Below are positions 1 to 64,000 of a DNA stretch of 64,000 nt, piece after piece. Within the stretch, counting starts at the first letter, position 1. Every line of letters begins with the position of its first letter. The DNA is from Paracoccaceae bacterium. Lineage in GTDB: Bacteria; Pseudomonadota; Alphaproteobacteria; Rhodobacterales; Rhodobacteraceae. The position numbers were made by a program, and so were the translations under genes. Under the pieces are notes generated by a model. The model searched no databases and had not been told where the DNA came from. It was given only the letters and a program-made list of their open reading frames with translations. Location: assembly GCA_028874915.1 (NCBI GenBank), contig JAPPHA010000032.1, forward strand, positions 1 to 64,000, in the 5' to 3' direction.

Positions 1-334
<334 letters not shown>

Positions 335-803
335 ACGCCATTCCGGCGTATCCTTGACGTTCGAACCTCAGCACATCACATCCCGCCCCGTTCTAGGGAC
401 AGGATGCGCTATCTGTTTTCCGTGCCCGGTTTCAACGGAAACCTGGACCACGTCAAACAGTGAAGCTGACCCTGCGTCATCGGACCGAGGTCCTGGCAGG
501 GCGATATGCATGGATCCGTTCGCCGAAAGTGAACCCGACCGCCCGCATATCTCTTCGGATACCGGTTTTTCAAAGAGCCGAAAGGACAGCCAAACCCCGC
601 ACCCGCCAAGGACGCCACATGGCCAGACTGCCACTTTACATCCCCGCCAACACGTCTCCATCCCGACGGGTAGCGACCTTCATACGATTCGCGGACGGGG
701 TTTGCAAGCCCCTTCGCGAAGAAATTTCCGCTCTGGCCCGGATGTTTGCTTGCCGGCGGGGTCCCGCCCGCAGGTTCGCGGTTCGTACGTCTCTCCCGCC
801 TGA
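335..803 (-). other. rRNA operon leader and promoter region, non-coding
   Basis: The 470 bases between the 16S gene and msrQ hold no convincing gene. Just upstream of the 16S 5' end there is a small perfect hairpin (ACGCC-GGAAT-GGCGT on the reverse strand). A promoter-like pair of hexamers sits near 679-707. The open frames here are unlike any protein I know and are best read as chance frames in GC-rich DNA. Confidence 0.6.
679..707 (-). promoter_or_regulatory. candidate rRNA operon promoter
   Basis: On the reverse strand TTGCAA (702-707) is followed after exactly 17 nt by TATGAA (679-684), pointing towards the 16S gene. The transcript would have a leader of roughly 340 nt, which is reasonable for an rRNA operon. 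The call rests on hexamer match and position only; no UP element or boxA was confidently found. Confidence 0.35.
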
Positions 804-1424
804 TCAGGTGGCCGGACGCCGCCGGGAGCGGGTGCCGAGACGGCGACCCAGGCGGTAGGCCAGGAGGGCCAGGATGATCCCGAGATAGACGAATGGCTCC
901 AGCGGCCACGCCTTCACGAGGAGGAGGTAGTGAACCGCGCCCGCCACCGCCACGAAATACGTCAGCCGGTGCAGCTGCCGCCAGGCACGTGCCCCCAGGC
1001 GGCGGAGCGAGGCATTGTTGGATGTGATGGCGAGCGGCACCATGGCGAGAAATCCTGACATGCCGATGATGATGTACGGCCGTTTGGTGAGATCCTGCCA
1101 AATCTGGGACCAGTAGAACTGCTGGTCGAGAACAAGGTAGGTGAGCAGGTGCAGCGTCACGTAGATGAAAGCCAGGAGCCCGATCGCCCGACGAAAGCGG
1201 ATCAGGTTCACCCGCGTGACGTTGAGAAGAGGGGTGATCAGCAGAACGAGAATCAACAGGCGGAGCGCCCATTCGCCGAGTTCGTGCTCGATCGCCCGGA
1301 TCGGGTCGGCGCCCAGCTGGCCGGTCAGTCCCTGGTAATAGAACAGGACCGCCGGAATGCAGCCGAGCGGATAGAGCGGCCAGGTGGGAACCCGGCGCAG
1401 GGCCGCGTTGATTCCGGCAACCAC
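804..1424 (-). CDS. msrQ: protein-methionine-sulfoxide reductase heme-binding subunit MsrQ
   Basis: MsrQ is the inner-membrane b-type cytochrome that passes electrons from the respiratory chain to periplasmic MsrP for repair of oxidised methionines. The protein is highly hydrophobic, with about six membrane segments. It has histidines suited to heme ligation in EHELGEW, YVTLHLLTY and the LHRLTYFVAVAGAVHY segment, and ends in an arginine-rich cytosolic tail. I place the start at GTG 1424, giving about 206 residues, the usual family length. A longer frame reaches 1508 but overlaps the end of msrP by over 50 nt and adds a non-conserved N-terminus. It lies directly downstream of msrP, the standard operon order. 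The start is less certain than the identity. Confidence 0.9.
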   Translation of the reverse strand: MVAGINAALRRVPTWPLYPLGCIPAVLFYYQGLTGQLGADPIRAIEHELGEWALRLLILVLLITPLLNVTRVNLIRFRRAIGLLAFIYVTLHLLTYLVLDQQFYWSQIWQDLTKRPYIIIGMSGFLAMVPLAITSNNASLRRLGARAWRQLHRLTYFVAVAGAVHYLLLVKAWPLEPFVYLGIILALLAYRLGRRLGTRSRRRPAT

Positions 1425-1455
1425 CGTCAGGTCCGTTGGTTCCGGCCGCCGCCGA

Positions 1456-2385
1456 TCAGTAGTTGCGGCTGAGGTCCATGCCGACATAGAGCGAGGCCAC
1501 TTCCTCACCGTAGCCGTTGAACATCAGCGTCGGCTTGCGCCTCGCGAAGAACCCGGCGCCAACCGGTCGCTCCGTCGCCTGGGACCAGCGGGGATGGCTG
1601 ACCTCGGGATTGACGTTGGAATAGAAACCGTATTCCCGCGGAGCCTGCATGTTCCAGGTGGTCGGCGGCTCGGCGACCGTGAGCGTCATCCTGACAATCG
1701 CCTTGATGGACTTGAACCCGTATTTCCACGGGACCACCAGCCGGAGCGGGGCGCCGTTCTGGTTGGGCAATTCCTCGCCATAGAGTCCGGTCGCGAGAAT
1801 CGTGAGCGGATGCATGGCCTCGTCGAGCCGCAAGCCTTCCCGGTACGGCCACTCGAGCAGCCTGGACGACTGTCCCGGCATTTCTTCCGGGCGGACCAGC
1901 GTTTCGAACGCCACATAGCGCGCATCCGGCATCGGGTCAGCCCGGGCCAGGAGCGACGCCAGTTCGAAGCCGATCCAGGGCACAACCATTGACCAGGCCT
2001 CGACACAACGTAACCGGTAGATCCGTTCCTCCAGCGTAGCCCCCGCCAGGATGTCCTCGAAGTCGTAGGTTCCGGGGTTGTTGACGAGGCCATCGATCAC
2101 GACGGACCAGGGCCGGGTGGTCAGCCTTCCGGCGTACCGGGATGGATCCCGCTTGTCAGTGCCGAATTCGTAGTAGTTGTTGTAGGTTGTGATCGCGTCG
2201 AGAGGCGTCAGCTCCTCTGAGGTTGAATACGGACTCTTGATTGCGTCGATCGCGGCCGTCGCGGGAGAGAACGGCAGGCCGGCTGCCACGGCACCGCCGC
2301 CAGCGGCCGCGGCGGCCGCGATAAACCTCCGGCGGTTCAGGTAGTCGGCCTTGGGGGTAATGTCGGAATATCTCAGACTCGGCAT
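1456..2385 (-). CDS. msrP: protein-methionine-sulfoxide reductase catalytic subunit MsrP
   Basis: MsrP is a periplasmic molybdopterin enzyme of the sulfite-oxidase fold that reduces methionine sulfoxide in exported proteins. The N-terminus carries a twin-arginine export signal (NRRRF at about residues 17-21, then an Ala/Gly-rich hydrophobic stretch). The molybdenum-ligating cysteine is visible at about residue 127 in [14 protein letters not shown], which is nearly invariant in the family. Length (309 residues) is normal. Its partner msrQ follows immediately, so the two are very likely co-transcribed. Substrates and function are inferred from the family. Confidence 0.95.
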
Positions 2386-2546
2386 GGCTCAGGTCTCCCG
2401 TTGCTCCGGCCACTGGCACCAGGTCTGGCGCCTGTCGTTCCCGCGGCGGTCTCGCCCCGGGTGGCCCGGGGCCGGAGAGGAGAACGACGCGGTCGGGCCG
2501 TCTCCGTCCATACAGTGGACACTCGGCGTTGGCAAAACACCGGCTC

Positions 2547-3137
2547 TCACGGCTGCGTTGGATTTGTTTCAACACGACGTCTCGCCTGCCGCCGTACGGC
2601 GACCCGGAGGAGCGCATCGGGGTCGATATCGAACGCCTTTCCGAAGCCGGCATTCAGGAAGGCCGACTTGATCTCGAGTGCGGCGAAGGTGAAATCCCGA
2701 AAGTCAACATAGTGCCGGGGACCGGCCGGACCGGCCAGGAACCCGGTCCGGCAGATCGCGTGGTCCCGGCTGTCCCGATCAATGAAACGGGCTCGACCCG
2801 TGAGCGTCAGCCGGGGTTGCGCCATGGGATCGCCGCCTGTGGAGGCCTCGCCAAGGAGCAGCGAACAGTTCGGATTGGCAAGGAGCACCCGCGTGTGGCG
2901 GGACAGTGCCGAGACCGCAAGGACAACCCGCCCGCCCGACGCCGTTCCCGTCGCGACACGGCTCGCAAAGGGCATGTCTGTTCCGTCTTCGACGACGGCG
3001 AGCGTTCCGGCGGCTGCGGCTTCCACGATCGCCCAGGCCTGGTCTTCGGGCGGCAGGTCCGCGGCCGGGCACTCCACGTTTCCGCCCCGTTCCGGTCCAA
3101 CCGGGTCCCTCCACTGCCGATCCTGGGGTTTCGTCAT
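2547..3137 (-). CDS. HugZ-like pyridoxamine 5'-phosphate oxidase-fold protein
   Basis: This 196-residue protein has the split-barrel flavin-binding fold of the pyridoxamine-phosphate-oxidase/HugZ superfamily. Visible marks are GTLAVVEDGTDMPFASRVATG near the N-terminus, SALSRHTRVLLANPNCSLLLGE in the middle, and HYVDFRDFTFAALEI, where family members contact FMN or heme. Members include FMN oxidoreductases and heme-degrading enzymes. The exact substrate cannot be read from sequence. It lies 160 nt upstream of msrP on the same strand, so it could be co-expressed with the methionine-repair genes, though the gap allows a separate promoter. Confidence 0.8.
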   Translation of the reverse strand: MTKPQDRQWRDPVGPERGGNVECPAADLPPEDQAWAIVEAAAAGTLAVVEDGTDMPFASRVATGTASGGRVVLAVSALSRHTRVLLANPNCSLLLGEASTGGDPMAQPRLTLTGRARFIDRDSRDHAICRTGFLAGPAGPRHYVDFRDFTFAALEIKSAFLNAGFGKAFDIDPDALLRVAVRRQARRRVETNPTQP

Positions 3138-3228
3138 CGTTCCGTTGCCGCGCGCTCAGCCATCCCCTCCGTCCAGGGCAGCATAGACGCGGCGACGCGT
3201 CCCGCAACCGGCGGCAAGGGATTCCCGG

Positions 3229-5682
3229 TCATGCCCGGAGTCGCGTGTTGTTCGGATCGAAGGGAGGCTCCGTGCAGACGCGGGCCGGAAACCGTTCGCC
3301 GATGATCTCGACCGAGAGCCCATCGTGAGCTGTCCGGTCCCGCATCCAGGCGAACGCGATCCCGGTTCCCGTCCGGAAACCGAACGCGCCCGAGGTCACC
3401 AGACCGACGGGTTCGTCGTTTCGATAGACACTGTGGGCGTAAAAGGGATCGACACCGGTTCCGGCCGAACGGACGACAAGCAGAACCAGCGCCCAGCGTC
3501 GGAGGTCGCTTTCCCGGGCGAACATCGCCTCGCGGCCAATGAAACATCGTCCTTGCCGTCTGTCCACGAAGCGGCCGAGGCCCGCCTCGAGGAGTGTTCG
3601 CTCCGTGGTCAGTTCCGTTCCCCAGCCGCAAAACCCCTTCTCGAGGCGCATGGCATCAAGGGCATGCGCCCCGAAAGGCCGGAGATCCAATGGGACTCCG
3701 GCCGCCTCGATGGCCAGCAACAGATCCGGAAGGTTCTCGGTTGGTGCATGCAGCTCCCACCCCAGTTCCCCAGCAAAGGAGAGGCGCAGGGCCAGGACCG
3801 GGAAGCCGGCAAGGTTCACGACGCGACAGGATCGCCAGGGAAACCGTGGAGTCTCGAAACGCCCGTGCAGTTCCGACAGCCGATCCAGGAGGTCCCGGGA
3901 CCGGGGGCCGGTGATGGCCAGTACGCCGACGGCCTCGGTGACATTGCGAACCGCAACGTCGAATCCGTCCGACCGTTCGCGAAGGACGGCTTCATCTCTT
4001 TGTTCCGCGGCCGCCGCCGAAGTCAGCCGCGCCCGGGTTTCGTCAACCCTGGCAACGGCAAATTCCGACTGCACGCCCCCGTCGGAGGTCAGTGCATGGG
4101 TCAGCCCGATCCACCCGGGTCGCGGCACCCGGTTGGCGCCGACGCTGTCGAGGAAGGCCGCGGTGTCCGGACCCGTGATCTCGAATTTCGCCAGGGCGGA
4201 AAGATCCGCCACGCCAACAGCCTTGTGGACCGCCGCAATCTCCGACTCGAGGACGGCGTGCCAGCCCGTTCGCCGAAACCCGGGGACAAAGGCGGGACCG
4301 GTTCCATTGTCCGGCCCTTTGCCGGCGCCGGAGCGGAAACCGATGGGCCGTTCCCAGCCATTGACCGTTCCGAAGACCGCACCGAGTTCCGCCATGCGAT
4401 CATGAATCGGCGACCGGCGCCGGTTCCGCCCCGCCGGCCGTTCTTCCCTCGGAAAGTGGATGGCGAACTGGTGCTCGAAACACTCGATGGCTTTCGCGAC
4501 CTGGTGGCCACGGTCGGACCATTGCCCGAATCGCCGGGGATCAACCGTCAGTGCGTCCAGAGGCGGCACACCGTGCACCATCCATTCGGCAAGTAGCCAC
4601 CCCGCACCCCCGCCTTCCATGACGCCCATGGAGGAACCGGTGAGCAGCCACGCGTTGGGCGGACCTGCGACCGGCCCGATCAGGGGGTTGGCGTCGGGGG
4701 AGAAGGTGATCGGGCCGTTGACGATCGTGCGGAGACCTCCTGTCGACAGGGCCGGAATTCGCGCCATCGCCAATTCGACGATATCGGCCACCCGGTCGAA
4801 GTCCCCCGGAAGGAGGTCCGCGCCGAATTCCTCGGGGACGCCGTCGACCGCCCAGGGCAGGGCGTCGGCCTCATAGGGTCCGAGAATGAATCCGTCGCGC
4901 TCTTGACGGGCATACCAGCTCTCCTCGGGATCGCGGATGATCGGCAGTTCTGGATAGCCCTGGTTCCGCCGCTCGCGGAGCGCATCGACTCCGTCGAGGA
5001 CCAGATACTGGTGCAGGATCGGGACCGAGGGGACATCGATCCCCATCATCCGTCCGACCTCCCAGCTCCAGGTTCCGGCGGCATTCACGAGGTGGCGAGC
5101 CCGGAACCGTTCGTCTTTGGCCTCTACGATCCAGGCCCCGTTCTCGTGCCGGATTCCGGTGACCGGCGAGCGGCGCAGGATCGCGGCCCCGCCCGCTTCA
5201 GCCGCCGCCGCCAGCGCCTGTGTGGCGAGCGCCGGATCGACATGACCATCGTGGGGTTCGTGAATCCCGCCGAGAATCCCGTCGGTCCGTGCCAACGGAT
5301 GCAGGGCCGCGATGGCCTCGGGGGACACCACGTGAAGGGGATGACCGGTGAAGGCTGAGAGTCCCGCCACATGGGCGAACTCGTCCATCCGTTCCGGGTT
5401 CCGGGTGATCCGGAGCGCGCCGGTGGGGTGGAATCCGGTCGGGAGGCCCGTCTCCCCGGGAAGGACATCGCGGTAGAGCCGGACGGACCGGGCCCGGAGC
5501 GCCTGTATCGTCGGGTGATGGGCAAAATGCGTACAGAGGCCGGCCGCATGCCAGGTCGACCCGTGGGTGAGGTCCTGCTTCTCGACGAGGACGACATCCC
5601 GCCACCCGGCGTGGATCAGATGGTAGAGGAGCGATACTCCCAGGATGCCGCCCCCGATGATGACGACACGGGCCCCGGTCAT
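3229..5682 (-). CDS. FAD-dependent oxidoreductase/aminomethyltransferase fusion (dimethylglycine/sarcosine dehydrogenase type), second copy
   Basis: An 817-residue two-part enzyme. Residues 1 to about 400 are a DAO-family FAD domain with the dinucleotide-binding IIGGGILG motif at residues 8-15 and STWHAAG, whose histidine is the covalent FAD attachment site in dimethylglycine dehydrogenases. The remainder is a GcvT-like folate-binding domain with the GELGWELHAP and GFCGWGTE segments. Family enzymes oxidatively demethylate N-methylated glycines or related amines and hand formaldehyde to tetrahydrofolate. The start overlaps the stop of the upstream paralogue as ATGA, so the two are translationally coupled. 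The two copies are clearly different sequences, so substrates may differ; the specific substrate is unknown. Confidence 0.9.
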   Translation of the reverse strand: MTGARVVIIGGGILGVSLLYHLIHAGWRDVVLVEKQDLTHGSTWHAAGLCTHFAHHPTIQALRARSVRLYRDVLPGETGLPTGFHPTGALRITRNPERMDEFAHVAGLSAFTGHPLHVVSPEAIAALHPLARTDGILGGIHEPHDGHVDPALATQALAAAAEAGGAAILRRSPVTGIRHENGAWIVEAKDERFRARHLVNAAGTWSWEVGRMMGIDVPSVPILHQYLVLDGVDALRERRNQGYPELPIIRDPEESWYARQERDGFILGPYEADALPWAVDGVPEEFGADLLPGDFDRVADIVELAMARIPALSTGGLRTIVNGPITFSPDANPLIGPVAGPPNAWLLTGSSMGVMEGGGAGWLLAEWMVHGVPPLDALTVDPRRFGQWSDRGHQVAKAIECFEHQFAIHFPREERPAGRNRRRSPIHDRMAELGAVFGTVNGWERPIGFRSGAGKGPDNGTGPAFVPGFRRTGWHAVLESEIAAVHKAVGVADLSALAKFEITGPDTAAFLDSVGANRVPRPGWIGLTHALTSDGGVQSEFAVARVDETRARLTSAAAAEQRDEAVLRERSDGFDVAVRNVTEAVGVLAITGPRSRDLLDRLSELHGRFETPRFPWRSCRVVNLAGFPVLALRLSFAGELGWELHAPTENLPDLLLAIEAAGVPLDLRPFGAHALDAMRLEKGFCGWGTELTTERTLLEAGLGRFVDRRQGRCFIGREAMFARESDLRRWALVLLVVRSAGTGVDPFYAHSVYRNDEPVGLVTSGAFGFRTGTGIAFAWMRDRTAHDGLSVEIIGERFPARVCTEPPFDPNNTRLRA

Positions 5683-8117
5683 GCCGTCATCCGCGTTTGG
5701 GCAGGAACAAGGGGAGGCCGGGAGAGGGGGATCGCCCGGCAGAGCCGCCCGGCAACCTCAACCCGAAACCGGCGGCGGACGGTCTCCGCGACCGATTCGC
5801 CCGGCGAGATGGCGATGAGCGCGAAGGCCAGGGTCATCCCGGTTCGGGGACCCCGTGCGCCGGATGTCGTGAGGCCGGCGACGCGGCCCTCTTCGACCAC
5901 CGGTTCATCATGCAGGACGAGCGGATTGTCCGGCAGATGGAAATGGACCAGCCGCCGCCTGACGGGCTGGGCCAACGCGAGAGCCCCCGCACCGATGAAT
6001 TCGGCACCGGACCCCTGTCCTTCTCCGGTGGACCGGACCGTGAACGCGAGACCGGTTTCCCCAGGCGTCGTGGTCGCCGTCATGTCATGGCCCCAGTGCC
6101 GAAACCCGACCTCCATCCGGCATCCGTCCAGCGCGTGGAGACCCAGCGGGCTCGCCCCCGATCCGGCGAGCGCGTCAAAAAGGGCGCCGGCATGCCGGTT
6201 TTCGACGTGGATCTCCCATCCGAGAGCGCCCGAGTAGCTGACCCGGGTCGCGCGGGCCGGACGTCCGGCGATCCGGACCCGCCGGGACGTCAGGAACGGG
6301 AACGCGTCCCAGGCGGGATGCGTGTCATCGTCGAGGGACGCCAAAAGATCCCGTGAAGCCGGGCCCGCGACCCCGATCACCGTCTCGGTCTCGGTCCGGT
6401 CCTCGACGCGGACCCGGACATGCGACGCCATTCGCCGGAGACGGCCGAAGACTTTCCATCGCAACCCGGCCGCAACGCCGACGTGCCAGGCCGTGCGTCC
6501 GATCCGCGTCACCACGGCATCGGCCTCGATTCCGCCTCTCCGGTTCAGCATCAGACCGTAGGCGGCGGCACCGATGTCGAGGTCAATGCGCCCTGCGAAG
6601 ATCCGGGCCATGACAGCTGCGGATTCGGGGCCGGAGACGGTGAACCGGGCGAGCGGGGTAAGGTCGATCATCGCCACGCCATCAGCCAGGGCCCGGGCTT
6701 CCCGTTCGGCGACGGGAAACCAGGCTTGGGCACCGATCGAGGGAGGCAGGTCTCGCTCGTCGGCAGCGGCGGCGTGCCAGAGCGCGCGCTCCCAGCCGGC
6801 CGTCACCCCGAAGACCGCGCCGAGTGCGGCCCAACGCTGGTGGAGAGTCGAGGTCCGGAGCGGACGCCCGGCTATCGGCTGCCGGAAAGGCCAGGGCATG
6901 GCCATGGCATCGCCGACCGCTTCCGCCATGCGCGCCCGCCGGTGCGGACCGGAAGCGGCACGCGGGTCGACGCGGGCGACATCGATCTCCCAGAGGTCCT
7001 CGCGTGGCTCTCCGTCAAGGATCCAGTCGGCGAGGACCCGGCCGATGCCGGGAGACGACATGATGCCGACGGAATTCATGCCGGCAGCCACAAAGAGCCC
7101 AGGCACGGACACGGTCTCCCCGACGAGCGGCCGAGTATCGACGGTGAAACTCTCGGGGCCGTTCATGAACCGCTGGATGCCGGTCCGGCCCAGCCCGGGA
7201 ATGAGTTCCAGCGCCGCCTCCAGGAACGGGGAGAACTGCTCCCAATCCTCCGGCAGTTCGAGAAAGGCCCGATCCCCCTCCCGGCTCGCCGGGTCCCACG
7301 GCTTGGCGTCCCGTTCGAACCCGCCGATGACCAGCCGTCCGGCGTCGCCCTTGACGTAGATCTGCCGGTCGAGATCCCGAAGGACCGGAAACGGGAACGG
7401 CAGGTCCGGCATCGGTTCGGTGACCACATACATGTGTTCGACGGCCTGGAGCGGCAGGGCCACTCCGGCCGTTCCCGCGAGCGCTCCGGACCAGGCTCCG
7501 GCGCAGAGCGCAACCGCATCAGCCGTCACGGTTTCGCCATTCGCCAGCTGGGCGCCAATGGCGCGTCCGCCGTCAACGAGGATTCGCCCGACCGCTGTCC
7601 CTTCCCGAATGACCGCGCCCGAGGCCCTTGCCGCCCGGGCAAGCGCCATGCAGAGGTCATAGGGATTGACGCTCCCGTCCTCGGCGACGGCGAGCACACC
7701 GGAAATTCTCTCCGTCGCGATCCCGGGAACCGCGTCCGACAGGTCGCGCCCGGAGAGGATCTCGGGGGTGAGACCGTGAACCCGGCCGATCGCCGCGATC
7801 CTGTGGAGCGAATCCATGCGTTCCGGGCGGCGCGCGATCCAGAACCCGCCCGTCGTCCGGTAACCGGTGGCGAGCCCGGTTTCCCGTTCAAGGACCGGGA
7901 TCCGGTCGAGGGCGTCCATGGCGATCCCGGTCATGGCCGGCGTCGCCCGGAGCGGTCCGATGATGCCGGCCGCGTGCCAGCTGGTCCCCGAAGCGAGCGC
8001 GTTGCGCTCGACGAGCGTGACCGCCACGCCTGGTCGCCGTGCGAGCTGCCAGGCCAGGCTGAGACCGATGGCGCCACCACCGATGACCAGGATGGATCGG
8101 GTCCCTCTTGCCGCCAT
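5679..8117 (-). CDS. FAD-dependent oxidoreductase/aminomethyltransferase fusion (dimethylglycine/sarcosine dehydrogenase type), first copy
   Basis: An 812-residue paralogue of the downstream gene and the first of the pair to be transcribed. It shows the FAD-binding VIGGGAIGLS motif at about residues 11-20, GTSWHAAG with the probable flavin-linking histidine, and a C-terminal GcvT-type domain (GALGWEIHVENR, EVGFRHWGHD). The expected reaction is oxidation of an N-methyl amine with transfer of the one-carbon unit to tetrahydrofolate in the cytoplasm. The two consecutive 2.4 kb genes of one architecture look like an ancient duplication. The plus-strand MttB-like and glutamine-synthetase-like genes nearby support a role in methylated-amine use, which is an inference. 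Confidence 0.9.
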   Translation of the reverse strand: MAARGTRSILVIGGGAIGLSLAWQLARRPGVAVTLVERNALASGTSWHAAGIIGPLRATPAMTGIAMDALDRIPVLERETGLATGYRTTGGFWIARRPERMDSLHRIAAIGRVHGLTPEILSGRDLSDAVPGIATERISGVLAVAEDGSVNPYDLCMALARAARASGAVIREGTAVGRILVDGGRAIGAQLANGETVTADAVALCAGAWSGALAGTAGVALPLQAVEHMYVVTEPMPDLPFPFPVLRDLDRQIYVKGDAGRLVIGGFERDAKPWDPASREGDRAFLELPEDWEQFSPFLEAALELIPGLGRTGIQRFMNGPESFTVDTRPLVGETVSVPGLFVAAGMNSVGIMSSPGIGRVLADWILDGEPREDLWEIDVARVDPRAASGPHRRARMAEAVGDAMAMPWPFRQPIAGRPLRTSTLHQRWAALGAVFGVTAGWERALWHAAAADERDLPPSIGAQAWFPVAEREARALADGVAMIDLTPLARFTVSGPESAAVMARIFAGRIDLDIGAAAYGLMLNRRGGIEADAVVTRIGRTAWHVGVAAGLRWKVFGRLRRMASHVRVRVEDRTETETVIGVAGPASRDLLASLDDDTHPAWDAFPFLTSRRVRIAGRPARATRVSYSGALGWEIHVENRHAGALFDALAGSGASPLGLHALDGCRMEVGFRHWGHDMTATTTPGETGLAFTVRSTGEGQGSGAEFIGAGALALAQPVRRRLVHFHLPDNPLVLHDEPVVEEGRVAGLTTSGARGPRTGMTLAFALIAISPGESVAETVRRRFRVEVAGRLCRAIPLSRPPLVPAQTRMTA

Positions 8118-8602
8118 CGGCCTCTTTCCACCGGTTTCCGCGAGCGGTGCTGGTTTCGCGCCGTCCGCCCGTGGTTTCGGTCTTCAAAGTCCTTGTCAAG
8201 CTGCAACGCCGCCATCCGGTCGGCCGCAACCCGTTTCACTTCGGATCGGTCGAGTGGCCGGGCACCGCGGTTGATGAGGCGGGAGGTCAACAACCGGCCA
8301 TGCGATCATGTCGACCGCGAGGATGATAGCGTCTCAAACGACCGGCATCAGCCTTACGGCCGGCGACGCGCATGCCAACGCGGGTCTCCGGCCTGACCCG
8401 ACGGACGATCAAGACCATCAACCCGACTTCGATCCCGCACGCCGGCCATGGCGCGCCGCCGACTTGGGGCTCCGGCCATGCCAACAGGCCGCTTTCGAGC
8501 GTGGATTCGGCCCCTGACTGTCCAGGGGATCACCGGTCGCCTGTCGTCCCCTTTGACATTCGGACGTTGTGGCGCACATTTCGCCGGGAAAAGGAGTCGA
8601 AG
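8118..8602. other. divergent intergenic region, no gene seen
   Basis: This 485-base gap separates the minus-strand FAD-GcvT pair from the plus-strand DUF3422 gene, so it should carry promoters facing both ways. I saw no strong promoter hexamers, RNA motif or protein match. A plus-strand frame continues upstream of the DUF3422 start into this stretch, but its residues are not typical of that family. Confidence 0.5.
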
Positions 8603-9883
8603 ATGCCGCCGATCGAAGACCACCCGCAACGCTACAGGCTTGCAAACGAGCTGCATGCGCGGCCGTTTCCCGCGATGTCGGTCCCCTGCACCGTAACCTA
8701 CATTGCCATCGAGACGGCACGGAACGCAGCTGACCGTAACGGCGACGCGGCCCGCAACCACCTCACGGCTCTTCTCGACCGCCACGGTGCGCTGCACCCT
8801 CAGCCCGGCGCCATCCATTACACAGGCCGCATGGGCCGGCACCGGCTCAAATGGGAACGGCATACCGAGTTCGTCACCTTCATGGCATTCGTGAACGGCG
8901 TGCGCGAGCGACCTTTCGATCCGGCCGATTTCGAGGTGTTCCCCAACGAGTGGCTTGCGCAGACACCCGGCCGCCGGATCACCTCGGCGACTATCCGGCT
9001 CGTGCCCCGACCCGAACGCAATGTTATCGAAAAGGCGTTCGCCGATTGGTTCGTTCCCGAAAGCCTCGCAGTGTCGTCGGTTCTCGACGGCGCCGCGGAA
9101 ATCGCCGGAGACTTTCGGATCGACCCTGCCGGGCACCTGCGTTTCGCGGTTTTCGCCGATCCGGAAACAGGGCGCGAGCGCATCGGCCGACTGGTTCAGC
9201 GGCTCTGCGAGATCGAGACCTACACGTCGATGTCGATGCAGGGACTCGCCAAGGCGCGCGAAGTGGCCGAAGTGATTGACGGACTCGATTCGCGTCTCAT
9301 GCAATTGATGAGCGACGTGAACGAGGGCGCTCGACCGGTGGAGGAGACTCTGCCACAGCTTCTCGGGATCGCCACCGAACTGGAGACAATCGCCGCGCAA
9401 AGTGCCTTCCGGTTTGGTGCGACAGGAGCCTACGAGGCCATCGTCAAGAACCGAATCGCAGTGTTGCGCGAGAATCGGTGCGCGGGCCGACAGACTTTCG
9501 GCGAATTCATGACCCGCCGGTATGAACCGGCGATGCGGACCGTAACATCCGTGGACATGCGTCTCGCCACGATGGCCGATCGTGCGATGCGTGCGGGGCA
9601 GCTGCTCCGAACCCGGGTCGACGTCGAGCGCAGCGCCCAGAATCAACAGCTTCTCGAAAGCATGAACCGGCGGGCCGACCTTCAACTCCGCCTCCAGAGA
9701 ACCGTCGAAGGTCTCTCGGTGGTCGCAATCAGCTACTATGCGGTCTCGCTGACGAGTTACCTTCTGGCTCCAATCGCCGAACCCGCCGGTATGAGCAAAG
9801 GCATTCTGAGCGCTGTGATCACGCTGCCAATCGTTGCGGTTGTCTGGTTCTTTGTCCGTCGCATCCGTCGAAAATTCGCGTGA
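8603..9883 (+). CDS. DUF3422 family membrane-anchored protein
   Basis: A 426-residue member of the DUF3422 family, common in proteobacteria and of unknown function. The body is soluble and partly helical. Typical segments are YRLANELHARPFP at the N-terminus and FTFVRFR-like FVTFMAFVNG. The C-terminus has two hydrophobic segments (SVVAISYYAVSLTSYLLAP and ILSAVITLPIVAVVWFF) ending in RRIRRKFA, so it is anchored by its tail. The start at ATG 8603 is chosen because AAAAGGAG lies just upstream and MPPIEDHPQRYRLANELHARPFPA is where family homology begins. It stands alone between a divergent operon and a separate downstream gene set. Confidence 0.88.
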   Translation: MPPIEDHPQRYRLANELHARPFPAMSVPCTVTYIAIETARNAADRNGDAARNHLTALLDRHGALHPQPGAIHYTGRMGRHRLKWERHTEFVTFMAFVNGVRERPFDPADFEVFPNEWLAQTPGRRITSATIRLVPRPERNVIEKAFADWFVPESLAVSSVLDGAAEIAGDFRIDPAGHLRFAVFADPETGRERIGRLVQRLCEIETYTSMSMQGLAKAREVAEVIDGLDSRLMQLMSDVNEGARPVEETLPQLLGIATELETIAAQSAFRFGATGAYEAIVKNRIAVLRENRCAGRQTFGEFMTRRYEPAMRTVTSVDMRLATMADRAMRAGQLLRTRVDVERSAQNQQLLESMNRRADLQLRLQRTVEGLSVVAISYYAVSLTSYLLAPIAEPAGMSKGILSAVITLPIVAVVWFFVRRIRRKFA

Positions 9884-9929
9884 CCTGCAGTATTTGCTGT
9901 CCCCGGTTCGCATCCCGGGACCACAGGTC
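9882..9929 (+). terminator. possible stem-loop terminator after the DUF3422 gene
   Basis: Directly after the stop codon GACCTG (9882-9887) pairs with CAGGTC (9924-9929), and an inner arm TGTCCCCGG pairs almost perfectly with CCCGGGACC. No T-run follows, so a classical intrinsic terminator is not shown. It may simply be a 3' mRNA structure. Confidence 0.3.
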
Positions 9930-10233
9930 GAATTCCGGATTCGCCGTACGGTTTCGGTGATCAGTTACCGACCGGATCCCCCGGCATCGGAAGCGCGGCG
10001 ATGATGACATCAGGTCGATGACGGGTTGCAACCCCGCCGGTCATTCCGGCGTTCCGGTTTCCGGGTGCCGCGAGGAATCCGGCGATTCCCTTGGCGTGAT
10101 CCGTCAATGTGCTATCAATCGGTTCAGTGGAACCGGGCTCCGACGTCCGGGTAACGGGTCCAGCCCGGAGACCCGGGGCTGACGTCTGCCCCGCCGGGAC
10201 GGTCGAGCAAGACGAAGGGCAGGGATTCCGGGC
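9930..10233. other. intergenic region, no gene seen
   Basis: About 300 bases between the DUF3422 gene and the sulfotransferase-like gene. It should hold the promoter of the downstream plus-strand cluster. No clear hexamer pair, RNA motif or protein-like frame was recognised. Confidence 0.45.
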
Positions 10234-10971
10234 ATGCACCCCATCTATGCGCTCTGGTGCCATCCCCGGTCCCTGTCGACCGCCATCGAACGGATCATGC
10301 GGGAACGGGGCGACCTTCACGTCATGCATGAGCCGTTCCTCTATACCTACTACTCGGGTGCATCCGGCCGGCCATTGCCGCACCTCGAGCCCGGACCCGA
10401 TTGTCACAGCAGCTACGAGGCGGTCCGGGATGACATTCGCGCCCGAGCCCGGAGCGGCCCGGTGTTCTTCAAGGACATGAGCTACTATGTGCTCGACCGG
10501 CTGACCAAGGACCCTGAATTCCTTACCGAGATGACTCATGGTTTCCTGGTGCGGGACCCGGCGGCCGCCATCCTGTCATACGCCCGGCTCGATCCGGACT
10601 TCCGCTGCGAGGAAGCCGGGCTGGAAGCGAGCTGGACCCTCTACTGCCGACTCCGCAACATCGGACTCGACCCGCCGGTGATGCAGGCCGAAGCCGTCCA
10701 GGAGCGTCCGCAAGCGGTCCTCGCGGCCTACTGGCAAGCGGTCGGCCTCCCCGATGCGCCTGGGGCCTTCACCTGGAAAGGCGACACTCCTGACGACTGG
10801 CGCCATGTGGCCGGCTGGCACCGGTCCGTGGCCCGGAGCCGCGGTATCCGCCCGCCGGAGCGGGGTTCTGATCCCCGCGCCGAGCTCCGCGGGCTCGGCG
10901 GCGGCTTCCTGGACACCTATCGCCATCACCGGCCGTTCTACAACCGGCTGGTGGCCCGGGCGATCGCGTGA
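10234..10971 (+). CDS. sulfotransferase-like P-loop protein
   Basis: A 245-residue protein resembling the bacterial sulfotransferase-fold family. Near the N-terminus WCHPRSLSTAIERIM resembles the phosphosulfate-binding loop (P-R-S-x-S-T). FFKDMSYYV and TEMTHGFLVRDPAAAILSY match the region that grips the 3'-phosphate of PAPS. Such proteins transfer a sulfuryl group, or are repurposed nucleotide binders. The stop codon overlaps the GTG start of the downstream MttB-like gene (GTGA), so the two are translationally coupled, which is unusual company for a sulfotransferase. The acceptor substrate is unknown. Confidence 0.7.
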   Translation: MHPIYALWCHPRSLSTAIERIMRERGDLHVMHEPFLYTYYSGASGRPLPHLEPGPDCHSSYEAVRDDIRARARSGPVFFKDMSYYVLDRLTKDPEFLTEMTHGFLVRDPAAAILSYARLDPDFRCEEAGLEASWTLYCRLRNIGLDPPVMQAEAVQERPQAVLAAYWQAVGLPDAPGAFTWKGDTPDDWRHVAGWHRSVARSRGIRPPERGSDPRAELRGLGGGFLDTYRHHRPFYNRLVARAIA

Positions 10972-12524
10972 CCGGTCGAGAATCACGCCGGCGAACCGGA
11001 CGGCGCCGGCGAATCGAGACCCGGACGGCCCGGGAAATCGGATCCGGCGTCCGGGCCCCATACGTGACCCGGCGAATCCCGATCCTGAATCTTCTCGACC
11101 CGGACGCGGCGGCCCTCATCGAGGAGGACGCCGACCGGATCCTCGACGAGATCGGCATGGAATTCCGCGGCGACCCGGAGACCCTGGACATCTTCCGCCA
11201 GGCCGGCGCCCGTGTCGAAGGCGAACGGGTGCGCTTTGACCCGGGCTGGTGCCGGGATCGGATCCGGACTGCGCCGTCAACCTTTGTCCAGCACGCCAGG
11301 AACCCGGATCGGAGCGTTCGGATCGGCGGCGACGCCCAGGTGTTCTGCCCGAGCTTCGGCCCCCCTTTTGTCCATGACATGCAGAACGGCCGGCGTTACG
11401 CCACGATCGACGACTTCCGGAACCTGACCCGAATCCATCACCAGTTGCCGGGCGTCCATCACTCCGGAGGCGTCGTCTGCGAACCGGTCGATCTGCCGGT
11501 TCCTCTGCGCCATCTGCACATGACGCACGCCCACCTGACCCTGAACGACAAGCCCTTCATGGGTGCGGTTACGGCCTCAAGCCGGGCCCGGGACTGCATC
11601 GAGATGTGCCGCCTCGCCATGGGCGCCGGCTTCGTCGATGCGAACTGCGTGCTCTACTCGGTGGTCAACACGAACGCGCCGCTCGTCCTCGACCGAACCA
11701 TGCTGATGGCGCTCAAGGAATACGCCCGGGCCGGTCAGTGCACCGTGGTCTCGCCCTTCGTCCTCGGCGGGGCAATGTCACCGGTGACCGTCGCTGCCAC
11801 CCTGGCCCAGGTGCTCGCCGAAGTCATGGCCTCGGTCGCGCTCATCCAGCTGATCCGTCCCGGAGCGCCATGCGTCTTCGGAACCTTCTTTTCACCGCTC
11901 TCGCTCCTGACCGGCGCCCCGACGTTCGGGACGCCGGAAGGGACGCAGTTCCAGATGTGCGCCCGAACGCTTGCCGACCGGCTGGGCCTGCCCTTCCATT
12001 CGGTCGGTGCCCTCACCGCGTCGAAGGTTCCCGACGCCCAGGCCGGCTACGAGAGCCAGTCACAACTGATGGGCGCCGTCCTGGCCGGCGTGCATTTTAT
12101 CATCCACGCGACCGGCTGCCTCGAGGGCCTGCTCACGATGGGCTATGAGAAGACGGTGATGGATGCTGACCGCTGCGAGGCGATGGCCCGATTCGCGGAG
12201 GGCGTTGACCTCTCCGAGCGGGCGCGGGCCCACGATGCCTTCCGGGAGGTGGCGCCGGGTGAGCATTTCCTCGGCAGCCGCCACACGCTCGCGAATTTTG
12301 CAGACGCCTTCTGGCGCAGCGACCTCTCGGACAACCGCACCTTCGAGCAATGGTCAGCGGAAGGCGGTCACTGGCAGCACCGCCGGGCCGGCGACACGGT
12401 GAAGCGGCTGCTCCGCGACTACGAGCCGCCGCCGCTGGATCCGGCGATCCGGGAGAGCCTTGACGACTTCGTGGCCCGGCGATCGCGGGAGATCGAATCC
12501 GGCGCCGCCGGACCCGACGGCTAA
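10968..12524 (+). CDS. trimethylamine methyltransferase (MttB) family protein, non-pyrrolysine type
   Basis: A 518-residue member of the MttB superfamily, whose non-pyrrolysine members include glycine-betaine:corrinoid methyltransferases. The basic N-terminal tail followed by YVTRRIPILNLLDPDAAALIEEDADRILDEIG is the usual start of the family. The barrel core includes HSGGVVCEPVD, GGAMSPVTVAATLAQ and TFGTPEGTQFQ. There is no in-frame TAG, so the protein does not use pyrrolysine. No corrinoid protein or its activator lies nearby. The GTG start at 10968 overlaps the upstream stop. Together with the FAD-GcvT pair, aminotransferase and GlnT-like gene it suggests quaternary- or methyl-amine metabolism; the substrate is not determined. 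Confidence 0.88.
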   Translation: MTGRESRRRTGRRRRIETRTAREIGSGVRAPYVTRRIPILNLLDPDAAALIEEDADRILDEIGMEFRGDPETLDIFRQAGARVEGERVRFDPGWCRDRIRTAPSTFVQHARNPDRSVRIGGDAQVFCPSFGPPFVHDMQNGRRYATIDDFRNLTRIHHQLPGVHHSGGVVCEPVDLPVPLRHLHMTHAHLTLNDKPFMGAVTASSRARDCIEMCRLAMGAGFVDANCVLYSVVNTNAPLVLDRTMLMALKEYARAGQCTVVSPFVLGGAMSPVTVAATLAQVLAEVMASVALIQLIRPGAPCVFGTFFSPLSLLTGAPTFGTPEGTQFQMCARTLADRLGLPFHSVGALTASKVPDAQAGYESQSQLMGAVLAGVHFIIHATGCLEGLLTMGYEKTVMDADRCEAMARFAEGVDLSERARAHDAFREVAPGEHFLGSRHTLANFADAFWRSDLSDNRTFEQWSAEGGHWQHRRAGDTVKRLLRDYEPPPLDPAIRESLDDFVARRSREIESGAAGPDG

Positions 12525-12548
12525 CAGACAGACAGGGGAGGATCCGGG

Positions 12549-13865
12549 ATGACTCCGGACACCAATTGGGACCTCGCCGCCACGGCGCAGCGGCGCGACC
12601 GGTTCTATGCCGCCACGCAGCGGATGTTCGTTCCCTTCCGCGAGCCGATCGTCTTCCGGCGCGGATCAATGCAGTATCTTTGGGATAGCGAGGGCCGGAA
12701 GTACATCGACCTCCTCGGCATGAATGTCTGCATTTCGGTCGGACACTCCCATCCGAAGGTGGTCGCGGCGGCCATGCGGCAGGCCGAAACGCTGACCCAC
12801 TCGACGACGATGTTCCACCATCCGGTTCCGGCCCATTTCGCCGAGGAGCTGGCCGCGACGCTGCCCGGAGGATCGGACGGCGGAGTCGACTGGGTGGCAC
12901 ACTTCACCAGTTCGGGTGCCGAGGCTGTCGACCTGGCACTGACCATGGCGCGGCGCTACACGGGTACTCCCGAGGTCATTGCGCTCCGGTCCGGTTATCA
13001 CGGCCCGACGCTCGGTGCCCAGTCCGTGACCGGCATCGCCGCCTTCCGCCATGGCCCGGGCCTGCCGGGGAATGTCGTGTTCGTCGCCGAACCGAACCGC
13101 TACCGGGGCGTCTTCGGCCCGGACGTCGGCCCTTATCTCGACGACATCGACCGGGCCATCGGTTCGGCGACATCCGGCCGGGTTGCCGGCATGATCGTCG
13201 AACCGGTTCAGGGCTATGGCGGCATCGTCGAAATGCCCCCCGGCTATCTCCGGGGAGCGGCCGAGCGTGTCCGAGCCGCCGGCGGCGTCCTGATCGCCGA
13301 CGAAGTCCAGGCGGGATTCGGCCGCACTGGTGACCACATGTGGGGATTCGAGGCCGACGGGGTGATCCCCGAGATCGTTGTCATGGCCAAGGGCATCGGC
13401 AACGGCTTCCCGCTCGGCGCGGTGATGGCGCAGCGCCGGATCGCCGAACCCATGGGTGACAAGTTCCTGTTCCACACCTATGGCGCCAATCCCACCAGCT
13501 GTGCCGCCGGGCGGGCGGTCCTTGAGGTCCTCAGAGAGGAGCGGCTGCAGGAGAACGCCCGCCGGGTCGGCGGCGCCCTTCTGACAGGGCTCCGGGACCT
13601 CGCCCGCGATCACCAGGGAATTGGCGATGTTCGCGGCCGAGGCCTGATGCTGGCCATCGAGCTGGTCCGCGACCGGATAACCCGGGAGCCGGACCCGGAA
13701 ACCACGGCGGCGGTGTTCGAGGCCTGCCGCGACCAGGGCCTCATTCTCTCGAAGTCGGGACCGAATCGATCGGTTCTCCGCATGGTGCCGCCGCTCTGCC
13801 TGTTGATGGAGGACGTGGATGCGGTCACTGCGGGCCTCGATGCCGCCTTCCGTAGTGTCGGCTGA
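12549..13865 (+). CDS. class III PLP-dependent aminotransferase
   Basis: A 438-residue fold-type I class III aminotransferase. It shows the cofactor region TSSGAEAVDLALTMARRYTG, the aspartate segment LIADEVQAGFGRTG and the PLP-binding lysine in VVMAKGIGNGFPLGAV. The family includes alanine-glyoxylate (AGXT2-like), omega-amino acid and ornithine-type transaminases, and sequence alone does not pick one. It begins 24 nt after the MttB-like gene with AGGGGAGG just upstream of the ATG, so the two share an operon. A role in passing the amino group of a methylated-amine breakdown product to pyruvate or glyoxylate is plausible but inferred. Confidence 0.9.
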   Translation: MTPDTNWDLAATAQRRDRFYAATQRMFVPFREPIVFRRGSMQYLWDSEGRKYIDLLGMNVCISVGHSHPKVVAAAMRQAETLTHSTTMFHHPVPAHFAEELAATLPGGSDGGVDWVAHFTSSGAEAVDLALTMARRYTGTPEVIALRSGYHGPTLGAQSVTGIAAFRHGPGLPGNVVFVAEPNRYRGVFGPDVGPYLDDIDRAIGSATSGRVAGMIVEPVQGYGGIVEMPPGYLRGAAERVRAAGGVLIADEVQAGFGRTGDHMWGFEADGVIPEIVVMAKGIGNGFPLGAVMAQRRIAEPMGDKFLFHTYGANPTSCAAGRAVLEVLREERLQENARRVGGALLTGLRDLARDHQGIGDVRGRGLMLAIELVRDRITREPDPETTAAVFEACRDQGLILSKSGPNRSVLRMVPPLCLLMEDVDAVTAGLDAAFRSVG

Positions 13866-14076
13866 ACCGGGAGGCGCAAGTCGGGATGGCTGTTGAAGCC
13901 CGCCGCGGGACCGTTGTAGCCTTGGCGATGGTGACATCCCCCGAGGACAGGAGACGATCTTTCGTGTCCGGGTCTGAGGTCAGCCTTCTCCGGCTGTAAC
14001 CGGAGACGGAAACGGGTTGGAGGCAAATAACACGGGAGCCGGAGACTCATCCGGCCATGAGGAGGAGAAGAACGGT

Positions 14077-15381
14077 ATGGCGGGGCAGTTGCATCAGTTC
14101 GCAAGCACAAACGGCGTCCGATATTTCATGATTTCATTCACCGACCTGTTCGGGGCCCAGCGTGCCAAGCTGGTTCCGGTCGAGGCCATCGACGACATGG
14201 AGGTCGAGGGTGCCGGCTTTGCCGGCTTCGCCGCCCATCTCGACATGACGCCGGCCCACCCGGACATGCTGGCCATCCCGGATCCGGCGAGCGCCATTCA
14301 GCTGCCCTGGAAACCGGAGTTGGCCTGGGTTGCCGGCAACTGCGTCATGGACGACGCCGAGGTCGACCAGGCGCCGCGCAACACGCTGCGACGGCTGGTG
14401 GCAGCCGCTGCGGACCAGGGTCTCGTCGTCAAGACCGGAGTCGAGGCGGAGTTCTTTCTCACGACGCCCGACGGGTCGGCGATTTCCGATCCTCACGACA
14501 CCGCTGCCAAACCCTGTTACGACCAACAGGCGCTGATGCGGCGTTCGGACGTGATCACCGAGATCTGTGACAACATGCTGAAGCTCGGCTGGGGCCCCTA
14601 TCAGAACGACCACGAGGACGCGAACGGCCAGTTCGAGATGAACTTCGAATTTGCCGATGCCCTGACGACCGCAGACAGGCACTCCTTCTTCAAGTTCATG
14701 GTCAAGTCGGTGGCGGAAAGGCACGGGCTGCGCGCCACCTTCATGCCGAAACCCTTCGAACGCCTGACCGGCAACGGCTGCCATGCACATGTGTCCGCCT
14801 GGGATGCAGCAGACGGGTCCAACGTCTTTGCCGGCGACGATGAACTCGGCCTGTCCGAGACCGCCCGGCACTTCCTCGGCGGCATCATGGAACATGCGAC
14901 GGCGATGACTGCCATTACCAATCCGACGGTCAATTCCTACAAGCGGATCAATGCGCCGGTGACCCATTCCGGCGCCACCTGGGCGCCGAACACGGTCACC
15001 TGGTCGGGGAACAATCGAACTCACATGGTGCGGGTCCCCGGGCCTGGCCGTTTCGAACTGCGTCTCGCTGACGGCGCCACCAACCCCTACCTTTTCCAGG
15101 CGGCGATCATCGCAGCCGGATTGCTCGGAATCGAATCGAAGGCCGACCCCGGCGAGCGTCTGGACATCGACATGTATGCCGAGGGGCACACGGTTCGCGA
15201 CGCCAAACGCCTTCCCCTCAACCTTCTCGATGCCCTTCGGGAGTTCCGGAACGACCCGGCACTCCGGGCAAGCCTCGGCGACGAGGTCTCGGATGCCTAT
15301 CTCAAGCTCAAGGGGCAGGAGTGGGACAGCTTCATGGCGCATTTCTCGAGCTGGGAACGCGAGAACACGCTGGACGTCTGA
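14077..15381 (+). CDS. glnT: type III glutamine synthetase / gamma-glutamylmethylamide synthetase-like ligase
   Basis: A 434-residue glutamine-synthetase-fold ligase of the GlnT/GmaS group. It begins with FASTNGVRYFMISFTDLFGAQRAKLVP and has the catalytic-barrel segments VEAEFFL, HEDANGQFEMNFEFADAL, NGCHAHVSAWD and NPTVNSYKR. Members join glutamate to ammonia or to methylamine; the latter makes gamma-glutamylmethylamide, the first step of the N-methylglutamate route. The start at ATG 14077 is preferred over an in-frame start 60 nt upstream because GAGGAGGAG precedes it and family similarity starts there. No other genes of the N-methylglutamate pathway follow. The methylamine role is suggested by the neighbours, not proven. 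Confidence 0.88.
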   Translation: MAGQLHQFASTNGVRYFMISFTDLFGAQRAKLVPVEAIDDMEVEGAGFAGFAAHLDMTPAHPDMLAIPDPASAIQLPWKPELAWVAGNCVMDDAEVDQAPRNTLRRLVAAAADQGLVVKTGVEAEFFLTTPDGSAISDPHDTAAKPCYDQQALMRRSDVITEICDNMLKLGWGPYQNDHEDANGQFEMNFEFADALTTADRHSFFKFMVKSVAERHGLRATFMPKPFERLTGNGCHAHVSAWDAADGSNVFAGDDELGLSETARHFLGGIMEHATAMTAITNPTVNSYKRINAPVTHSGATWAPNTVTWSGNNRTHMVRVPGPGRFELRLADGATNPYLFQAAIIAAGLLGIESKADPGERLDIDMYAEGHTVRDAKRLPLNLLDALREFRNDPALRASLGDEVSDAYLKLKGQEWDSFMAHFSSWERENTLDV

Positions 15382-15625
15382 CCCGGACCTGCCGGCGCCG
15401 AGTCGGACGGGCGGGGTCAATCGGTCCGGCAAACTGTCATGACCTGCCCTGATCACCGCCCTCTCCATCAGCGCCAGACCTCCGGGCCCCGTCGAACATC
15501 GGACGCCGACCCGCGTCGCGGGCAGCTGTCGATCTTTAGGGCCGACGGGCCGGCGATCAGGTCCCCGGACAGGAAAACCCTTGCGGGAGGCCCTGCATTG
15601 AACGCTCCAGACAGGCGGTGATACC

Positions 15626-16315
15626 GTGGCTGACGAACGGACCGGACCGGACGTCGTCGCCCTGCCGTGGCAATTGTGGCTTCTGGTCGGGGTCATGGCG
15701 GTTGTCGAACTGGCCCTGAGTTCCGCCGATCGGGGGTGGCTCGGCAGTCCGGACTGGCGCACGATCGCCTTTCTTCACGGCGCCTTCTTCCGCCAGTTGC
15801 TTGTCGAACCGGTCCGGCCGCTCTTCGAGGAACAGCCATTGACCATGTTCGTGAGCCACGCCTTCCTGCATGGTGGAATCGTTCACCTGGCCCTGAATGC
15901 CACGGCTCTCCTGGCGATCGGGAAGTTCATCGCCGAACGAATCGGACCATGGCCAATGCTGGCACTTTTCCTGATCTCCGCGATCGCGGGCGGCTTGGGA
16001 TTTTTCCTCCTCTCCTCCGCGCGGGGGCCCATGGTCGGCGCCTCCGGTGCCGTCTTCGGGTTTATCGGACTCTGGCTCTTCCTGGACAGCCGGGCCCGGC
16101 GCGTCCTCGGCCGGCCGATGAAACCGGTTTGGTCAACGATCCTCGGCCTGGTCGCGGCCAACGTGGTCCTGGCCCTCCTCTTCAGTGGCGCGCTGGCCTG
16201 GGAAGCGCATCTCGGCGGGTTTCTGGCGGGTGTCGCCCTGGGTCCGGCGTCGGCCGTGCTCATCCGTCGCCGCCGGCGCCGATCGGCCGTCGAGCGGTTC
16301 TGGCCCCCGCCATGA
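15626..16315 (+). CDS. rhomboid family intramembrane serine protease
   Basis: A 229-residue polytopic protein of about six membrane helices. The rhomboid catalytic serine lies in MVGASGAVFGFIG and the catalytic histidine in WEAHLGGFLAG; HAFLHGGIVHLALNATAL supplies the conserved second-helix histidines and Asn. It would cleave membrane-spanning proteins within the bilayer. The start is GTG 15626. The stop overlaps the ATG of the next gene (ATGA), coupling it to the hydrolase. The substrate is unknown. Confidence 0.9.
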   Translation: MADERTGPDVVALPWQLWLLVGVMAVVELALSSADRGWLGSPDWRTIAFLHGAFFRQLLVEPVRPLFEEQPLTMFVSHAFLHGGIVHLALNATALLAIGKFIAERIGPWPMLALFLISAIAGGLGFFLLSSARGPMVGASGAVFGFIGLWLFLDSRARRVLGRPMKPVWSTILGLVAANVVLALLFSGALAWEAHLGGFLAGVALGPASAVLIRRRRRRSAVERFWPPP

Positions 16316-17214
16316 GTTCGGTTTCGCCTTCAGCCAACCGGGAGGCTGGCAGGCTGATCGACTGGGACGATGCCCTCGACAATATCGGCCACGTCTCGGG
16401 GGCGGACCGGCTGCCGGAACGCTGGGCGGAGGCGGCGAGGCGGTTCCGGGAGCAACCTGGCGACGATGTCACGGTGGAGCCGGATCGTATCTACGGCCCC
16501 GGACCCCGCCACCGCCTTGACATGTTTCGATGCGGTCAACGGCCGAATGGACTCGTCGTGTTCGTTCATGGAGGCTACTGGACCCGGCTGGGGAAGGATT
16601 TCGTGTCACATTTCGCTGCCGGCGCACTCGCCGCCGGATTTGATGTCGCCATCCCCGGTTACACCCTGGCACCCGACGCCCGGATTTCAGGGATCACCTC
16701 AGAGGTCGGCCTGGCCATCGCCGCCGCCGCACGGGAATCCGAGGGTCCTGTCACCCTCGTCGGACATTCGGCAGGCGGGCATCTTGTGACCCGCATGATC
16801 TGTGACGACAGCCCGCTTCCCGGTTTCGTCCGGGAGCGCCTGGCGCGTGTGGTCTCGGTCAGCGGCATCTATGACCTCCGGCCGCTCATCCTTACCGGCA
16901 TGAACGCGGCCCTGAATCTGGATGCGGCGGAAGCGCGGAGCGAGAGTCCCGTCTTCCGGTCCCCGGCCGCCGATCTGGCCCCTGTATCCCTGGCCCTCTG
17001 GGTCGGCTCCCGGGAGCGACCGGAATTCCTGCGACAGACCCAGCTCATGGTCGAAGCCTGGCAGGCCGTCCGGCCGCTGGACCTGCGCCACATGGGCGAC
17101 AGGGATCATTTTTCGGTCATCGAAGATCTGGCCATTCCCGAAACCCCGCTGACCCGGGCCGTTACCGGTGCTGCAGAATGGCAGAACCCGGACCCGGGGG
17201 CGGGACAGAACTGA
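16312..17214 (+). CDS. alpha/beta hydrolase, arylformamidase (kynurenine formamidase)-like
   Basis: A 300-residue alpha/beta hydrolase. FVHGGYWTRLGKDF carries the HGGYW oxyanion-hole motif typical of the arylformamidase/kynurenine-formamidase branch. LVGHSAGGHL carries the nucleophile serine, and DRDHFSVIEDL probably the catalytic histidine. Family members hydrolyse N-formylkynurenine or small carboxyl esters and amides. The start at ATG 16312 is chosen because it overlaps the rhomboid stop and the N-terminus (WDDALDNIGHVSGADRLPERWAEAA) is typical; a much longer upstream frame overlaps the rhomboid gene and is rejected. No other kynurenine-pathway genes are adjacent, so the substrate is open. 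Confidence 0.85.
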   Translation: MSSVSPSANREAGRLIDWDDALDNIGHVSGADRLPERWAEAARRFREQPGDDVTVEPDRIYGPGPRHRLDMFRCGQRPNGLVVFVHGGYWTRLGKDFVSHFAAGALAAGFDVAIPGYTLAPDARISGITSEVGLAIAAAARESEGPVTLVGHSAGGHLVTRMICDDSPLPGFVRERLARVVSVSGIYDLRPLILTGMNAALNLDAAEARSESPVFRSPAADLAPVSLALWVGSRERPEFLRQTQLMVEAWQAVRPLDLRHMGDRDHFSVIEDLAIPETPLTRAVTGAAEWQNPDPGAGQN

Positions 17215-17422
17215 CGAACCGGCATCGGAACCGGGACCAGGTCAGGCAGGCTGGCAGGCCGGTGGAACGGGTGAACACGAATGCCGGTTGCAGAAGACTT
17301 CTCCATCATCATCCGGTATGACGCGCTCCGTTGGCCTGAGACCGCCAGTTCCGCCCTAAGGCCGTGACCCGGAACCGAGGCGAGTGGACCGGAGCCCGGG
17401 TGAGTCGAAGCGAGGACCGAAA

Positions 17423-18790
17423 GTGCAAGAAACTTCTGACTGGTTGACCTGGACCGCCAGTGACCTCGGCCGCGCCATCGGCGCCGGCACCATTGATCCG
17501 GTGGCGCTTGTCAATCGTTTCCTGAAAGCCATCGAAACGCATCCGGACGCTGCCAGAATCTACGCCCGTACGTCAAAGAACCGTGCCCGGTCCGAAGCGG
17601 AGGCCGCGTCCATTCGAGCCCGGAACGGGCAGCGGATCGGCCTTCTCGACGGCGTTCCGATCTCCTGGAAGGACCTGTTCGACACGGCCGGTCTCGCGAC
17701 CGAGTCCGGAACCCGGCTCCTGAAAAACCGGATTCCGGCTCGTGATGCCGCAGTCGTGAGAAACGCCGGCGCCGCTGGCCTTGTCTGTCTCGGAAAGACT
17801 CATCAGTCGGAGTTTGCGTTCTCGGGGCTCGGTTACAATCCGATCACCGCGACACCGCCTTGCACGTTCGGGGCAGACCGGGTGCCCGGCGGATCGTCAT
17901 CGGGAGCCGCGGCCTCGGTGGCGTTTGGTCTCGCCGCAGCGGCCATCGGTTCGGATACGGGCGGATCGGTCCGCGTTCCCGCCGCCTGGAATGATCTCGT
18001 TGGCCTGAAGACGACCCATGGCCGGCTTTCACTCAAGGGCGTCGTTCCGCTCTGCCGTTCGCTTGACACCGTCGGCCCGCTCACGCGGTCCGTCGAGGAT
18101 GCGGCCCGGATGCTGGCGGTGCTCGAAGGCGGGCACCCGGCCGACCTGGCCGGAGGGTCACTCCGTGAGATGCGTTTCCTTGTTCCCGATGGCGTCATGC
18201 TGACGGATCTCGAACCCGAGCCTGCGCGGGCCTTCGAACGGTCAATCCGCCAACTGGAAGCGGCCGGGGCCCGGATCACGAATTCCGCAGATGTTCCCGA
18301 AATCGAGGGCTGCCAGGACCTGGCGTCCTGCCTGTTCGCTGCCGAGGCCTATGCCGAATGGAAACCGGTGATCGAGGCGGCTCCGGAGACGATGTACCGC
18401 GAGATTCTTGAACGGTTTCGCAGCGGCGCGAGTTTCAGCGCCACGGAATACATCCGGGGCTGGCAGCACGTCACCCGCCTCCGGGCGTCCTGGCTGTCCC
18501 GAACTGCAGGTTTCGACGCGGTCCTGGCACCGACGTCCGCCATCCTGCCGCCCCGGATCGAGGTTCTGGAGAAGCGCTCCGCCGACTATGTCCGCTGCAA
18601 TCTTCTGGCACTCCGCAACACGCGGGCCATCAACCTCCTGGGGCTCTGCGCCCTGACTCTGCCGACGTCGGAACGGTCCTGCGGGTTGATGCTTGTCGGC
18701 CGCCCGATGGACGAGGAACGCCTGCTCCGGATCGGGGTTGCTGCTGAATCGATCGTGCGGGAAATGCCGGTCCCCGCCAAGTCCGATTGA
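17423..18790 (+). CDS. amidase (amidase-signature family)
   Basis: An amidase-signature hydrolase of about 455 residues. The Ser-cisSer-Lys triad is visible: lysine in GVPISWKDLFDTAG, the cis-serine in GSDTGGSVRVPAAW, and the nucleophile region in RVPGGSSSGAAASVAFG. These enzymes hydrolyse amides or ureides, and GatA-like and plain amidases share the signature. No gatB or gatC is nearby, so a catabolic amidase is more likely than a tRNA amidotransferase. I prefer GTG 17423, which has GAGG seven bases upstream; an in-frame GTG at 17384 is a possible longer start. It lies 208 nt after the hydrolase on the same strand. Confidence 0.87.
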   Translation: MQETSDWLTWTASDLGRAIGAGTIDPVALVNRFLKAIETHPDAARIYARTSKNRARSEAEAASIRARNGQRIGLLDGVPISWKDLFDTAGLATESGTRLLKNRIPARDAAVVRNAGAAGLVCLGKTHQSEFAFSGLGYNPITATPPCTFGADRVPGGSSSGAAASVAFGLAAAAIGSDTGGSVRVPAAWNDLVGLKTTHGRLSLKGVVPLCRSLDTVGPLTRSVEDAARMLAVLEGGHPADLAGGSLREMRFLVPDGVMLTDLEPEPARAFERSIRQLEAAGARITNSADVPEIEGCQDLASCLFAAEAYAEWKPVIEAAPETMYREILERFRSGASFSATEYIRGWQHVTRLRASWLSRTAGFDAVLAPTSAILPPRIEVLEKRSADYVRCNLLALRNTRAINLLGLCALTLPTSERSCGLMLVGRPMDEERLLRIGVAAESIVREMPVPAKSD

Positions 18791-19525
18791 ACACAACCGC
18801 CAGCATTCGGCTTTCCCGCACCGGAAAACTCCTATCCGACACATACGCAAACGGGCGCACAGCAGGGCCGGAGACGACGATCCGATCGATCCGAATTGAC
18901 CGTAGCAGACCGTTTCCGGCTCGGGCGATGGCATTTCGGGCTTCAAGAAATTCGAACACGGGCCGAACATTCCACGGCGACGCAGGCAGCCGCCAAGGGG
19001 TGCGCAACCGGAACCGGATGGCAGGGTTGAACGCATCACCAATATTGCCACCGGATGCGGTGGGGCAGACCGTTCCTCATGGCCGGATCTCGGGGCGACA
19101 AACCGGTTTTCAACCGTGCGGATACCCGTGGGATCGCCGGGGCTCGGCGGCCACGGAATCCTTCGGCCCTCGCTTCGATGTTGACCGACAGTACCGACGA
19201 CCAGGCGTGACCCTTTTCATGCAAGAACTGGCCCGGGAAACGCGGTTTCCGATTTCCTGACCAATTTTCGACGATTCCGGAATGACTGCACGCAGGCCGA
19301 TCGCACGTGCCATCGGTCCACTTTTCGGACGAATCCGGCCCCAGGAAAACGGATCCGTGGACGGGAGCCAGGAATCGGGCACTCCGGTCACGACGGCGGA
19401 CGTGGACAAACTTGACAGGACGTTTCGAATCTTCCAATCTGCCCTTGAAATTGTAGACAAAATACAATTCGGCACCGGACTCGCGGCGCATCCGCCGGGT
19501 TTCCGATCGCAAGGAGGAAACAGCA
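18791..19525. other. 735-base intergenic region upstream of the importer/catabolic locus
   Basis: This gap precedes the solute-binding-protein gene. No protein family, tRNA or known RNA motif was recognised. Close to the downstream gene lie a good -35-like TTGACA (19412-19417) and an inverted repeat (AATTGTA, seven bases, TACAATT at 19449-19469), so the right end is probably the regulatory region of the locus. The rest is unexplained. Confidence 0.55.
19449..19469 (+). promoter_or_regulatory. inverted repeat, candidate operator of the importer locus
   Basis: AATTGTA and TACAATT form a perfect 7-bp dyad with a 7-nt spacer, about 57 bases ahead of the binding-protein start and about 30 bases past a TTGACA hexamer. 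It is AT-rich within GC-rich surroundings. The GntR-type regulator of the same locus is the obvious candidate binder. That pairing is an inference. Confidence 0.4.
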
Positions 19526-20665
19526 ATGTCAAAACGGACGAAACACGACACTTCTGAAAACCTGCAATGGACACGTCGACGGGTCCTCGGCACCGCCGGC
19601 CAGGGAATTGCGCTCGGAACGACGGCGCTTGCGGCACCGTGGCTTTTGCCGAGTCGAGCCTCCGCGCAGGCGGGCGAAGTGAACGTTCTCGCGTTCGGCG
19701 GTTATGAAGAACCGGGAATGCTCGACGCATTCCAGGATAGCACCGGCATCAAGGTCAATCTCAAGATCCATGACGGATCGGACGAGGAAATGGTCGCCCT
19801 CGTCGGCTCCTCCCCTGCGGGGACATTCGACATCATTACGCCGACGAGTGCCTATGTGCCCCGGGCCGCGCGGAATGGCCTGCTGCTGGAACTCAACCCG
19901 GCCGACTATCCCCTGGACGACTACTTCGAAATCATCGCCAACTGGCCCCCGTGCTACGTCGACGGGAAGATGTACGGCCTCGTCAACCGTTTCGGTTACT
20001 ACGGCATCACCTACAATCACGAGAAGTTTTCGGAACAGGATGTAGCCAGCTACTCGATCCTGTGGGACAGCGCCGTAACGGGCAGGGTTGCACTGTTCGA
20101 CTGGTTCCTGCCCAATATGGGCTGCCTGTCGAAATACAACGGCAATCCGCTCCCGTATGACCTCGACTCCGCTGCATTCGGTGCGCTCGTGGACCGCCTC
20201 ACGAGCCTGCGCCCTCAGGTCGGGCTGGTCGGCAATACGTCGCAGGTCATCCAGGCAATGGCCGGAGGCAGTTATGATCTCGCGATTGCCGGCGAATGGG
20301 TCCAGGCGGGAATGTATGACGATGGCCTTCCGTTCAAGGCGCTCGTGCCCAAGGAAGGCGGCGTGACCTGGGATCAGGCCGTGTGCATCGCCGCAAACAC
20401 GCCCCGGATGGAAAACGCCGTCAAGTTCGTTCAGTATGTTGCGGGGCCGCAGTTCCAGTCCATGCTGGCAATTGCCAAGACCTACTACAGCATGGTTCCG
20501 AACAAGAAGGCGGCGGCGTTGCTTCCCGACGACAAGAGGGAATTGCTGAACCTGGTGGATCTTGATCGATTCGACGAGGTTTTCATGGCCAACCTGTCTC
20601 CGAGGAAGGATCCGGACAACAGGCAGGAATGGCTTGACGCCTGGGAGAACTTCAAGAACCTCTGA
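19526..20665 (+). CDS. Tat-exported solute-binding protein, PotD/spermidine-putrescine type
   Basis: A 379-residue periplasmic binding protein of the polyamine-type extracellular family. The N-terminus is a twin-arginine signal (TRRRVLGTAGQGIALG, then a hydrophobic stretch ending in SRASAQA). The mature part starts VNVLAFGGYEEPGMLDAFQDSTGIKVN, the usual first strand and helix of this fold, and contains YGLVNRFGYYGITYN, typical of PotD-like ligand-binding walls. It has a strong AAGGAGG ribosome site. Two permease genes lie downstream with one enzyme gene in between, and the ATPase is over 7 kb away. The ligand is unknown; polyamines, betaines and amino-acid derivatives are all bound by relatives. 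Confidence 0.9.
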   Translation: MSKRTKHDTSENLQWTRRRVLGTAGQGIALGTTALAAPWLLPSRASAQAGEVNVLAFGGYEEPGMLDAFQDSTGIKVNLKIHDGSDEEMVALVGSSPAGTFDIITPTSAYVPRAARNGLLLELNPADYPLDDYFEIIANWPPCYVDGKMYGLVNRFGYYGITYNHEKFSEQDVASYSILWDSAVTGRVALFDWFLPNMGCLSKYNGNPLPYDLDSAAFGALVDRLTSLRPQVGLVGNTSQVIQAMAGGSYDLAIAGEWVQAGMYDDGLPFKALVPKEGGVTWDQAVCIAANTPRMENAVKFVQYVAGPQFQSMLAIAKTYYSMVPNKKAAALLPDDKRELLNLVDLDRFDEVFMANLSPRKDPDNRQEWLDAWENFKNL

Positions 20666-20680
20666 GTTTCACGACTTTCG

Positions 20681-20718
20681 ACGGAACGACTCCGCACGAC
20701 ACGTGCGGAGCGTTCCGT
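20681..20718 (+). terminator. large stem-loop between binding-protein and cyclase genes
   Basis: ACGGAACG-A-CTCCGCACG pairs with CGTGCGGAG-CGTTCCGT, giving 17 base pairs with one bulged A and a three-base loop, 16 bases after the stop codon. No T-run follows. A hairpin here is typical of importer operons, where it protects the binding-protein mRNA and lowers read-through to downstream genes. I read it as a processing or attenuation element rather than a full terminator. Confidence 0.6.
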
Positions 20719-20756
20719 CACGGGTGTGAGCAACGTCCGGAAAGGAAAGGCCGGGC

Positions 20757-22097
20757 ATGCCGGTAATCGACTGTTCGCAATGCATGGAACCGCACTGGCT
20801 TTGGCCGAGCTATCCGTTCGTGTCCCAGTCCTATCATCGCGGCGACGAGTTCCTGGAATTCGGCTACAGGTGGCGCGGCAGCGGATTCAGCTTCGTGTCG
20901 GCGCCCGGGTGGCGAATACCGGGGGGAAAGCAGATCGACGACTACCCGCTGCGGATGTTTGCCGGAGTCGCGCAAGTCCTTGATGTCTCGGGTTCCGACC
21001 TGATTTGCGAGGACATGGTGACATCGCAGACCGCCGGCCGGGCCCGGCGGGATATCCTCGTTCTGCGGACCGGTCACGCTGAAACCATCCACAATCACAG
21101 GCCGGAATACTGGCACGTTGCACCCCGGATTTCACCCGGATGCGCGTCGGTGATTGCACGCGCAGGGTTTACGCATGTGGCCATCGACATGTCCTGCGAC
21201 GACATCCCGGCAAGTCGGCCGGACAACGAAGGCGGTTTCCGAAACCCGAACGGAGCCTTTCGATCCGCACTCCACGCCGAGGGTCTCCTGTTCACGGAGA
21301 ACTGCACCAATCTAGGCGCAATCCCGGGCGACGAAGCGTTTTTCGTTGCCCTGCCCTACGCCATTCCGGAGAGCGCCACCGCACCTTGCCGGCCGTTGGC
21401 GATGGAATCCTGGCCGTCCGACACGCCACGGATCATCGACGTATCGGTCCCGATTTTCAATCACTGGCGATGGAAATTCGACGTCAGCCACCCGAAGAGA
21501 CTTGCCGAAGGTGACGGTTCGGACGAGGTCCATTTCCTGATCACCGGTCACGGCTTCACCCACTGCGACGCACCCTGCCACATGCGGAAAGGAGGCGCGA
21601 CGATCCAGGATCTTCCGAACGAAGGGCTTGATCTGTTCATCGGCGAGGCGGTCATCGTCGATTTTTCCGATCTGGAACTCCCGTTCCCGATCACAAGGGA
21701 AAGGCTCGTCTCACGGCTCGGCGACCGCCTCCGCCCGGGCGACCGTCTTGTTCTGCGCAGCGATCTCACGAACAAGCTCGGATACGAGAGCCGGGAATGG
21801 CACCTGAAGTCCCCGAACCTGGAAGTGGAAGCTGCCGAGTGGATCGCATCTCTCCAACCTGCGGCTGTCTGCCTGGATTTTCCACAGGACTACATTGCCC
21901 GGGAAATGCCGGTCCGGCATGTCTACAATGAAGAATTCGTGGCTCACCATGCGATCTTCAGGGCTGGCCTTCCCTTCGTCGAGGATCTGAAGGACCTGGG
22001 TCAGCTGCGCACGGAGCGCCCCTTTCTCATGGCCGTCCCATTGAAAACGGCTTGCGTAGACGGTGCGCCGATGCGCGCGGTGGCACTCGAATGGTAG
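20757..22097 (+). CDS. tandem cyclase-family (kynurenine-formamidase-fold) protein with a degenerate N-terminal domain
   Basis: A 446-residue protein made of two copies of the cyclase/KynB fold, whereas family members normally have one of about 210-260 residues. The C-terminal copy has the metal-binding signature HGFTHCDAPCH at residues 265-275 and later AHHAIFRAGLPFVEDLKDLGQL. The N-terminal copy aligns as SGFSFVSAPGW at residues 42-52, followed by equivalent GGKQIDDYP, and LHAEGLLFTENCTNLGAI. Every metal ligand (His, His, Asp, His) is replaced. So one half should be catalytic and the other structural or regulatory. Relatives hydrolyse formamides, lactams, isatin or cyclic amides. It lies inside an importer operon and overlaps the permease gene by 7 nt. 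Confidence 0.82.
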   Translation: MPVIDCSQCMEPHWLWPSYPFVSQSYHRGDEFLEFGYRWRGSGFSFVSAPGWRIPGGKQIDDYPLRMFAGVAQVLDVSGSDLICEDMVTSQTAGRARRDILVLRTGHAETIHNHRPEYWHVAPRISPGCASVIARAGFTHVAIDMSCDDIPASRPDNEGGFRNPNGAFRSALHAEGLLFTENCTNLGAIPGDEAFFVALPYAIPESATAPCRPLAMESWPSDTPRIIDVSVPIFNHWRWKFDVSHPKRLAEGDGSDEVHFLITGHGFTHCDAPCHMRKGGATIQDLPNEGLDLFIGEAVIVDFSDLELPFPITRERLVSRLGDRLRPGDRLVLRSDLTNKLGYESREWHLKSPNLEVEAAEWIASLQPAAVCLDFPQDYIAREMPVRHVYNEEFVAHHAIFRAGLPFVEDLKDLGQLRTERPFLMAVPLKTACVDGAPMRAVALEW

Positions 22098-22972
22098 GTC
22101 CGGGCGCAGTCATTCAAGGCTCTCCACCTCGCCGCCGCTCACCCGTAACCAATCTGTGGTACGGAATTCTCCCCGCAGTGATCCTTATGGCTGTTTTTTT
22201 CGTGACGCCTATCGGCTACACGATCGGCCTCAGTTTCACACACGCTGACCATGCCGGCCTGACCCTGTCAAATTACGCGGCATTCTTCAGCAATGACCGG
22301 TTCACGGATGCTCTTGCCCGCAGCATCCTGATGGCATCCGCAGCGGTCATTATCGCGTCCGGATTTGCCTACCCTCTGGCCTGGTTTCTGACCTACGCCG
22401 TGAGGCCCGGACGTCGCCTCCTGCTGCTCTTCGTGTTGATAGCTCCATTCTGGACAAGTTTCACGATCCGCGCATTCTCGTGGCAACTCGTTCTGTCCGA
22501 CAGCGGAGTCATCGCCTTCATTCTCGGGAGGATCCTCGGGGAACCCATCGCCCTCGGGTTTCTCTACACGATGTCGGCGTCCGTATTCGGCCTGACATTG
22601 TTCGGTATCATGCTCATCACGCTGACGATTTTCAGCGTCATGGTCACCATTGACCCGCGTCTCCTGGAAGCCAATCGGGACCTCGGCGGCAGTGAATGGC
22701 AAGGATTTGTCGAGATCGTCCTTCCCCTGAGTTTTCCCGGTTGGGTCATCGGAGCGGTGCTGACATTCATCATTTGCGTCGGGGATTATGCCGTTCCGAC
22801 CCTCCTCGGCGGCGGGTTCAAGCCCGTCCTGGCACAGTTGATGCTCAGCACCCTGAAAGGAACCTATGACCTGCCGATGGCCGCGACCTTTGCTGCGGTC
22901 CTGATGGTCGTGGTGCTGGCTTCGGCCCTGCCGCTCGCGCTAGTCCGCCGCCAGGTCCGCCTGCAGGGATAG
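22091..22972 (+). CDS. ABC transporter permease, PotB type
   Basis: A 293-residue inner-membrane permease with about six helices. The coupling-helix region shows LLEANRDLGGSEWQGFVEIVLPLSFPG, the EAA-type loop that docks on the ATPase, and FIICVGDYAVPTLLGG is typical of PotB-like subunits. The start ATG 22091 overlaps the end of the tandem-cyclase gene, so translation is probably coupled. It forms a heterodimer with the next gene product to import the ligand of the upstream binding protein. Identity of the family is firm; substrate is not. Confidence 0.9.
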   Translation: MVGPGAVIQGSPPRRRSPVTNLWYGILPAVILMAVFFVTPIGYTIGLSFTHADHAGLTLSNYAAFFSNDRFTDALARSILMASAAVIIASGFAYPLAWFLTYAVRPGRRLLLLFVLIAPFWTSFTIRAFSWQLVLSDSGVIAFILGRILGEPIALGFLYTMSASVFGLTLFGIMLITLTIFSVMVTIDPRLLEANRDLGGSEWQGFVEIVLPLSFPGWVIGAVLTFIICVGDYAVPTLLGGGFKPVLAQLMLSTLKGTYDLPMAATFAAVLMVVVLASALPLALVRRQVRLQG

Positions 22973-22982
22973 GACAGCGGCC

Positions 22983-23777
22983 ATGGTCCGAACGACAATT
23001 CATGGCCGGGTAGCGTTCGCCCTGCTTTTCGGTGCCGTGACCGCGACCATTTACCTTCCAATCGCCGTCATGGCCGTGTTTTCGGTCAACAGTGGCCGAT
23101 TCCAGGTCATGCCGTTTCGGGAATTCACGCTCGTCTGGTTCGGACGCGTGTTTCGGGATGACCAGTACTTCACAGGGCTGATGAACAGCGTCGCCATCGC
23201 AACAGCCGTCAGCGTGACGGCCACCGTCATCGCGTTCTTCTGCGCATACTCGCTCGTCAACGCCCGCTTCCCGGGAAAGACGGCGGTCACACTGTTTGTC
23301 CTGGCTCCATTCGCCGTTCCGCTGATCCTGATCGGAATCGGCTTAAGGCTTTACTTCGTCTCCATCGGCTTCGAACCATCGCTTGGCCTGGTTTACGCCG
23401 GACAGGTCTTGTACGTGTTGCCGCTGGCCGTGTTGAACCTGCGCAACCGGATCGCGCAGATTCCGAAGAGCCACGAGGAAGCCGCCTGGGCCCTTGGAGC
23501 TTCCAGGATGCGCGCAATCCTTGAAATCGTTCTTCCGTCCTGCCGTTTCGCTGTGGTTGCGACGCTGATCATCACGTTCACGTTTGCCTTCGACGAGTTT
23601 GTCATCGCGTATTTCCTGACAAACTTTTCCATCACCCTCCCCATCAAGATCTGGACCACGCTGGTGACAGGCTTTGACCCGGCAATCAACGCGATCGGCG
23701 TCTTGGTGTTCGGATTTTCGATGGCTCTCGGAATCGTCGCACAGGCCTTGTTCATGCGGAAAGACCAACGGAAATGA
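22983..23777 (+). CDS. ABC transporter permease, PotC type
   Basis: A 264-residue second permease of the same importer, with about six helices. The EAA loop is visible as EEAAWALGASRMRAILEIVLPSCR, and FAFDEFVIAYFLTNFSITLPIKIW is the PotC-type C-terminal segment. It begins 10 nt after the first permease and its last four bases overlap the start of the aminotransferase gene, so importer and enzymes are one transcription unit. Confidence 0.9.
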   Translation: MVRTTIHGRVAFALLFGAVTATIYLPIAVMAVFSVNSGRFQVMPFREFTLVWFGRVFRDDQYFTGLMNSVAIATAVSVTATVIAFFCAYSLVNARFPGKTAVTLFVLAPFAVPLILIGIGLRLYFVSIGFEPSLGLVYAGQVLYVLPLAVLNLRNRIAQIPKSHEEAAWALGASRMRAILEIVLPSCRFAVVATLIITFTFAFDEFVIAYFLTNFSITLPIKIWTTLVTGFDPAINAIGVLVFGFSMALGIVAQALFMRKDQRK

Positions 23778-24889
23778 ACCGCCGTCTGCGCAAGTCCCCG
23801 ACCCTGGTCCTGGCGGAATCCATTGCCACGGCACGCCGGAACGGGGAGACGGTGTTTTCAATCAGCACCCCGACATTTCAGGATCGCGCGCCAACCCTGC
23901 CGACCGACATCCAGCCTCTCACAACCCTGACATCGAGTTGCGGATTCGAGGAATTGCGTGAGAAGGCGCGAGCACACTTGTTCGGAAAATGGAACTTGCC
24001 GCAACATGAGTGCATAATCGTCGGCGGCGCAAAATCGTCGATCTTCTGCATCATCCGCACCATGCTGCCCGTTGGCGGAAAGGTCCTTGTCGTTTCGCCG
24101 CATTGGCCGAGTTACGAGGACCTTGTCGAATTGGCGCACCTGAATCCGGTCTTTTACAACACCGCCTTCGAGGACGGATTCGCATTGGACGGGAAGCGTC
24201 TGGAACGGGCCTTGCGGGTGTCCGGAGCCGGTGCGGTCATATGCAGCAATCCCGGCAATCCCACCGGGCGCATTCTCGAACAGCAGGAAGTCGACATGCT
24301 GTGCAGAGCAACGGCGGACGCCGGGGCCATCCTCGTGCTCGACGAAAGTTTTTCAAACATCGTTTTTGATGTCCCGAAGTGGCGCGCCGCAGTCTGTTCA
24401 CCCGGCGACCATGTCTTCGTCATCAATTCCTTTTCAAAGAACTACCATCTGCAGGGCTTGAGACTGGGTGCCTGCCTCGTCCACAGGGAACGGTCATCCC
24501 AAGTGGTGGCCGCGCATCAAACGCTTCTCAGCGCCGCCCCGACACCGAGCCAGAATATCGCCTTGCGAGTTGTCAGGGGGCAGGGCGCGATTCCCGAAGA
24601 CTACTCAAGCCAGCGACGATTGATGCTCGACTTCGCCGCGGCCCAAGGATGGCCCCATGTTGCGACGGATGGCGGGTTTTACCTGTTTCCACTGGTTGCA
24701 AATGCCATGTCGTTCCGCCGGAGGATGGAGGCTCGGGGGCTCCTGTCACTGCCCGGCGAAACATTCGGCGCCGAGTATGCCGACCACTTGCGAATCTGTT
24801 TTGGAAAGCCTGTTCCCGAGATTCGCAGGATACTTGGAATCCTCGTCGAGTTGGCCTCGGGCCTGCCGGAGACGACCCGTGGGCACTGA
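23774..24889 (+). CDS. class I/II PLP-dependent aminotransferase
   Basis: A 371-residue fold-type I aminotransferase. CSNPGNPTGRIL is the classical cofactor motif, ILVLDESFSN holds the conserved aspartate, and the PLP lysine lies in NSFSKNYHLQGLRLG. The relatives are aspartate/aromatic/branched-chain-type transaminases and C-S lyases, so substrate is not readable. It overlaps the permease gene by 4 nt and the aldehyde dehydrogenase gene by 11 nt. A transaminase followed by an aldehyde dehydrogenase suggests that an imported amine is first deaminated to an aldehyde or keto acid and then oxidised. Confidence 0.88.
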   Translation: MNRRLRKSPTLVLAESIATARRNGETVFSISTPTFQDRAPTLPTDIQPLTTLTSSCGFEELREKARAHLFGKWNLPQHECIIVGGAKSSIFCIIRTMLPVGGKVLVVSPHWPSYEDLVELAHLNPVFYNTAFEDGFALDGKRLERALRVSGAGAVICSNPGNPTGRILEQQEVDMLCRATADAGAILVLDESFSNIVFDVPKWRAAVCSPGDHVFVINSFSKNYHLQGLRLGACLVHRERSSQVVAAHQTLLSAAPTPSQNIALRVVRGQGAIPEDYSSQRRLMLDFAAAQGWPHVATDGGFYLFPLVANAMSFRRRMEARGLLSLPGETFGAEYADHLRICFGKPVPEIRRILGILVELASGLPETTRGH

Positions 24890-26246
24890 CAGGCTTCCAG
24901 CCGTATTCGCGCCGAATGACGGGCAGGTCTTTGCGCACTGGAATCCTGACAATTCCGCAGACGCCGGGCGATATCTGGAGCGCCTCGCTGCAGGACGACG
25001 GGCGTTGGACGGCGACATCCGTCTGCGAAAGCACATCCTCGACGGCTGCATCAACGGATTGCGGACCATTCGACGTGAACTGGCCGCGCTCGTGGTCCGG
25101 GAAGTGGGGAAAAAGCCCTGGGAAGCCGACGAGGAAATCGACTATGCCATCTCTTTCCTCGATCACGGCCAAGGCCTGCTGGACAGCCCGGCGTTCGAAA
25201 AAACGATTGAACCGGGCCGCACGGTTACCGAAGTCGGTGTCGGCGGTGCGTTTCTGATCTGCCCTTTCAATGATCCTGTGGCAGGGCTGACACGAAAGAT
25301 TGCGCCGGCAATCGCAGCCGGATGCCCGGCAATCGTCAAACCCTCCTCGTTGGCGGTTCTTTGCGCACGTGAAATGTTCACGGCATTCCGTCATGCTGGC
25401 GTCGGTGACGAAATTCAGCTGCTCACGACCGGCGACCCGGCCCTTTCGCGACAGGTTCTCAACCATGACGACATCGACATCATCAGCTTTACGGGGTCAA
25501 CCTCGGTCGGGCGTGAACTCGCGGTCGCATGCGCCGGGGGAGGGAAGAAGACGGTCATGGAACTCGGGGGGAACTGCCCATTTTCCGTTTTCGACGATGC
25601 CGACCTGGATCTCGCAGTCTCGGACCTGATGGATCGCAAGCTCAAGGCCGCCGGCCAGGCGTGCTCTTCAGTCAATCGCGTCTTCGTCGAACGCGGCTGC
25701 TACACGCAATTCAGAGAAAAGTTGCTGCAACGCGTCGGCACCGTGGTTGCGGGCCCTTCCGACAGTGGCGTGGACCTTGGTCCGGTGCGGACCCGTGAGG
25801 CGGCAAACGCACTGGTGCGCCTGGTGTCCCGTGCCGAAGAGGCCGGCGAACGGTTGCTGACACCCAAACCCGGCCTGGTCGGCGACAATTCTCCATTTGT
25901 GGTTCCGCTGACCGTGGTCGAGAGCGGCAGCACAAGCCTGTTTGACCATGTCGAGACATTCGGACCCGTGCTGTCCATCCGTTCCTTTTCCCGGCGGGAT
26001 GAACATTTCTCACGCCTGTCCCGGGAACGTCACGCGCTGGCGGCCTATTTCTATTCCGGGACCCCGAGAACACTCGAACCGCGTCTGCGCGAAATGCGCT
26101 TCGGCAGCATTGGGATCAATTCGACGGCTATCCAGGGCGCCAACGTCCCCACGGGCGGCTTCCGCAACGCCGGACTGGGCCGTGAAGGCGGAAGCTGGGG
26201 AATGCGCGAGTTTCTGACAACCGTAAACCGGAAGTTTGCCGTATAG
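24879..26246 (+). CDS. NAD(P)-dependent aldehyde dehydrogenase (succinate-semialdehyde-dehydrogenase-like)
   Basis: A 455-residue aldehyde dehydrogenase. The general-base glutamate lies in VMELGGNCPFSVF, the catalytic cysteine in AAGQACSSVNRVFV, the nucleotide-binding segment in SFTGSTSVGREL, and ETFGPVLSIRSF is the usual C-terminal motif. Closest known groups by motif are succinate-semialdehyde-type and broad-specificity enzymes. The start is GTG 24879, which has GGAG seven bases upstream and gives the normal N-terminus; the frame is open further upstream inside the aminotransferase gene. Its job is probably to oxidise the aldehyde made by a locus transaminase. Confidence 0.9.
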   Translation: MGTDRLPAVFAPNDGQVFAHWNPDNSADAGRYLERLAAGRRALDGDIRLRKHILDGCINGLRTIRRELAALVVREVGKKPWEADEEIDYAISFLDHGQGLLDSPAFEKTIEPGRTVTEVGVGGAFLICPFNDPVAGLTRKIAPAIAAGCPAIVKPSSLAVLCAREMFTAFRHAGVGDEIQLLTTGDPALSRQVLNHDDIDIISFTGSTSVGRELAVACAGGGKKTVMELGGNCPFSVFDDADLDLAVSDLMDRKLKAAGQACSSVNRVFVERGCYTQFREKLLQRVGTVVAGPSDSGVDLGPVRTREAANALVRLVSRAEEAGERLLTPKPGLVGDNSPFVVPLTVVESGSTSLFDHVETFGPVLSIRSFSRRDEHFSRLSRERHALAAYFYSGTPRTLEPRLREMRFGSIGINSTAIQGANVPTGGFRNAGLGREGGSWGMREFLTTVNRKFAV

Positions 26247-26285
26247 CCGTATAGTTGCGTCCACGCGGTCGCGAAGGAGGGAAGG

Positions 26286-26660
26286 TTGAGAGAAATTGTA
26301 GAACACCCCGATGTACCGGGTTCGACGTCGCCGGTCTCCCAGGGCACGAAGGGCGGCGGTTTTGTCTTTGTCGGCGGGCAGATGCCGAGGGACCCGGAGA
26401 CGGGACGTATCGTTGAGGGTGCGGCAGCACAGGCCCGGCTCTCCCTGAAACACTGCATTTCCATTCTTGAGGCCGCCGGCAGCGGTGCGGAAAAGGTCAT
26501 GCTGGCGATCGTCTATGTGACTGACCTGTCCGCCAAGGACGCAATAAACGATGCCTTTGCGGAGGTTTTCGGCGACTCTCCTCCGGCAAGAAACCTTGTT
26601 GAGGTGAACGGAATCGGTGAGGATGCGATCGTTGAAGTCGGCGTGATCGCCTTGGCATGA
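26286..26660 (+). CDS. RidA/YjgF family protein
   Basis: A 124-residue Rid-family protein, which hydrolyses reactive enamine/imine intermediates made by PLP enzymes or acts as a specialised deaminase. Visible are GGGFVFVGGQMPRDPETG, the conserved arginine in PPARNLVEVNGIG and the C-terminal VEVGVIALA. It starts with TTG at 26286 behind a strong AAGGAGGG site. It is the last plus-strand gene before the convergent regulator. Its presence beside two transaminases fits removal of imines formed during the pathway. Confidence 0.88.
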   Translation: MREIVEHPDVPGSTSPVSQGTKGGGFVFVGGQMPRDPETGRIVEGAAAQARLSLKHCISILEAAGSGAEKVMLAIVYVTDLSAKDAINDAFAEVFGDSPPARNLVEVNGIGEDAIVEVGVIALA

Positions 26661-26665
26661 CCAAC

Positions 26666-27361
26666 CTAGGTCAGGTCAGTGCTCTCGTTTTCGTCAAAAG
26701 ACGCCATCGCCCGTTCCAGATTGTCCAGGATGTGCTCTTGAGTCAGCCGTTTCGCTGCCTGAATGTCTCCCGCCTTCAGCTGGCGCAGAATTTCCTCGTG
26801 ATAATCGAGCGAGCGACGCGTCGGAAATGCCTCCTTCAGGAGCTTGTAACGGATTGGCAGCGAAATTTCGTTGACGTAGTACAGGACCTGCGCAATCGGT
26901 CGGTTTCCGGTGAAATCAATAATGCACTGGTGATACGTACTGTTTTCGCGAAAGTACCCTTCGACGTCATTCGCCTTGTAATAACCTTCCATGATCGCGC
27001 AGCGACCCTGCAGCGTCTCGCACAGCGGACCAATGTCAAGACCGCTCAGAGCCGCGATCACCATCCCCTCGAGGGCGGCCCGAAGCTCATAGATGTTTCG
27101 GACGTCGTCCCGGGTCTCTTTCCGGACCCTGAACCCGCGGCGCGGCAAATGCTCCACGAGCCCGTTGCGCAACAACAGGCGCAGGCTCTCGCGCACCGGG
27201 CCCCGGCTGCTGCCGTAATCGGCCTCCAGTTCCTGTTCCCGCAACGCTTGGCCAGGCGCGAGTTCACCGGTAATGATCCGCCAGCGCAACTTGTTCAGAA
27301 TGAAATAGGACAGCGTTTGTGGAAGGCTGTCGTTTTCGTAGTACACTGTTGCCAGACCCAA
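26666..27361 (-). CDS. GntR family transcriptional regulator (FadR/FCD type)
   Basis: A 231-residue regulator. Residues 15-80 form the winged helix-turn-helix (WRIITGELAPGQALREQELEADYGSSRGPVRESLRLLLRNGLVEHLPRRGFRV) and the rest is an all-helical FCD ligand-binding domain with the RAALEGM segment and HHxH-like residues (YHQCII, DYHEEILRQL). Such proteins usually repress a catabolic operon until the substrate or an intermediate binds. It sits convergent to ridA with a 5-nt gap and divergent from the ATPase gene, so it could control both halves of the locus. The start is TTG 27361 with GAGG upstream; GTG 27346 is an alternative. Confidence 0.9.
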   Translation of the reverse strand: MGLATVYYENDSLPQTLSYFILNKLRWRIITGELAPGQALREQELEADYGSSRGPVRESLRLLLRNGLVEHLPRRGFRVRKETRDDVRNIYELRAALEGMVIAALSGLDIGPLCETLQGRCAIMEGYYKANDVEGYFRENSTYHQCIIDFTGNRPIAQVLYYVNEISLPIRYKLLKEAFPTRRSLDYHEEILRQLKAGDIQAAKRLTQEHILDNLERAMASFDENESTDLT

Positions 27362-27420
27362 ATCGCCTCAAACGTTGGTTCAAAGATTATCGTGAGGGGC
27401 ACCCTCGGGACAAGCGCGTC

Positions 27421-28563
27421 GTGAGCGCGGCAAAGAACGTCGAACTGGACGGTGTCTCGAAGGACTTTGGCCCGGTTCGGGCCATCAGGACCGTGTCGCT
27501 GCATGTCCGAGCCGGCGAGTTCCTGACGTTGCTTGGCCCCTCAGGCTGCGGAAAATCGACAATGCTGCGCCTGATCGCGGGACTGGAACCCGTGTCGAGC
27601 GGGACGATCCGGGTTGGCGGCGAAGACGTGACCGATCATCCACCCAATCGGCGCGATACGAGCATCATGTTTCAGGACTACGCACTGTTTCCACACAAGA
27701 CCCTGCTCCAGAACGTGGGGTATGGTCTGAAAATGCGGGGCATCAATCGCCCGATTCGCGATAGCCGGTCCCGGTCCTGGCTCCAGACGATCGGCCTGGC
27801 CGACTACGAGCACCGGTACCCGCATCAACTCTCCGGCGGACAACGGCAACGGGTTGCGCTCGCCAGGTCCTTGATCGTCGAACCCGGGGTCCTTCTCCTC
27901 GACGAGCCTCTCGGGGCGCTGGACGCCAACCTGCGCCATCAAATGCAGCGTGAACTGCGCCGCATGCACCGGGATGTCGGATTGACATTCATCTATGTGA
28001 CCCACGACCAGGAGGAAGCTCTCGCCATGAGTGACCGGGTGGCCGTCATGCGGGACGGGCACATCGAGCAACTGGGGGGGCCGGTCGACATATACGATCG
28101 GCCGGAAACCGAATTCGTTGCACGGTTCATCGGCGCATGCAACGTGATCGTCGCCCGGGTGCGACGATCGACGAATTCGGAGGTTGAGTGTCACGCTGAC
28201 GGCCTGGCAACACTGGTCGCTCCGCCACCGCAAGGCAGGAATGACTATGCAGAAGGCGAGCGGATCGCCCTGGCATTGCGGCCTGAGGCCGTATCCGTCA
28301 GGCTGGACCGCGAAGCGCGCGTACCGGAGCGAAACGGGACGGCCCTGCGGGTCAGGGATGTCGCATTCACCGGTGCTACGCTGAAGATCCAGGGCGTTTC
28401 ACCGGACGGGTTTCCGCTCGACATCGAGCTGGAACGCCGCTCACTCGGTGACCGCGTCCCCCCGGAGCCCGGAGATCCGGTCGTTGTGGGCTGGCGCATG
28501 TCGGATCTGACCCCGCTGCGGCGGTCCGCGGAAGACGTGGGGCCAGGGCATGACGACGGCTGA
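27421..28563 (+). CDS. ABC transporter ATP-binding protein, PotA type
   Basis: A 380-residue ATPase. Walker A is GPSGCGKST, the signature LSGGQRQRVALARSL, Walker B VLLLDEPLGALD, with the switch histidine in IYVTHDQEEAL. The C-terminal 110 residues form the TOBE regulatory domain (IALALRPEAVSV). It matches the MalK/PotA branch and should power the importer made of the binding protein and permeases at 19.5-23.8 kb, from which it is separated by three enzyme genes and the regulator. The start is GTG 27421. The 3' end overlaps the next aminotransferase gene by 14 nt. Confidence 0.9.
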   Translation: MSAAKNVELDGVSKDFGPVRAIRTVSLHVRAGEFLTLLGPSGCGKSTMLRLIAGLEPVSSGTIRVGGEDVTDHPPNRRDTSIMFQDYALFPHKTLLQNVGYGLKMRGINRPIRDSRSRSWLQTIGLADYEHRYPHQLSGGQRQRVALARSLIVEPGVLLLDEPLGALDANLRHQMQRELRRMHRDVGLTFIYVTHDQEEALAMSDRVAVMRDGHIEQLGGPVDIYDRPETEFVARFIGACNVIVARVRRSTNSEVECHADGLATLVAPPPQGRNDYAEGERIALALRPEAVSVRLDREARVPERNGTALRVRDVAFTGATLKIQGVSPDGFPLDIELERRSLGDRVPPEPGDPVVVGWRMSDLTPLRRSAEDVGPGHDDG

Positions 28564-29848
28564 ATCCGTCCTTGGTATCACACGCGCCCGCGAATCGAGC
28601 GCAGTCAATACCTTTCGAATGACGGCAGACCCGCCCGTCTTCCTCAGAGGGGACGGACCCTGGCTCTATGACGACCGGAACCGGAAATGGCTCGACCTGG
28701 TTTGCGGTTCGGGGACCAGCAATCTTGGGCACAACCATCCTGCCCATTTGAAGGCCTTGAACGAGGCGCTTGCCACGGGAATCCTGCACACCGGGACCCG
28801 GCTTCCTTCACCGTTCCGGGCACGACTTTACGAGGAGTTGATCTCGATCCTCCCGGCGGAACTTGGCTGTATCCAGTTTGCGAATTCCGGCGCGGAAGCC
28901 AATGAAACCGCGATCAAGGTTGCCCAATACGCGACAGGACGCACACGGCTGATCGCATTCGAGGGAGGATACCATGGTCGAACCCTCGGTGCCCTTTCGC
29001 TGACGGACGGCGCCCGCATCCGGAAACCCTTTTCCCTGCTGCACGAAATCGTCGATTTCCTGCCCTTTCCCGGTTCACCGGGAAACGACGGTAACAGGGT
29101 CGACACCTGCCTCGCTCACCTTGCTGACCGCCTGGACGGTCTTCAGAAAGTGAACGACCTCCCTGCTGCCCTGTTCGTCGAAGCCATCCAGGGTGTGAAC
29201 GGCGTCCGCGTTCCGCCCGATGGATTCCTCTCGGGCGTCAGGGATTTGACGCTCCGCCACAAGGTCTTGATGGTATGCGACGAAATTTGGTGCGGTTTTG
29301 GGCGAGCCGGGCGATGGTTTTCCTTCGAAAGGACCGGCATCGTTCCCGATATGGTGACATTGGGAAAGGCCATGACGGGCGGACTCCCCTTGTCGGCGGT
29401 GGCTGCCTCGCCTGCAATACTCAAAGCGTGGCCGCCGGGAATTCACACCAGTACGTTCCAGGGCAATCCACTTGCCTGCAATATGGCCGCCGCGACCATT
29501 CGCACGATTCGAAGTGACCGTCTCCTTTCCCATGTCGAGCGAACGATTGAACCTGTTCTCGAGCGCTTCCTGCGTCCGCTTGACGCTCTTGATTGCGTGG
29601 GCGACGTCCGAATAGCTGGCGCACAGGCCGCGGTCGAATTCGTGGACGAATTTGGCCGGCCCAACCCGGATTCTGCCCTCGCTGTGGCGAAAGCCGCACA
29701 GGCACGTCGCATCCTCGTCTACTTGGGTGGCGGCGAGGGCAACTCCCTCATGGTCGTTCCGCCGATCAATATCGAGGGCGCGCATCTGTCGAAAGGGCTG
29801 GCAGAAATCGTGACGTTGGTCAAAGAAAATTGTGGAAACGGAGAATAA
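28550..29848 (+). CDS. class III PLP-dependent aminotransferase
   Basis: A 432-residue class III transaminase. It shows FANSGAEANETAIKVAQYATGR, the aspartate segment MVCDEIWCGFGRAGRWF and the PLP lysine in MVTLGKAMTGGLPLSAVA. The family includes 4-aminobutyrate, taurine and beta-alanine transaminases and glutamate-1-semialdehyde aminomutase; I cannot choose among them. The overlap with the ATPase gene shows coupled expression. With the class I transaminase, aldehyde dehydrogenase and RidA it makes a locus with two transamination steps for an imported amine. Confidence 0.88.
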   Translation: MTTAESVLGITRARESSAVNTFRMTADPPVFLRGDGPWLYDDRNRKWLDLVCGSGTSNLGHNHPAHLKALNEALATGILHTGTRLPSPFRARLYEELISILPAELGCIQFANSGAEANETAIKVAQYATGRTRLIAFEGGYHGRTLGALSLTDGARIRKPFSLLHEIVDFLPFPGSPGNDGNRVDTCLAHLADRLDGLQKVNDLPAALFVEAIQGVNGVRVPPDGFLSGVRDLTLRHKVLMVCDEIWCGFGRAGRWFSFERTGIVPDMVTLGKAMTGGLPLSAVAASPAILKAWPPGIHTSTFQGNPLACNMAAATIRTIRSDRLLSHVERTIEPVLERFLRPLDALDCVGDVRIAGAQAAVEFVDEFGRPNPDSALAVAKAAQARRILVYLGGGEGNSLMVVPPINIEGAHLSKGLAEIVTLVKENCGNGE

Positions 29849-29850
29849 CA

Positions 29851-29946
29851 ATGTGTGAACCCTGTGACCTCTCTGCAGTGGACGCACGCGGGACGATCGG
29901 CATGAAACAGTTATCGCCGGTGGAATTGCTGGAGACGGCTCGATGA
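29851..29946 (+). pseudogene. amidase remnant, N-terminal stub only
   Basis: A 31-codon frame starting at ATG 29851 behind GGAG encodes LSAVDARGTIGMKQLSPVELLETAR and then a stop. This matches the first helix of amidase-signature enzymes (typically LTALDARRAIGxKxLSPVELLES). No amidase catalytic core follows in any frame, so the gene appears cut after its start by deletion. It lies 2 nt after the class III aminotransferase, where a full amidase gene would have completed the operon. Confidence 0.6.
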
Positions 29947-29958
29947 ATTGCCCAATGG

Positions 29959-30180
29959 GTGCCTTTATGCGGCAGGTCGCTTGTCGAGTTGCCCTTTGTC
30001 GAGGACATTCGTGGACGAGGTGCATTGTTTGGCGTCGAGATTCCCGACGGCAGCGGGCATCCTGCGCTCGAGTATGACGGGATTCGAAGAATCGGACGAA
30101 GGTCAAGCGGACTTGGCCAGAGCCATGTGCCACCGATCCCGCCAGGCGGGAATGCCGCAACCGTTCATGTCAGTTGTGTT
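29959..30180 (+). pseudogene. fragment resembling the C-terminal part of a class III aminotransferase
   Basis: In one plus-strand frame LVELPFVEDIRGRGALFGVEIPDGSG looks like the conserved C-terminal segment of class III transaminases (V-x-D-x-RGRG-x-L-x-G-x-E). Neither the upstream PLP-binding part nor a proper C-terminus is present. It lies directly after the amidase stub, so the join probably marks a deletion that fused the start of one gene to the tail of another. The limits are approximate. Confidence 0.45.
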
Positions 30181-30349
30181 GGCCCGCCTCACCCCGAAGC
30201 ATGGAGTTTGGCCTCCACTGCCAGCAAGCACGATTTCCGATTCACCCTGAAAGGTCTCGATCACATCTGTTACGGGTTGTTGGTGCGTTTCGACCGCATT
30301 TGCTCGTTATCCCCGTCACAAGGCTCGACCCGATCCCGCCTTCGCCGAT

Positions 30350-32167
30350 TTACTGCACACTGTCTTGCAGCAGGAAATGCCCGGGCGAGACTTCTTCATA
30401 TCGGCTGGGACCTGGATCGTAGCCAGAGGGGTGGATCGGAGTGTGTAGCACTCTCGCGTCGGTTTCGCGGTGGGAAATCCGGTCGGCAGGATCCATCGTC
30501 GGAACGGCAGCAAGCAGGGTTCGCGTATAGGAGTGACGCGGGTCCTCGAAGATGTCACTTCGCCGGCCGATTTCCACGATTCGACCCCGGAACATCACGG
30601 CGACGCGATGGGCAACCCGCTCCACGACCGCCATGTCGTGGCTGATGAACAGGTAGGAGAGACCCAGGTCGGCCTGAAGGTCCATCATCAGGTTCAGGAC
30701 CTGGGCCTGAATGGAGACATCGAGCGAGGACACGGCCTCGTCTGCGACGATGAAACCGGGATTCACGGCCAGCGCCCGGGCGATTGCCACGCGTTGACGC
30801 TGACCACCCGAGAGTTCGCTCGGGTATCGCCTCAGGAATTGCCGGGGCATCCGGACGCGGTCCAGCAGGTCCGCGACACGATCCTCGAGCGCGCTGCCCC
30901 TCTCCAGACCATAGTTGCGAATGGGCTCCGCAATCTGGTCGAGCACGCACATCTGCGGATTGAGCGACCCGTACGGATCCTGAAAAATCATCTGCAGGTC
31001 CCGGAACCGGTCCCGCATCGCCGGACGCGAGAGTGGCACCAGGTCCTGGCCCCGAAACCGGATTTCGCCGGCGTCCGGATCGTCCAGTCGCAGGAGGCAG
31101 CGACCGACTGTGGACTTGCCGCTGCCGGACTCCCCCACCATGGCCAGCGTCTCGGTCTCCTGCACATGGAACGTGACGTCCTCGACCGCGTGGACATTGG
31201 CGATCGTCCGTCCGAACAGGCCGCCGCGAACGGGAAACCGCTTCGTGAGGTTCTCGACCTCGAGAATTCGCTGCTCGCCGGCATGCAGCGGCGTATCGAT
31301 CCCGTCCCGGTCTTCGGCCCCCGGAATCTTCATCCTTGCCGGTGCCGATCTCCGGGCCATCTCACCGATCTTTGGAACCGCCGCCAGCAATGCGCGGGTA
31401 TAGGCGTGCCGGGGCTGCAGAATGATCTGACGGACGGACCCCGTCTCGACGAGCTCGCCTCCATGCATCACGGCGACACGATCGGCCATCTGTGCGACGA
31501 CGGCCATGTCGTGGGTAATCAGGAGAACGGCGGCACCCGTCTCCCGGCGCAAACGGTCGATCAACGCCAAGATTTCGGCTTGAACGGTCACGTCGAGGGC
31601 CGTCGTCGGTTCGTCGGCGATCAGCAGCCGCGGTTCGCAGGCGAGGGCCATCGCGATAACGACCCGCTGACACATGCCGCCCGAAAGCTCGTGAGGATAC
31701 TGTTTCAGCCGGCGTTCCGGATCGGGGATCCGCACCCGGTTGAGCAGTTCCAGGGATCGTTCCCGCGCCTCCCTTTTCGAGAGACCCCTGTGCGTCATCA
31801 ATCCCTCGGCCAGTTGCCAGCCGATCGTGTAGGCCGGGTTCAGCGCGGCCATCGGTTCCTGAAACACCATGCCGATTTCGTTGCCGCGGATCTGACGCAT
31901 CCGTGACTCGTCCACCGCTCGCAGATCCAAGCCTTCGCCATCGCGGCAAACGAATGTCAGGTTGCCACCGGCGACCTGACCGCCCGAGAATCGGGTCAAC
32001 TGCATCAGCGCCAGCGATGTGACCGATTTGCCGCTGCCGGACTCGCCCACGATGCACAAGACTTCGCCCGGCCGGATCTCCAAGTCGACGTGGCGAACGG
32101 CGACCACGGTTCCGCCAACGGCCGGGAATTCGACACGGAGTCCGTCAATGGAAACCAGGGGTGTCAC
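30350..32167 (-). CDS. fused dipeptide-type ABC transporter ATP-binding protein (DppD-DppF/GsiA architecture)
   Basis: A 605-residue protein carrying two complete ATPase domains. The first has Walker A GESGSGKSV, signature LSGGMCQRVVIAMAL and Walker B LLIADEPTTALD; the second has GESGSGKST, LSGGQRQRVAIARAL and FIVADEAVSSLD. Each is followed by the oligopeptide-transporter C-terminal extension (RHAYTRALLAAVP and RHSYTRTLLAAVP). Such fusions power import of peptides, glutathione or microcin-like compounds. It is the last gene of a four-gene operon after a binding protein and two permeases. The substrate is not determined. Confidence 0.92.
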   Translation of the reverse strand: MTPLVSIDGLRVEFPAVGGTVVAVRHVDLEIRPGEVLCIVGESGSGKSVTSLALMQLTRFSGGQVAGGNLTFVCRDGEGLDLRAVDESRMRQIRGNEIGMVFQEPMAALNPAYTIGWQLAEGLMTHRGLSKREARERSLELLNRVRIPDPERRLKQYPHELSGGMCQRVVIAMALACEPRLLIADEPTTALDVTVQAEILALIDRLRRETGAAVLLITHDMAVVAQMADRVAVMHGGELVETGSVRQIILQPRHAYTRALLAAVPKIGEMARRSAPARMKIPGAEDRDGIDTPLHAGEQRILEVENLTKRFPVRGGLFGRTIANVHAVEDVTFHVQETETLAMVGESGSGKSTVGRCLLRLDDPDAGEIRFRGQDLVPLSRPAMRDRFRDLQMIFQDPYGSLNPQMCVLDQIAEPIRNYGLERGSALEDRVADLLDRVRMPRQFLRRYPSELSGGQRQRVAIARALAVNPGFIVADEAVSSLDVSIQAQVLNLMMDLQADLGLSYLFISHDMAVVERVAHRVAVMFRGRIVEIGRRSDIFEDPRHSYTRTLLAAVPTMDPADRISHRETDARVLHTPIHPSGYDPGPSRYEEVSPGHFLLQDSVQ

Positions 32168-32180
32168 GACCCGTTCCGCG

Positions 32181-33128
32181 TCAGTGTCCGGTGAGCCAGC
32201 GCCAGCGCTGAACCGGGTCGGTCACGGCCCGGACCCAGTTTGCGACGAGATTGAGGCTCAAGGCCGTCAGGAAGATGGCCAGCCCCGGAAAGGTCACCAG
32301 CCACCATGCCGAACGAATGTGCTCCCGCCCATCGGCGATCATGAGGCCCCAGGACGGATCCGGAGGCTGAACACCGAATCCCAGAAAGCTGAGCGATGCC
32401 TCCGAGAGGATGAGGATAGCGATTTCAAGGGTAAAGAGCACGATGATCGGCGCCATGACGTTGGGCAGGATATGCCGGAACACGATCCGCAATCGCGACG
32501 CGCCGAGTGTCCGGGCGGCCTGGACATAGGTCGCCGACCGGGCATCGAGCGCCAGCCCCCGGGACAGGCGGCAAAACACCATCCAGTGAAGTACGGAGAA
32601 AACGAGAATCAGATTGACGTATCCTCCGCCCAGGACAAACAGCACGAAGAGGGCCACAAGCAAGGACGGCAGCGACAGCATCCCGTCGACGAGGCGCATG
32701 ATGATGTCTTCGTACAGCCCGCCGAAATACCCGGCCGTCAGCCCGGTCGTGACGCCGAGCGCACAGGAGACCACCGCACCCAGGACGCCGACCGAGACGG
32801 AAACGCGCGCGCCGTAGATCAGCCTTGAAAACAGGTCCCGACCCAGTTCATCCGTACCGAGCAGGTAAAAGGCCCCCTTCGATCCGATCGCACCGGGCGG
32901 CAGCATCCTGTCGGCAAGGTTCAGTCCCGTCGGCGGAAACGGCGCCAGGATTTCCGCACCGACGGAAAACAAGGCGAGGAAAACGAGGAAAACCACGGCC
33001 AGCAGCGTTATCTTGTCCTGGACGACCGCACGGGCATAGTCGGCGACCGAGAATCGGGCCTGTCGGGATTCAGCGAGACCGACGCCAACGTCGATGCCAA
33101 CACGGGAGAGGCTGGGATCGGCCGGCAC
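32181..33128 (-). CDS. ABC transporter permease, DppC type
   Basis: A 315-residue permease. The N-terminal cytosolic stretch leads into the first helix (ITLLAVVFLVFLALFSVGAEILAPF). LLGTDELGRDLFSRLIYGARVSVSVG is the hallmark of DppC/OppC subunits, and AARTLGASRLRIVFRHILPNVMAP is the ATPase-docking loop. The start is GTG 33128, which overlaps the end of the dppB-like gene region and has GGGGG upstream; a frame continuing further upstream inside dppB is rejected. It works with the preceding permease. Confidence 0.9.
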   Translation of the reverse strand: MPADPSLSRVGIDVGVGLAESRQARFSVADYARAVVQDKITLLAVVFLVFLALFSVGAEILAPFPPTGLNLADRMLPPGAIGSKGAFYLLGTDELGRDLFSRLIYGARVSVSVGVLGAVVSCALGVTTGLTAGYFGGLYEDIIMRLVDGMLSLPSLLVALFVLFVLGGGYVNLILVFSVLHWMVFCRLSRGLALDARSATYVQAARTLGASRLRIVFRHILPNVMAPIIVLFTLEIAILILSEASLSFLGFGVQPPDPSWGLMIADGREHIRSAWWLVTFPGLAIFLTALSLNLVANWVRAVTDPVQRWRWLTGH

Positions 33129-33132
33129 GGGT

Positions 33133-34095
33133 TCAGCCCCCCTGCCCCAGCCGGATCCGCGGGTTGACCACGCGATAGGCAAGATCGACCAGAAGATTGA
33201 CCAGCACCACCAACGCTGCCACCACGGCAATCGATGCCTGGATCAGGGGAAGATCGCTTCGCGACAGGGAATCGATGATCAGCAAACCGATTCCGGGCCA
33301 TGCGAAGATCTTTTCAACAAGAATGGCCCCCGTGAGCAGAGCGGACAACTCGTCTCCGATCATCGTGATGATTGGTACGGCGGCGTTTCGGAGCGCATGC
33401 AGGAACACGATTCGGCCTTCGGATAGACCCTTGGCCCTCCCGGTCACCACGTAGGGCTTCGACAGTTCGTCGAGCATGGCGCTTCTGGTAATCTGCGCGA
33501 TCCGACCGATCGGCCGTGCCGCAAGCGTGAGCGCCGGCAGGATGACATGTCTGGCGTCCCCGTATCCGCCGGTCGGCAACCACCCGAGCTGGACGGCGAA
33601 GAGGACGATCAGCATCAGACCCAGCCAGAACTGCACGATCGAAACACCCGCGAGGGCGATGGCGGAAACCAGCCTGTCGATCGCAGACCGCGGATTTGCC
33701 GCGGCTGCGACGCCCATCAGCACGCCGAGTGGTACGGCCAGTCCCAGGGCAACGGCCGCGAGCAAAAATGTCGCGGGCAGCCGCTCCAGGACGATGGCAA
33801 CGACCGGTTGGCCAATCGCAGCCAAGTCCTCGGACGGGAGAACCGAAAAACCGAACCGGTAACTGACGCCAAAGTCGCCCTGAAGCAGGTTGCCGATGTA
33901 TCGAAAATACTGCTGCCAGAGGGGATCGTTCAGACCGGCCGCCTGTCGCAGTTTCTCAAGCGCAAGATCGCTGGCGCCCGGCCCCAGCATGTTCAGGGCC
34001 GGATCCCCGATCAACCGTCCGGCCAGGAATACGAAACTGACGGTTAGCAGAAGAAGAAGAATCGAATTGACGATTCGCTTGACGAAATAGGCCAT
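33133..34095 (-). CDS. ABC transporter permease, DppB type
   Basis: A 320-residue permease with six membrane helices. It begins MAYFVKRIVNSILLLLLTVSFVFLAGRLIGDP, the classical DppB N-terminus. RAKGLSEGRIVFLHALRNAAVPIITMIGDEL is the coupling loop, and VEKIFAWPGIGLLIIDSLSRSDLPLIQ is typical near the C-terminus. It lies between the binding-protein gene and the DppC-type gene on the minus strand and belongs to one operon. Confidence 0.92.
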   Translation of the reverse strand: MAYFVKRIVNSILLLLLTVSFVFLAGRLIGDPALNMLGPGASDLALEKLRQAAGLNDPLWQQYFRYIGNLLQGDFGVSYRFGFSVLPSEDLAAIGQPVVAIVLERLPATFLLAAVALGLAVPLGVLMGVAAAANPRSAIDRLVSAIALAGVSIVQFWLGLMLIVLFAVQLGWLPTGGYGDARHVILPALTLAARPIGRIAQITRSAMLDELSKPYVVTGRAKGLSEGRIVFLHALRNAAVPIITMIGDELSALLTGAILVEKIFAWPGIGLLIIDSLSRSDLPLIQASIAVVAALVVLVNLLVDLAYRVVNPRIRLGQGG

Positions 34096-34126
34096 CCAGG
34101 GTGCGCATCAATTCGCCTGGCAGGAA

Positions 34127-34164
34127 GGCCGGCGGCCGCGGGAGGGAACCCGGAACCGCCGGCC
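34127..34164 (-). terminator. stem-loop between binding-protein and permease genes
   Basis: A perfect 9-bp stem (GGCCGGCGG with CCGCCGGCC) encloses a 20-base loop in the 77-base gap after the substrate-binding-protein gene. No T-run follows on the transcribed strand beyond CTT. As in the other importer of this window, a hairpin right after the binding-protein gene suggests mRNA stabilisation and lower downstream expression. Confidence 0.5.
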
Positions 34165-34172
34165 CGTGACAG

Positions 34173-35780
34173 TCATGCGTCCGGTTTGAGGTAGACGGCC
34201 TGGATCCTGTGATCCGTCCCGAACGTAAACTCCAGCCCGGCCTCCACGAGATGGCCCCGATCCAGCAAGGCCAACGGAACGATCAGGTGACGGTCGTGGA
34301 CATACTGAACCAACTCCCGCATGCGTTCACCGCGTTCCTCCCCGAAACTCGCCAAGGCCTCGAAGAGCTTGGCGTCGAACGCCTCGTCACAATACACCGA
34401 CGACCGCGACGGGCCGGTGGGATCGTCGATATTCGGACAGGCATAGTTCGACAAAAGCAGCAGCCCGTAATCTCCCGACGGATTCTGTTTCACATGGACC
34501 TGCATCATCTGGCGTCCGGGTTCATTCGAATAGCCGGTGATGCGGACCCGCGGATTGAACTCCGCCGGAGTCTGCACCTTGATGTCGGTGCCGATGCCGG
34601 CCATGCCGAGCATGGCCCCGAGCGCTTCGACGATCGGTTTGATCCGGGGCGTCGTATCGCGTCCCACGATCTCGATTTCGAGCCCGTCGACATCCACGCC
34701 GTCGGCCCGGGCCTCGTCCAGCAGGGCCATCGCATGCTCCAGATCATAGGCATACGGTTTCACCGCGTCATTGAAACCGATCGTCCCCTTCGGGCCGAGC
34801 TGACCCGGAGGAACCGATGCCATTCCGTACAGGTCGACGATTCCCGCGATATCGATTGCGGAGAAAACCGCCTCTCGGATGCGCGGATCCGCGAGCCGTT
34901 CGTCGGCGTGCAACGAATGGTCGAGTCGGCCATAGAGATAGGTTGTCGACGGTCCCGTCACGCAATTGAAACCTTCGGCATCCATGCCTCGCGCGCAATC
35001 GTCTGCGGACGGAAACATTGCAAGCTGGGCTTCGCCGCTCTCCACCATCGCGACCCGTGCGGCGTCCTCCGACCGGAACACGAACTTCAGGTCGGAAAAA
35101 GCCGGCGTGGACGTGCCGTAGGCGTCATTCGCACTCAATCCCCACCAGTCCGGATTGTAGGTCGCCGACCAGTATTGGCCGTGCTGCCACTCCACGAACG
35201 CGTAGGGTCCGGTTCCGATGGGCGTGTCGAAATGCCGTGCGGGGTCCTCGGCCAACTGGGTCGGCGACGAGATACCGTTCAGCGACAGCCGAAACTCGAG
35301 CAAAGGATCCGGCTCGCTGGACCGGACTTCCACGGTCGCGTCATCAATCGCGACTGCCGTGATTTCACCCGGGCCGGCATATTCCTGGATCGTGAATGCA
35401 TTCTCTGCACTCCAGACCCAACTGATGGATTCGGCGACCGCCTCCGCGGTCATGTCGGTTCCGTCATGAAACGTCACGCCATCCCGAATCGTGAATCGGA
35501 GCGTGTTTCCGTCAATCCTCTCCCAGGCCGTCGCCAGAACCGGAATGAACTCGCCCGACACAGGATCAACCGCGATGAGCGTTTCCAAAACGTTCCGGAG
35601 GCCCGGAGCGTTGATCTCCTTGTAGGCACCCTGTGCGGCCAGATCCTGGGGTTCCTGGTTGACGGCAACGACCAGGGTCCCCCGGCTTGGCTCTGCCTGA
35701 ACGGCAAGAGCCGAGATAACGATTGCGGCAGCCGCCGCGGCCACTGTTGCCGTGCCGACGACGGACGAAGATTTCGTCAT
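34173..35780 (-). CDS. peptide/nickel-type ABC transporter substrate-binding protein
   Basis: A 535-residue periplasmic binding protein of the SBP_bac_5 family. The signal peptide is MTKSSSVVGTATVAAAA plus a hydrophobic run ending in ALAVQA-EPS. The mature protein shows LVVAVNQEPQDLAAQGAYKEINAPG, VLATAWERIDGNTLRFTIRDGVTFHDGTDMTAEAVAESI, the most conserved stretch of the family, and GTGPYAFVEW. The start at ATG 35780 has CAGGAGG seven bases upstream; the frame is open further upstream without family similarity. It heads an operon with two permeases and a fused ATPase. Ligand unknown. Confidence 0.92.
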   Translation of the reverse strand: MTKSSSVVGTATVAAAAAAIVISALAVQAEPSRGTLVVAVNQEPQDLAAQGAYKEINAPGLRNVLETLIAVDPVSGEFIPVLATAWERIDGNTLRFTIRDGVTFHDGTDMTAEAVAESISWVWSAENAFTIQEYAGPGEITAVAIDDATVEVRSSEPDPLLEFRLSLNGISSPTQLAEDPARHFDTPIGTGPYAFVEWQHGQYWSATYNPDWWGLSANDAYGTSTPAFSDLKFVFRSEDAARVAMVESGEAQLAMFPSADDCARGMDAEGFNCVTGPSTTYLYGRLDHSLHADERLADPRIREAVFSAIDIAGIVDLYGMASVPPGQLGPKGTIGFNDAVKPYAYDLEHAMALLDEARADGVDVDGLEIEIVGRDTTPRIKPIVEALGAMLGMAGIGTDIKVQTPAEFNPRVRITGYSNEPGRQMMQVHVKQNPSGDYGLLLLSNYACPNIDDPTGPSRSSVYCDEAFDAKLFEALASFGEERGERMRELVQYVHDRHLIVPLALLDRGHLVEAGLEFTFGTDHRIQAVYLKPDA

Positions 35781-36173
35781 TGTATCCTCCTGATTTTCAA
35801 TGGCCCGTTGACAGACCCGCGATGTCCGACTGAACGGATTGAAGAGATTCGCGGACTCTCGCGAGCGGGCAATCGGGACCGCAATGTCCTGCATCCCGAT
35901 GTCGCGCTGGAGCCGGCCGCCACGTGGAGACCGGCTCCAATGAATGAAGAATAGACAACCCTTCACCGGTAAACAACTCCATAGCCGGAACCCGGTCCCG
36001 CAATCCGATCGAGACGGTCCGAATCCGGACCGTTCCCGCCGTCGAATCGGTTCGGTCCATCCTTCTGACTCCTTGCCGGTCTGCGGGACGGAATTGCCGG
36101 GATCCGTGACAGTCTTCCCGATGGTCCTTCGGATTTCCTGTCAATTCGGAATCGTGCACGGATTGTCGGTCGT
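35781..36173. other. intergenic region upstream of the peptide-type importer operon
   Basis: 393 bases between the start of the binding-protein gene and the end of the EamA gene, both on the minus strand. It must hold the importer promoter. I saw no convincing hexamer pair, RNA motif or gene-like frame. Confidence 0.5.
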
Positions 36174-37043
36174 TCAGGACCTGACGCGGACTTCCCGGCC
36201 CAGGTACCAGGTGAGCGTCACAATCACGACGATTCCGCCGCCAACGGTGCGCATTCCCGGTATCTCAGAAAGAATCAGCCAACCCCAAAGCGCTGCGAGC
36301 GGCACCTCCAGTGCACCGATCAGGGCAGCCTCCGCGGCTCGGATGCGAAGAATCGCTTCGGCCAGCAGCACAGTGGCCGCGGCATGAATGACACCGAATC
36401 CGGTCAGCAGGAACAACTCGCGTGACGAAACGTTGAACTGAGCGCCGACAATCCAGGCGATTGCCACGAGCTGGAAGCACGAGACCGGGCCCACCGCCAG
36501 GGTCATTGGGCGGTCGGGATAACGCTGCATGATGACCATCATCAACGCCATCAGCGCGGTCATGCCAAGTGCCAGCAGATCACCGATGAGTTCCGGACTG
36601 CCCACAGAATCACCAACCATGACAGTGACACCGCAGAGGCAAAGAGCAGCCGCAGCCAGGGTCGCGAACCCGGGAGGCTCACGCACCCAAACCCACGCCA
36701 TGGCGACGGCAGCGAAGGGTGCGGTGGCATAGATGATGACCACGTTGGCGATTGCGGTGTTCTTGAACGCGGCGATGAAGCAGATGGTCGCCGCGCTGCT
36801 GACGGTTGCGGCCGCCCAGCCCGCCCAGCCCAAACGCTTGCATTCCGCAAGCCCGGCCTGGCCTTGACGCCACATGAGCCAGGCCGACATCACGCCTCCG
36901 GCCAGGAGCCCGCGCCAAAGCAGCACGGTCCAGACATCGGCCTCGACGCCCTTGGTGAAAATCCCGGCCGTGCTCCACGCTACCGCCGACAGCACGACGA
37001 GGAGGCGGCCGAGCGCGACTTGCGTCCCGATAACCCGAGCCAA
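36174..37043 (-). CDS. EamA/DMT-family transporter
   Basis: A 289-residue inner-membrane protein with ten predicted helices arranged as two EamA repeats of five. It starts LGRLLVVLSAVAWSTAGIFTKGVEADVWTVLLWRGLLAGG, the usual first repeat. ALEVPLAALWGWLILSEIPGMRTVGGGIVVI is the characteristic end of the second repeat. Members export amino acids, nucleosides or other metabolites. The start is TTG 37043 with GGAGG five bases upstream. It lies alone on the minus strand and is divergent from a YafY-type regulator, which may control it. Substrate unknown. Confidence 0.9.
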   Translation of the reverse strand: MARVIGTQVALGRLLVVLSAVAWSTAGIFTKGVEADVWTVLLWRGLLAGGVMSAWLMWRQGQAGLAECKRLGWAGWAAATVSSAATICFIAAFKNTAIANVVIIYATAPFAAVAMAWVWVREPPGFATLAAAALCLCGVTVMVGDSVGSPELIGDLLALGMTALMALMMVIMQRYPDRPMTLAVGPVSCFQLVAIAWIVGAQFNVSSRELFLLTGFGVIHAAATVLLAEAILRIRAAEAALIGALEVPLAALWGWLILSEIPGMRTVGGGIVVIVTLTWYLGREVRVRS

Positions 37044-37410
37044 GACGACCTCCGCATTCGTGAACCAAGGGGAACATGACGAAGGGCTCTTGACAGCGTG
37101 GTGTCAGGAGCGACGGTGACCGGACTCCAACGGACCCCTCGCCAGAGTATCTTCACGCAACGTCGGAACGTTTCAACGAGCCCGTACACATCTTTGACGA
37201 TCACCCTGGCAGGAGGCCCCGGCCGAGGAGTTGCGGCAAGTACGCGTCGCGAATTCCTGCATCGAGGCGTGGTGAAATGGGCTGGCGTCTCATACATTGT
37301 CGGCTGGCATCAACCACATTGCGGATGACGGACATGAACGCCGGGGGGCAATCAACATTCGAATCCCGCGTGCCCCGGGCTCCGGAGCCTGAACCCGGAA
37401 ACACTCGATC
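37044..37410. other. divergent intergenic region, no gene seen
   Basis: 367 bases between the minus-strand EamA gene and the plus-strand YafY-type regulator. Regulators of this type often act on their divergent neighbour, so operators may lie here. No clear palindrome or promoter pair stood out and the frames are not protein-like. Confidence 0.45.
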
Positions 37411-38091
37411 ATGCGCCGCGCGGACCGCCTCTTCGAATTGATCCAGCTGTTGCGCGGCGGGCGTACGGCGGTCACGGCCGCGCGGCTTGCCGAGACGCTG
37501 GAGGTCGCCCCGCGCACCATCTACCGCGACATCGCGGCGCTGATGGCCATGAGAGTGCCAATCGATGGTGCGGCCGGTGTCGGCTACATCATGCGCCCGG
37601 GATACGACTTGCCGCCACTGATGTTCGACCGAGAAGAAGTCGAGGCCGTCACGGTCGGGTTGCAGCTCCTGAACCGGACCGGCGACCGGGAACTGCAAGC
37701 GGCTGCACGCCGTGTCGTCAACAAGATCGCCGAGGTCTTGCCCGACTTGCGTTCGGACGAGCTGGACGACGGCCGATTCGTCGTTTCGGATTTTGGCTCG
37801 CCGGCGGCGGCCAACATGGGAATGCTTCGGTCCGCGATCCGCGACAGCCGCCACCTCGCCATTGTCTACCGCGACGAGATGGAACGACTGACAGAACGCA
37901 CTTGCCTGCCGCTTGCCGTCATCTACTACGTCGAGGTCACGGTGTTGGCAGCCTGGTGCGAACTGCGCGAGGACTTCCGCCATTTCCGCGTCGACCGCAT
38001 CCTCGCATGCCATGAAACGGGCAACAGCTTTGCCGACCGGGCCCCGCAGCTGCGACGAGACTGGCATGCCCGACCGGACGCGCCCTGTTAG
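37411..38091 (+). CDS. YafY-type HTH regulator with WYL-like domain
   Basis: A 226-residue DNA-binding protein. Residues 1-60 form a DeoR-like winged helix (RLFELIQLLRGGRTAVTAARLAETLEVAPRTIYRDIAALMAMRVPIDGAAGVGY), which is nearly diagnostic of YafY regulators. The C-terminal half contains a WYL-type segment (LPLAVIYYVEVTVLAAWCELREDFRHFRVDRI), thought to sense a ligand. It is divergent from the EamA exporter. Target and signal are unknown. Confidence 0.9.
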   Translation: MRRADRLFELIQLLRGGRTAVTAARLAETLEVAPRTIYRDIAALMAMRVPIDGAAGVGYIMRPGYDLPPLMFDREEVEAVTVGLQLLNRTGDRELQAAARRVVNKIAEVLPDLRSDELDDGRFVVSDFGSPAAANMGMLRSAIRDSRHLAIVYRDEMERLTERTCLPLAVIYYVEVTVLAAWCELREDFRHFRVDRILACHETGNSFADRAPQLRRDWHARPDAPC

Positions 38092-38487
38092 GATCGGAAC
38101 GGCGGGCCGCCAACCGGCGTCTTCGTCACTGGCACCATTGGAGGACTTCCGTCATCGCATGATTCATCGGGATTCCCGTTGGCTGCGGTTCGGGATTCGG
38201 ACTGGCCAAGGGTGAAGGACGCCAGTTCGGACGGGCGGACGTTATTCACGTGATCTTCGCGAGCGAGACGTCCGGGTCCTGATGGCAGGGAAGCCGATCC
38301 GGTCGGCAGCCGCCCATTCCGGGGGCGAATTCGGTGTTCCGTGCAGGACGAGATGGGCGGCGCATTGTCATCGGATCGAGGGTGTCGTGCTCGAGCTCCT
38401 CGGGAGTCTTGCCGTCCTGCAGCGCACCGCGTTCCGGTTCCGGACCAAACCGGACGGGGCCGTCGACGCAAGGGGCTGGCTGACCGG
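38092..38487. other. intergenic region, no gene seen
   Basis: 396 bases between the regulator and the convergent FMN-binding protein gene. Short open frames exist on both strands but none shows a recognised domain or ribosome site. Possibly decayed sequence. Confidence 0.4.
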
Positions 38488-39030
38488 TTAAATCCCCGTC
38501 GGAAGATCGTCGATGCTCAAACGGTTTTTCTTGTCCCAGTAGTCTCGGATCTTTTTCTCACTCATCCTCGCATAAAATGGCAGGAGTTGCGATTTGCCGC
38601 GTTGGCCCTTGTAGGCAAAGAACGGAACGCCGCTGCCGCACGACGATTCGACCCGTTCGATCGCCACATCGATGATCTGGCGCGAACCGGCCATGACCGG
38701 AAACAGGCCAATGAGACTGTCCCAGCCGTCGTCACGGGGGTGCAGCACGCGGGCCGTACCATAGACACGGAGCGTCATGGGATCGTCTTCGAATGCGCAG
38801 AACATCAGCGTGATGCGGTTGAGTGCGCGCAAGTGGGCGGCCGTTTCGTTGCCGCTGCCCGTGAGGTTGAGCCAGACAATCCGGTCGGGCGCGAGAATTC
38901 GCAGGCTGTCCAGGCCCTTGGGCGACATGTTGACCCGGCCACCGGCGGCCGCCGTGGCGACATAAAACATCCTCTGGCGTTCGATGAAACTCGCGAAGCG
39001 CCGATTGAGCCGAGGCGAAGGACTGGACAT
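38488..39030 (-). CDS. pyridoxamine 5'-phosphate oxidase-family protein
   Basis: A 180-residue split-barrel flavoprotein-like protein. It begins LNRRFASFIERQRMFYVATAAAGGRVNMSPKGLDSLRIL, and RIVWLNLTGSGNETAAHLRALNRITLMFCAFEDDPMTLRVYGTARVL is the standard core of this PNPOx-like branch. Members bind FMN, F420 or heme; function is mostly unassigned. The C-terminal KGQRGKSQLLPFYARMSEKKIRDYWDKKN is typical of the subgroup. It lies between the YafY regulator and the cupin gene; no pathway is suggested. Confidence 0.85.
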   Translation of the reverse strand: MSSPSPRLNRRFASFIERQRMFYVATAAAGGRVNMSPKGLDSLRILAPDRIVWLNLTGSGNETAAHLRALNRITLMFCAFEDDPMTLRVYGTARVLHPRDDGWDSLIGLFPVMAGSRQIIDVAIERVESSCGSGVPFFAYKGQRGKSQLLPFYARMSEKKIRDYWDKKNRLSIDDLPTGI

Positions 39031-39271
39031 GACATCATCCTGGCGTTTGACCTCTTTTGCCTCACTCCTGCTGACAACGTCCTGTCAGCAGGGCTGGGGC
39101 AGTCGGTTCTTCATGGAGATGGCACGGCCTGAGACCAGATTCGGCCGCATTGGATCAGGGCGATGCGGCAACGAAAATCCAATGGCCGACAAACCACGCG
39201 CCGATGGCGATGGTCTAACTGGTCATGGTTGATTTTCCCGGTGACCGAGAACGCAGGCAGACTAAAACCTG

Positions 39272-39751
39272 TCAATAGGGCGTTCCGTCCTTGTGCGCGA
39301 ACCTCCACTTCCCATCTTCGCCCATCACAGCGCAAAGATCTTCCCGCGGATATCGGACTTCGTCGCCCGTCGTCCGGTCTCCGATCTCCAGGATGACCGC
39401 GTCCTGTTCGGTGCGGTTGACAACATGATGCGCCTCGTCTCCGGTTCGAAATCCCGCGCACATACCCGGCTCCAGTTCCGTTTCGCCGGATTCCGTGACG
39501 AGTGTCGGTTTCCCCTGCACGACAAAGACCAGTTCGTCCTGCTTGCTGTGAGAGTGCATCAGCGCCGTCTCGCCGCCGGGCGAGATCGTTGTCAAATTCA
39601 CACCGAAGTTCTTGAGACCGAAGAAATCACCAAGGCTCCGCCTCGCACGCAGGGTCATCCTGCTGGCATACGGCTCCGGGTAACTGGACCGCTTCGCGTG
39701 CCACGGTATCTCCTCGGCCGCGACAGCCGAGGGCACATTGCGTTCATTCAT
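39272..39751 (-). CDS. cupin domain protein
   Basis: A 159-residue single cupin. The first metal-binding motif is seen as TALMHSHSKQDELVFVVQGKPTLVTESGE and the second as GFRTGDEAHHVVNRTEQDAVILEIGDR, so a small barrel binding a metal by histidines is likely. The C-terminus EDGKWRFAHKDGTPY is common in this cupin group, for which no clear enzyme role is known. The start at ATG 39751 has GGAGG upstream; longer frames are rejected. Function unknown. Confidence 0.87.
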   Translation of the reverse strand: MNERNVPSAVAAEEIPWHAKRSSYPEPYASRMTLRARRSLGDFFGLKNFGVNLTTISPGGETALMHSHSKQDELVFVVQGKPTLVTESGETELEPGMCAGFRTGDEAHHVVNRTEQDAVILEIGDRTTGDEVRYPREDLCAVMGEDGKWRFAHKDGTPY

Positions 39752-40166
39752 CGTGAGTACCTCCATTGAAAGACGATTGATCGGTTGGTGTTGATGACAG
39801 TCAAACAGGCGCCTCAAGGCCGGATGGAACGGAATCTCCGGTTCCGCATGAACTTTGACGATGACGCATACCGCCACCGTGCGCCAAGATCCTTCTCTCG
39901 TGAAGCGTAAAGGGACAAGGCCCGGAGAAGGCGTCGCGGGCACTCATGTCCCGATGTCGAACGCATCCGGCATCCGAGGTAGCCGGCCGCCGAGGGTTCG
40001 TCCACTGTCTGACGGTCCTTCGCCCGTCACGGAAAGCGGGACCCGATGACCGCAACTCCCGGAGGCCTGTTTGAACACCTATCAAACGAATCGATCCGGC
40101 GGCCGAATGCAACCGTCGTCGATGGGACATGGAGACGCCGACGACTTCCTGATAGAGGGTCATGCT
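39752..40166. other. divergent intergenic region, no gene seen
   Basis: About 415 bases between the cupin gene (minus) and the double-protease gene (plus). Open frames extend here from both sides but lack similarity to anything I know. Promoters for both genes must lie here; none is obvious. Confidence 0.4.
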
Positions 40167-42260
40167 GTGACGTCGATTCCCTCGCTCACGGAAACACGCC
40201 GCATGCCGGGTCGAAATCTCAGTTTGATACGGGCTTTGCTTCTTGCGTTGCTCTGTATCCAGGCGAATCCGGCCGTTGCGCTCCCGGAGGAAACACTCAG
40301 GTCGGTGGTTTCTGTCCTGCCCGTCTGGCCCGGGCGCGCCCAGGGCGGAGCCGGCGGACCCCCGGGCGTTGCGCCTGAAGGCAGTGGCGTGGTCCTGCGG
40401 CCGGGATTGGTCGCAACGGCCTGGCACGTGGTCGAACCCGCCAAGCGGATCGATGTCCGCCTCTGGGACGGGAGAATCCTGCATGCGCAGCTGATTGCCG
40501 AGGACGTTGCCAGCGACATCGCCATTCTGGGCGTCAACGCTCAGGCCGGGCTTGTGCCGATCGAGATTGCCCCCCCACCCGGACTGGCCGAGCCGGTCTG
40601 CGCCGTCGGCAATGCCTTCGGTCTCGGACTGTCCGTGACCTGCGGCGTCGTGTCCGCGCTCAACATTTCCAATGCGGGATTCAATCCCGTCGAAGACTTT
40701 GTCATGACGGATGCCGCCGCGAACCCGGGCGTTTCGGGTGGTGCCCTGGTCGACATGGACGGTCGCCTGGTCGGCATGATGTCGGCGATCTTCGCCTCAG
40801 AGGGCGAAACCAACATCGGAGTCAATTTCGCCGTGTCGACGGATCTGCTCCTTCGGGTCGTCGACGCGCTGTCGTCCGATGGTGAGGTCTGGTATCCGTC
40901 GGCAGGCTGGCGGCTGGAATTCGCTCGCCGGAATCAAGCAGCGACCGTTTCAGCGCCGGTGGTCAGCAATGTCAGCGATGGCAGCCCCGCGGCGTTCGCC
41001 GGCATCCTTGCCGGTGACCGGATCCTGACAATCGGTCCGCGCCGGATCCGGACACCGCGCGATGCCATTTCAGCGCTGGCCGTCATTCCCGACACCGTCG
41101 ATTCCGTGGACGTCACTGTCCAGCGCGACGGCCGACAGCGTGTCGTCGCCCTGTCCTTCGACGTCGAACCGACAAAGGTGGCAGAGGCCGACGCAGAGAC
41201 GCCGGAACAGCTGGGAGACTGTCCGCATCCGGCACCAGTCTGCCGTGTCCGCCAAGCCATCTTCCCGGTTTCCAGCTTCGATCCGATCGCCAGCGCGACC
41301 CGGATCGGGCCCACCTTGCTGGTCACCAACCGGCACGTCGTGGCTGACCGTCCGGACGCGGTCGTGCATACGCCGGATGGGCCAAGGGGCGCACGAGTGA
41401 TCCCCTCCGCCTATCCCGGAGATCTGGCGCTACTCGCTGTCGAGGGTCTGCCCGAAGACGGCCATATTCCGGAACTCGACGGGAGAATCCGCGATGACAG
41501 CTCGTTCTACGCGGTCGGAGCCGATATCGCCCGGCAAGAGGTTCGCGTCTTCGATCCCGGCGGACTGATCGCGAGGCCGGCGGAAGGGGCGCGTCTCGGA
41601 CGGCTCCATGTTCGAGCGCGCATGCAGCCCGGCGTCAGTGGAGGCGCACTTGTCAACGAAGCGGGCGAGCTCGTGGGCATTGCCGTGGGCGGCGGCGAAG
41701 GTCGATACGAAGCGGTGCCACTTGACGGAATTCGAGCCCTCCTCGAACAGCGCACGGACGCTTCGGCCGCGAACGTCACGCACCGTCTGGGAACTGCCCT
41801 GTCGGACTGTACCGCCAGAGTGGACACCTTTCGACCGCGAGAGGCCAGCGAGTCCGAACGCGAATCGCTGCTTGATTCCTGCTCCGCGACCCGCAACCCG
41901 GGCCAGTTTCTCGAAGCCGGGCGCGTTCTGGCGCAGGCGGGCGACTTTGAAGGAGCCATCGCCCTGCACGGTCAGGCGGCGGCCCAGGTCCCGAACTCGA
42001 TCAACGCGCGGGTCTCGCTCCTCGTGTCGCTTCAACTCGCCGGGCGTTTCGACGAAATGACGGGCCATGCCCGCTGGTTAATGGGCATGGCACCGGCGGA
42101 TCCGCAGGCCCTTCGGTTCGCCATCCAGTCCGGCGTGTGGGGGAACGACCCGGATCTTGCCGAAGAGGGTTATCGGGCGCTTCTCAAGGCAGACCCGCAA
42201 CAGGCGGAGGCTGCACGCCGGTTTATCGACAATGATCCGCCCGCGCCCCAGCGCCGGTGA
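40167..42260 (+). CDS. exported protein with two trypsin-like protease domains, a PDZ-like domain and C-terminal repeats
   Basis: A protein of about 697 residues. After a signal peptide (LIRALLLALLCIQANPAVA) come two complete trypsin-like domains on one chain. The first has TAWHVV, ASDIAIL and NPGVSGGAL, and the second VTNRHVV, PGDLALL and QPGVSGGAL, so His, Asp and Ser are present in both. Between them a PDZ-like domain (VVSNVSDGSPAAFAGILAGDRILTIGPRRI) resembles DegP, which has one protease domain. The C-terminal 150 residues contain TPR-like helical repeats (AGRVLAQAGDFEGAIALHGQAAA, YRALLKADPQQAEAARRF). I chose GTG 40167, with GAGGG upstream; ATG 40203 is an alternative. Probably a periplasmic quality-control or processing protease. 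Confidence 0.82.
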   Translation: MTSIPSLTETRRMPGRNLSLIRALLLALLCIQANPAVALPEETLRSVVSVLPVWPGRAQGGAGGPPGVAPEGSGVVLRPGLVATAWHVVEPAKRIDVRLWDGRILHAQLIAEDVASDIAILGVNAQAGLVPIEIAPPPGLAEPVCAVGNAFGLGLSVTCGVVSALNISNAGFNPVEDFVMTDAAANPGVSGGALVDMDGRLVGMMSAIFASEGETNIGVNFAVSTDLLLRVVDALSSDGEVWYPSAGWRLEFARRNQAATVSAPVVSNVSDGSPAAFAGILAGDRILTIGPRRIRTPRDAISALAVIPDTVDSVDVTVQRDGRQRVVALSFDVEPTKVAEADAETPEQLGDCPHPAPVCRVRQAIFPVSSFDPIASATRIGPTLLVTNRHVVADRPDAVVHTPDGPRGARVIPSAYPGDLALLAVEGLPEDGHIPELDGRIRDDSSFYAVGADIARQEVRVFDPGGLIARPAEGARLGRLHVRARMQPGVSGGALVNEAGELVGIAVGGGEGRYEAVPLDGIRALLEQRTDASAANVTHRLGTALSDCTARVDTFRPREASESERESLLDSCSATRNPGQFLEAGRVLAQAGDFEGAIALHGQAAAQVPNSINARVSLLVSLQLAGRFDEMTGHARWLMGMAPADPQALRFAIQSGVWGNDPDLAEEGYRALLKADPQQAEAARRFIDNDPPAPQRR

Positions 42261-42263
42261 CGG

Positions 42264-43559
42264 TCAATCCGAGAGCGGATCGGGAATCCAACCGACCGAA
42301 ACGACATCTTCACGCTCGAACGGAGACGGCGTCGCGCGCGCAAGGATCCGCGCCCGGAGTTCGGCAATTGTCAATTCCGGGGATCGTGCCAGTATTCGTG
42401 CCGCGAGGGCAGCCAGGCGCGGAACCGCGTAGCTGGATCCGGACGCGGTCCCCGAGGCCCCGCGAAAATCGACGATTCCCAGGTTTTCGGCGGGCAGCAT
42501 GATGTCGACACTGATCGCCCCCCAGTTCGACCCCGAAGCGAGGCGCCCGAAACTGTCGGCCGAGGTCACGGTGATGATGTTCTCATTCGGAAAGGCGGCC
42601 GGAAAGACCGGATCCTCGTCGATGTCGCGACCGTCGTTTCCGGCGGAAACGATGGCCAGGATGTCGAGACCGCGGAGGGCCTTTTCGAACGCACGCCACT
42701 CCTCGGGGTCGCGGCTGCCGAGAGGGAGAGCGAGGATACGGGCCCCGGAGTTCACTGCCCGCGTGACCAGTTCACCCATGCGACTCATGTCGGGACGGGG
42801 ATAGCGATACGGGATCAGCCTGGCGTCGGGTGCTTCGGTCGCCAGCACCGATGCGACCGCCGTTCCGTGGCGGATGGGAAGAAAGGTCCCGCGCGAGACA
42901 TCCCCGTCGTAGGGCCAGGGATCGAGGTCCCAGAAGTCGTAACCGAGCGGATTTCCCCCGCTGTCCCGCGCCAGCCGGTTCCGGAACAGCGGCAGATCAT
43001 AGGCCAGTCCCGAGTCGACATGGGCGATCCGAACGCCGCCGTCGTCCTGCCCGTTCGGCCACGGGGCCTGCAGGGTCTCGGTCCACCGAAGCGTCGCGAG
43101 ATCGCTGTCCAGCTGATCGAGGTATCGCCAGATCTCACCTTCCGCCCGGAGAGCACGACCGGACCGGATGGCGCACCCGCCATCGGCAATGGCCAGCCGT
43201 GACGGCCGCGTCCCGTCGCCGTCATGAACGGCGTAGGACACGCGGAATTGGCGAAGCCTGCCATTGAATTGACGCCGTTCAATGACGATTTCGTCTGCCC
43301 TCGGAAGCATAAGGCGAACGACGATACGCAGCGGATTGTCGCCGTCCGGATACCGGGTTTCTTCCAGCAACCAACTGCCCGGAATGGCATCCTGGGCCTC
43401 CAGGCCCGACAGCCCGGGCAGCGGGCAGATCCGATCGACGGCGAGACGCAGCCATTGCGCTTCATCCTCGGGTTCGACCGAACGTGCATCCGGTGGCATC
43501 AAAGCCACCAGGCTGAACCCGAGGTGGAGTCCGAAGACCAACTTGGTCAGTCGCCGCAT
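42264..43559 (-). CDS. exported subtilisin-family (S8) serine protease
   Basis: A 431-residue protease with an N-terminal signal (MRRLTKLVFGLHLGFSLVALMPPDARS). About 170 residues of non-catalytic sequence precede the S8 catalytic domain. The triad is visible as aspartate in RIAHVDSGLAYDLP, histidine in IRHGTAVASVLA and serine in GTASGSSYAVPRLAALAARIL, with the oxyanion asparagine in IVSAGNDGRD. The gene is convergent with the double-trypsin gene, with only 3 bases between the stops. An in-frame GTG at 43583 is an alternative start. The substrate is unknown; pairing with another exported protease is notable. Confidence 0.88.
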   Translation of the reverse strand: MRRLTKLVFGLHLGFSLVALMPPDARSVEPEDEAQWLRLAVDRICPLPGLSGLEAQDAIPGSWLLEETRYPDGDNPLRIVVRLMLPRADEIVIERRQFNGRLRQFRVSYAVHDGDGTRPSRLAIADGGCAIRSGRALRAEGEIWRYLDQLDSDLATLRWTETLQAPWPNGQDDGGVRIAHVDSGLAYDLPLFRNRLARDSGGNPLGYDFWDLDPWPYDGDVSRGTFLPIRHGTAVASVLATEAPDARLIPYRYPRPDMSRMGELVTRAVNSGARILALPLGSRDPEEWRAFEKALRGLDILAIVSAGNDGRDIDEDPVFPAAFPNENIITVTSADSFGRLASGSNWGAISVDIMLPAENLGIVDFRGASGTASGSSYAVPRLAALAARILARSPELTIAELRARILARATPSPFEREDVVSVGWIPDPLSD

Positions 43560-43996
43560 GACAGCGTTTCTATCGCGGTACACGGCCTGACGGCCAGCCG
43601 TCTCCTCCGGCTCACGGCAGATCAGGATACAGGGGAAATTGAGACAGTGGGTGGCCAGGTGACGAGTGGCAAGGCTTTCCGTACGGATCTCGAATCAAAC
43701 AAGGACAATCGAGAAGGGCGGTTGTGATGCCGGCACCGTTTCCGTGGCGACAAACGAACCGGCCCGCGCCGGGGGCAGAGACGGGAACCGCCCCCCGAGC
43801 CGCAGTGCCAGGGACCGGTGCCGTCAATGGAGGCAATTCGGACAGAGGCAATCGTTCGATCACGAATCAACCCCCCGAAGACAGATCATCGGGTGATCAA
43901 ACGCGAAGCGAACCCGGCAGTGGACTTCCTTTCGCTCCGCGGGCGATCCCGTCCGTGACGGAGTCGCCATGCCGTCAAGACCGTCTGTCACCCCGA

Positions 43997-44025
43997 TTGA
44001 CGACAACGGGCAGGCGGACTATTTG
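43997..44025 (+). promoter_or_regulatory. candidate promoter of the ferredoxin-NADP reductase gene
   Basis: TTGACG at 43997-44002 is followed after exactly 17 bases by TATTTG at 44020-44025, pointing to the reductase start about 46 bases further on. This is one of the best sigma70-type hexamer pairs in the window. Confidence 0.5.
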
Positions 44026-44042
44026 TTCGTATACAAACAAAT
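44021..44042 (+). promoter_or_regulatory. 22-bp palindrome over the -10, candidate repressor operator
   Basis: Arms ATTTGTT (44021-44027) and AACAAAT (44036-44042) are perfect reverse complements with an 8-base spacer containing GTATAC. It is AT-rich in GC-rich DNA and covers the -10 hexamer, the classical place for a repressor. GTATAC-centred dyads are often bound by GntR-type regulators, but the binder here is unknown. Confidence 0.5.
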
Positions 44043-44071
44043 TCGATTCCACCCACTCGGCTGGAGTCAGA

Positions 44072-44932
44072 ATGGACCGTCGGCCCGAGCTGCGGTTCCG
44101 CAATTCGATGGAGACCCCATTGGCAAGGGACGCAGTAGAGGCGACAGCCCAATTTCCGATTCCGCCCGGCGTCTTCGCCGAGACGGTCACCGAGGTCGTT
44201 CACTACACCGACCGGCTGTTCCGGTTCCGCATGACGCGACCGGCCAGTTTCCGATTCCGGTCGGGCGAGTTCGTGATGATCGGGCTGCCGAACGCCCTGA
44301 AACCCGTCTTTCGCGCCTACTCCATCACCAGCCCGTCCTGGGACGACGAACTCGAGTTCTTCTCGATCAAGGTGCCGGGCGGCCCGCTCACCGAACATCT
44401 CAAGGCCATCCAGCCCGGCGACACGGTGCTGATGCGGCGGAAACCGACCGGGACTCTGGTCAATGATGCCCTGCTTTCGGGCGAGCGGGTCTACATGTTC
44501 TCGACCGGTACCGGCATCGCACCCTTTGCCTCACTTGTCCGCGATCCCGAAACCTACGAGAAATTCGATCGCGTCATCTTGACGCACACCTGCCGGGATG
44601 TGGCTGAACTGAAGTTCGGCCTGGAACTCGTCGAAACGGTCCGGAACGATCCGCTCGTCGGGGAGTTCGCTGGCGACCGCCTCATTCATTACCCGACCGT
44701 CACACGTGAAGCCTTCGTGCGTACAGGCCGGATCACGGAACATCTGGAATCCGGCAAACTGTTCGAGTTCCTCGGCCTTCCGGTCCTGGCTCCCGAGACC
44801 GACCGCGCCATGATCTGCGGGTCCATGGCGATGCTCCGGGACACGAAACGCCTGGTCGAGGGATTCGGACTGACGGAAGGCGCCAACAGCGCCCCGTCAA
44901 CCTATGTGGTTGAGCGGGCGTTCGTCGACTGA
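44072..44932 (+). CDS. fpr: ferredoxin--NADP(+) reductase
   Basis: A 286-residue flavoprotein of the bacterial Fpr class, which moves electrons between NADPH and ferredoxin or flavodoxin. The FAD site is RAYSITSPSWDDELEFFSIKVPGGPLTEHL (R-x-Y-S motif), the NADP region MFSTGTGIAPFASLVRDPETYEKFDRVILTHTCR, and CGSMAMLRDTKRLVEGFGLTEG and the C-terminal YVVERAFVD are family signatures. The start at ATG 44072 has GGAG five bases upstream; ATG 44108 is a possible shorter start closer to the usual 258 residues. A regulated promoter precedes it, consistent with induction of Fpr under oxidative or iron-related stress in other bacteria. Confidence 0.93.
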   Translation: MDRRPELRFRNSMETPLARDAVEATAQFPIPPGVFAETVTEVVHYTDRLFRFRMTRPASFRFRSGEFVMIGLPNALKPVFRAYSITSPSWDDELEFFSIKVPGGPLTEHLKAIQPGDTVLMRRKPTGTLVNDALLSGERVYMFSTGTGIAPFASLVRDPETYEKFDRVILTHTCRDVAELKFGLELVETVRNDPLVGEFAGDRLIHYPTVTREAFVRTGRITEHLESGKLFEFLGLPVLAPETDRAMICGSMAMLRDTKRLVEGFGLTEGANSAPSTYVVERAFVD

Positions 44933-45013
44933 CCGGAACCGGCTCCGGCCGATTCACTGTCGGGGCAAGGCCAGGCGCAAAGACGCCGGCGACCCCTTTC
45001 GCACGACTTCCCG

Positions 45014-45709
45014 TCAGACCCCCACGTATCGCGCCAGTCGTTCCTGATCATCCGCGAGTTCCACCGCCGGCAGCGTCTCGCGATTCCGCCCGTCCTCGAT
45101 GAAGGCGACGTTGTCCGCCAGTGACAGCACCGCATCAACACGCTGCTCCACCAGCACGATGGCGACATTCCGGCGCTTCATCCGGGCCACCATATCCTGG
45201 ATCAGCGCGATCATGGACGGCTGCAGCCCCTCGGTCGGCTCGTCGAGAAGCAGAATCTTCGGTTGGATGCAGAGAGCCCGGGCGAATGCCAGCATTTGCT
45301 GTTCTCCGCCGGAAAGCGTTGACGCCTGCTGACGCAACCGCTCCTGCAACCTGGGGAAGAGTCCGAGAACCGTCTCTCTCACCTCCCGCCCGGAACCGCC
45401 GGCCATCAACCCGATTTCCAAGTTCTCGGCAACGCTCAGTTCGGAGAACAGGCGACGTCCCTGAGGAATGTAGCCGATGCCGAGACGGGGTATCCGGTCC
45501 GCCGGCAGGCGGCTGATGTCCACTCCGTCGAGGATGATCTGACCTGAACGAAGCGGCAGATGATTCATGATCGCCTTCAGCGTCGTGGTCTTGCCGGCAC
45601 CGTTGCGCCCGAGAAGACAAAGGATCTCGCCAGGACCGACGGCGAGCGACAGGCCGAACAGTGCCTGGACCTGACCATAGGCCACTTCGATCCTGCGGAC
45701 CTCAAGCAT
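45014..45709 (-). CDS. livF: branched-chain amino acid-type ABC transporter ATP-binding protein LivF
   Basis: A 231-residue ATPase. Walker A is GRNGAGKTT, signature LSGGEQQMLAFARAL and Walker B ILLLDEPTEGL, with switch histidine region replaced in the usual LivF way by VEQRVD. The start MLEVRRIEVAYGQVQALFGLSLAV is typical. It is the last gene of a livKHMGF operon, beginning 3 nt after livG. It energises uptake of the ligand bound by the binding protein at 48.4-49.7 kb. Confidence 0.93.
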   Translation of the reverse strand: MLEVRRIEVAYGQVQALFGLSLAVGPGEILCLLGRNGAGKTTTLKAIMNHLPLRSGQIILDGVDISRLPADRIPRLGIGYIPQGRRLFSELSVAENLEIGLMAGGSGREVRETVLGLFPRLQERLRQQASTLSGGEQQMLAFARALCIQPKILLLDEPTEGLQPSMIALIQDMVARMKRRNVAIVLVEQRVDAVLSLADNVAFIEDGRNRETLPAVELADDQERLARYVGV

Positions 45710-45712
45710 CGC

Positions 45713-46441
45713 TCAGGGGGACCCGCTGCCGAGATAGGCCCGCTGCACGGAGGCGTCGGCCCGGATCTCGGCCGGTGTTCCCTCCGCGAGTCGCCGACCC
45801 CCATCGAGGACGGTAATGTACTCTGCAGTCTCCATGACCACCCGCATGTTGTGCTCGATCAGGAGAATCGTGGTCTCACCTCCGAGGGTACGGATCAGGG
45901 CCTTGAAGGTCTCGACTTCGCTTTCCGCCAGCCCCTGCGTCGGCTCATCAAGGATGAACAATCGCGGCGTCTGGCCGAGACCCATGGCGATCTCAAGAAG
46001 CCGTTGGTGCCCGTAACTGAGTTCACCCGCCGTCTGGTAGGCCCGGCCGGCAAGCCCGACCCGGTCCAGGACCGCCGCCACACGCTGGTCGACCGCAGCC
46101 GGATGGGGCTGGGCCAATGCCCGGCGGACGGCCAGTGCCACGTTTTCATGAAGTGACAGGCGGGCAAAAATCGATGTGATCTGGAAACTGTAGGCCATTC
46201 CGAGCCCGATCCGGCGATGCGCCGCGAGGTCCGTGATGTCCCGTCCGGCAAACCTCACATCCCCCCTGGAAGCCGGAATCCGACCGCAGATCATGCCGAC
46301 GAAGGTCGACTTGCCGGCACCGTTGGGACCGATCAACGCCCGGATCTGCCCTTCCGGCAGGTCGAAATCCACGTCCCGGACCGCCTCAAGGCCGCCAAAG
46401 CTTTTCGACAGGCCGCGGGTCGAAAGGAGCGGTGCGGTCAT
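45713..46441 (-). CDS. livG: branched-chain amino acid-type ABC transporter ATP-binding protein LivG
   Basis: A 242-residue ATPase. Walker A is GPNGAGKST, the signature [15 protein letters not shown], Walker [12 protein letters not shown] and switch histidine in [11 protein letters not shown]. The signature is the LSYGxQR form typical of LivG. The start is ATG 46441, which overlaps the livM stop (ATGA); the same frame remains open far upstream through livM by chance. It partners LivF as a heterodimer. Confidence 0.93.
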
Positions 46442-47427
46442 GGCAACCAGGACATCAACCGCCGCCGAAGCTCCCCCGCAAGTCCCTGTGGTGCGAAAAT
46501 GGTTAGGAGCACCAGCGCCAGGCCCGCGATCAGCATGTAGGCGGATGTCACACCGCTGGCGAGATCGATCAGGTAGAACATGAACACCGTGCCGATGAAG
46601 GGGCCGATGGTCGTCCCGGCACCGCCGAGGAGCACCCAGAGAAGCGGAAGGATCGAGTACTGGACCGACGCGAATGTGGCGCCGGCATAACCGAAGAGCA
46701 GGGCGTAGGCGGCACCGGCTGCGCCCGACATGGTTCCGGATATGATAACCGCCCCGAGCTTGTGGGCGAGGACATCGTAACCGAGAAGCCGTGCGCGCTC
46801 CTCGTTTTCGCGGATGGCGACGAGGCAGCGTCCAAAGGGTGTCTGGACAAGCCAGGCTATGAGCAAAAGGCAGACACCAAACAGGGTCAACGCCGCAAAA
46901 TACCGGTTCGAAGGGTCGGTCAGGTCGATTCCGGCGACCTGTCGGGCGGCCTGCTGGATCACGAAACCTTCGTCGCCACGCGTGTACTCGCCGAACAGCA
47001 GGACTGTCAGAAACCCGGCCTGGGCGAACATCAGCGTGACGATCATGAAGGCGACGCCGCTGGTCCGGAGCGCCAGGAAACCGATCACGGCGGAAACCAC
47101 GAGCGCCGTGGCCAGGCCGCCGAGGAAGGCCGGCGCCGGCGTCGCACCAAGGAGATGCATCGGCAGGCCGAGCCCGTACATTCCGGCGGCGAAGAACAGC
47201 GCATGGCCGAGGCTCAGGAGCCCGGTGTAACCGAACAGGATGTTGTAACCCATGGCGTAGACGGCGAGCACCATGATCCGGGCGAGGTTTCCGTTGTGGT
47301 ATTCGGGCAGGATGAAATGGATGACGATCAGCCCGAGGATGATGCCGGCGTGAAGCAAGGGCGACCGGAATCGCGGCGTACGACCGACGGCTGGCCAATG
47401 GGGACTCTCGCCGGCCGGCGGGCTCAT
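46438..47427 (-). CDS. livM: branched-chain amino acid-type ABC transporter permease LivM
   Basis: A 329-residue permease with eight or more helices. Typical LivM stretches are [64 protein letters not shown] and [17 protein letters not shown]. The start overlaps the livH stop and the stop overlaps the livG start, each by 4 nt, so the operon is tightly coupled. Confidence 0.93.
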
Positions 47428-48350
47428 GTCTTCCGGCGCCCGAACAGGCCCTCCGGCCGGAATACCAAGACAAAGGCCACCAGCAGTGTGGCGAGGATCT
47501 TGGCCAGCGTTGGCGAAAAGAACACCGATATGATCCCGTCGCTCAACCCGATCAAAACGGCCGCGACGAGGGTACCGGGCAGGCTGCCAAGACCTCCGAT
47601 GATCACCGCGATGAAGGACAGGAGGAGCGGGTCGCCGCCCATAAGGTAATGCGCCTGCTGGACAGGGACGATGAGCACGGCGCCGAGTGCAGCCAGGCCG
47701 GCGCCGAGGCCAAACACGACGGCGTAGACCCTGGTGACCGGGATCCCGAAGGCCATGGCCATCTCACTGTCAAGCTGGGTGGCGCGCATGATCAGACCGA
47801 GGCGGGTCCGTTTCATCACCAGCCAAAGAGCCGTCAGGATCACGACGGCTGCCACAATGACGGCCAGTTTGTAACTGGTGGTACCAAGCCCCCAGGGCCA
47901 GACCAGCGACAGTCCTCCGTCGCCGAATTCGACCCACGGAATGGCCAGGCGGCGGTTGAACGGTGGCTCCACGGGCCTGGCATCCGGCCCGAAGGTCATC
48001 AGCGTCGCCTGCTGGATAATATAGAGGAGTCCGATGGTCGCGACGATCGTGCGCTCGGGATCATAGGTGATCCGGCGGAGCACAAGCCAGTCGGTGGCGG
48101 CGGCGATGACCCCGACTGTGGCAGGCGCGACGAGGATGGCGACCACAAAGCCGACCGCCGGATGACCACCGACGGCGGTCGCCACCCACCAGGCGATGAT
48201 CGCCCCCAGCATGAAGAACTCGCCATGGGCGACATTGACGATTCGCATGATGCCGAAGACGATGCTGAGGCCGACGGCCGTCAGGGAAATGACGGCCGCC
48301 GTGATGGCGCCCTCAAGCGTGGCAAGGATCAGATGAGGGCCGAAGTCCAC
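47424..48350 (-). CDS. livH: branched-chain amino acid-type ABC transporter permease LivH
   Basis: A 308-residue permease. TAVGLSIVFGIMRIVNVAHGEFFMLGA is the nearly invariant LivH N-terminus, followed by RRITYDPERTIVATIGLLYIIQQATLMTFG and the C-terminal VIIGGLGSLPGTLVAAVLIGLSDGI. It starts at GTG 48350. It pairs with LivM to form the membrane channel. The 78-nt gap to the binding-protein gene contains only a weak 5-bp hairpin. Confidence 0.93.
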   Translation of the reverse strand: MDFGPHLILATLEGAITAAVISLTAVGLSIVFGIMRIVNVAHGEFFMLGAIIAWWVATAVGGHPAVGFVVAILVAPATVGVIAAATDWLVLRRITYDPERTIVATIGLLYIIQQATLMTFGPDARPVEPPFNRRLAIPWVEFGDGGLSLVWPWGLGTTSYKLAVIVAAVVILTALWLVMKRTRLGLIMRATQLDSEMAMAFGIPVTRVYAVVFGLGAGLAALGAVLIVPVQQAHYLMGGDPLLLSFIAVIIGGLGSLPGTLVAAVLIGLSDGIISVFFSPTLAKILATLLVAFVLVFRPEGLFGRRKT

Positions 48351-48428
48351 CGGGATTCAGCCCCCGGACCCGCCGAACCGCTTGCCGCGACCGGGCCTCG
48401 CGTTGCCGTCCTCCGGCATCGGAGCGGA

Positions 48429-49724
48429 TCAGAAGGCCTGGGCCGTGTAGTCGGTCTCATCCTCGTAGAGCGTGTCCTCGATCGATGTCGTGTGCACCAC
48501 ATCAAGCCGCCCTTCGTTCACCCGCGAGATGTACTGGTGGCCGAACACCTGGTGGGTACGCCCGTTGAACACTTTGGCGCCCTGTGGGTGATCCAGCGAA
48601 TGCGGGAGATCGGTCATGGCCTCCACCGCCTCGATCAGCGCCGCCCGGTCGTCGGGACCGGCGTAACCGGAGGCTTCCATTCCAGCCTTGACGATGTTCA
48701 GCGTTTCCCAGCAGCCGAACATGTGAGCGTAGGTGGAAACGTCCTTCGAATCAGACAGGGCGGCACCGTTGTCGTCGACACCGACGGCTGCCCGGTAGGC
48801 CTTGTCGTACTCGGTCTGGTCAGCCTGGGCATAGCGGGGGTACCCTTCCCAGAAGTAACTGCCTTCGAGGAATTCGAGACCCGGGCTGGTGATGTCGACC
48901 GCTTCGAGGCTGTCGATGAAACCGAATATCTCCGGGCTGCTGGGACCGAAGAACTCGCCAAGTTCCTTGACAAAGGTCAGCACCGCAGGACCGACCATGA
49001 CGTGGTAGACCACCTCGGTATCCTGCGGGATTCTCGGAAAGTACTTTGTGAAGGCCGTCTCGGTTGGCGGAATTGCGATCTTCTCCACGACAGTCCCGCC
49101 CTGGCGTTCGATCGACGCCGAGAAATAGTCCCTGTGATCATGGCCGAACGCGAAATCCGGGAAGATCATCGTCACTTTCTTCCCGAGGTTTTCGGCGACA
49201 TAGGGCCCCATCGCTTCCACCTGGCTTTTCACGTCGGTGATCCCGGGTTGCAGCGTGTAGCGATTGAGTATGCCGCTCGCGACATGATGGCCCTCGGACA
49301 CCACGAAATACGGTATCTTCAGTTCGCCCGCACGCGGTGCCGAGCCGATCACCACATGGCTGAACAGGGTTCCAAAGGCGATGTCACAATTGTGCTGGGT
49401 CGCGAACTTCTCCACGACTTCAGCTCCCCGCTTGGGATCGGTGCCGTCGTCCTCGGCAATGATCTCCACAGGCCGTCCGTTTATTCCGCCGGCGTCGTTG
49501 ATTCGCCGGGCCGCGGCCTCGGTGGTCCGGTCGTACCAGCGGCCGTAGGCGGCACCGATGCCCGTCCGGTGGACCTGGAATCCGATGCGGATCGGTTCGG
49601 AGCTCTGGGCCTGGGCAAAACGGGCAGCCAAGGGGAGCGATCCGACCGCGGCCAGCGTTCCTATCGCCCGTCTGCGGGTCATTGTCCCCGGGAGATGTCC
49701 GGTCCTCGATCTGTTGTCCAGCAT
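48429..49724 (-). CDS. branched-chain amino acid-type substrate-binding protein, Tat-exported
   Basis: A 431-residue periplasmic binding protein of the LivK/amide-urea family. The N-terminus carries a twin-arginine signal (TMTRRRAIGTLAAVGSLPLAARFAQA). The mature part begins EPIRIGFQVHRTGIGAAYGRWYDRTTEAAARRINDAGGINGRPVEIIAEDDGTDPKRGAEVVEK, the family's classical first lobe. Length and the EFFGPSSPEIFGFIDSLEAVD region suit members that bind amides, urea or aromatic acids as well as amino acids. The start is ATG 49724 with AAGGAGA upstream. It leads the livHMGF operon; ligand unproven. Confidence 0.9.
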   Translation of the reverse strand: MLDNRSRTGHLPGTMTRRRAIGTLAAVGSLPLAARFAQAQSSEPIRIGFQVHRTGIGAAYGRWYDRTTEAAARRINDAGGINGRPVEIIAEDDGTDPKRGAEVVEKFATQHNCDIAFGTLFSHVVIGSAPRAGELKIPYFVVSEGHHVASGILNRYTLQPGITDVKSQVEAMGPYVAENLGKKVTMIFPDFAFGHDHRDYFSASIERQGGTVVEKIAIPPTETAFTKYFPRIPQDTEVVYHVMVGPAVLTFVKELGEFFGPSSPEIFGFIDSLEAVDITSPGLEFLEGSYFWEGYPRYAQADQTEYDKAYRAAVGVDDNGAALSDSKDVSTYAHMFGCWETLNIVKAGMEASGYAGPDDRAALIEAVEAMTDLPHSLDHPQGAKVFNGRTHQVFGHQYISRVNEGRLDVVHTTSIEDTLYEDETDYTAQAF

Positions 49725-50058
49725 TGGAGTTCTCCTTTTTGTCTCGACTCGGCGAATGCCAACTCCGCGGAGCCGGAACCTCTTCCGGGTCCAGGCATTC
49801 GCAACGGATATTGTTGGCAGCCCGAGGATTTGTCCAGTTTCCTTTGTTCGATCCGGACATGAAGCCGTGTACCACCCGGGCCGGTTTCCGTTGGACCGCG
49901 ACCGCAAGGCTGATAGGGGACGGAGCGGACAGATTCGCCCTCGCCCAATCGGGCACAACGGAAACCGGTGCGAAGCCCCGGATTCGGACTGTCACCGCAA
50001 TGATTGCGGATCGGACGCCGGGCCCGGGAAGCCAAACTGCCTTAGTGGAGACGCCCAG
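49725..50058. other. divergent intergenic region, no gene seen
   Basis: 334 bases between the Liv-type binding protein gene and the GyrI-like gene. It should hold the Liv operon promoter on the minus strand. No clear hexamer pair or RNA motif was found. Confidence 0.45.
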
Positions 50059-50532
50059 ATGGACGTAACGATACGGACCCTCGACAACATACCGGCGGCG
50101 AGCATTCGTCACCAGGGACCCTACAACCAAGTCGGGCCCTGTTTTGAACGCCTCGTCGGTTGGGCCCTGTCGACCGGGGCCCCGATTGGTCGGGCCTTCA
50201 TGATGAGTTGGGACAATCCGGAATTCGTCGCCCCGGAGAATCTGCGTTCCGACGCCTGCATCGAGTTCGAGACCGACGCCACGCCACCGGACGGCATCAG
50301 TCTCGAGACGATCGACGCGGCCGGGTCATACGCAGTCTACGTTCATAGCGGCCCCTATGCCGGGCTGCCGGCCGCCTATCAAAAGCTTTTTGCCGAATGG
50401 CTGCCGGCCAGTGGTGAGCACCTCGCCGAGCGCGCCTGCATCGAATTCTACCTCAACTCGCCGATGGATACGCCACCCGAAGACCTGGTGACTGAAATCT
50501 GGCTGCCGCTCGCGGAACCGGAAATCGACTGA
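50059..50532 (+). CDS. GyrI-like / AraC effector-binding-domain protein
   Basis: A 157-residue stand-alone GyrI-like small-molecule-binding domain. It starts MDVTIRTLDNIPAASIRHQGPYNQVGPCFERLVGWAL, and later GSYAVYVHSGPYAGLPAAYQKLFAEWLPASGEHLAERACIEFYLNSP, the second strand-helix repeat of the fold. Related proteins inhibit DNA gyrase or act as ligand sensors, and some hydrolyse small cyclopropane compounds. No DNA-binding part is attached. The start ATG 50059 has GGAG eight bases upstream. It is convergent with the membrane-protein gene. Confidence 0.85.
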   Translation: MDVTIRTLDNIPAASIRHQGPYNQVGPCFERLVGWALSTGAPIGRAFMMSWDNPEFVAPENLRSDACIEFETDATPPDGISLETIDAAGSYAVYVHSGPYAGLPAAYQKLFAEWLPASGEHLAERACIEFYLNSPMDTPPEDLVTEIWLPLAEPEID

Positions 50533-50593
50533 TTCCCGACGCCGGTACCGCCACGGCGCCGGACCGGCCGGCGGAAACAGGGGCAAGGGTCCG

Positions 50594-52135
50594 TCAGGCG
50601 CCTCGGGGCGAGGCCAGAAGCCAGAGTCCGAGCAACGTGTAAAGAATCATGAATGTCGCCAGGGGGATCTGGCTGATGGCGGCGGCCTTGCGGCTTCCGA
50701 ACATGTCCATCGCGATGGCATGGGCCAGGAGAATGGCGATGATGTGGCCGATGACCACAGCACCGGCCTGGGTGAGCCAGATAACGCGGACGCTTCCGAG
50801 CGTGTTGAAGAACCCGGCGGTGACATGCATGTGGGCGAAGCCGAAAAGGTCTGCGCCCGTTCCGAAAGGGTCCGAGGCCGCGACCAGCGCGTATTGACCA
50901 TTGATCAGGAACGCCGTCAGAAAATGGGCAATGTGGTAGGCGAAGGCGATCGGGATGATTGACAGTGCCAGGCGCCCGAACGCCTCCACGAACCCGGTTT
51001 CTCCTGCCTGCCCGTACCGTTGTGCCAACCGCAGCCCGGCCCAGACGCAGGCGCCGAACACGGTAACGAGAGCGACATTGGCGACAATGATGCCCGTGAC
51101 GGTTTCGGCAATGATTGCCGACCGTCCCGGGAATTCGAGCGGATTGACGCCGATCTGCGACAGCCACCAGAACGTTTCGTTGAGGCCGTCGAAACTCCCG
51201 ACCCCAAGCATGACTAGGGCAAATACCGCAAGGCTGGGTGGCACGGGCTCGGAAGCGGCAATTCCCCACCCCGGAAATCCGGCCCTCGATTGGTCGCGGC
51301 CGAGGCGCACCGGCGCCAGGCGGGCGTAAAGACGAAGGAGCATTGTGAAGCTCTCGCACCTGGTGAGCCAGACGTCGGAGCCGAAGAGAACCATCCCGGC
51401 AAAGGTTACGACCAGGTAAGCAATGACAGTCCAGGCCAGCCGGTCCGGGTCGTCGGGGGCCGGGTAGGCCAGATAGAAAGCGCCGAAGGCCAGCAGAACG
51501 CCAACGCCGGGCCAGGAACCAAGTCTTTCGGGGAGTCGAAGTCTCGGGCGCTGATCGCCGATCGACGCCAACAGGCAGCCGAGACCGGTGAAGGGATTGA
51601 CCCACGTCCAGAGATTGCCAAAGGCACCTTGCAGGACAACGAAGCCCATCCACCAGACCGTCCAGATGAAAAGAGGCAGCGGATTCCCGAGAGGATCCCG
51701 TGTTCCGGCAATCCCGGCTGCGAGCAGGCTCGCAAGCAGCGCCAGAGCCAAAAGGCTGGTGGCGCCGGAGAGAATCGGAGGAACAGGAACACCCGGAAGT
51801 TGCACGGTCCGGAACAACCCCGCCGAAATCCGCCCGGGAAGAAACGCGAGCACCAGAACCGTGAGCACCACCGCGGCAATGCCTGCAGAAATATAGACAT
51901 CCGTCGGCAACAGGAGAACCAGCGCCTGTTCGGAGACATGGGCCGCAGCCGGAACCGCGAAAGCGGCAACGGTCGTAGCGGTTATCGATGCCATCCGCGC
52001 AATTGCCGCCGGCCGCACCGCAACCGGAATCCGGTTAGTCGCGACGGTTTCGTGATTTCCCGTCGACGCCATTGCGATGACTGTCCGCACCGAATTCCTG
52101 GCGGGACTTCCGTTCGTGCCCGGAATTCTCTGCAT
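50594..52135 (-). CDS. polytopic integral membrane protein (annotated in relatives as fenitrothion hydrolase-like)
   Basis: A 513-residue protein with about 12-13 membrane helices. After an Ala-rich first segment it reads AAAHVSEQALVLLLPTDVYISAGIAAVVLTVLV, which matches a group named after the fenitrothion hydrolase of a soil bacterium, whose natural role is unclear. Other features are WVNPFTGLG, a GSFDGLNETFWWLSQIGVNPLEF segment, and paired histidines in AYHIAHFLTAFLINGQYALVAASDPFG and FAHMHVTAGFF that could bind a metal or heme. The start ATG 52135 has TGAGGA upstream. I am sure of the membrane nature and less sure of any reaction. Confidence 0.75.
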   Translation of the reverse strand: MQRIPGTNGSPARNSVRTVIAMASTGNHETVATNRIPVAVRPAAIARMASITATTVAAFAVPAAAHVSEQALVLLLPTDVYISAGIAAVVLTVLVLAFLPGRISAGLFRTVQLPGVPVPPILSGATSLLALALLASLLAAGIAGTRDPLGNPLPLFIWTVWWMGFVVLQGAFGNLWTWVNPFTGLGCLLASIGDQRPRLRLPERLGSWPGVGVLLAFGAFYLAYPAPDDPDRLAWTVIAYLVVTFAGMVLFGSDVWLTRCESFTMLLRLYARLAPVRLGRDQSRAGFPGWGIAASEPVPPSLAVFALVMLGVGSFDGLNETFWWLSQIGVNPLEFPGRSAIIAETVTGIIVANVALVTVFGACVWAGLRLAQRYGQAGETGFVEAFGRLALSIIPIAFAYHIAHFLTAFLINGQYALVAASDPFGTGADLFGFAHMHVTAGFFNTLGSVRVIWLTQAGAVVIGHIIAILLAHAIAMDMFGSRKAAAISQIPLATFMILYTLLGLWLLASPRGA

Positions 52136-52360
52136 ATCAGTCCTCACCCTCCGGTTGGATTCGGCGGCCCTGCCGTCCGGGTGCGCGTCTTGATTCCCCG
52201 ACACTGGACAAAGAAACACGCGGACCCGGCTGTCGACGGCGGACAGTGAAACCCAATCCTGGCAGCCGAGACAAGGTGCGATTGCGCTCGGGGCCGAACC
52301 GGGGTCGCGCGACCGGGCCGTCTGCCGGTCAGGGGAACGGGTCATCACGGGTAGACGGGC

Positions 52361-52711
52361 ATGCAACCGGAGCTGTGCGGATTCAAGGTTCTGACCTTTG
52401 ATGTCTACGGAACACTGATTGACTGGGAAACCGGAATGATCGAAGCGCTTCGGCCCCTCACCGACCGCCTCCGCCGGACGCCGGGCCGCGACGGGATCCT
52501 TGAGACCCACGCTTTTCACGAATCGACGGCCCAGCCATGGACACCGACGCGGACATGGGCGATGACATTCCTGGACTGTGGGCGGCCCAACAACCCCATC
52601 GATACAATAGTTCTGCGAATCAAAGAGGCGGTTCGAAGCCTGTCAGCCAACGGGTTCGCAGATGTCTGCTCACGAACGCAGTTCAACCAATGGCCGCCAT
52701 TCGGTGCCTGA
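52361..52711 (+). pseudogene. truncated HAD-family hydrolase (haloacid dehalogenase type II-like)
   Basis: The first 50 residues (MQPELCGFKVLTFDVYGTLIDWETGMIEALRPL) are a good HAD motif I with nucleophile aspartate in FDVYGTLIDWE, as in type II haloacid dehalogenases of about 220 residues. After ILETHAFHESTAQ the match fades and the frame stops at 116 residues. Motifs II-IV (Ser, Lys and DD) are absent downstream in all frames I read, so the gene looks frameshifted and truncated. It lies upstream of an AraC/MFS pair. Confidence 0.65.
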
Positions 52712-52947
52712 AGACTTCCATCGGTGGGGACCCAAGTCTGTTGCCTGAGACCACGTTGATGCTGGCGACTGCCAGTTGTCCAAGCCCATCGGGCGCGGTC
52801 ATGATCCCGATCACCAATAACGCCGTATGAACTGTATTCCTGATTATCGACGTGATGACTTGTGCAGTTTCGGCGAGCTGGACTTCGCGGAATCCGGCGA
52901 CTTTGCTCCCCTTTCACAAATGATGAAAGCCGTTTCCGCCCCGGGGC
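52712..52947. other. sequence after the broken HAD gene, nothing recognised
   Basis: About 240 bases between the end of the HAD remnant and the AraC-type gene (convergent). No HAD core motif, transposase or inverted repeat was found. It is probably decayed sequence left after the deletion. Confidence 0.35.
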
Positions 52948-53724
52948 TCAGGCGCAGAAATCGCTCGGGCTGCGACCGAGGTTGCGGCGAAACATGTAGC
53001 TGAACGCGCTTGAAGACGCATAACCCATGTCGAACGCGACCGAACCGACCGTCTCGCCGGCGGCAAGCCTCGAAATCGCGTGAAGAATGCGGGCGTGTCG
53101 CAACCAACGCAACGGTGGCAGGCCCGTCTCGGAAGCAAACAACCGTTCGACGGTCTTGCGGCTGGCGGGGGCTTCAGCGAGCCAGGAGTCAACCGACTCG
53201 ACAGCACCCGGGTCGTCGAGCGCAGCTTCGGCGATACGACGAATTCGATGGTCCCGCGGCACTGCGATCAAGAACGGTACGTCCGTTGCCGAGACGAGTT
53301 CATGACGCAGGAGATCGTGAAACGCATCGGTGTGCGCTTTCGAGCGGCCCGTTCCGTCATTGGGAACGGTGCCGGATATCAGGGCGTTCAGGAGCGGCGT
53401 CATCGCCATGATCCGGCATCCAGGGCCGATCTCTTCGGCTTCGTCCCGGCGTACGTCGACGTAGCGCATCTCGTTGTTTGATCCGTATCGCATCCAGTGC
53501 TCGACGTCTGGTGGAATCCACACGGCCATTGCCGGGCCGAGCAACAGGACGCAGCCATGCGTGCCGACATACATGGACCCCGAAACGGCAGAGATGACCT
53601 GCCCGAAGTCATGGGAATGCCAGTCGTAGCATTCGCCCGATGCCGGCCTGATTTTCGCCCCCAGGTAGCGCGGCCCACCTGTCTCTTCGGGATTGTTCCG
53701 GGGATGGTGTTTCGGGTTGTTCAT
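52948..53724 (-). CDS. AraC family transcriptional regulator (cupin-HTH)
   Basis: A 258-residue regulator. The first 150 residues hold a cupin sensor (GECYDWHSHDFGQVISAVSGSMYVGTHGCVLLLGPAMAVWIPPDVEHWMRYGSN). The C-terminal 100 hold the AraC double HTH: SRKTVERLFASETGLPPLRWLRHARILHAISRLAAGETVGSVAFDMGYASSSAFSYMFRRNLGRSPSDF. This order and the WIPPxxxH motif fit the NimR-like group, which often represses a neighbouring efflux gene. It is divergent from an MFS gene across 125 bases. Start ATG 53724 with AAGGA upstream. Confidence 0.92.
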   Translation of the reverse strand: MNNPKHHPRNNPEETGGPRYLGAKIRPASGECYDWHSHDFGQVISAVSGSMYVGTHGCVLLLGPAMAVWIPPDVEHWMRYGSNNEMRYVDVRRDEAEEIGPGCRIMAMTPLLNALISGTVPNDGTGRSKAHTDAFHDLLRHELVSATDVPFLIAVPRDHRIRRIAEAALDDPGAVESVDSWLAEAPASRKTVERLFASETGLPPLRWLRHARILHAISRLAAGETVGSVAFDMGYASSSAFSYMFRRNLGRSPSDFCA

Positions 53725-53849
53725 GTTCCTTGACGATATCTAGATGTAACTTACAACAATGTCGATTGAAAGACACGCCCTTCTGGCCTACGGTGGACAA
53801 TCATCTTGAGCGCGATTTCCGCGCGACTGGTTCAGAGCATGCCACCGCC
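53725..53849. promoter_or_regulatory. divergent regulatory region between AraC-type regulator and MFS transporter
   Basis: A 125-base gap, AT-richer than its surroundings at its left end (GATATCTAGATGTAACTTACAAC). TTGACG lies at the left edge facing the MFS gene, but its -10 is weak. This is where the AraC-type protein would be expected to bind to control the exporter and itself. No operator has been proven from sequence. Confidence 0.4.
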
Positions 53850-55052
53850 ATGAAAAACCGCGCCCTCCCGACATGGTTCACGCTTGGTCATTTTGCCAAC
53901 GACTGGTCGGTCTGCTCGCTTTGGCTGATCGTGCCGGCAGTCGGGGTCGCCATGAATCTTTCACCGGCTGACGTCGGCCTGCTGTTCACGATCTGCTACG
54001 TCGGCGGCGCGCTCGCCTATCTGCCCGCCGGCATACTCGCCGATCACGTTTCAAACCGTGGCCGGCTGCTCCTCGCGACGTTCTGGTGGGTCACCGTCGG
54101 TTATCTGCTGGCCGCCATGGCACCGGGATTCTGGAGTCTCGCGCTGCTGCTCGCCATCGCGGGCATGGGCGATGCGGCGTGGCACCCGATCGCCACCGGA
54201 GTTCTCACGCGCGAAAACAAGGATCGGCGCGCGCACGTGCTTGGCATTCACGCCATCGGTGGCTCGCTGGCGGAGGTGCTGTCACCGCTTTCCGTCGGCT
54301 TTCTTCTCGCATACGTCGACTGGCGCGAGGCGCTGGCGATCTCGGTGCTTCCGGCCGCGTTCATGGGTCTATGTTTCTTCTGGGTGGTGCGCGCCGTTCC
54401 GCGTGTCGAGAAGAAATCGGTCAGCAAGCAAGACATGTTCGACCTCCTGAACGCGTGGCGGCAGGGGAATGGTCTTCGCATGGTAGCGATGATCTGCCTC
54501 TACAACATGGCGCTGATGGCGCTTCTCAGCATGATCCCGTTCTATCTCGCAGACCGGCACGGATTCGGGCCACTGGCCGCCGGAATCGTATTCTCGGCCA
54601 TGCTGATCGTCGGTGCGCTGACACAGCCCTGGATCGGCAAGATTTCCGACACGGCCGGACGCCGGCCGGTCCTGGTGTCAGGCAATCTCACGGCGGCAAT
54701 GGCAATCGGACTGCTGGTCTTCCAGCCTTCGCTCTGGGCCATGATTGCCGCGATGATGGTAGCGGTCGCCGCGCTGGCCGCGATCCGTGCCGCCGTTCTC
54801 GCCGGAGCGGTCGATCACACCGGCCACAGTGAAGGGACGACCCTGGGTTTCGCCTTCGCACTGCTGGAAGGCATCGGGGCGCTCGGCGCAGTGTTCGCCG
54901 GAATTGCAGCCGGGATTTCCTGGCCGCACATGTTCGGACTCGCCGCCACCTTCGCGCTCGTGGCTGCAGCGCTGGGTTCCGTCACTGTCTTCAGGGAATC
55001 TGTCGCCTCCGTCACGACGGAATCCGACGAACACGCTGAGGATTCTTGGTAG
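53850..55052 (+). CDS. MFS transporter
   Basis: A 400-residue twelve-helix major-facilitator protein. It starts LPTWFTLGHFANDWSVCSLWLIVPAVGVAMNLSPADVGLLFTICYVGGALAYLPAGILADHVSNRGRLLLATFWWVTVGYLLAAM, and the loop between helices 2 and 3 carries the MFS signature as ADHVSNRGRLLL. GKISDTAGRRPVLVSGN is the matching signature in the second half. The AraC-type regulator next door suggests induced export or import of a small toxic or aromatic compound. The start is ATG 53850. Confidence 0.9.
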   Translation: MKNRALPTWFTLGHFANDWSVCSLWLIVPAVGVAMNLSPADVGLLFTICYVGGALAYLPAGILADHVSNRGRLLLATFWWVTVGYLLAAMAPGFWSLALLLAIAGMGDAAWHPIATGVLTRENKDRRAHVLGIHAIGGSLAEVLSPLSVGFLLAYVDWREALAISVLPAAFMGLCFFWVVRAVPRVEKKSVSKQDMFDLLNAWRQGNGLRMVAMICLYNMALMALLSMIPFYLADRHGFGPLAAGIVFSAMLIVGALTQPWIGKISDTAGRRPVLVSGNLTAAMAIGLLVFQPSLWAMIAAMMVAVAALAAIRAAVLAGAVDHTGHSEGTTLGFAFALLEGIGALGAVFAGIAAGISWPHMFGLAATFALVAAALGSVTVFRESVASVTTESDEHAEDSW

Positions 55053-55691
55053 CGGGATTCAAGGCATTGCAGATGTCGGCCTCTCTGCGGAGACCGAAGC
55101 CATAGGATCGGGCGGGCCAGATCCGATTTGAACCTGAACATGCGGCGACATGATGCGACCTCCGTGACGTTCCAAGGGCCACCGGGTGACCAGGACGTCG
55201 ATCCGATGCCGCGGCGATATAGTGAGAAGGACGATACGGCGATCTTAAAGGATCCTGAAAAGAGCGACGGGTGTTTCAGCAAGCGGGCTCAATGCCAGGA
55301 GTGCACGCCACTGCAGTTCCTTGACGTCAACAAAGGCTTCCCGAAACCGGCAGGAGTTCGATTTGGCCAAGGCACCTTGCATCGCTGAATTGTTCATGGC
55401 GCCGCATCCCCGAGAACGTGGGACTGCTGCCCGCCGGCACGTTCACAAGAATATCGGGGGCAAGCTCGCCAGTCGCATGCGCCCTGCAAGCTTCGAACCG
55501 AACAACGCCATCAAGCGTGCCGGGGTTGCGCAACCCGTGGCCTCGGCATCCGTGACTTGTGCGCCGCACCGATCGGGCCAAGCCCGGAACCAACCGAACT
55601 CGTGCGTGACGGCAGAACGCATGCGACAAAAGACGATTGCGGCCGACCGGATCCACAAAAAGTCCGAAAGTTCTCGATGGGAGGCATTGAA
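55053..55691. other. 639-base low-coding region
   Basis: Between the MFS gene and the OYE-family reductase no protein, RNA or mobile-element feature was recognised. A palindrome TTGACGTCAA stands near 55320. Short frames on both strands lack ribosome sites and domain similarity. It may be decayed sequence. Confidence 0.45.
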
Positions 55692-56930
55692 ATGAACGGA
55701 AAGACGGCGGAGCACAAATGTTCAACGTCCCATCGCGTCCTTCGAAGTTCGCTGGAACTCCCCTGTGGCGCGGTCCTGAAGAACCGCCTCGCGAAGTCCG
55801 CAATGTCGGATTCCCTCGGAAACGGTGGAGGCGATCCCACCACGGCGCAAGTTCGCCTCTACGAGAGATGGGCGGAGGGTGGAGCGGCGGTATCCATCAT
55901 AGGTGAAGTGCAAGGGGACCCCCGATTTCCTGAAAAACCGGGAAACCTCGTGTTCGGAGCCAATAGCGATCTGCTTACAATGAAGACATTGGTCGACAAT
56001 GCCGTGATCAATGATGCTCACCTCTGGCCGCAACTCGGTCATGCCGGTGCTCTTTCGCACCAACCGATCAGCCAGCCAAAGGGGCCATCTCCAATAGACA
56101 TTCCCGGTCTTCGATGTGCCGGAATGTCAGTTGAAGACGTCGAAGAACTGCCCGGCATGTACGCAAGGACCGCAGAGTTTGCCAGGAGTGCGGGATTCAG
56201 CGGCATTCACATTCACGCCGGTCACGGCTTCCTGCTAAGTCAATTCCTCTCTCCCTTGTTCAATCGTCGCGACGACGGATACGGCGGCTCGGTCGAGGCG
56301 CGATGCCAAATCGTACTGAGGATTTTGGACGAAGTGCGCCGCGCAGTCGGCCCATCGTATCCCGTAGGAATCAAGATCAACTCAACGGACAAACTGGAAG
56401 GTGGATTGACGGAGGATGACGCGTTGGAAGTTGTCCGTCTCGTCGGTCAAACGTCGGTTGATCTCATTGACATCAGCGGAGGAACCTATTTCCCGGGAGC
56501 AAAGGCAAGTTCTGACGGCGTGTCGGACAACGGTCCTTATTTCCTGGATTTTGCGCGACGTGCCAAAGTGACAACAAATGTACCTCTCATGTTGACGGGC
56601 GGATTCGAAAGACGCGAGCAGGCGGTGGACGCAGTGGCGAGTGGCGCCGTTGACATGGTGAGTCTGGCTCGCGGCATGGTTCTCAATCCGCAGCTTGCAA
56701 ATACCTGGTTGACCGAGGACGGCGGGGACCCCGAGTTTCCGACATTCGAAGCCCCGCCTCGGGGCGGAGTCACAGCCTGGTACACCATGCGACTGACCGC
56801 ATTGGGAGAGGACAGTGAGGACACGTTCACGTTGGATCCTCGTTCTGCCCTTCGCACTTATGAAGAACGCGACGCACAACGCTGCATCAAGTGGCGAGAA
56901 AAGTTTTCGTACCTGGCAGAGTCTGACTGA
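55692..56930 (+). CDS. NADH:flavin oxidoreductase, old yellow enzyme family
   Basis: A 412-residue OYE-type TIM-barrel reductase. ILPCGAVLKNRLAKSAMSDSL-like text opens the barrel, and HAGHGFLLSQFLSPLFNRRDDGYGGSVEARCQIVLRILDEVR is the family hallmark. It continues VGIKINSTDKLEGGLTEDDALEVVRL and MLTGGFERREQAVDAVASGAVDMVSLARGMVLNPQL, the FMN-phosphate site. Length shows the single-domain form without the iron-sulfur and pyridine-dinucleotide part. It reduces activated alkenes using NAD(P)H. The start ATG 55692 has GGGAGG seven bases upstream. Composition is slightly richer in A/T than its neighbours. Confidence 0.9.
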   Translation: MNGKTAEHKCSTSHRVLRSSLELPCGAVLKNRLAKSAMSDSLGNGGGDPTTAQVRLYERWAEGGAAVSIIGEVQGDPRFPEKPGNLVFGANSDLLTMKTLVDNAVINDAHLWPQLGHAGALSHQPISQPKGPSPIDIPGLRCAGMSVEDVEELPGMYARTAEFARSAGFSGIHIHAGHGFLLSQFLSPLFNRRDDGYGGSVEARCQIVLRILDEVRRAVGPSYPVGIKINSTDKLEGGLTEDDALEVVRLVGQTSVDLIDISGGTYFPGAKASSDGVSDNGPYFLDFARRAKVTTNVPLMLTGGFERREQAVDAVASGAVDMVSLARGMVLNPQLANTWLTEDGGDPEFPTFEAPPRGGVTAWYTMRLTALGEDSEDTFTLDPRSALRTYEERDAQRCIKWREKFSYLAESD

Positions 56931-57649
56931 AGGTTGAAGCCGATCGCCTTCCTGGCGCGGCCCAGTCCTTGTTGGTTCGCGCGAAGGGCCTCTCCCGACT
57001 GCGGGCTCTTCAAGTGAGCCACCGATGACATTCGACATGCGGCGGTGACCGGCTGGATGGTCGCCGAATGCTTTCCGGTCGGGCTGTTCCCCCGTGATTC
57101 TCGCCCACGGGATTTCCGCAATAGGAACAAAGTGGTCGGCACGCCGTCTCCGCCTCGCGGGACGGGTTCGCCCTCGCCCTTCACGGCCTTCGCCTTGTTC
57201 GTCAACGGTGGCCGCTCCGCCCCTTGCCCGATCGCATCGGCAACAACGGCCACGGCTCGGCAGCAGCGCCACGCAAGGCGTAATCGTCGAGACGGGCATC
57301 GTTGGCGATGCTTGCAATGGCCTAGCGGCCGCCTCGCTCTGGTCAGCCCTCGCCGCTCATGACGCCACGGCAGGCCCGAGTGTGTCGGCAGTCGTGGATT
57401 CGAACGCCGGTTCGTTCGGTTTCCTCATGGATTCCGGGCTGAATTCGTTGAGTTCCAGACTGCTCGTCACGCCTTGACGGCCAAATGAGGGAGGTCGGTC
57501 ATGAATCCGGATATCCTCCAGGCTGGCGTCGGGAAGGTTGCGGGCCAACGGCGGAGGAGACCCGCGTCACAGGATCCCGGTTGCCGGCCAGCGACAACCA
57601 AGGGGGTGCGTGTCTTCTCTGTCGAGACGTTGCGGATGTCAGGTCGGGC
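56931..57649. other. 719-base low-coding region before tRNA-Pro
   Basis: No protein family or RNA was recognised between the OYE gene and the tRNA. Several open frames run through it in both directions but lack plausible starts or domains. The position beside a tRNA gene makes it a place where integrated elements could have decayed, but no integrase or direct repeat was seen. Confidence 0.45.
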
Positions 57650-57726
57650 TGGTCGGAGTGGCAGGATTTGAACCTGCGGCCCCTGCCTCCCGAAGGCAGT
57701 GCTCTACCATGCTGAGCTACACTCCG
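57650..57726 (-). tRNA. tRNA-Pro (anticodon CGG)
   Basis: Read on the reverse strand the gene starts CGGAGTG and ends CACTCCG-A-CCA, a perfect 7-bp acceptor stem with encoded CCA. The anticodon stem is CTGCC/GGCAG around loop TTCGGGA, giving anticodon CGG for proline. The T arm GCAGGTTCAAATCCTGC is canonical. It is 77 nt long and complete. Confidence 0.97.
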
Positions 57727-57781
57727 ATGTCCGGCGACGGGATGGCATCTAATGCCCCCATGGGAACTTGACAAGTCCCGC

Positions 57782-58942
57782 TCAGGCCCCGGGTTCGGCG
57801 CCCTCCAGGAATTCCCCGATCAGGTGGTCGACGACGGTCCGCATGGCCTCCTCGCCGGTGGCCCCGTTCTCCCTTGCTTTCCGGGCCGCCTCCCGCTGCC
57901 GGTCGGCGGACGTTCCACCATTGATGATGGTTCGGATGTGGAGGAGTTCGTTCTCGCAATTGAGCGCCCGTGCACTGGGCCCGAGCAATCCGATCAGCTC
58001 TTCGGCAAGATCGCCGAACGGAACCAGAATTGCCTTGCCGTGATCGACCATCTGGCCCCGAACTCCGTATCGCTGTCCTCGCCAGCGATTTTCCTCGATC
58101 AGCGTCGTCGGATACTGGCGCCAGCGCTGATTGTTGGCCCGGAGGACGAACAGGAAGCTGACCAGTGACTGGTAGGTCGCGGCGACGCAGAGGGCATCGT
58201 CGAGACGGCTGCAAACGTCGGTGATCCGCTGCTCCAGCGTCGGAAACTTCGACGAAGGCCGAATGTCCCACCAGATCTTGCTGGCATCCTCGAGACAACC
58301 GGCACCAACCAGCTGATCGACGAGTCGCTGGTATTCGGCCCAGGACGTCAGCAGGTCCGGCAGCCCCGAGCGCGGCAAGGAGCCGAAAACGGCAAGCCTG
58401 TAGGAGGCCAGGGATGTGTCCTCGCCTTCCCAGAACGGCGAAGAGCAGGACAATGCAAGGAGATGCGGCAGGAAATACGTCACCTGATTCATGACGTCGA
58501 CCCGGAGGTCCGGGTTTTCAATCCCCAGATGGACATGCATGCCGCAGATCATCATCCTGCGAATGGTCTGTCCGAGATCGGACCGCAGCGCGTCGTAGCG
58601 GTCCTTTCGGGTGTGGGTCTGGTCCCGCCACCTGGCGAAGGGATGGGTCGAGGCGGCAATCGGTGCATACCCGAATTCCGCGGCCGCATCGGCGACGGCA
58701 CGCCGTAAGCCGATCAGAGACTCCCGGGCTCCTGCGATGTCGGCAACCGGCGGAGTTCCGATTTCAACCTGACACTGGAGGTATTCATTGGTCACCTGGT
58801 TGCCGACACGTGCGCTGCAGGCCTCCATGAACCCAGGATCGGGTTCACGGACGAGATCCCGGGTGTCCCGGTCAACGATCAGGTATTCTTCCTCGATCCC
58901 GAGCGTCAGGCCGAAGTCCGGAACCGGTTCGACATCGGTCAT
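57782..58942 (-). CDS. ybdK: carboxylate-amine ligase YbdK (glutamate-cysteine ligase 2 family)
   Basis: A 386-residue GCS2-family ligase. It starts LTLGIEEEYLIVDRDTRDLV, the ATP/Mg-binding acidic motif of the family, and has MMICGMHVHLGIENPDLRVDVMNQVTYFLPHLLALSCSSPFWEGEDTSLASYRL, the substrate-pocket core. Members ligate a carboxylate to an amine using ATP, and some weakly make gamma-glutamylcysteine. Start ATG 58942 with GGAGGAC upstream. It lies just after leuB on the same strand, 167 nt downstream, probably by chance. Confidence 0.88.
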   Translation of the reverse strand: MTDVEPVPDFGLTLGIEEEYLIVDRDTRDLVREPDPGFMEACSARVGNQVTNEYLQCQVEIGTPPVADIAGARESLIGLRRAVADAAAEFGYAPIAASTHPFARWRDQTHTRKDRYDALRSDLGQTIRRMMICGMHVHLGIENPDLRVDVMNQVTYFLPHLLALSCSSPFWEGEDTSLASYRLAVFGSLPRSGLPDLLTSWAEYQRLVDQLVGAGCLEDASKIWWDIRPSSKFPTLEQRITDVCSRLDDALCVAATYQSLVSFLFVLRANNQRWRQYPTTLIEENRWRGQRYGVRGQMVDHGKAILVPFGDLAEELIGLLGPSARALNCENELLHIRTIINGGTSADRQREAARKARENGATGEEAMRTVVDHLIGEFLEGAEPGA

Positions 58943-59109
58943 GTCATTTGTCCTCCGGGATCGGGCTGCCCGACCTCATTACGGTCAGGGCCTTCCGAAA
59001 CTGGCTATGCCGCCGGCCCTGGGTTCCCGGCTCGCTGCCGGTTTCCAAAACCGACGGCCTCGAGGTCCGGCGATCATTTCCCCGAAGGCCGGGGATGGTT
59101 CCATCCGGA

Positions 59110-60219
59110 TCAGAGACTCGCTTCCAAAGCTTCAAGCACCGCGTCCCCCATGCCCTCGGTCGAGACCGGCGTCTCGCCTTCGGCCTGAAGCAGATCCGGG
59201 GTGCGGATTCCCTTGGCGAGAACCGATTCGATGGCCTGTTCCAGCCGGTCCGCTTCACCGCGCCTATCGAAGGAATAGCGCAGAGCCATCGCGAAGCTGA
59301 GCAGGCAGGCCGAGGGGTTTGCCTTGCCCTCGCCGGCGATGTCGGGGGCCGATCCGTGGACCGGCTCATAGAGTGCCTTGGGCCGGCCATTGTCGGCCGG
59401 GGCCCCGAGCGAGGCGGACGGCAGCATGCCGAGTGATCCGGTCAGCATCGCCGCACAATCCGACAGGATGTCGCCGAACAGATTGTCGGTGACGATGACA
59501 TCGAACTGTTTCGGATCCCGAACCAGCTGCATGGCACCGTTGTCTGCATACATGTGCGAGAGTTCGACATCCGGAAACTCGTCGGCGTGCACGGCGTCCA
59601 CCTCCTCGCGCCACAACACGCCCGACTCCATGACGTTCGCCTTGTCCATGGAACAGACCCGGTTGTTCCGACGGCGGGCCAGTTCGAAAGCCGACCGCGC
59701 GACCCTCCGGATCTCGCCGGACGTGTAGCGCTGGGTGTTGACCCCGATCCGCCCGCCTGCGTTGTCGTCGATGATACCGCGGGGTTCTCCGAAGTAGACA
59801 CCGGAGGTCAGTTCACGAACGATCAGGATGTCGAGGCCGGCAACGACCTCGCGCTTCAGCGAGGAGTAGTCTGCGAGCGCATCGAAACAGACGGCCGGGC
59901 GAAGATTGGAGAAAAGGTCCATCTCCTTGCGCAAGCGAAGCAGTCCGCGTTCCGGTTTGACGCTGAAATCCAGGTCATCGTAGGCGGGGCCGCCGACCGC
60001 GCCGAGAAGTACAGCATCCGCCTGTTGGGCTGACTCCAGAACAGCGTCGGTCAGCGGAACGCCGTGGACATCATAGGATGCGCCGCCCACCAGCGCTTCG
60101 GACACGTCGAAGCCGAGGCCACGCCGGGCCCCAAACCACGCCACGACGCGCTTGACCTGATCCATGACCTCCGGCCCGATGCCGTCGCCGGCAAGAATCA
60201 GCAAGGACGGATTCGACAT
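59110..60219 (-). CDS. leuB: 3-isopropylmalate dehydrogenase
   Basis: LeuB oxidises and decarboxylates 3-isopropylmalate with NAD in leucine synthesis. The 369-residue protein begins [24 protein letters not shown]. It has [38 protein letters not shown], the substrate-binding [14 protein letters not shown] motif, and [16 protein letters not shown] near the NAD pocket, followed by [19 protein letters not shown]. The start is ATG 60219 with GGAGGTG upstream; the GTG nine bases earlier lies inside the ribosome site. It is the last gene of the leuCDB set. Confidence 0.97.
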
Positions 60220-60353
60220 GAATGTCACCTCCTGTACAGTTTCGATCCGAGGCGTGAACCCTTCGGCGCCACGCCCATCCGGTTCGACGGCCCGGGCGGG
60301 CTCGTCAGAGGTATGAAAACCGTCCCGGGACGGGCGTCATCGGGAAGCCGTGT

Positions 60354-60965
60354 TCAGATCCAGGGCGACCTGAGCTGCGCTCGCTGTTCATACGCCTCGA
60401 TCGCATCCATCTTCTTCAACGTGAGCCCGATGTCGTCGAGCCCCTCCAGAAGGCAGTGCTTCCTGAACGGATCCACCTCGAACCGGAAGGTCGTTCCGTC
60501 GGAGGTCGAAACGGTCTGGGATTCGAGATCGACGGTGATTCGCGCGTTCTCGCCTTTCTCCGCATCGTCCATGAGGAAGTCGACCTGGTCCTTCGGCAGG
60601 GCCACCGGCAGGATGCCGTTCTTGAAACAGTTGTTGTAGAAGATGTCGGCGAACGAGGTGCTCACCACGACCTTGATCCCGAAGTCCCTGAGCGCCCAGG
60701 GGGCATGTTCCCGTGACGACCCACAACCGAAATTGTCGCCAGCGACCAGAATCTCGGCGTTGCGGTAAGCCGGGCGGTTGAGAACGAAGTCCGGAATCTC
60801 ATCGCCGTTTTCGTCGAAACGCATTTCGTCGAACAGATTGACGCCGAGCCCCGAACGCTTGATCGTCTTCAGGAACTGCTTCGGAATGATCATGTCGGTG
60901 TCGATGTTCACGAGTGGCATCGGCGCCGCGATTCCCGAGACCCGTTCAAACCGTTCCATCGTCAT
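60354..60965 (-). CDS. leuD: 3-isopropylmalate dehydratase small subunit
   Basis: A 203-residue subunit of isopropylmalate isomerase. It begins [39 protein letters not shown] and carries the signature [47 protein letters not shown]. Length is typical. The start is ATG 60965 with AAAGGA upstream; the ATG two codons further is also possible. It lies 56 nt after leuC and combines with LeuC to interconvert 2- and 3-isopropylmalate. Confidence 0.97.
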
Positions 60966-61021
60966 CTGTCCTTTCCGCCCGACATTCCGGATCGACGTTT
61001 CCGCACGGCCCAAACGCCCGG

Positions 61022-62428
61022 TCAGACCAGTTCCCGGACGTCCGAGAGACGCCCGGTCACGGCCGCCGCTGCCGCCATCGCCGGCGACAGGAGATGGGTC
61101 CGCCCGCCCCGGCCCTGCCGCCCCTCGAAATTCCGGTTTGACGTCGAGGCGCACCTCTCGCCCGGCGCCAACTGGTCCGGGTTCATTGCAAGGCACATCG
61201 AACAGCCGGCCATGCGCCACTCGAATCCGGCTTCCTGCAGCTCCTGGGCAATGCCCTCTTCCTCGGCCTGCGCCCGCACCAGACCTGAGCCCGGAACGAT
61301 CATCGCTCGGATTCCGTCCTTGACCCGGCGTCCCCGCATGACCCGGGCGACATCCCGGAGATCCTCAATCCGGGCATTGGTGCAGGAGCCGATGAAGACC
61401 GTGTCGATCTCGATGTCGGCAAGGCGGGTCCCAGGGCTGAGACCCATGTACTCAAGAGACCGCTGCACGGCCCCGGCCTTACCGGCGTCGAAACTGTCAG
61501 GATGGGGCACGGTTCCGGTAATCGGCAGAACGTCTTCGGGCGATGTTCCCCAAGTCACGACCGGTGCGATCTCCTCTCCCTTCAGCACGATTTCCTTGTC
61601 GAATTCGGCACCCGGATCGGTCCCGAGCGTTTTCCAGTGGGCCAGCGCCGCTTCCCAGGCCGCACCCTTTGGAGCATGCGACCGGCCCCGGACATAGTCG
61701 AAGGTCTTGTCGTCAGGAGCCACCAACCCTGCCCGGGCGCCACCTTCGATGGCCATGTTACAAACGGTCATCCGGCCTTCCATGGTAAGCTCCCGGATGG
61801 CCTGACCGCAGTATTCGATGACATGGCCGGTTCCGCCAGCGGCGCCCGTGGCCCCGATGATCGACAGGGTGATGTCCTTGGCCGTTACGCCAGGTCCGAG
61901 GGACCCGGTCACCTCCACCTTCATGTTTCGGGACTTCTTCTGGATCAGCGTCTGGGTGGCGAGGACGTGTTCCACCTCGGAAGTCCCGATACCGTGGGCC
62001 AGCGCTCCAAAGGCTCCATGGGTGGCCGTATGGGAATCTCCGCAGACGATGGTCAGGCCGGGTTGGGTCCATCCCTGTTCCGGCCCGATGATATGCACGA
62101 TACCCTGACGGACGTCATTGACCCCGTAGTAGACAATTCCAAAGTCCCTGGCATTCGTCTCGAGCGCCTCGACCTGGATGCGGCTCTCCTTATTGGCGAT
62201 TCCCTGCTCACGGTCGACGGTCGTCGGCACATTGTGGTCGGGCACGGCGATCGTTTTCTCCGGCGCCCGCACACTGCGGCCAGCCATGCGCAGCCCTTCG
62301 AAGGCCTGGGGACTGGTCACTTCATGGACCAGGTGGCGGTCGATGTATATCAGGCAGGTGCCGTCGTCCGCCTCATGAACCACATGGGCATCCCAGATCT
62401 TGTCATAGAGTGTTCGTGGTCTGGACAT
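61022..62428 (-). CDS. leuC: 3-isopropylmalate dehydratase large subunit
   Basis: A 468-residue aconitase-family iron-sulfur subunit. The cluster cysteines are visible in [14 protein letters not shown] and [14 protein letters not shown]. Other hallmarks are [34 protein letters not shown] and [13 protein letters not shown] at the start. The start at ATG 62428 has GGAGGAG upstream; an in-frame extension of 56 codons has no family similarity. It heads the leucine operon on the minus strand. Confidence 0.97.
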
Positions 62429-62837
62429 GACAGTCTCCTCCAAGGATCCTCGCCCGATCCTTCCGAATCGATCCCCGTCCCGGCGGTGCGCGGTCTCCCC
62501 GGACTTCATCCGTAACTTGACCGCGGGCCTCTTCCTCCGGGATCTCCGCCGACCCGGAGTCGCGTTGTCCCTAGTCCGCTTTCCCCGGTTCCGCAAGTCT
62601 GGCCGGGCCGGGGTGCAGCGTCCAGGTTGGCGTGTTCTCCATGCGGCAAGCCACCGAACACAAGCGTCCGTAGGCGCAGATCCGAACGGAATCCGAATCC
62701 GCCAGCGAAGTTGCTTTACCTGTTCAACATGGCGAATTATCGGCGAAAGTCGACAGACACGCCATCGTGCGCGTCATTGTGTTCATCGTTGTCGCCGGAG
62801 CGTTCCGGCCAACCCATTCGAGCGGGGAGCGAGGGGA
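62429..62837. other. divergent intergenic region between leuC and the HpaB-like gene
   Basis: About 410 bases containing the leu operon promoter (minus) and that of the oxygenase gene (plus). I searched for a leucine-rich leader peptide or T-box-like structure and found none. No clear promoter pair is visible. Confidence 0.45.
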
Positions 62838-64000
62838 ATGATCAGAACGGGTGACGAATACCGCGAATCGATTCGGGACGGGCGCGAGGTCTTTATGGAC
62901 GGCGAACGGGTCGCGGATGTCGTCACCCATCCGATGTTCAGGCCCCTTGTCGACATCCGGGCCCGGATCTACGATCTGCAGCACGAGCCGGAAACGAAGC
63001 CGGTTCTCACCGTCGAACAGGACGGGGAGACCAACGCCGTCGGCAACGCACTTCCCTTCACCCAAGACGACTGGTGGATGAAGCGACGGGCTACCGACGT
63101 CGTGCTTGAAGACGCCGGTGGCATTGTAACCCGCGTCGGCGACGAGACTGTCGGCGAGATGTGGTCGCTCTACGACGGCCAGGACGTGCTCAACGAGGTC
63201 GACCCGCAGTTTGCCGAGAACATCCGGACCCACATTCGGAAGGTGTTGCACGCGGACCCGTTCCACGTCTCGGCCAACACCGACCCGAAGGGCGACCGAT
63301 CGAAGGCGCCGCAGGACCAGGATCCGGACATGCTTCTGCATGTCACCGGCGAAACCGATGCCGGCATCATCGTCAGGGGGGCCAAGTTCGAGACCGCCGC
63401 CGCCTATGCCAATCAGGCCTTCACCAAGCCGACGATCGCCAACTGGGCCAACGAAGCCCTGTCGGACTACGCAGTCGGGTTCATCTGCAACCTTGGATCG
63501 CCAGGGCTCAAGTTCATCTGCCGATCCGGGTTTTCCGGAGCCCGCGGCGACCCTCGGGACTACCCGTTGGCCAACCGCCATGACGAGGTGGACACCCTGC
63601 TGATCTTCGACAACGTTCTGATTCCCTGGGAGAATGTGCTGTTTTATCGCCATACGCGGGCCGCAACCTTCATTCGGGCGACCCTGCACCGTTATTCCGC
63701 CTTCGCCTTCGTCCAGCGCACGCTGAAGCAGGCGGACATGATGATCGGCGCCGCCCTGTTCAACGCCCGTCAGACGGGCCTGGAGCGACAGCCGGCGGTT
63801 CAGGAGAAACTGGCCCAGATCGCGGTCTGGCGCGAGGGAATCAACGCCCATCTCACGGCGGCGATTTCGCTCGCCGAACCCTCTCCGGCCGGACTCATGA
63901 TGCCCAACCAATCCCTGCTCTACACGGGCCGCGTCCATGCCATCGCCAACCTGCCGGCCATGATGCACCTGGCGCGCGAACTTTGCGGCGGGCAGATCTG
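62838..64000 (+). CDS. 4-hydroxyphenylacetate 3-monooxygenase-family oxygenase (partial, runs off right edge)
   Basis: A frame open from ATG 62838, with GAGGGG just upstream, to the window end (387 codons, no stop). It begins MIRTGDEYRESIRDGREVFMDGERVADVVTHPMF, the usual HpaB N-terminus, and continues with LLHVTGETDAGIIVRGAKFETAAAYANQAF and VDTLLIFDNVLIPWENVLFYRHT, the flavin-pocket and active-site region. The family reduces oxygen with FADH2 to hydroxylate phenols; a smaller group are 4-hydroxybutyryl-CoA dehydratases. The C-terminus and any reductase partner lie outside the window. Family assignment is firm, substrate open. Confidence 0.88.
   Translation, partial: MIRTGDEYRESIRDGREVFMDGERVADVVTHPMFRPLVDIRARIYDLQHEPETKPVLTVEQDGETNAVGNALPFTQDDWWMKRRATDVVLEDAGGIVTRVGDETVGEMWSLYDGQDVLNEVDPQFAENIRTHIRKVLHADPFHVSANTDPKGDRSKAPQDQDPDMLLHVTGETDAGIIVRGAKFETAAAYANQAFTKPTIANWANEALSDYAVGFICNLGSPGLKFICRSGFSGARGDPRDYPLANRHDEVDTLLIFDNVLIPWENVLFYRHTRAATFIRATLHRYSAFAFVQRTLKQADMMIGAALFNARQTGLERQPAVQEKLAQIAVWREGINAHLTAAISLAEPSPAGLMMPNQSLLYTGRVHAIANLPAMMHLARELCGGQI

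Follow-up and report, generated by a model that had tools for sequence, protein, structure and literature searches.

The window, by which we mean the whole 64,000-nucleotide stretch that was analysed, carries two genes that converge tail to tail: a double-trypsin PDZ gene on the plus strand, with its stop at 42260, and a subtilase gene on the minus strand, with its stop at 42264. Three bases separate the two stop codons, as an earlier reading made from the letters alone (the sequence-only reading) had noted for this protein and its signal-peptide-bearing neighbour. That reading placed the pair at 40167–43559. Of these two ends, 43559 stands, being the subtilase ATG, but 40167 is a GTG, and the alignment makes ATG 40203, which lies immediately 5' of the signal peptide, the likelier start. 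Residue numbers of the double protease are counted from ATG 40203.

40203..42260, plus strand: double-trypsin PDZ gene, whole; 685 amino acids counted from ATG 40203
40167, plus strand: GTG, alternative start of the double-trypsin PDZ gene
40203..40280, plus strand: likely Sec signal peptide, ending in AVA before LPEE (by eye; hydrophobic N-termini in aligned relatives)
40302..40880, plus strand: protease 1, HtrA-type trypsin domain (Pfam, phmmer, alignment, structural match)
40425, 40515 and 40734, plus strand: protease 1 triad H75, D105 and S178
Residues 133 and 147, plus strand: Cys pair of protease 1
40950..41162, plus strand: PDZ domain (PF13180, PDZ_2, 3.7e-08, and structure model)
41163..41216, plus strand: variable linker, the fusion joint (mean pairwise identity 0.16; pLDDT 35–40)
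41217..41756, plus strand: protease 2, trypsin domain (Pfam, alignment)
41334, 41421 and 41637, plus strand: protease 2 triad H378, D407 and S479
Residues 340 and 347, plus strand: Cys pair of protease 2
41757..42257, plus strand: TPR-like helical domain with Cys pair 536/560 (Pfam below cut-off; modelled helices 522–677)
42258..42266, no strand: junction, both stop codons and the 3 bases that separate them
42264..43559, minus strand: subtilase gene, whole; 431 amino acids counted from ATG 43559
43583, minus strand: GTG, alternative start of the subtilase gene
43185..43472, minus strand: subtilase N-terminal domain, residues 30–125, two helices and five strands, without Pfam match
42267..43124, minus strand: subtilase catalytic domain (Pfam, alignment, structural match)
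43016, 42869, 42638 and 42434, minus strand: subtilase catalytic residues D182, H231, oxyanion N308 and S376

The plus-strand protein opens with a likely signal peptide (judged by eye). An HtrA-like trypsin domain comes next, then a PDZ domain and another trypsin domain, and TPR-like helices close the chain. Domain searches of both proteins, which the sequence-only reading had proposed, identified two Trypsin_2 (PF13365) stretches (whole-protein E 7.1e-39) and a PDZ_2 (PF13180) domain over its cut-off (34 against 27 bits) in this protein, and Peptidase_S8 (PF00082; E 2.5e-18, 66.8 bits against a cut-off of 21.8) in its minus-strand neighbour. TPR_19 (6.8e-04) and TPR_14 (1.6e-04) also matched the double protease, both under their Pfam cut-offs. 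The predicted model (mean pLDDT 75) includes two beta barrels, one PDZ domain and about ten C-terminal helices. HtrA chains align to it structurally at approximately residues 20–320, with Z of 24–28, and the listed structural matches span protease 1 and the PDZ domain only; protease 2 and the helices are assigned on the basis of Pfam, the alignment and the structure model. The same protease 1 and PDZ region was found by phmmer to be nearest to DegP, DegQ and DegS chains (best E 5.7e-35, to DegP). Pfam, alignment and model thereby agree with the initial description of what appears to be a single exported chain with two complete trypsin triads, a PDZ-like domain and TPR-like repeats.

The subtilase begins with a likely signal peptide, followed by a family-specific N-terminal domain and the subtilase domain. 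Its model is of moderate quality (mean pLDDT 64); the catalytic part matches subtilase folds with Z up to 21.8, and the matches listed for the full-length model cover residues 146–431 only. A Pfam search with the whole protein matched no known pro-domain, including the inhibitor I9 type.

Conservation of the active sites and of the gene pair

A scan of 84,980 species genomes revealed 12 close relatives of the double protease (L037–L048) and one distant DegP-like match (L049). Together with the window, a copy from the same genus (G196, L050) and two found in a class survey (G497 and G429), they make up 16 fused copies. H75/D105/S178 and H378/D407/S479 are unchanged in all 13 aligned family members, and likewise in 14 of 14 full-length fused copies, a set made of the same 13 plus three genomes minus the partial copies L046 and L047. 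When the two alignments are combined, none of the 16 fused copies has lost a residue of either triad. Mean pairwise identity, calculated without the two partial copies, is 0.73 in protease 1, 0.46 in the PDZ domain, 0.16 in the linker, 0.66 in protease 2 and 0.61 in the helical part. Both active sites of the double protease therefore look live, as judged from these alignments. All 14 full-length copies retain six cysteines, a pair in each protease domain and a pair in the helical part, and the subtilase has two that are the same in all 21 rows; such invariant pairs would fit disulphides formed outside the cytoplasm.

A subtilase orthologue lies tail to tail with the double protease in 11 of the 16 fused copies (the window, L037–L043, L048, L050 and L218), with −7 to 62 bp between the stops. 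Ruegeria profundi (G203) is a named isolate that carries the pair. The remaining copies vary. The convergent order is retained in G497 (L217), where a chemotaxis-receptor gene is inserted between the two genes, while in G204 (L044) the subtilase orthologue is unlinked, on a different contig from the double protease. No subtilase orthologue was found in the fused-copy genomes G205 (Roseibium polysiphoniae), G206 and G207; the double protease of R. polysiphoniae is intact despite this, that of G206 runs into a contig end, and that of G207 (L047) is interrupted by a stop codon following protease 2. The sequence-only reading had named a non-functional second protease domain together with a non-conserved pair as the outcome that would tell against it. 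Neither was found: the second protease domain retains its triad and comes close to the first in mean identity (0.66 against 0.73), and the arrangement recurs at most fused loci.

Genes flanking the pair mostly differ between loci. ORF clustering over 14 loci detected no third conserved gene, the only genes in common being FDH genes upstream at L040, L044 and L046 and downstream genes at L038 and L039, and a larger conserved operon was rejected on this ground. A plasmid-borne module was also rejected, since tblastn searches of 72,556 plasmid records with the two proteins reached 80% query coverage nowhere; the matches were DegP-like and S8-like partials only. PADLOC matches were weak and lay over protease parts only, so an anti-phage system was discarded as well. 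The best of them, RT-Protease_XI (8.2e-14), was confined to the protease 2 region, and the reverse transcriptase domain that this system requires was absent from the double protease by Pfam.

Split forms and co-occurrence of the three proteases

When the class survey was searched with the C-terminal half of the double protease, 6 of 279 genomes gave a strong match (E below 1e-50). The fused protein is encoded by three of these (G000, G497 and G429) and a stand-alone trypsin-TPR protein by the other three (G480, G628 and G584). Each of the latter also carries a separate HtrA-PDZ gene with 47–50% identity, other DegP-like matches in the same genomes reaching 40% or less. The split-gene protease 2 begins directly after its own hydrophobic N-terminus, and each of the six split proteins has kept its triad motifs. 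All three units are clustered in G480: the HtrA-PDZ and subtilase genes overlap by 26 bp on the same strand, and the trypsin-TPR gene converges on this pair with 17 bp between. The three genes are each on their own contig in G628, and G584, with split HtrA-PDZ and trypsin-TPR genes, gave no subtilase match. A further genome, G465 (68% complete), has the subtilase and a cut-off HtrA-PDZ gene on one contig.

In a tree of protease 1 rooted on an outgroup of 12 DegP-type rows, the 16 fused units form one clade (support 100/100) and the three split forms are basal to it, with moderate support (85–87) for the inner fork; a repeat tree left out the partial rows L046 and L047. Because the split forms are basal and all fused copies fall in one clade, a single fusion of separate HtrA-PDZ and trypsin-TPR genes is the simpler history that these sequences suggest.

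The subtilase orthologue (E below 1e-60) was found in 10 of the 279 class-survey genomes, the trypsin-TPR unit in 6 and both in 5. Co-occurrence was another check proposed at the outset. Without the query genome (n = 278), 4 genomes have both, 1 the trypsin-TPR unit only, 5 the subtilase only and 268 neither (Fisher p 2.5e-06, in a test that treats genomes as independent and ignores kinship). Weaker matches, i.e. generic trypsins and subtilases, were scored as absent in the surveys. In the order survey, the trypsin-TPR unit is present in 2 of 390 genomes, both of which have the subtilase. No close subtilase orthologue was found in the other genomes of this survey, G379 having one at 31% identity, and no trypsin relative of the double protease lies beside the distant order-survey subtilases (L112–L139). 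Over all searches, 19 distinct genomes have the trypsin-TPR unit (G377 and G203, R. profundi, being counted once); 15 of them also have the subtilase, which was undetected in G205, G206, G207 and G584.

Three genomes of one family (G654, G426 and G557) encode subtilase orthologues in which the catalytic His is replaced by Gln, the Asn by Pro and the Ser by Gly. No trypsin-TPR unit was found in these genomes, two of which are incomplete, and only ordinary DegP-like matches were obtained. The joint loss is probably one event in one lineage. The subtilase orthologue of G532 keeps an intact catalytic set though it is without trypsin partners. The subtilase tree unites two long branches (G379 and G532) and was not used for rooting.

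A proposed three-protease module and its alternatives

What can be read directly from the genomes is the anatomy of the two proteins, their conserved triads, export signals and Cys pairs, the conserved adjacency of the genes and their co-occurrence. The earlier suggestion that both proteins may be parts of one cell-envelope proteolysis system is well supported by adjacency, co-occurrence, the split cluster, signal peptides and Cys pairs. Going further, we think it rather likely that the pair represents an extracytoplasmic functional module of three proteases, two units of which are fused here. The degenerate catalytic sites of the three partnerless subtilase orthologues count in favour of such a module. 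Unit A would be an HtrA-type protease with one PDZ domain. A trypsin-like protease carrying a TPR-like helical domain would make up unit B, and a subtilase that has an N-terminal domain of its own, unit C; in the window, A and B would share one chain, with C encoded tail to tail with it. The three would work outside the cytoplasm on common clients, which the PDZ domain and TPR helices may select or hold, which A and B may cleave in tandem, and to which C may add a further cut or complete the degradation. Fusion would fix A and B at a ratio of 1:1. Against a module of this kind, the subtilase is undetected in 4 of 19 trypsin-TPR genomes, that of G532 is intact without partners, and convergent genes are not co-transcribed.

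A more ambitious version of the module appears possible but doubtful to us. Here a dedicated extracytoplasmic machine would work with three different serine active sites, two of the S1 type and one of the S8 type. The HtrA and trypsin-TPR units would have fused once, giving one chain with two live sites, and the subtilase would finish a relay in which a defined client is cut in order; this client might be an exported metalloenzyme, for instance formate dehydrogenase.

A zymogen cascade, in which one protease activates the other, is the alternative that the sequence-only reading had suggested. The subtilase might lose its N-terminal domain to the HtrA-type unit, or might itself cut the linker between the PDZ domain and protease 2 and free the two halves. 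The module is conserved, the modelled subtilase does appear to have a separate N-terminal domain, and the linker varies and is modelled with low confidence; a cut there would yield the two proteins that G480, G628 and G584 encode separately. Yet the split forms require no cut, Pfam recognizes no known pro-domain in the subtilase, and the intact double protease of R. polysiphoniae, where no subtilase was found, argues against strict dependence. We regard a cascade as unlikely. That the two genes are functionally unrelated, and are kept together by shared descent, joint transfer or overlapping 3' ends, seems very improbable: neighbouring convergent genes can be functionally independent, the module is a rarity, with 2 of 390 order genomes having it, and several genomes have one part only, but the adjacency persists though flanking genes change, the subtilase orthologue is retained when unlinked (G204), and the split form of G480 clusters all three units, two of them on one strand. 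There is a precedent in plant Deg7 (PMC3473262, in its account of this protein) for a second protease domain that serves as a catalytically dead scaffold. This explanation can hardly be credited for protease 2, whose triad does not vary among the 16 fused copies and is present in 3 of 3 split relatives.

The most specific alternative assigns the module to the maturation or quality control of an FDH3-type periplasmic formate dehydrogenase or of its WD40-cytochrome c (the name FDH3 is taken from the homologous operon of G584). An FDH3-type operon lies immediately upstream of the fused gene at 3 of 14 loci (L040, L044 and L046), and the HtrA-PDZ gene of G584 adjoins a TupB-like permease gene approximately 17 kb from the FDH operon. 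WD40-cytochrome c matches occur in 19 of 19 trypsin-TPR genomes versus 142 of 390 genomes of the order, a baseline counted by eye at E ≤ 1e-45, for the order only and with kinship ignored. However, the module is missing from 140 of these 142 genomes, the WD40-cytochrome c gene of the window genome does not adjoin FDH3 cytochrome b, and no trypsin gene lies within 1.5 kb at 30 of 30 inspected loci of ordinary WD40-cytochrome c genes; the link to FDH is therefore not general. We consider this assignment improbable and treat formate dehydrogenase as a weak lead to a client.

The fused and split forms constitute a natural experiment, since some Alphaproteobacteria use the same units as individual genes and others use them joined in a single chain. 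The reason for having two proteases in one chain is therefore directly testable.

Comparison with known proteases

Protease 1 resembles the HtrA/Deg proteins (S1C; DegP, DegQ, DegS) in its trypsin-like His-Asp-Ser triad and in the PDZ domain that follows it. Trimer-based oligomers and peptide-triggered activation are further traits of HtrA/Deg proteases; the models obtained here are of single chains. The double protease differs from them in having one PDZ domain only, a fused and apparently intact second protease, and helices, and its family forms a clade of its own, apart from the 12 DegP-type rows. It does not belong to DegP, DegQ or DegS proper by the NCBIfam models, scoring 207.6 bits against a cut-off of 416.2 for TIGR02037 and 153.2 against 422.95 for TIGR02038, scores that the fused second half can neither raise nor lower.

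The sequence-only reading held that DegP-like proteases have one protease domain, which is too general, as there are exceptions in plants. As described in the Deg7 passages of PMC3473262, Deg7 is also an HtrA-type chain with two protease domains, the second of them degenerate, and four PDZ domains. Its second triad is mutated, whereas that of the bacterial protein (H378/D407/S479) appears intact, and one PDZ domain with C-terminal helices takes the place of its four PDZ domains (PMC3473262, same passages).

The minus-strand protein shares the Peptidase_S8 domain and its triad with subtilases such as mycosin, QhpE and PatA, and differs from them in its own N-terminal domain without Pfam match. 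Mycosin, of type VII secretion, is the best NCBIfam model, yet the score is far under the cut-off (71.1 against 278.75 bits), as it is for QhpE (38.8 against 165) and PatA (30.8 against 421.05). SphB1 of Bordetella is also subtilisin-like. FhaB processing in Bordetella involves DegP first, and CtpA and SphB1 after it (PMC8263021, in its description of this pathway). In that series an HtrA protease and another serine protease, SphB1, act in order on one exported client, but the genes are not presented in that description as one locus or as a fusion, and the parallel is functional only (PMC8263021).

In the open-licence literature we found no account of a bacterial double-trypsin protein with a PDZ domain, nor of a cluster of HtrA and subtilase genes. 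A 2008 survey of prokaryotic serine proteases lists 16 trypsin architectures in its Table 3, and neither a pair of trypsin domains nor TPR occurs in any of them (PMC2605481). An HtrA-type chain from a bacterium in which both protease sites appear intact lies outside the 16 architectures of that table (PMC2605481).

Subtilase relatives apart from the trypsin partners

Orthologues of the window subtilase also occur in three related genomes without the HtrA-PDZ and trypsin-TPR units that partner it elsewhere, and a more distant relative is encoded in genome G379.

L214:7094-8527, subtilase orthologue without trypsin partners, catalytic residues replaced
L215:7902-9194, the same
L216:7115-8407, the same
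L219:1277-7650, distant subtilase relative of G379 (31% identity) with the ABC exporter gene and its apparent partner gene

Because the catalytic His is replaced by Q, the oxyanion Asn by P and the catalytic Ser by G in the three orthologues, these proteins are likely pseudoproteases. Upstream of the distant relative lie an ABC exporter gene and an apparent partner gene of that exporter.

Variant double-protease loci and split forms

L217:8124-10211, methyl-accepting chemotaxis protein gene between the subtilase and double-protease genes of genome G497
L047:7440-7680, broken double-protease gene copy, in-frame stop after protease 2
L241:4473-6947, stand-alone HtrA-PDZ gene with ABC permease and ATPase genes, genome G584
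L208:8590-9054, ORF of 154 aa, likely signal peptide, located upstream of a stand-alone trypsin-TPR gene

G497 is the only case in which a gene is inserted between the subtilase and double-protease genes with their order retained. The L047 copy is interrupted past protease 2, the second trypsin domain, and a search of its genome found no subtilase orthologue. Of the two ABC transporter genes that stand in line with the HtrA-PDZ gene of G584, the permease gene is TupB-like (tungstate or molybdate type) and the other encodes an ATPase. No Pfam or NCBIfam profile matched the 154-aa ORF.

Neighbouring clusters and operons

45014-49958 (-), window, branched-chain-amino-acid-type ABC transporter cluster past the next gene
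L040:4463-5743, WD40 beta-propeller fused to cytochrome c, after an FDH3-type formate dehydrogenase operon

The transporter cluster of the window is not common to the other loci compared. FDH3-type (periplasmic) formate dehydrogenase operons followed by a WD40 beta-propeller-cytochrome c fusion are found in many Rhodobacterales-like genomes.
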